Source of the DNA: Flavobacteriales bacterium UBA7519
Lineage (GTDB): Bacteria > Bacteroidota > Bacteroidia > Flavobacteriales > Weeksellaceae
DNA: 16,943 bases
Assembly: GCA_002476905.1 (NCBI GenBank)
Contig: DLND01000165.1
Coordinates: 1 to 16,943 of the forward strand
Reading direction: 5' to 3'
Numbering within the stretch: position 1 is the first letter of the stretch; each line of letters begins with the position of its first letter. The notes beneath the pieces are model-generated. The model was not told where the DNA came from, made no database searches, and saw nothing but the letters and a program-made list of their open reading frames with translations. The position numbers and the translations under genes are program-made. Shown in pieces: positions 1-16,943 of this stretch.

Positions 1-1
1 C

Positions 2-376
2 GGTGTCCAGATAGGTTCTCGTTTTGCAGCAACAGTTGAAGCAAGTTCTCACGAAAATTTCAAAAATAAAATCGTTGAACTGAAAGAAGGTGATACGCAA
101 TTAACATTGAAAGAATTGGCACCAGTTCGTTTGGTTAAGAATAAATTCTTCCAAGATTTGGAAAGTCTGTATGAAACTGGCAGAAATGTAGAAGCATTGA
201 AGGAAACTCTCGGAAGAGCTCGCGCCAAACGTGGAATGTTCGAAGGAGATTTGGTAGAAGGCGAACTAGAAATCGGACAAGTCTCTGCTCTCATAGACGA
301 AATTCTTCCTGTTGAAAAAGTCTTTGAAAACTTAATCAAGGAATTCGACGAAGCTAAATTAGATCTCAGTTTGTAA
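2..376 (+). CDS. Nitronate monooxygenase-like FMN protein, C-terminal part
   Basis: The reading frame is already open at the window edge, so only the last 124 residues are visible; the upstream start is outside. The fragment opens with GVQIGSRFAATVEASSH, which matches the phosphate-binding loop and following helix of the nitronate monooxygenase / 2-nitropropane dioxygenase / FabK-like TIM-barrel family (typically about 310-360 residues). It continues with the family's lid region and ends with an EGELEIGQVSALIDEI segment, comparable to the GQ..g.i motif near the end of these enzymes. Members use FMN to oxidise alkyl nitronates or act as NAD(P)H-dependent flavin oxidoreductases or enoyl-ACP reductases, and the fragment does not decide between these. 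They are cytoplasmic. The next gene follows after a 91-bp spacer containing heptamer repeats, so it may not share an operon. Family fairly sure, substrate unknown. Confidence 0.75.
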   Translation, partial: GVQIGSRFAATVEASSHENFKNKIVELKEGDTQLTLKELAPVRLVKNKFFQDLESLYETGRNVEALKETLGRARAKRGMFEGDLVEGELEIGQVSALIDEILPVEKVFENLIKEFDEAKLDLSL

Positions 377-427
377 AAAAATAATAAGGAAAAATAGGTT
401 AGGAAAGTTTTGAGAAGCTTATTCTGA

Positions 428-462
428 CAACTATCAATCATCAACTTTCAACTAGCAACCAA
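428..462 (+). repeat. Five degenerate 7-bp tandem repeats in gene leader
   Basis: Five consecutive 7-bp units with consensus CAACTAT (the first is CAACTAT, the last CAACCAA) lie directly before an A-tract and the ATG at 468. Neighbouring units agree at 4-5 of 7 positions. The stretch is almost free of G. Similar period-7 leaders with other unit sequences occur at five places on the minus strand of this window. Confidence 0.6.
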
Positions 463-467
463 AAAAA

Positions 468-896
468 ATGTTTTCTAAACAAGAAGCGCAACTACTAAAA
501 ACAGAATTCTGGACGGCTTTCGGAAAAGCTTTTCCAAGAAAATGGTTGCTGTATGATACCAAAATCAAGGATTTTTCTTTCAAATTTTACGCAGATAATA
601 AAAAAGCTGAGGTTTCTATTGATATCGAGATGAAAGATGAACTGTTCCGTAATGCTTATTACGAGAAGATTTGGTCTTTGGAGTCCATTTTAGAAGATGA
701 AATTGGAGAATTTTCAAAAGATGAATTTTATGTTTTGGATAATGGAAAAGTCATCAGCAGAATTTGGGTTGAGAAAACAGGAGTCAGTATTTTCAATAAA
801 CAAACCTGGCCAGATATTTTCGAATTCTTTGTAGAAAAAATGGACGCTTTCGAGCGTATGTTTTATGAATATGAGGATTTCATCAAGGATGTTTAA
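468..896 (+). CDS. DUF4268 domain-containing protein
   Basis: A 142-residue soluble protein without signal peptide or membrane segment. The N-terminal FWTAFGKAFPRKWLLYDTKI segment, the KDFSFKFYAD strand, the AEVSIDIEMKD strand with acidic residues and the aromatic-rich helical C-terminus (FFVEKMDAFERMFYEYEDF) resemble stand-alone DUF4268 proteins of Bacteroidetes. In other bacteria DUF4268 is found as a C-terminal domain of nuclease-related or hypothetical proteins; its function is not established. The ATG at 468 follows an A-tract and the heptamer repeats. The next gene starts 21 bp after the stop and the third 6 bp after that, so the three probably share a transcript. Molecular role unknown; family assignment from remembered pattern only. 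Confidence 0.65.
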   Translation: MFSKQEAQLLKTEFWTAFGKAFPRKWLLYDTKIKDFSFKFYADNKKAEVSIDIEMKDELFRNAYYEKIWSLESILEDEIGEFSKDEFYVLDNGKVISRIWVEKTGVSIFNKQTWPDIFEFFVEKMDAFERMFYEYEDFIKDV

Positions 897-917
897 TTTG
901 TTGAATTTTAAATCAAA

Positions 918-1241
918 ATGAAATATAATCCAAATAAAGGAAGTGAAATTGATGGGGATTTAGATATTTTCAGTTATCAAAATGATGATAATGAAACAAA
1001 AATTATGATTCACGGTGATCCAGAAGGTTTGAGGTCTTTTGCTAAATTGCTCTTAGAAATTGCAGATTTAAAACAAGAAGAAGTTTCTGAAGAATATTTA
1101 CCAATTGGCGCTAGAGAACATTATCATCTTAGACCCAAAATAGAATTGTCTAAAAGTTCAAATGAAGTAATAGTGGGAAGATTGGATGCCAAAGGAACTG
1201 GAGATTATTATGATAGATTTGAATCTAAAAACAAAGATTAA
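918..1241 (+). CDS. Small protein, possibly Imm32-like immunity protein
   Basis: A 107-residue acidic cytoplasmic protein. The central block, IMIHGDPEGLRSFAKLLLEIAD (residues about 29-50) followed by a spacer, an H-rich EHYHLRP motif (68-74) and a final beta strand NEVIVGRLD, follows the pattern I associate with Imm32-type polymorphic-toxin immunity proteins: beta strand, GDxEGLR helix, HxHL, then a hydrophobic strand. No toxin gene lies beside it in this window, so if the assignment holds it is an orphan or has moved to a housekeeping role. It sits between the DUF4268 gene and a small unknown gene with gaps of 21 and 6 bp, which suggests cotranscription. The Imm32 link is tentative; a plain hypothetical protein is the fallback. 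Confidence 0.4.
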   Translation: MKYNPNKGSEIDGDLDIFSYQNDDNETKIMIHGDPEGLRSFAKLLLEIADLKQEEVSEEYLPIGAREHYHLRPKIELSKSSNEVIVGRLDAKGTGDYYDRFESKNKD

Positions 1242-1247
1242 TTTAAA

Positions 1248-1484
1248 ATGAAAAACATCACCATAAAAGCCAACGATTTTTTTGAATTATTGAAGTTGAA
1301 AGACCAATCGATGTGGGATATTTTCGCTCAAATGATTGATGGCGAAGAAAAAGAAATTGGTTTTACAGATGAACACGATCAATATATCTTCCATTATATT
1401 CTGCCAAAAACTATCGAAAAGTTACAAGAAGACAAAGCAATTTTTGCTAAGGAATATGCTGAAAAATTATCAGGACTTAACTAA
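1248..1484 (+). CDS. Hypothetical 78-residue acidic protein
   Basis: Not recognised. It starts 6 bp after the previous stop, the ATG being preceded by TTTAAA, and is probably the last gene of the three-gene run that begins at 468. The sequence is soluble and mostly helical, with a KDQSMWDIFAQMIDGEE segment, a short strand-like IGFTDEHDQYIFHYI stretch in the middle, and a Lys/Glu-rich amphipathic C-terminal helix. No cysteines, signal peptide or membrane segment. Its last five codons overlap the 3' end of the oppositely oriented pnuC gene. Coding status is supported by codon pattern and close spacing rather than by any known family. Confidence 0.6.
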   Translation: MKNITIKANDFFELLKLKDQSMWDIFAQMIDGEEKEIGFTDEHDQYIFHYILPKTIEKLQEDKAIFAKEYAEKLSGLN

Positions 1485-2132
1485 GTTTTTCTTCCATTCC
1501 AGATAGCCAATGATAGCCATTGCTGTAAAAATCAAATATTGCAGCGCTGTAAATCCTAGACCTTTGTAAAGCATCATCGGAACGCAGACAATATCGGCAA
1601 CAATCCAGAAAATCCAGTTTTCAAGATTTCTTTTCGCCATAAAATACATTCCAACAAGAAATAGAGAAGTGGTAACGATATCGGTATAATTCGCCCAATC
1701 CAAATGATAAAGTCCGAGTTTTATACCTTCCATAGAAAACTGGTTATCGATAAACGGTTTGAAATAATAGATTAAAGCTACGAAAAGTAAACTTCCCACA
1801 AACAGAACACTTCCGATTTTCCAATCATAGGCACTTGCTTTTTTGACGTTGACGTGGATATTGTCGTCTGAGTTTTTTGACCAAAGAATCCATCCATAAA
1901 TACTCATAACTGAATAATAGAAATTTATTAGCATATCGCCCAAAAGTCCAAAAACAAACATTATATAAATGAAAAGAACTGTGGAAATTATTCCTGTAGG
2001 ATAAACCCAAATATTTTTTTTGATAGAGAAGTAAACGCTAAGTAAACCGAATATAGTTGCAATGATTTCTAAAACAATTAGATAAGTTTCGTAGGATTGA
2101 TATTGGGCCGTGAGTTCTTCGAGCAAATTCAT
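1470..2132 (-). CDS. pnuC: PnuC-family vitamin (nicotinamide riboside-type) transporter
   Basis: A 220-residue integral membrane protein with about seven hydrophobic segments, the usual size for PnuC. Seen motifs are WVYPTGIISTVLF in the second segment, FYYSVMSIYGWILW, and the helix NWIFWIVADIVCVPMML, which matches the conserved NWxxWxxxD signature. The final helix ends in IGYLEWKK, as is usual. PnuC proteins are SWEET-like facilitated-diffusion channels in the inner membrane; substrate trapping depends on a cytoplasmic kinase. Relatives named PnuT and PnuX carry thiamine or riboflavin, often under a TPP or FMN riboswitch. I see no such riboswitch in the 180-bp divergent gap upstream, and no kinase gene is adjacent, so nicotinamide riboside is only the default substrate. 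The gene converges on, and overlaps by 15 bp, the small gene ending at 1484. Confidence 0.88.
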   Translation of the reverse strand: MNLLEELTAQYQSYETYLIVLEIIATIFGLLSVYFSIKKNIWVYPTGIISTVLFIYIMFVFGLLGDMLINFYYSVMSIYGWILWSKNSDDNIHVNVKKASAYDWKIGSVLFVGSLLFVALIYYFKPFIDNQFSMEGIKLGLYHLDWANYTDIVTTSLFLVGMYFMAKRNLENWIFWIVADIVCVPMMLYKGLGFTALQYLIFTAMAIIGYLEWKKNLVKS

Positions 2133-2240
2133 ATCCTCAAAGATAATTATTAATGTTCAAAAAAGGATTGGCTTATTCCTAATTAATACAGATAAGTAAA
2201 ATTATTTAGTTAAAAAATGTTAAGGTTAATAATTTTTTAA

Positions 2241-2248
2241 TATTTTCG
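2241..2248 (+). promoter_or_regulatory. Candidate -7 promoter box of the permease gene
   Basis: TATTTTCG matches the Bacteroidetes -7 consensus TAnnTTTG at all but one position and lies about 65 bases before the permease ATG. No convincing TTG box is present 17-23 bases upstream, so the assignment is weak. It would give a leader of roughly 55 nt that includes a small CCCC/GGGG hairpin at 2279-2295. Confidence 0.25.
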
Positions 2249-2312
2249 TAATTCAAAAATAAATATAAAAGGAAAGTCCCCCTTAATTTTTGGGGTAAAA
2301 AAAATTACAACT

Positions 2313-3854
2313 ATGGCAAATATTTGGATTAAGAAACCAATGGAAGCTTATGAAGCGGACATTAAAAAAAGTCAGCTCAAGCGTGTATTGGGAAAATGGA
2401 GTTTAACAGCTATCGGAATTGGTGCCATCATTGGAGGTGGTATTTTTGTTTTAACAGGGACAGGTGCTTACTATAACGCCGGTCCTGCATTAGCACTTTC
2501 TTTCGTTATCGCGGGGATCGCTTGTGTTTTTGCAGCACTATGTTATGCAGAGTTTGCGTCCATTCTTCCAGTTGAAGGTTCTGCTTACGCTTATGCCTAT
2601 GGCACCGTTGGAGAAATTTTCGCATGGATTATTGGTTGGGGACTGATTCTGGAATATGCGATGGGTTCTATGACAGTCGCTGTTTCGTGGTCGGGTTATT
2701 TTGGAAAATTGCTTAAAATGTTTGGCTTGCACATGCCAGCTTGGCTCACAACGGATCCACAAACGTATCTTGCTGCAGGTAATTCTGGATTTTCTATGAA
2801 CCTACCTGCATTTTTAATTGTTTGGGTAGTAATTGGGATTCTTTTAAGAGGAACAAAAGGAGCCGCAAAAGCTAATAATTTCATCGTTGTGATGAAAGTT
2901 TCAGCGATTATTTTTGTAATTGTAGCTGGAGTTTTCTTTATCAATCCAGAGAACTGGACGCCATTTATACCTGAGCCTACAACTATTACAGAAAATGGTG
3001 TTTCGCACCCAGCTTATGGATATGCTGGAGTAGTGGCCGGAGCGTCTGCAATTTTCTTTGCTTATGTAGGATTCGATGCTGTTTCTACACAGGCTGGTGA
3101 GGCTATAAATCCTAAGAAAGATGTTCCGTTTGCAATCATTGCATCATTGGTAATTTGTACATTATTATACATTTTGGTATCATTGGTTTTAACAGGGATG
3201 ATGCATTATACAGACTTCAATCCTTTAGGAAAATATCCAGATGCTATCAAAGCTCCTGTAGCTTATGCTTTTGATATAGCGGGACAAGCTTGGGCAGGTT
3301 ACATCATCACGATTGCTGCCACAGTTGGACTTATTTCTGTTTTAATGGTAATGATTATGGGACAATCCAGAATATTTTTAGGAATGTCAAAAGATGGTCT
3401 GATTCCTAAAACTTTTGCAAAAGTAAATCCTTTAAGTGGTGTTCCATCCAAGAATCTGGTAATTTTGGGCACCGTTATTTCTGTGGTAGCATCATTTACC
3501 CCGATTAATGATCTTGCACATATGACAAGCTTCGGAACCTTATTCGCGTTCACTATGGTATGTGTAGCAGTTTGGGTATTGAGAGTAAAAGAGCCCAATT
3601 TGCAAAGAAACTTTAAAGTTCCTGCATTGCCTGTGATTGCAGTTTTAGGCATTGCAATCAATATTTATTTGATCATCAACCTGAGCAAAGAAGCGCAAAT
3701 GTATTCTTTAGGCTGGTTGCTTATAGGTTTCTTCATTTATTTCTTGTACAGTAAGAAAAATTCAAAATTGCAGAATGGAGGGTTTGGAGAGACGTTCAAA
3801 GCAGAACAAGAACCTTTGGAGGATGTAGATATCGATATCGACAACAAACATTAA
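2313..3854 (+). CDS. APC superfamily amino acid permease
   Basis: A 513-residue polytopic inner-membrane protein with roughly 12 or more hydrophobic helices. The first helix carries TAIGIGAIIGGGIFVLTG, the unwound-helix motif of the amino acid-polyamine-organocation superfamily that binds the substrate carboxylate and amino groups. Further family features are a Glu in CYAEFAS, a PVEGSAYAYAYGTVGE loop, FFAYVGFDAVSTQAGEAINP in the middle and the QSRIFLGMSKDGLIP motif after helix 8. Overall it resembles cationic amino acid transporter (CAT/YfnA-like) permeases; the cytoplasmic tail is acidic (DVDIDIDN). The substrate cannot be read from the sequence. The gene stands alone: its start is 180 bp from the divergent pnuC gene, and a strong terminator follows the stop. 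Start at 2313 chosen because the cytoplasmic N-terminus before helix 1 has normal length. Confidence 0.9.
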   Translation: MANIWIKKPMEAYEADIKKSQLKRVLGKWSLTAIGIGAIIGGGIFVLTGTGAYYNAGPALALSFVIAGIACVFAALCYAEFASILPVEGSAYAYAYGTVGEIFAWIIGWGLILEYAMGSMTVAVSWSGYFGKLLKMFGLHMPAWLTTDPQTYLAAGNSGFSMNLPAFLIVWVVIGILLRGTKGAAKANNFIVVMKVSAIIFVIVAGVFFINPENWTPFIPEPTTITENGVSHPAYGYAGVVAGASAIFFAYVGFDAVSTQAGEAINPKKDVPFAIIASLVICTLLYILVSLVLTGMMHYTDFNPLGKYPDAIKAPVAYAFDIAGQAWAGYIITIAATVGLISVLMVMIMGQSRIFLGMSKDGLIPKTFAKVNPLSGVPSKNLVILGTVISVVASFTPINDLAHMTSFGTLFAFTMVCVAVWVLRVKEPNLQRNFKVPALPVIAVLGIAINIYLIINLSKEAQMYSLGWLLIGFFIYFLYSKKNSKLQNGGFGETFKAEQEPLEDVDIDIDNKH

Positions 3855-3860
3855 AATATA

Positions 3861-3891
3861 AATTCCGCATTCTTTTTGCGGAATTTTTTTT
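3861..3891 (+). terminator. Rho-independent terminator after permease gene
   Basis: An 8-bp perfect stem AATTCCGC / GCGGAATT (3861-3868 with 3878-3885) with a 9-nt loop is followed by a run of T to 3891. It begins 6 bases after the permease stop codon. Confidence 0.9.
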
Positions 3892-3936
3892 GGGAGCTTA
3901 TTGACTTCGTCGAACAGTTTCTATTTATTGTTTTTT

Positions 3937-4053
3937 GGAGCTGTTTCCCGCTATCCGCTATATCTTTTTCGTCATTGCGAAAGAAGTGAAGCAATCTGTA
4001 GAACCATTCAGCAATCGCAATAACAAAAAAGGATGCCGCTACTATCGGGGCTA
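3937..4053 (+). repeat. Dispersed intergenic repeat-like element
   Basis: The left end reads GGAGCTGTTTCCCGC and the right end AAAAGGATGCCGCT...TCGGGGCTA. The two ends are partly complementary. Between them lies GTCATTGCGAAAGAAGTGA (3971-3989) plus a short ATTGC/GCAAT inverted pair (3974-3978 with 3991-3995). From memory, elements with these ends recur between genes in Chryseobacterium and Flavobacterium genomes; only one copy is in this window, so the repeat status rests on that memory. No coding sequence is visible in it. Confidence 0.6.
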
Positions 4054-4123
4054 TGGATTTGGTCTGTCAAACCTAAATTGTCTTTAATAATAAACATTAC
4101 CAAACTTTCATTATTTTTATAAA

Positions 4124-5146
4124 ATGAAAAAACTAATCACTTTCACTTCCGTAATTATCTCTACATTTTTACTGTCTCAGAAATTCACAATCGATACATT
4201 ATTGACTGACAAAATCAGCATTCGAGCCATTCAACTCTGGGACGGAAAAGTCTGGTATGCAGGAACAGATTCTAAGTTTGGATATGTAGATTTAGAGAAT
4301 GTTACTAATAAAAAGCAAATCCGATTGTCTCAGAAATCTCTTCAGTTCCGAACATTGGCTCAAAACAACAAATATTTCTACGCAATCAACATAGAAAATC
4401 CTGCTTATTTTTTTCAAGTTGATAAAAAAACATTAGACTTCAAAGTTGTGTTTAATGATAATGATAAGACGGCTTTTTATGATGCTTTGAAATTCACAGA
4501 TAATAATTTTGGATTAGCATTTAGTGACCCATCAGCCAATCAAAGACTGAATATCTCTCAAACCCGAAATGGTGGTGCAAATTGGATCAATTGTAAAAAT
4601 TGTAAAGATTTTCCATATTTAGAAAAAGGCGAAGCGGCTTTTGCAGCAAGTAATACTAATATTGCAAGTTTTAGAAATGTTATCTGGATTGCGACCGGAG
4701 GTGCAAAATCCAGAATTTACAGAATGAAAAATAAAGATTGCAACTGGCAAGTTTTCGAAACCCCATTTATACAAGGAACATCATCCCAAGGTATTTATTC
4801 CATAGATTTCTATGACAAAAATTTTGGAATCGCAGTTGGCGGAGATTACACAAAACAAGCCGATAACATCAACAATATCGCAACAACCAATGATGGTGGA
4901 CAAACTTGGCAAATACAAGCCAGCGGACAAAACGCAGGTTATATGACTTGTGTGAAATTCCGTCCGAAAACCAAAGGAAAAGAGATTGTTGCAGTTGGCG
5001 ATCAACATATCAGTTTTTCATCAGATTACGGACAGACTTGGACAAAAATCTCCGACGAAAAAAATCTCTACGCCTGCGAATGGCTGAATCACGATACGTT
5101 GATCTTAGCAGGGAAGGATAAAATTGTCAAATTAACATTTCAATAA
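4124..5146 (+). CDS. Secreted BNR / Ycf48-like beta-propeller protein
   Basis: A 340-residue protein with a Sec signal peptide: MKK, hydrophobic core LITFTSVIISTFLLS, and probable cleavage near residue 19. The mature part is a beta propeller. Repeated Asp-box-like motifs SQTRNGGANW, TTNDGGQTW and SSDYGQTWTKI each sit between strands, as in BNR/sialidase-fold and Ycf48/HCF136-like proteins, which Bacteroidetes annotation often calls oxidoreductase or photosystem assembly-like without biochemical support. No sialidase arginine triad or catalytic residues could be picked out. It has no type IX C-terminal sorting domain, ending in KDKIVKLTFQ, so the periplasm is the likely location. It stands alone after a repeat-rich gap and 77 bp ahead of the HAD phosphatase. 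Function unknown; a scaffold or protein-binding role is as likely as enzymatic activity. Confidence 0.75.
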   Translation: MKKLITFTSVIISTFLLSQKFTIDTLLTDKISIRAIQLWDGKVWYAGTDSKFGYVDLENVTNKKQIRLSQKSLQFRTLAQNNKYFYAINIENPAYFFQVDKKTLDFKVVFNDNDKTAFYDALKFTDNNFGLAFSDPSANQRLNISQTRNGGANWINCKNCKDFPYLEKGEAAFAASNTNIASFRNVIWIATGGAKSRIYRMKNKDCNWQVFETPFIQGTSSQGIYSIDFYDKNFGIAVGGDYTKQADNINNIATTNDGGQTWQIQASGQNAGYMTCVKFRPKTKGKEIVAVGDQHISFSSDYGQTWTKISDEKNLYACEWLNHDTLILAGKDKIVKLTFQ

Positions 5147-5178
5147 TTTCCAAATCTTTCAGTTTAATTTTCAATCCC

Positions 5179-5186
5179 TATTTTTG
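5179..5186 (+). promoter_or_regulatory. Candidate -7 promoter box of the HAD gene
   Basis: TATTTTTG is a perfect match to the Bacteroidetes -7 consensus TAnnTTTG and lies 37 bases before the HAD start codon, giving a leader of about 30 nt. No TTG was found at the expected -33 distance, so it is only a candidate. Confidence 0.4.
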
Positions 5187-5223
5187 CACCGAATTAATGA
5201 AAATTGACAAGAGAATTTAGAAG

Positions 5224-5877
5224 ATGAAGAACACGGTTATTTTTGATATGGACGGCGTGATTGTAGATACAGAACCGCTTCATAAAAAAGCTTACTATCA
5301 GCATTTTGAAGAACTTAATATAAATGTAGATGCAGAATTATTCTCAAGATTCACAGGAAAATCTACCAGAAATGTCTATCAAATGATAAAAGAGATTTTC
5401 GGAATTGATACCAATGTTGAAGATTTAATCCAAAGAAAAAGAACCCTATTTTACGATTTATTCGATTCTGACCCAGCTTTGAAGTTGTTAGATGGAGTAG
5501 AAGTATTGATTAAGAATCTTTATTCTGCCAATTTCCAATTGATATTAGCTTCTTCTGCTGCAAAATCTACCATTCATCGGGTTTTTAAGCGTTTCAATTT
5601 ATTTCCGTTTTTTTCACATCTCGTAAGTGGTGAAGATTTCCCCGAATCAAAACCAAATCCTGCTATTTTCATCGAAGCTCAAAGGCTTTCTGGAAATGAA
5701 AAATCCAATTGCATTATCATAGAAGACAGCACAAACGGAATTCGGGCAGCAAATGCGGCAGAGATATTTTGTGTTGGTTACAAAAGTGAAAACAGTAAAA
5801 ATCAGTATTACGAAACTGCAGACTTAGTCATTCATCATTTTGATGAGCTGAAAGTTGAGGAATTGGAATTGATTTAG
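5224..5877 (+). CDS. HAD-superfamily phosphatase / phosphoglucomutase-like
   Basis: A 217-residue cytoplasmic protein with all four haloacid dehalogenase motifs. Motif I is DMDGV at residues 8-12, with nucleophile Asp8 and acid/base Asp10. Motif II is ILASSAAKS near Ser110. Motif III is Lys143 in SKPNP. Motif IV is IIIEDSTNGIRAA, with Glu167 and Asp168 binding magnesium. A helical C1 cap occupies about residues 15-88. The DTEPLHKKAYYQHF segment after motif I and the STNGIRAA tail of motif IV place it with beta-phosphoglucomutase-like (GPH/PgmB) enzymes, which dephosphorylate or isomerise small phosphorylated metabolites. The exact substrate cannot be assigned. It is probably transcribed on its own, and its stop lies only 9 bp from the stop of the convergent ATP-grasp-like gene. 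Confidence 0.9.
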   Translation: MKNTVIFDMDGVIVDTEPLHKKAYYQHFEELNINVDAELFSRFTGKSTRNVYQMIKEIFGIDTNVEDLIQRKRTLFYDLFDSDPALKLLDGVEVLIKNLYSANFQLILASSAAKSTIHRVFKRFNLFPFFSHLVSGEDFPESKPNPAIFIEAQRLSGNEKSNCIIIEDSTNGIRAANAAEIFCVGYKSENSKNQYYETADLVIHHFDELKVEELELI

Positions 5878-5886
5878 GTTTGATTT

Positions 5887-7068
5887 TTATTGCCCAAAAA
5901 ACGCCATAGAACTTCCAATCCAAATTGCATCTTTCTTATTAAAATCCACATTCACCATCGCAGCTTTCGTCATTCTTACAAGGTTGACGAGTAATTCTGG
6001 ATTTTCTTCTTCTGGATTCCACGCAAAAAGCAAACGGATTTCAGCTTTGGAAAATTCACCATTGATGTCTTCAAAAAGTGGTGCGTAAGTCACTTTTCTT
6101 TGGAGGATATAATTTTGTTTATCTTCAATTTTATTAATGATTTCCTGAGTCGGATTCAGATTTACGCCGCTTCCTGCGAATGAGAAAAGAGGCTTCAGAA
6201 CGAAGTTTTCCAATGGTTCAGTTTTAGGAAAATCCGATAAGAAATAACTTTTCGGAACAAACTCGTGTTTCAGTTTTGGGAGAATGTATTTTGAGATTTT
6301 GAAAAACCAATTCGGATGCGTAATCCATTCGACATCAATGTCTTCTCGGAAATCAAATTCCGTTTCCAAACCCTCGATTTTATCCAATTCATCAAAAATT
6401 ACACGATTGTAAATTCGGTTGATTGGAACTAGTTTCCCATTATTTTCATAAAATAACTTTTTCCCTTCTTTTTTGATTTTCGTCAGACAAACCGTTTTGA
6501 TTCCAAGATATTGTTCTGTCAAAGCAAAGTCAATAAACGTTTTTTGTTTCTCTGGGTAGATTTCCAAAAGAATCACATTTTCAGGATTTTCATTTCCTAA
6601 GATGACCTGTTTCAATCTTTTGATGTATTCATCTTTTGGGAGCGAGTTTTTCAGTTCATTCAAGAAAGGATAAACTTTGGTAATCACTTCTTCAAACAAC
6701 TTCTGAAATCCAAACAAACTCGGAAAAGCCTGCAATTCTATCAATTGCGGAATTACATTGCCATGCTCATCTTGACAAATTCCAAAATCAATTGCTACAA
6801 AATGTGGCTTTTTAGTGTCATTCGGAACATTACAATTCGCAGGAATAGCTTTGCTGAGTTCTTCAACAGACATTTCCTTGATTTGCGAAATAATCGATTG
6901 GGAAGCATCATTCAGCTTTTGCCAAAAATCTTTGGTAAGAAAAATTGGACTCTCAGAAAGTCGAAACGCGGCTTCGTGACCGCATTTCTCTATTATTAAT
7001 TCATTGACTTTTTGATATTTTTCCGGAGAAAATTCTTCGTTGAATTGAGTTCTGTATTTTGGAATCAT
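5887..7068 (-). CDS. Glutathionylspermidine synthase-like, circularly permuted ATP-grasp
   Basis: A 393-residue cytoplasmic protein. The acidic metal-binding strand pair, DFGICQDEHG...LIELQAFPSL (residues 94-117, with Asp94 and Glu111), comes before the ATP-binding lysine motif FVLKPLFSFAGSGV (289-302, Lys292). This order is the reverse of classical ATP-grasps and is the one found in glutathionylspermidine synthase-type, circularly permuted enzymes, where a KPLFSREG-like loop binds ATP. Further on, the KAEIRLLFAW strand and the RMTKAAMVN segment may complete the site. Such enzymes activate a carboxylate as acyl phosphate and join it to an amine. No amidase domain is present, so it is ligase only. 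It is the last gene of the long minus-strand cluster, 39 bp after the amidotransferase-like gene, with heptamer repeats abutting its ATG. Substrates unknown. Confidence 0.7.
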   Translation of the reverse strand: MIPKYRTQFNEEFSPEKYQKVNELIIEKCGHEAAFRLSESPIFLTKDFWQKLNDASQSIISQIKEMSVEELSKAIPANCNVPNDTKKPHFVAIDFGICQDEHGNVIPQLIELQAFPSLFGFQKLFEEVITKVYPFLNELKNSLPKDEYIKRLKQVILGNENPENVILLEIYPEKQKTFIDFALTEQYLGIKTVCLTKIKKEGKKLFYENNGKLVPINRIYNRVIFDELDKIEGLETEFDFREDIDVEWITHPNWFFKISKYILPKLKHEFVPKSYFLSDFPKTEPLENFVLKPLFSFAGSGVNLNPTQEIINKIEDKQNYILQRKVTYAPLFEDINGEFSKAEIRLLFAWNPEEENPELLVNLVRMTKAAMVNVDFNKKDAIWIGSSMAFFGQ

Positions 7069-7103
7069 AGTTTGTGTTTGGTTGTAGGTATTTGGTTTTA
7101 GTT
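7069..7103 (-). repeat. Five degenerate 7-bp repeats abutting a start codon
   Basis: Read on the minus strand, five 7-mers of consensus ACCAAAY run directly into the ATG at 7068; two of them, ACCAAAT and ACCAAAC, agree at 6 of 7. The leader contains only A, C and T. Confidence 0.5.
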
Positions 7104-7120
7104 ATAATCAACCAAATACC
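7087..7120 (-). other. Hairpin spanning the amidotransferase stop codon
   Basis: A perfect 11-bp inverted repeat, GGTATTTGGTT (7087-7097) and AACCAAATACC (7110-7120), encloses a 12-nt loop. One arm overlaps the last codons and stop of the amidotransferase-like gene; the other lies in the heptamer leader of the next gene. On the transcript no T-tract follows it, so it is not a standard terminator. It could tune read-through, RNA stability or translation of the downstream gene. Confidence 0.55.
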
Positions 7121-7950
7121 AAGTTTTTAGTAATTTGTTCAGAAGCCAGCTGTAAAAACCTTGGGATTATTTGGGCTCTGGTCAATATAATTTTGTCGTC
7201 ATCATCCATTCTGTCAATGGTTTCAAGGTATTTCTCCATCCCGAAAGTTTCAATCATCGCTTCTTTGTTTTTCTCATCTTCCAGATTTTTGATGAAGCCA
7301 ATTGGGTCAGCTTCTGGATGAAACTGAGTTCCGAAAATCTCGTCAGAAAAACGAACGGCCATCATTGCTCTTTCCAGATGAACCGTAGGGCGGATTTTTT
7401 CTAAAGCCACGATTTTCATACCCAATTCGTCTAATTTTTCCTGATTAGGTTCGATGCATTGATACGCTCTGGAATCAACTGCGTAAAAAGGATCTGGCAG
7501 ATTTTGGAACAGAAACTCACTGTCACCTTCTTCCGATTTGTGAATTGGCATCACCCCGAAAGAATATGATTTTCTCTTGCAAACATTTGCAATCCCGAAA
7601 TGAATAACTGCCAATTGGAAAGAATGACAAACCAGAAACAGATATTTTTTCTGCTCATTGTTTTTGTTATGTTCCCAAACCTGCGTCAAAAAATCAGCGA
7701 ATTTCTGTTCCCATTCGTAACCTTCACGGTGCGGATTTCCTGGCCCTCCGGAAGAGATGAAAATGTCAAAATCTTCAATATTTGGCATTTCATTTTTATA
7801 ACGAACATCAAAAACATCCACAGAAACTACGTATTCTGATTGCTCCTGAAACGCTTTCGACAGCTCTTTTATATTTCTCATCCCTTGATTAGGATGATTA
7901 TTATTCATATCCAAAAGTGCAATTCTTACATCATTTTTACTCATATTCAT
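7108..7950 (-). CDS. Class I glutamine amidotransferase-like protein
   Basis: A 280-residue cytoplasmic protein with the triad glutamine amidotransferase fold. The oxyanion region is IFISSGGPGNP (residues 64-73), the nucleophile elbow is FLVCHSFQLA (105-114, Cys108), and the catalytic His211 and Glu213 sit in FGTQFHPEADP. The elbow VCHSFQ lacks the usual glycine before the cysteine (GxCxG), which sets it apart from GuaA- or TrpG-type subunits. Related stand-alone proteins are either ammonia-supplying glutaminase subunits or gamma-glutamyl hydrolases like PuuD. Next to a GCS2 ligase and ATP-grasps, hydrolysis or transfer at a glutamyl amide is plausible. Its ATG is 7 bp after the toxin stop, so it is probably co-translated with the toxin-antitoxin pair. 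A second in-frame ATG two codons later is an alternative start. The C-terminal extension (residues 220-280) is helical and unassigned. Confidence 0.8.
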   Translation of the reverse strand: MNMSKNDVRIALLDMNNNHPNQGMRNIKELSKAFQEQSEYVVSVDVFDVRYKNEMPNIEDFDIFISSGGPGNPHREGYEWEQKFADFLTQVWEHNKNNEQKKYLFLVCHSFQLAVIHFGIANVCKRKSYSFGVMPIHKSEEGDSEFLFQNLPDPFYAVDSRAYQCIEPNQEKLDELGMKIVALEKIRPTVHLERAMMAVRFSDEIFGTQFHPEADPIGFIKNLEDEKNKEAMIETFGMEKYLETIDRMDDDDKIILTRAQIIPRFLQLASEQITKNLVFG

Positions 7951-7957
7951 ATTGTCT

Positions 7958-8251
7958 TTAATAAATTGATTTTTGTTTACCGTCTCTGAAATTAATTATT
8001 ACAATTTGTTTGTTTTTCGGACTTATTTTGTAAACGATATAGTTATTTTCGTCAACCATTCCTTTATGCAGATGTTTGAATCTTGCAGTTTTAGGATATA
8101 GATTTGGCTGTAATTTGATTCGTTCAATGAATTGATTGATGTTGTCTTCTAATCGCAGAATTTCTTTTTTTGTCCAATTTGATTTGAGATATTCAATTGT
8201 TTTAGAAAGGCCTTTCTCAGCACCATTGGTCCAGACGATTTTTATTTCCAT
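7958..8251 (-). CDS. ParE/RelE-family type II toxin
   Basis: A 97-residue basic protein with the ParE/RelE fold pattern: IVWTNGAEKGLSKTIEYL helix at the start (Trp7, Ala11, Leu15, Tyr21-Leu22), Trp26, a long helix, LQPNLYPKTARF, then the strand YIVYKI (71-76) and a final strand with INFRDGKQ (86-93). ParE toxins inhibit DNA gyrase, whereas RelE toxins cleave mRNA at the ribosome; the sequence does not decide, although the FRDGKQ ending is common in ParE-like members of Bacteroidetes. Its ATG overlaps the end of the antitoxin gene by 10 bp, the usual translational coupling of antitoxin and toxin. The gene is intact. It lies inside the ligase cluster between the GCS2 ligase and the amidotransferase-like gene. 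Confidence 0.85.
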   Translation of the reverse strand: MEIKIVWTNGAEKGLSKTIEYLKSNWTKKEILRLEDNINQFIERIKLQPNLYPKTARFKHLHKGMVDENNYIVYKISPKNKQIVIINFRDGKQKSIY

Positions 8252-8472
8252 TCATCAAACAATTTCATCACATCTTGATGTGATTTTACGCGATCGTTTT
8301 GAGCTTCTTTCAGTCCCACTTCAATGTCTTGCTGTTCTTCTTCATTCATTTCTTCCCACCAATCTTGAGAAGATTCTTTCTGAAAAATATCTTTTATTTT
8401 TTCAAGAACACTTTCTTTCTGAGTATTTAAAAGAAGTTTCATTAGTTCCAATTTGGTTGTTTCAATGTTCAT
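8242..8472 (-). CDS. Antitoxin of the ParE/RelE module
   Basis: A 76-residue acidic protein starting MNIETTKLELMKLLLNT. The reading frame stays open upstream to a TTG codon, but the ATG at 8472 gives the usual antitoxin N-terminus and sits just after the candidate promoter. Residues 1-30 form an amphipathic helix-rich part likely to dimerise. The Trp-rich, acidic middle (DWWEEMNEEEQQDIEVGLKEA) and the C-terminal HQDVMKLFDEW helix are typical of the segments that wrap around ParE/RelE-type toxins. The gene overlaps the toxin start by 10 bp. Its expected roles are to neutralise the toxin and to repress its own promoter through the palindrome at 8483-8500. No named DNA-binding family was recognised with certainty. 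Confidence 0.8.
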   Translation of the reverse strand: MNIETTKLELMKLLLNTQKESVLEKIKDIFQKESSQDWWEEMNEEEQQDIEVGLKEAQNDRVKSHQDVMKLFDEWK

Positions 8473-8482
8473 AACCAATTCT

Positions 8483-8500
8483 TTTTGCAAATTTACAAAA
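8483..8500 (-). promoter_or_regulatory. Candidate promoter box and operator of the toxin-antitoxin pair
   Basis: The minus strand carries TAAATTTG (8488-8495), a perfect TAnnTTTG -7 box, 15 bases before the antitoxin ATG. It lies inside an 18-bp imperfect palindrome, TTTTGYAAATTTRCAAAA, whose half-sites agree at 8 of 9 positions. A repressor bound there would cover the promoter. No -33 TTG is visible, and the leader would be only about 8-10 nt. Confidence 0.5.
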
Positions 8501-8547
8501 TTGAAAATATTTCTTTAATTTATTAAATTACAGAATAAAATTAATAA

Positions 8548-9651
8548 TTAAAAAAGCCCTTTCTCTGTTTCATAAATCATATAATCCACTACTTTTTTCA
8601 TATCACCGCCACTTTCGTGGAACACTTTGAGTTGTCTGTCTGCTCCGGTTCCCATTTTGATAATTTCTCTCGCAAACTCAACTTCTTTTCTGCATCCCAA
8701 ATCGTCCACAACATCATCTATGAAAGCCAATAATTCTTCCAGTAAGTCTTTATAAGGTACGCAGATTTCTTTGCCAAAATCGATGAGATGAGCATCAATT
8801 CCGTCTTTGGAAGCGCGCCATTTATTCTCTGTCAGCAGAAGTCTTCTGTAACTCCTAAAACTAATATTTTGCTGGTGCATTTTATAGATTTTTGCTACCA
8901 AAGATTGCATAATTGCTGCCAGACAAACGGTCTCATCTATAGTCATCGGCATATCACAAATTCTAAATTCAATCGTAGGGTAGAACGGATGGACTCTCAG
9001 ATCCCACCAGATTTTCTTTGCATTATCGATTGTTCCAGTTTTCACCATCAGATTGACATACGCATCAAATTCCGCCACACTTCCGAAATAACTTGGTAAT
9101 CCTGTTCTTGGAAATTTAGCAAAAACTTCTTGTCTGTAAGATTTGAAACCTGTTAATCTGCCAACCCAAAACGGCGAATTGGTAGACAATGCGTAAACGT
9201 GCGGTAAAAAATAGCGCATCACATTTTGGATTCTAATTCCTTCTTCACGATCTGGAATCCCGATGTGAACGTGTAAACCGAAAATGAGATTCGACCTTGC
9301 AACATCGCCCATATCGCTTACGATTTTGTCATAACGTGCATCTTTAGTAATGATATTGTCCTTCCAATGCGAAAATGGATGCGTTCCACCGCCCGAAACT
9401 CGCAAACCTTGGTCGTGAGCCGTTTTTACGAGATGTCTTCTGAGGTCAGTCAATTCCTGACGTGCCTGTTGGATATTTCCACAGATGCCTGTTTCCATTT
9501 CTACGACAGACTCGTGCATCTCGTGTTTTAAGTTTTCGCTTAGAACGGCTTTTCCTCCTTCAATGATTTTGGAAACGTGAGACACCAAATCGCGGCTTTC
9601 CGCATCTATGATTTGGTATTCTTCTTCTACACCTATTGTGAATTTGTGCAT
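8548..9651 (-). CDS. YbdK-type carboxylate-amine ligase (GCS2 family)
   Basis: A 367-residue cytoplasmic enzyme of the glutamate-cysteine ligase type 2 family, full length for YbdK-like proteins. It begins with the ATP/metal motif IGVEEEYQ (residues 6-13), followed by HEMHESVVEMETGICGN, SGGGTHPFSHW (86-96), LHVHIGIPD (126-134), the TIEFRICDMP strand (226-235) and ENKWRASKDGID (275-286), all hallmarks of the family. These enzymes form an acyl phosphate from a glutamate-type carboxylate and join it to an amine; YbdK has weak gamma-glutamylcysteine activity, and its true substrate is often unknown. No glutathione synthetase of the usual type is in the window. The gene lies 120 bp after the RimK/Ddl-like ATP-grasp gene and 75 bp before the toxin-antitoxin pair. 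Start ATG follows a GA-rich tract and the ACTAACT repeats. Confidence 0.9.
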   Translation of the reverse strand: MHKFTIGVEEEYQIIDAESRDLVSHVSKIIEGGKAVLSENLKHEMHESVVEMETGICGNIQQARQELTDLRRHLVKTAHDQGLRVSGGGTHPFSHWKDNIITKDARYDKIVSDMGDVARSNLIFGLHVHIGIPDREEGIRIQNVMRYFLPHVYALSTNSPFWVGRLTGFKSYRQEVFAKFPRTGLPSYFGSVAEFDAYVNLMVKTGTIDNAKKIWWDLRVHPFYPTIEFRICDMPMTIDETVCLAAIMQSLVAKIYKMHQQNISFRSYRRLLLTENKWRASKDGIDAHLIDFGKEICVPYKDLLEELLAFIDDVVDDLGCRKEVEFAREIIKMGTGADRQLKVFHESGGDMKKVVDYMIYETEKGLF

Positions 9652-9659
9652 TTTTTTTC

Positions 9660-9680
9660 TTGTGTTAGTTAGTAGTTAGT
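9660..9680 (-). repeat. 7-bp tandem repeats before the GCS2 start codon
   Basis: On the minus strand two perfect ACTAACT copies (9667-9680) and one diverged unit AACACAA (9660-9666) precede an A-rich tract and the ATG at 9651. Confidence 0.5.
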
Positions 9681-9732
9681 CTATATTCGATGTATTTGAG
9701 AACTTCAGATGACATTGTGGAAAAATTAGCAA

Positions 9733-9758
9733 TGTCACACTGAGCGGAGTCGAAGTGT
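9733..9758. repeat. Short dispersed repeat fragment
   Basis: The segment ACACTGAGCGGAGTCGAAG (9737-9755) continues into a T-rich stretch. ACACT (9737-9741) and AGTGT (9754-9758) are complementary. From memory this type of sequence (cactgagcggagtcgaagtg) recurs between flavobacterial genes; only one copy is in the window. It occupies the largest spacer of the ligase cluster. Confidence 0.4.
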
Positions 9759-9771
9759 TTTTAAAATATTT

Positions 9772-10722
9772 TTAAAGCTTATTGGTCACAAATGTTCCCC
9801 AGTCGATATTGATTTTTCCAGGCTTGTAGTCTTTGGCTTTTTCGATTGCTAATTTTGCAGCGTGTTCTACAATCCATTGGAAATTTTCTTCGCCAACAGA
9901 GTTTCTGTCAGCATCGGGCGCTGGATTACAAAAATCAATGGCGTAAGGGATTCCGTCTCTTACAGCAAATTCCACTGTGTTGAAATCGTAACCCAAAGCT
10001 TCATTAATTTTAATCGTATAATCCGTAATGGTTTTCAACAGTTTTTCGAGTTCTTTTCCTTCGGTTTTGTGGGTTGTTGCATACCTTAGATGATGCGGAT
10101 TTCTTGGTTCATAAGGCATAATGTGAACGTATTTTCTGCCCAGACAATAAACTCTGTAATAATCTTCGAAGACAATCTCTTCCTGAACCATCATTACCAA
10201 TTGCTCGGTCTCAGCGTGTTTTGCCCACATATCTTCCGGACTTTCAACTCTATAAACATTTCTCCAACCGCCACCGTCGTGAGGTTTCATATAAGCCGGA
10301 AATCCGATATAATCGAAAATGTATTCCCAATCGTGAGGGAATTTCAGGTTTCTGAACGATGTTTCCGAAGTATTAGTTGGTCTTTCGTGTGAAGGTAACA
10401 AAACGGTGTTCGGCAACGGAATTCCGATTTTTGACATCAATGCGTTGTTGAAAAACTTCTCATCTGCACTCCACCAGAATGGATTATTGATAACGTAAGT
10501 TCCGTTAACCGCGGCATTTTTAAGATAAGCTCTGTAGAAAGGAACGTCTTGCGAAATCCTGTCAATAATCACAGCGTAACCGTAATCTGCACCTTGTTCT
10601 AGTTTGTCTATTAGAACCGGTTCTGCAATGTATTCTCCTTTGCCGAGTTCATTGACTTTATCGATAAAAGCCCACGGAAACGTGTCTTCCATCCCGAATA
10701 AAATTCCAATTTTTTTTGCCAT
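9772..10722 (-). CDS. ATP-grasp ligase, RimK/Ddl-like
   Basis: A 316-residue cytoplasmic protein with a Rossmann-like N-terminal domain (KIGILFGMEDTFPWAFIDKV), then the two ATP-grasp lobes. Visible motifs are the ATP-binding lysine and glycine-rich loop FPAYMKPHDGGGWRNVYRV (residues 141-159, Lys146), the adenine-pocket segment MMVQEEIVFEDYYRVYCLG, and the magnesium-binding set VEFAVRDG (Glu251) and AIDFCNPAPDAD (Asp263, Asn266). The order is classical. Members of the group join a carboxylate to an amino acid or amine through an acyl phosphate. The WRNVYRV and PEPRNPH-like basic patches are not typical of D-Ala-D-Ala ligase, so a different substrate is expected. It lies between the small esterase and the GCS2 ligase in the same orientation. 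Start ATG is preceded by an A-rich tract and the CTTCGGA repeats. Confidence 0.85.
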   Translation of the reverse strand: MAKKIGILFGMEDTFPWAFIDKVNELGKGEYIAEPVLIDKLEQGADYGYAVIIDRISQDVPFYRAYLKNAAVNGTYVINNPFWWSADEKFFNNALMSKIGIPLPNTVLLPSHERPTNTSETSFRNLKFPHDWEYIFDYIGFPAYMKPHDGGGWRNVYRVESPEDMWAKHAETEQLVMMVQEEIVFEDYYRVYCLGRKYVHIMPYEPRNPHHLRYATTHKTEGKELEKLLKTITDYTIKINEALGYDFNTVEFAVRDGIPYAIDFCNPAPDADRNSVGEENFQWIVEHAAKLAIEKAKDYKPGKINIDWGTFVTNKL

Positions 10723-10741
10723 AATTTTGTTTTTTTTAAGG

Positions 10742-10769
10742 TCGGAAAACGGATGTCCGAAGTCCGAAG
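10742..10769 (-). repeat. Four 7-bp repeats upstream of the RimK-like gene
   Basis: On the minus strand two perfect CTTCGGA copies (10756-10769) are followed by CATCCGT and TTTCCGA. They lie 19 bases before the ATG at 10722. Confidence 0.5.
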
Positions 10770-10803
10770 TTTGTATGTTTATTTTATTAATTTAAATTTT
10801 TGA

Positions 10804-11517
10804 TTACCCGAAAAATCTTCCAATAAATTTCGGGAAAACCATTCTCCAAAGCTCCCAATCGTGATCTATCCATTTTTGCTCATCATACCAATGATTGATT
10901 CCTTTTGATGTTAAGATGCCCGCCATTTTTCTCGTTGGTTCCAAACAAATGTCACGGTCAGATGTACTGAGAACAATATGCATATGCTTATATTTCCAGG
11001 CTTCATCATTCTTCACGAATTCATCCGGACAATTGAAATAAATCAGCTGATCCTGATAGCCGTCCATAAAATTCCGGATGTTAAAAGCACCAGACAGACA
11101 GAAAAGATGCGAAACCAAATCTGGAAATCTAAACGCAATATTTGCAGCGTGATAACCACCAAAACTTGCGCCTGCAACAGCTACGCGATGTGTGTTATGC
11201 GTTCTTTGGATATAAGGAATGAACTCCTGAACCAAAAACTGAACATACATTTCGTAATTTCTGATTCTTTCATAAGGTGAAATTCCTTTGTCATAAAAAC
11301 TGAATTTATCAATCGTCTGAACATTGAATAATTTCAAAATTCCATTGTCTGTGAAATGTGAAATACTTCCGTTCAAATGAAAATCGGTATTCTGAGTATA
11401 AGAACCCTGAGAAGTCGGAAACATAATAATCGGATAGCCGAAATGTCCTGTAACTTCCACCTGAAGGCTCATTCCAAGAATATGTGAATAATAATCTGTA
11501 TGTGTTATTTGAGGCAT
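10804..11517 (-). CDS. Alpha/beta-hydrolase esterase
   Basis: A 237-residue protein of the esterase D / putative esterase type without signal peptide, therefore probably cytoplasmic. The nucleophile elbow is VAGASFGGYHAA (residues 114-125, Ser118 in GxSxG), an acidic residue lies in LSTSDRDICLE (Asp187 or Asp189), and His219 sits in WIDHDWELW near the end, which completes a Ser-Asp-His triad. The early strand PIIMFPTSQGSY supplies the oxyanion region. Substrate unknown: it could cleave an ester or thioester in the pathway encoded around it, or act as an acyltransferase. It stands between the two classical ATP-grasp genes (spacers of 65 and 81 bp), so a shared transcript is likely. Confidence 0.85.
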   Translation of the reverse strand: MPQITHTDYYSHILGMSLQVEVTGHFGYPIIMFPTSQGSYTQNTDFHLNGSISHFTDNGILKLFNVQTIDKFSFYDKGISPYERIRNYEMYVQFLVQEFIPYIQRTHNTHRVAVAGASFGGYHAANIAFRFPDLVSHLFCLSGAFNIRNFMDGYQDQLIYFNCPDEFVKNDEAWKYKHMHIVLSTSDRDICLEPTRKMAGILTSKGINHWYDEQKWIDHDWELWRMVFPKFIGRFFG

Positions 11518-11541
11518 TGTTATTTTAAAATTAAAAGATTG

Positions 11542-11576
11542 TGAAATTCAGAAATTGATAATTTATCATTCATAAT
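11542..11576 (-). repeat. Degenerate AT-rich 7-bp repeats upstream of esterase
   Basis: On the minus strand five 7-mers, starting ATTATGA and ATGATAA, have a shared ATT..-A pattern; the first three agree at 5 of 7 with their neighbours, the last two at 3 of 7. The low complexity of the sequence makes this the weakest of the six heptamer arrays in the window. Confidence 0.3.
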
Positions 11577-11582
11577 TAAGCA

Positions 11583-12794
11583 TTAGCTGCTTGGTTTGTC
11601 TTTTGGCGGAATGATATTCAGAATCTGTTCTGTGACATAGGTTGCCGCTTCATCTAATTTTTGCTGAATTCTTTCGGGATTGTTGGATTTATAAACAATT
11701 CCGATATGATAATCGATGGGTAGGAATTTTACCGCTTCATCGCTTTTCAAATTGTCAATATTGGGATGTTTGTCTTTTGCTAATGCCACAATCAATCCAG
11801 AATATAATTTCTGCGTTTCTTCAACCGAATATTTAGTTCCTTCTAACAAGGCATTTTCCAATCTTGCCCATTCTCTCCAGATATTGACGCCGGTTGCTGC
11901 TTCTACCATATCAGGAATGTGTGCGCCGCCAACTCTGGAAGATGTTTCGAGGAAATAATATTGTCCATCTGTTCCTCTGATGTATTCACTATGAGTTGCT
12001 CCATTTTTGATTCCGAATTTTGTCAGAACTTCTCTGTTGATTTGTTCCAAACCTTTGGCTTCTTCAGAATTTTTATCCAATGTTTTGGTACGGAAAACGC
12101 CACCTTCGTGAGAAACTTTCATCGGTGGAGATAGATATTTTGAAAAACAGGAAAATACAATTTCCTTATTATAAACCAAACAATCTACGTGATAGACATC
12201 GCCGGGTTTAAAAGCTTCTAAAAGAAATTTGTAACGTTCATCCCCAAGATTTTCCACAGCCGACCAAAGTTCATCAACCGAATTAATTTTCTTGATTCCA
12301 CTTGCTGAAGCTTCAGAACGGGGTTTCAGCACCCAAGGTCCGGGAACATCTTGCGTGAATTGATGAAGTTTTGCATCATTGAAAATGGAAGAAAATTCTG
12401 GAACAGAAATCCCGTTGTCTTTGGCTTGTTGGCGCATAGCCAGTTTATCTCGAAAATAACGATGTGTCGTTTGTCCCATCCCAGGAATACGATAGGTTTC
12501 ACGAATCATTGCCGCTTTTTCTACATCATAATCATCCAAAGCAATTACCGCATCGATCTGGTGGTTTTTCATCAGATAAGCAAATCCCTGAACCAAATGG
12601 TCAAGATTCCAAACCGAAGGTTCAAGCTCTGGCATATAATAAATCTCGTCTATAGCGTGCCAAGGCCAATTCTTTTCTTTCATGTTTTCTGACGTAATCA
12701 AAATGACTTTGTTGCCGAGTTTTTTGCACTCGTCCATAAAATCATAACCTTTGTAATAACAAGAGATGCAAACAATCGTTTTTTCCATATTCAT
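11583..12794 (-). CDS. ATP-grasp ligase, carbamoyl-phosphate-synthase-like
   Basis: A 403-residue cytoplasmic protein. The N-terminal pre-ATP-grasp domain has VIALDDYDVEKAAMIRE (residues 83-99) and GMGQTTHRYFRDKLAMRQ (105-122, Lys117), as in PurK/CarB/BacD-like enzymes. The ATP-grasp core follows: PWVLKPRSEASASGIKKI (153-170, Lys157), a LLEAFKPGDVYHVD segment, and the metal-binding HSEYIRG (Glu270) and FLETSSRVGGAH (Glu283, Arg287). Relatives make dipeptides or other amides (L-amino acid ligases, for example BacD-type). The product here is unknown. It is the third ligase of the cluster and of a different type from the other two ATP-grasps. It follows the M17 aminopeptidase by 37 bp. ATG at 12794 is preferred because the heptamers end exactly there; a second ATG two codons later is possible. 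Confidence 0.85.
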   Translation of the reverse strand: MNMEKTIVCISCYYKGYDFMDECKKLGNKVILITSENMKEKNWPWHAIDEIYYMPELEPSVWNLDHLVQGFAYLMKNHQIDAVIALDDYDVEKAAMIRETYRIPGMGQTTHRYFRDKLAMRQQAKDNGISVPEFSSIFNDAKLHQFTQDVPGPWVLKPRSEASASGIKKINSVDELWSAVENLGDERYKFLLEAFKPGDVYHVDCLVYNKEIVFSCFSKYLSPPMKVSHEGGVFRTKTLDKNSEEAKGLEQINREVLTKFGIKNGATHSEYIRGTDGQYYFLETSSRVGGAHIPDMVEAATGVNIWREWARLENALLEGTKYSVEETQKLYSGLIVALAKDKHPNIDNLKSDEAVKFLPIDYHIGIVYKSNNPERIQQKLDEAATYVTEQILNIIPPKDKPSS

Positions 12795-12829
12795 ATTTTT
12801 GTTGGTGGTCAGATGGCTGATGTCCGATG
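12795..12829 (-). repeat. Five 7-bp units abutting an ATP-grasp start codon
   Basis: On the minus strand the first three units are CATCGGA, CATCAGC and CATCTGA, agreeing at 5 of 7 positions; two diverged units (CCACCAA, CAAAAAT) then run directly into the ATG at 12794. The array fills almost all of the 37-bp gap between the two genes. Confidence 0.55.
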
Positions 12830-12831
12830 AT

Positions 12832-14238
12832 TTAATTATAATTTTCTATAAAGTCTAGTAAAAGCTGAACGCCATAGCCTGTCGCTGCTTTATCTTTAGC
12901 ATAACCAACATTCCCAAATGCTACGCCTGCAATATCCAGATGCGCCCAATTTTCGTGACCTTCAATGAATTGTTCCAAAAATTTTCCAGCAATAATACAG
13001 TCTCCAAAAGGTTTCATCGAAATGTTCTTAAAATCTGCAACATCCGAAGTAAAATCATCTTTCCAAATATCCCAAAGTGGAAGATTCCAAAGTCGCTGAT
13101 TGGTTTTATCGGCCGATTTTTCCAGTTTCTTTTTCAACTCATCATTGTTAGAAAAATAAGCGCCACAAGTGTAACCAAACATCCTAACCGAACTTCCTGT
13201 GAGCGTTGCCAAATCAATCAAAACATCAGTTTTGTAATTTTTTGACAAATAAGAAAGTCCGTCAGCTAAAGTCATTCTGCCTTCAGCATCCGTGTTTAGA
13301 ACTTCAATGGTTTTTCCATTGTAAGCCGTCACAACATCGCTCGGCAAGTACGCACGTTCCGAAACGACATTATCCGTAATCGGAAGTATGGCGATGATGT
13401 TTACAGGAAGTTTCAGTTCCGAAGCTGTAATCAAAGCTCCAATAACTGCACTTGCTCCGCCCATATCACTTTTCATGTAATGCATATTGTCAGATGGTTT
13501 GATGGAAATCCCACCAGTGTCGAACAAAACGCATTTTCCGACTAACCCGAAAGTTTTTGCATCTGCTTTTCCACAATTGTATTCCAAAATGGTAAACGCG
13601 GCTTCTTGCGAACTCCCTTGATTAACTGCGACAAATGCTCCCAAACCTTCTTTTGTCGATTCTTCTCTGTTGAATGCTTTATATTTCAAATCATATTTTT
13701 CCGCAGTCGATTTTAGAAAATCTGAGATTTGGTTTACTTTTTTTTGATTGGCAGGTTTGTTCAGCCATTCCATTCCGGCAAATTGTCCGTTGCAAAGTGC
13801 TTCTGTTTTTAAGGCTAAATTTTTTCCCTCTTCTTCAGAAATATTTTCAAAATGAAGTTCAAAATTCTCCTGCCAAAACGGATGTGATTTTTCAAATGGA
13901 TAGAGATAGGTTCCTAAAAATAAGCCTTTTAATAATTCTTCTGTCAAATCCAATCCTAATTTTGAATGAACCGAAGTTGGAACTGCTTGCAAACTTTTTT
14001 TATAATCATTAGCAAATTTGTTTGCAATAGCTTGGATTTCGTATCCTTTTGAATCTTTCCCAATTCCAATGAAAAAATCGAACTTATCCGAGTGAGTTTT
14101 AATGAAAATGTCATTTTTTTTTCCATTGAAGAATAATTCAACGTTCGGATACGAGTTTTTTTCCTGTTCCCAATCGTCTTCGCTGAACAGGTATATTTTT
14201 TGGGTTGTTTTTTCTTTTTTACTATAAATTTTAATCAT
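12832..14238 (-). CDS. M17 leucyl aminopeptidase family protein
   Basis: A 468-residue metallo-aminopeptidase. All M17 active-site residues are visible: Lys235 and Asp240 in GLVGKCVLFDTGG, Lys247 in SIKPS, Asp258 in HYMKSDMGGA, and Asp317, Glu319 and Arg321 in NTDAEGR. These bind two metal ions and remove N-terminal residues from peptides. The N-terminal regulatory domain (about residues 1-150) is poorly conserved, as usual. No signal peptide. Within the ligase cluster it could mature or recycle a short peptide product instead of serving general protein turnover; this is inferred from position only. It is preceded on the minus strand by a pair of palindromic repeats (14252-14302) and followed after 37 bp by an ATP-grasp gene. 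Confidence 0.92.
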   Translation of the reverse strand: MIKIYSKKEKTTQKIYLFSEDDWEQEKNSYPNVELFFNGKKNDIFIKTHSDKFDFFIGIGKDSKGYEIQAIANKFANDYKKSLQAVPTSVHSKLGLDLTEELLKGLFLGTYLYPFEKSHPFWQENFELHFENISEEEGKNLALKTEALCNGQFAGMEWLNKPANQKKVNQISDFLKSTAEKYDLKYKAFNREESTKEGLGAFVAVNQGSSQEAAFTILEYNCGKADAKTFGLVGKCVLFDTGGISIKPSDNMHYMKSDMGGASAVIGALITASELKLPVNIIAILPITDNVVSERAYLPSDVVTAYNGKTIEVLNTDAEGRMTLADGLSYLSKNYKTDVLIDLATLTGSSVRMFGYTCGAYFSNNDELKKKLEKSADKTNQRLWNLPLWDIWKDDFTSDVADFKNISMKPFGDCIIAGKFLEQFIEGHENWAHLDIAGVAFGNVGYAKDKAATGYGVQLLLDFIENYN

Positions 14239-14251
14239 AAACTTTTTAAAT

Positions 14252-14302
14252 TTTGGCTAAAGCCAAATACAATCTTTAATTTTTCATCGGGCTAAAGCCC
14301 GA
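14252..14302. repeat. Pair of short palindromes (TAAA-loop) between genes
   Basis: TTTGGCTAAAGCCAAA (14252-14267) and TCGGGCTAAAGCCCGA (14287-14302) are two palindromes with the same TAAA/TTTA centre and GGC/GCC stem; their centres are exactly 35 bases apart. On the minus strand they read as GGCTTTAGCC elements. From memory this type of palindrome recurs between flavobacterial genes. They lie between the CBM48-like esterase stop and the aminopeptidase start and could fold as RNA hairpins, but no T-tract of terminator type follows. Confidence 0.6.
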
Positions 14303-14304
14303 CG

Positions 14305-15429
14305 CTATTTATTTAAATTGTCTTCTAATTCATCTTTGGCTTTCACGGGACTTTCCAAACTGTCTATGTAAAGCCATTCTACAGCTCTTGGAAATTCCTG
14401 CGACCAGAAAAATTCCTGATGCGTTCCTTGGTCGTTGATGTTGGTTCTGACTTCAAAATCGAAAGATTTCTGAGCGGTCAATTTTTTCAAAGCTTTTTCA
14501 AATAATCTGATTCTTCCGACCATTCTTGAACCTTCCAATCTTCCGCCGTACAAATAGACTTTCAGTTTGTACGGATTACTGAATGTAATCATCGGAAAAT
14601 CATTTTCCGGTTCAACCCAAAGCGACGGCGAAAAAATCAACAATTTGGAATAAACTTCGGGATAAAGAAATCCACCATAAATGCTAATCAAACCGCCCAA
14701 AGAGCTTCCACCAATTCCTGTGTTTTCTCTGTCTTTTTTTGTTCGATAATTTTTATCAATCCAAGGTTTCAAAGTATCGGTAATGAACCTCAAATATTTT
14801 TTGCCTTCAGCATTTTTCGTCACCTCTTCGTTATCAAAAATATATTCTTTGATTCGGTCATCGTTACCGTGTTCTACCGCAATGACAATCAAATCGCCTC
14901 GTCCATATTCTGCAAGAAGAGCCAATTTTTTATCAATTTCCCAATTTCCAAATTCGGAACCGTCATTGAATAAATTCTGTGCATCCTGCAAATACAAAAC
15001 CGGATAACTTTTGTCCGAATGGTAATAGTCATAAGGCAAAAGTGCCCAAACTTTTCTTGTTCTGTCCAACTGGGGAATATAGAATTCTTCATCCACCAAT
15101 TCCGTAATTGGGAAAAATTCTTTTTTGAAAGGTCCCCAATTCAGTCTCCATTTTTCGACCGTGTCTTGCGTTTTCTTTTTCTCTTTTTTTGTTTTTCTAT
15201 TCGGTGTAATGTTGTCATATCTGTCAATCTCGACATTTTCCCAACCACCTTTTGTGAACTTATATTCTATTTCATCATTTAAAAGTTCGTCAGAAATATT
15301 GATGTAATAATTATTCTCATCCAATTTTTCCAACTCAAACTTTGAATCTTTCGGATTCCACTTGTTGAAATTACCGGTAATAAAAATCGGTCGGTCATCA
15401 TTATCTTCTGATGTCAGAAAAAACTCCAT
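14305..15429 (-). CDS. Esterase with N-terminal CBM48-like E-set domain
   Basis: A 374-residue protein with two parts. Residues about 12-75 look like an E-set/AMPK-type glycogen-binding domain: PIFITGNFNKWNP, then YYINISDELL and EIEYKFTKGGWENVE, the usual dG.FN.W and eYKF..gg.W pattern. A very basic linker, RKTKKEKKKT (78-87), follows. Residues 110-355 form an alpha/beta hydrolase of the esterase D / enterochelin-esterase type, with nucleophile elbow GIGGSSLGGL (Ser243), a FSPSLWV turn and catalytic His337 in QGTHQEFFW. No signal peptide, so cytoplasmic is likely. Its substrate is unknown; such enzymes hydrolyse ester or lactone bonds. It is the first gene of the minus-strand cluster: a strong terminator lies upstream, so its promoter must be in the AT-rich 165-bp gap, where no clear TAnnTTTG box was found. 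Confidence 0.8.
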   Translation of the reverse strand: MEFFLTSEDNDDRPIFITGNFNKWNPKDSKFELEKLDENNYYINISDELLNDEIEYKFTKGGWENVEIDRYDNITPNRKTKKEKKKTQDTVEKWRLNWGPFKKEFFPITELVDEEFYIPQLDRTRKVWALLPYDYYHSDKSYPVLYLQDAQNLFNDGSEFGNWEIDKKLALLAEYGRGDLIVIAVEHGNDDRIKEYIFDNEEVTKNAEGKKYLRFITDTLKPWIDKNYRTKKDRENTGIGGSSLGGLISIYGGFLYPEVYSKLLIFSPSLWVEPENDFPMITFSNPYKLKVYLYGGRLEGSRMVGRIRLFEKALKKLTAQKSFDFEVRTNINDQGTHQEFFWSQEFPRAVEWLYIDSLESPVKAKDELEDNLNK

Positions 15430-15593
15430 TTGCTTTTAAAATTCTTTTACTGTTATAAATTTATAAAATTATTTCAATTAATTAGAAATTGTTGAGTGTT
15501 TTTCTTTTAAAATTTAAGTTTGTTAATGAATATTAATCTAATTTTTAAAATCATTGAATTAATGAAAATTTAATATTTCGAAATAATAATCAT

Positions 15594-15633
15594 AAAAAAT
15601 AAAAAAGCTTTCGAAGATTGACTCCGAAAGCTT
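15594..15633 (-). terminator. Rho-independent terminator of the GH43-like gene
   Basis: A 9-bp perfect stem, AAGCTTTCG (15605-15613) and CGAAAGCTT (15625-15633), with an 11-nt loop is followed on the minus strand by a T-rich tract down to 15594. It lies 27 bases after the stop of the glycoside hydrolase gene and separates it from the ligase cluster. Confidence 0.88.
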
Positions 15634-15660
15634 GAATTTTTGTTTGAAAAACTTTAAAAT

Positions 15661-16943
15661 TTATTCTGATTTTACAACCTCTGTTCTTTCAGAGATTCCA
15701 TTGGCGTTAAATGCTTCAATTTGAAAATAATACGCATCTGTTCTGTCTGCTCCTGTGAAGAAATATTCATTCTTGCCATAAACCATAATGCTTCCATATA
15801 ATTTATCCGGCGATTTTCCCCAATAGATGACATAACCGTCAGCGTCAGAATTTTGTTGCCATTTGAACCAAATACTTCTTCTCTCGCCATATTTTTTCGG
15901 GTCAGCCCGTAACGGAACGAAGTTTTGAACTTTAGCTGGTTTTGTTCCAGCTCCTTTTCCAAAAACTCTAAAACCACTTAAAGCGAATTTTCCTGTTGGC
16001 ATTTTCAGATTTTCCATTTTCAGGAATCTTACTTTTGCAGATGTTTCCAATTCTACATAATCGTGCGGAACATCGGTTTGGTTTTTTGATTTGTCAACAA
16101 TCACTTTCCAATTTTTGCCATCGTTAGAACCATAAATTTTATATTGATGCATTTTGCCGAGCGTTTTCCCCATAAACTCAACATCTTGGTCGGCATAATT
16201 AATTTGAATCGCATTGATTGTAGAAACTTCTCCCAAATCTGTCTGAAACCATTCTCCTGCGTTTCCGGTTTTTGCAGACCAATAAGTTTTGATGTCTTCA
16301 TCCACGGCAAGATTCGGTTGATAACCGCCTAAAGTTGATGATACCTGAACCGGTTTATTATAATTCAATAACATCCAACCAGGAAATAAGCCTTTTGAGA
16401 AATCTTTTCCTTGAGCATATTGCGGAAGAAGAGTAGGGTAATCGCCATAAGCGGTGTTGGTGTACATTACATCATCCTTGTCAAATCCAGTTGGCCAGAT
16501 TCCCAATCGTCTTTCGAAATTATTTTTTGTCGAAATGAAAATCGTGGAAACGTGCCACCAATTCCCGAATTTATCTTCGAAAGTTGCACCGTGACCAGCT
16601 CCTCTTGCAAAACCTCCGGGTTTATAAGAAAACGGATTATGTTGCTGATATTCGAAACCTTCTAAAGGATTTTTGGAAACATAAACACCATCAGAATAAC
16701 CACTGAACTCTGTTGCTGGCGCACCATATTGCATATAATATTTGTCCTTATATTTAGTAACCCAAGCACCTTCTACAAAGGGTTGAAGAAAAACATTGTC
16801 ATTATATTCTCCAAATCTTTCCCAACCGTGGTCTTCAGGTTTTAACCTTAGAATCGGTTTTACGAAACCTTCGGACTGCATTGTTTTAGTTTTAACTTCG
16901 GTTCCTAACAGGGGCCACTCGTTGCTAGAACCCCAATAGAGAT
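15661..16943 (-). CDS. GH43-like glycoside hydrolase with F5/8C and Fn3 domains, partial
   Basis: The minus-strand frame is open through the window edge, so the ATG at 16881 is internal; 20 more residues (LYWGSSNEW...) precede it and the true start is outside. The 426 visible residues comprise the second half of a five-bladed GH43-type propeller: VEGAWVTKYKDKYYMQYG (56-73, general acid Glu57), SDGVYVSKNPLEGF, and GAGHGATFEDKFGNWWHV (114-131), a GHG motif typical of the family. A discoidin-like F5/8 type C domain follows (about 195-328, NLAVDEDIKTYWSAK...GEWFQTDLG), then an Fn3-like domain (about 340-426). The likely role is removal of arabinose, xylose or related residues from a polysaccharide or glycan, outside the cytoplasm, but the signal peptide cannot be seen. 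It has its own terminator and is not part of the ligase cluster. Confidence 0.8.
   Translation of the reverse strand, partial: LYWGSSNEWPLLGTEVKTKTMQSEGFVKPILRLKPEDHGWERFGEYNDNVFLQPFVEGAWVTKYKDKYYMQYGAPATEFSGYSDGVYVSKNPLEGFEYQQHNPFSYKPGGFARGAGHGATFEDKFGNWWHVSTIFISTKNNFERRLGIWPTGFDKDDVMYTNTAYGDYPTLLPQYAQGKDFSKGLFPGWMLLNYNKPVQVSSTLGGYQPNLAVDEDIKTYWSAKTGNAGEWFQTDLGEVSTINAIQINYADQDVEFMGKTLGKMHQYKIYGSNDGKNWKVIVDKSKNQTDVPHDYVELETSAKVRFLKMENLKMPTGKFALSGFRVFGKGAGTKPAKVQNFVPLRADPKKYGERRSIWFKWQQNSDADGYVIYWGKSPDKLYGSIMVYGKNEYFFTGADRTDAYYFQIEAFNANGISERTEVVKSE

Follow-up and report, generated by a model that had tools for sequence, protein, structure and literature searches.

Glutathione and homoglutathione are made by a gamma-glutamyl-cysteine ligase together with a glutathione synthetase of the eukaryotic type. 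Peptide-polyamine ligases include glutathionylspermidine synthetase, YgiC, and YjfC, and the last two are reported to be peptide spermidine ligases. Pseudopeptides are assembled by stand-alone ligases in the dapdiamide (DdaF/DdaG), E-64 (Cp1B/Cp1D), and tabtoxin (TabS) pathways. The NAGGN osmolyte operon, which makes a small intracellular peptide, encodes an asparagine-synthetase-like protein, a GNAT-ATP-grasp fusion, and an M42 peptidase. Amidoligase-peptidase neighborhoods, in which genes for ligases and peptidases are linked, are said to have been predicted by Iyer et al. in 2009.

The cluster analyzed here lies in a 16,943-nucleotide stretch of Epilithonimonas-like (Weeksellaceae) DNA, referred to as the window. 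It belongs to the same broad class of ligase-peptidase linkages as those reported neighborhoods and, like the NAGGN operon, holds a ligase, an amidotransferase, and a peptidase together; none of the three NAGGN families was found among the Pfam/NCBIfam matches of the ten cluster proteins. In contrast to glutathione and homoglutathione synthesis, its most constant part includes a further ATP-grasp protein (G6) and a hydrolase, its GCS2 ligase is not always there, the bacillithiol gene bshC coexists with it, and its G1 protein is only ∼9 to 16% identical to its structural neighbors, which are glutathione ligases and peptide-polyamine ligases. Unlike glutathionylspermidine synthetase, YgiC, and YjfC, the 393-residue G1 has no amidase domain and falls below the PF03738 cutoff. 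The dapdiamide, E-64, and tabtoxin pathways differ from the cluster in that the latter combines ATP-grasp and GCS2 ligases, is spread across the phylum, and has a hydrolase among its most constant genes.

The ORF list places ten ORFs (G1 to G10) at positions 5887 to 15429, all on the minus strand; that the genes share one strand had been stated in the initial annotation. Counted from G1 upwards, the intergenic gaps are 39 and 7 bp, an overlap of 10 bp, and then 57, 120, 81, 65, 37, and 66 bp, which bears out the spacing of 7 to 120 bp and the overlapping toxin-antitoxin pair noted there. The claimed lack of internal terminators also held: a consensus-only scan gave no minus-strand match between cluster genes and one weak match inside G5 (9604-9591), and the G10-G9 gap contains a GC hairpin without a minus-strand T run. 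A strong minus-strand match (15633-15605), a hairpin with a T run resembling an intrinsic terminator, lies just upstream of G10, between G10 and the next gene; as a consensus match, which is not proof, it possibly marks the upstream limit of the transcription unit. No NRPS domain was detected in the 19 window proteins scanned, so the earlier picture of several stand-alone amide ligases and hydrolases working without an NRPS was supported in kind. The accompanying statement that the window has no exporter fared less well, as transporters occur in it outside the cluster interval (an amino-acid permease at 2313-3854 and an NMN_transporter at 1470-2132).

The three types of ATP-grasp protein previously proposed were recovered, G8 through Pfam ATP-grasp_4 and G1 and G6 through predicted folds; neither G1 nor G6, nor the small G4, has a Pfam family at an E value of ≤0.001. 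G1 (5887..7068) has no Pfam/NCBIfam match above cutoff. Structure comparison aligned nearly its whole length with the ATP-grasp fold shared by glutathione synthetase, glutathionylspermidine synthetase (GspS), and YgiC, a likeness that does not fix its chemistry. The window G1 scored 14.8 bits with PF03738 (GSP_synth) against a cutoff of 29.3; across the family, 27 of 42 G1 sequences matched this model at an E value of ≤0.5 (best, 9.6e-6). G6 (9772..10722; 316 residues) has a predicted ATP-grasp structure like those of Ddl, LysX, and RimK, and its scores with the RimK model (TIGR00768, 33.6 bits against 143.4) and the LysX model (TIGR02144, 24.5 bits against 275.6) lie well below the cutoffs. 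G5 (8548..9651) is a GCS2/YbdK-type carboxylate-amine ligase (NF010039, 529.8 bits against a cutoff of 371; Pfam GCS2, 222.1 against 21). G8 (11583..12794) exceeded the cutoff of PF13535 (ATP-grasp_4; 34.3 bits against 27) and is related to the solved L-amino acid ligases 4wd3 (E value, 3.9e-15) and 3vot (2.3e-10); the dapdiamide A synthase DdaF model NF041595 gave it 31.8 bits against a cutoff of 840. In the alignments made for G1, G2, G6, and G8, the residues known from each family to bind ATP or metal or to act in catalysis are invariant.

The remaining enzyme assignments of the initial annotation, namely, the GCS2 ligase (G5), an amidotransferase-like protein (G2), two esterases (G7 and G10), and an M17 peptidase (G9), were confirmed by Pfam/NCBIfam matches. 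G2 (7108..7950) is a class I glutamine-amidotransferase-like protein, or a thiol hydrolase of the same fold (Pfam GATase, 44.1 bits against 22.8); no NCBIfam model exceeded its cutoff. Its residues Cys108, His211, and Glu213 were invariant in 26 of 26 aligned sequences and correspond to the Cys-His-Glu triad of class I glutamine amidotransferases. G7 (10804..11517) and G10 (14305..15429) are PF00756 alpha/beta hydrolases (Esterase), and in G10 ∼119 residues precede the esterase domain. G9 (12832..14238) is an M17 (leucyl-type) aminopeptidase (Peptidase_M17, 342.8 bits against 25) for which no NCBIfam leucyl aminopeptidase equivalog was above its cutoff.

Conservation of the cluster was assessed in 80 loci (28 Weeksellaceae and 52 others) that were retained because their G6 proteins were the nearest. 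The order G7-G6-G5-G2-G1 on a single strand was found in 69 of them (27 of 28 in Weeksellaceae and 42 of 52 elsewhere), and G9-G8 accompanied this five-gene core in 27 of the 28 Weeksellaceae loci. Of 148 Bacteroidota genomes that were drawn as a sample, 62 had at least one of G1, G2, G5, G6, and G8 and 86 had none of the five; G6 was found in 60 genomes, G5 in 52, G1 in 49, G2 in 40, and G8 in 34. Thus G1 and G6, which rise above no Pfam/NCBIfam cutoff, are nevertheless carried by about one-third and two-fifths, respectively, of the sampled genomes. G6 was present in 48 of the 49 G1 genomes (29 within 15 kb), 50 of the 52 G5 genomes (35 within 15 kb), all 40 G2 genomes (29 within 15 kb), and all 34 G8 genomes, only 7 of which had the two genes within 15 kb.

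G6 is among the most conserved genes and is the best marker of the set. The same 58 of the 60 G6 genomes encode both an ATP-grasp protein that is circularly permuted or of the glutathione synthetase fold (G1 or a substitute family, f24) and a G7-like esterase. Strong f24 matches include all 10 of the genomes in which G6 and G2 occur without G1. The two genomes lacking partners (G015 and G095) have G6 proteins that are 34 to 35% identical. G7-like proteins (at least 80 bits) occur in 63 of the 148 genomes, including these 58, and lie within 15 kb of G6 in 28 of the 58. Since they are unlinked in the other 30 and only 27 to 34% identical in 33, the G7-like protein need not be the G7 ortholog there. 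The 5 genomes with a G7-like match and no G6 include one (G089) that is absent from the tree described below.

Two earlier claims on membership had to be revised. The M17 peptidase had been counted in a single set, but the M17 family is widespread (102 of 148 genomes) and its linkage is to G8: 11 of the 34 G8 genomes have an M17 gene no more than 1 kb from G8. G8 and the M17 aminopeptidase form a second, accessory module joined to the core in Weeksellaceae, and the view of all genes as one unit gave way to one in which G8-G9-G10 is separable.

Gain and loss of these genes were followed on a single-gene tree (rpoB, 140 genomes, FastTree), on which presence changed 25 times for G6, 20 each for G1 and G5, 19 for G2, and 18 for G8. 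In 22 independent pairs differing in G6, changes in the same and opposite directions numbered 15.7 and 0 for G1, 15.8 and 0 for G5, 15.3 and 0 for G2, 13.1 and 0 for G8, 18.6 and 0 for G7, and 19.7 and 0 for G1 or f24 (P = 2e-6); f24 alone (4.1 and 0; P = 0.125) was below significance. G1 or f24 was present in 59 of the tree genomes, 58 of which have G6. Partners thus followed G6 in about 13 to 20 of the 22 pairs and never opposed it (P = 2e-4 to 2e-6), with many copies unlinked, and this correlated change supports one pathway. The initial annotation had held that finding the genes apart in related genomes would speak against a single pathway. They are apart in many genomes, yet co-occurrence and joint changes persist, beyond what chance neighbors would give.

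The cluster genes are therefore a co-inherited set, whose most constant part is G6, G1 (or f24), and a G7-like hydrolase, usually with G5 and G2. We favor, with a probability of about 0.55, one dedicated pathway in which stand-alone ATP-dependent ligases join free building blocks into a small amide-linked (pseudo)peptide and in which the product is also cut again. The best reading is that a putative small pseudopeptide of the gamma-glutamyl type is assembled stepwise, and turned over, without an NRPS. G5 would activate a glutamate-type gamma-carboxylate and couple an amine to it, and G6 and G1 may extend the product at further carboxylates, as glutathione synthetase or peptide-polyamine ligases do. 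G2 could supply ammonia or cleave gamma-glutamyl bonds in the manner of gamma-glutamyl hydrolases, G7 and G10 might remove or transfer an ester-type group, and the accessory G8 and G9 would make and trim a dipeptide that either supplies the core or recycles it. A gamma-glutamyl or amidotransferase step cannot be universal, because GCS2 is missing from 10 and the GATase from 20 of the 60 G6 genomes.

Protein tagging is the main rival, and we consider it unlikely: G6, as a RimK-like or R2K-like enzyme, would with G1 tag a protein with a short peptide or with amino acids, and removal of the tag would fall to G2, G7, and G9. In fold, G6 matches RimK and LysX/ArgX, enzymes that act on protein-borne substrates, and 19 of 30 aligned G6 proteins show weak R2K_2 similarity (E value of ≤0.5), the R2K ATP-grasps being predicted protein modifiers (PMC4431377). 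However, among ORFs of at least 80 residues besides the cluster genes, the widest family recurs in 15 of 100 loci, so that no acceptor gene of this size accompanies the core. G1 matches free-peptide ligases, and relatives of GCS2 and of the L-amino acid ligases work on small molecules. The pairing of a GCS2 ligase with an ATP-grasp of the glutathione synthetase/GspS/YgiC fold could also indicate a glutathione-like thiol (gamma-Glu-Cys-X) or a peptide-polyamine conjugate analogous to glutathionylspermidine, with a redox or stress role, and the GATase-like hydrolase, M17 peptidase, and PF00756 hydrolase each have a counterpart in glutathione turnover. That is quite improbable, as GCS2 is absent from the 10 G6 genomes noted above and bshC is over its cutoff in 144 of 148 genomes whether or not the cluster is present, so that there is no need to postulate a replacement thiol and substitution for bacillithiol has no support.

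Very improbable, and already contradicted, is the view that the genes serve general dipeptide recycling or are unrelated housekeeping neighbors. It draws on the breadth of M17 and of PF00756 (101 of 148 genomes at an E value of ≤0.001) and conflicts with the co-occurrence of G6, G1, G5, G2, G7-like, and G8 even when unlinked (27 of 34 G8 genomes, for example), with the joint changes on the tree, and with the 86 genomes that lack all five surveyed genes. A nitrogen-storage role, through cyanophycin or glycogen metabolism, was suggested by neighbors, grouped as ORF families by clustering with one member of each identified: a cyanophycin synthetase homolog lies downstream within 10 kb in 11 Weeksellaceae loci, 8 of which also have cyanophycinase and plant-type asparaginase homologs, and GlgB, GlgA, and GlgC homologs lie upstream in 15, 14, and 6 loci. 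We give this role hardly any credence after the tree test, in which the comparison gene CphA changed with G6 in 1.4 pairs and against it in 1.4 (P = 1). Cyanophycin synthetase was over its cutoff in 17 of 148 genomes, 10 of them with G6 (Fisher P = 0.086), and in Epilithonimonas arachidiradicis (G002) it is on a different contig from the cluster. A general cyanophycin link thus has no support.

Because G1 and G6 are inherited with a fixed set of partners, several hypothetical proteins can now be studied as a single pathway. We see about an even chance that the 60 of 148 sampled Bacteroidota share an undescribed pathway of this kind, leading to a peptide-like metabolite or cofactor that would be new and conserved in the phylum, with two ATP-grasps and a PF00756 hydrolase as its irreducible core, the GCS2, GATase, and L-amino-acid-ligase/M17 functions optional, and G1 swapped in one genome set for another circularly permuted ATP-grasp; such a replacement would mean that the reaction, rather than the protein, is under selection. 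If one shared compound is made by G6 and G1, a widespread Bacteroidota small molecule would become known, and the new stand-alone ligases would be of use as biocatalysts.

G3 (7958..8251; Pfam ParE_toxin) encodes a ParE-type toxin, and G4 (8242..8490), without a family match, is its putative antitoxin. The pair had been taken as part of the cluster; it was present in only 2 of 27 Weeksellaceae loci that have G5 and G2 and is an insertion outside the conserved set. With our own Nei-Gojobori script, and with some dS values near saturation, dN/dS was 0.014 to 0.063 for the eight other genes compared with loci L001 to L003 and 0.07 to 0.21 for the toxin pair compared with L001 and L003.

Ten open reading frames (G1 to G10, numbered from the lowest coordinate) occupy the minus strand at 5887-15429, with gaps of 7 to 120 bp and one overlap, which bears out the initial annotation's description of closely spaced genes on one strand. 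In transcription order, a family scan of these minus-strand genes identified a PF00756 esterase (G10), an M17 aminopeptidase (G9), an ATP-grasp_4 protein (G8), a second PF00756 esterase (G7), an ATP-grasp protein with only a weak RimK/LysX match (G6), a GCS2 protein of the NF010039 equivalog (G5), a putative antitoxin that matched no family (G4), a ParE toxin (G3), a class I GATase (G2), and, last, G1, which has a predicted ATP-grasp fold and matched no family. A terminator-like hairpin lies upstream of G10 (15633-15605), and the 3' neighbor of G1 is a plus-strand HAD-type gene that ends at 5877, tail to tail with it. Within the cluster, no full minus-strand match was found to a Bacteroidota promoter pattern. 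Four intergenic gaps (9652-9771, 10723-10803, 12795-12831, and 14239-14304) contain short GC-richer stretches with hairpin-like repeats (among them motifs of the CGGACATC type and a hairpin, TCGGGCTTTAGCCCGA) that resemble small dispersed repeats. At 468-1241, near the start of the window, are small genes whose products contain DUF4268 and Imm32 (immunity protein 32) domains.

By name, the closest relatives are Epilithonimonas and Chryseobacterium. Comparison with three related loci (L001, L002, and L003) gave dN/dS values of 0.014 to 0.063 for the eight conserved genes, indicating that these are maintained. A G6 search of species genomes returned at least 595 relatives, and the best 80 loci were retained, a biased sample because the loci were chosen as closest by G6. 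Loci were assigned to Weeksellaceae (L001-L027 and L029) by genus or family name, with the Epilithonimonas lineage confirmed by look-up. Among these best 80 loci, the core genes G7-G6-G5-G2-G1 kept a single order and strand in 27 of the 28 Weeksellaceae loci, the remaining one being a 5-kb contig, and the order was present in 42 of the 52 other loci (8 of the 10 exceptions are on stretches shorter than 12 kb). G9-G8 preceded the core in 27/28 Weeksellaceae loci and G10-G9-G8 in 23/28; an additional minus-strand esterase with a weak match to G10 was found at most 4 kb upstream of G6 in 31/52 non-Weeksellaceae loci. G8-G9-G10 can also be convergent behind G1 (L061, L068, and L074) or away from the core (L109 and L110). 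The pair of ParE-type toxin and putative antitoxin (7958-8490, between G5 and G2) occurred in only two (L001 and L003) of the 27 Weeksellaceae loci having G5 and G2, and the toxin was absent from all 52 non-Weeksellaceae loci; the pair is therefore an insertion. Of the gene set that had been proposed as one cluster, G8-G9-G10 are separable from the core, and the toxin-antitoxin pair does not belong to the conserved set. In many Chryseobacterium-type loci (within L007-L029, e.g., L015 and L020), the cluster is flanked on one side by homologues of the glycogen genes GlgB, GlgA, and GlgC and on the other by genes for cyanophycin synthetase, cyanophycinase, and plant-type asparaginase.

To reduce the closest-by-G6 bias, 148 Bacteroidota genomes, drawn evenly across the phylum, were surveyed by single-gene searches. 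Weak matches were removed for G8 (11 of 45 genomes; lowest retained, 304.6 bits; highest removed, 30.8), G2 (1 of 41, genome G066; lowest retained, 214.5; removed, 18.9), G7 (38 of 101; lowest retained, 83 bits; highest removed, about 32 among the matches listed), and f24, an ATP-grasp family that substitutes for G1 in some genomes (24 of 35; lowest retained, 290; highest removed, 42). For G1, G5, and G6, every called match was kept, two divergent G6 proteins among them. G6 was present in 60 genomes, G5 in 52, G1 in 49, G2 in 40, and G8 in 34; 62 of the 148 genomes had at least one of these five genes and 86 had none. The partners were found almost exclusively together with G6 (G1, 48/49; G2, 40/40; G8, 34/34; G5, 50/52). 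Only some of the genomes sharing both genes had them within 15 kb of each other (G1, 29; G2, 29; G8, 7; G5, 35), and much of the association is therefore independent of adjacency. G7-like proteins (≥80 bits) were present in 63 genomes, 58 of which also had G6, and were within 15 kb of it in 28/58; in 33/58 the identity to G7 is just 27 to 34%, so these proteins may not be orthologues. The M17 aminopeptidase was dropped as a pathway marker, the family being too broad. A search of 72,556 plasmid records for G6 (E ≤ 1e-5) gave no match; the distribution data comprise Bacteroidota genomes and plasmid records.

Chance proximity of unrelated genes would be a very improbable explanation, being contradicted by a test on an rpoB tree. 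The tree (a single gene, FastTree) included 140 of the 148 genomes; two of those outside it had no rpoB match (G024 and G089), two were fragmented (G049 and G122), and the others left out were G110, G098, G048, and G068. All eight lack the five surveyed genes, and G089 has a G7-like match. The tree required 25 changes for G6, 20 each for G1 and G5, 19 for G2, and 18 for G8, counts that, like those of the genome pairs below, are rough because the tree was built from one gene by FastTree. Across 22 independent genome pairs differing in G6, the partner changed likewise versus reversed in 15.7/0 (G1), 15.8/0 (G5), 15.3/0 (G2), and 13.1/0 (G8) pairs, with median p values of 3e-5, 3e-5, 6e-5, and 2e-4, respectively; G7 gave 18.6/0 (p, 4e-6). 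Partners also agreed with one another, with few opposite changes (e.g., G1-G5, 16.7/0; G1-G8, 10.5/0.3; G5-G8, 10.4/0.5). A functional link to cyanophycin or glycogen metabolism is scarcely credible: those genes adjoin the cluster in some Weeksellaceae loci and not in others, and in the tree test the comparison gene, cyanophycin synthetase, was not coinherited with G6 (1.4/1.4), so they were rejected as general partners. Two genomes almost identical in rpoB, G149 and G076, differ in that one has all five surveyed genes and the other none, and they form a natural pair for metabolomics.

G1 was missing from 12 genomes with G6, and 10 of these had a strong f24 match plus G6 and G2; the eleventh f24 genome, G144, has G1 as well. 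G1 or f24 was thus present in 58 of the 60 G6 genomes, the two without either (G015 and G095) having a G6 of 34 to 35% identity and also lacking a G7-like protein. Scoring G1 or f24 as one character gave 19.7/0 against G6 (p, 2e-6), and f24 alone gave 4.1/0 (p, 0.125). The f24 proteins are circularly permuted ATP-grasp type 2 (PF14403 above cut-off), and loci with resolved ORFs have the order G6-f24-G2-esterase; three of them (L087-L089) continue with G8, and others (L092 and L095) begin with a G7-like esterase. They gave a match (E, 1e-9) to 3n6x, a putative glutathionylspermidine synthase that also neighbors G1 in fold. The G1 and f24 profiles gave a weak local hhalign match (probability, 6; E, 0.006; 100 columns), and common ancestry is therefore not claimed from sequence. 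One ligase is replaced here by another of like fold class.

Two ATP-grasp ligases together with a PF00756 hydrolase are the most constant genes and form the signature of the set. GCS2 is missing from 10/60 G6 genomes and GATase from 20/60, so these two steps may be tailoring. We propose that the genes would form one NRPS-free pathway in which building blocks are coupled stepwise and the product is hydrolyzed. Four aligned families contain invariant residues. From family knowledge, G5 would couple a gamma-carboxylate, G6 with G1 or f24 would carry out extension, G2 might supply ammonia or cleave gamma-glutamyl bonds, G7 and G10 could perform ester-type hydrolysis or transfer, and G8 and G9 may make and trim a dipeptide. 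Protein tagging by the same enzymes, in place of small-molecule synthesis, is the main rival and a less probable one. Synthesis of a replacement thiol is unlikely because bshC is above cut-off in 144 of the 148 genomes; this candidate lost its support, and at that frequency an anticorrelation would hardly be detectable.

Stand-alone amidoligase pathways are of a known kind. Among the open-access papers listed in literature searches, none described this gene set. As far as those papers show, the combination of two ligase families outside curated models, a hydrolase that ranks with the most constant genes, and ligase displacement would be new; the 2009 amidoligase survey may already list the neighborhood. 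The proposed stepwise pathway has analogues in logic in those of dapdiamide and E-64, in which, according to PMC12568646, a pseudotripeptide is built by separate ligases. In Maribacter, a RimK-type ATP-grasp protein is reportedly expressed from a polysaccharide locus (PMC11036162).

Loci were also compared by ORF-family clustering, with L081-L086 left out as duplicates of surveyed genomes. Scattered copies of G1, G5, G8, and G6 had neighbors limited to one or a few lineages. At L269:4637-7240, G1 shares a single open frame with a preceding symporter-like protein, and at L270:5790-8369 it immediately follows a sodium:solute symporter gene, possibly reflecting fusion or tight coupling to uptake. 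An Amidohydro_3 protein adjoins G1 in L276-L279, and an aromatic amino acid lyase gene adjoins G6 in three genomes (L099:1703-4185, L100:2747-5231, and L104:1542-4642).
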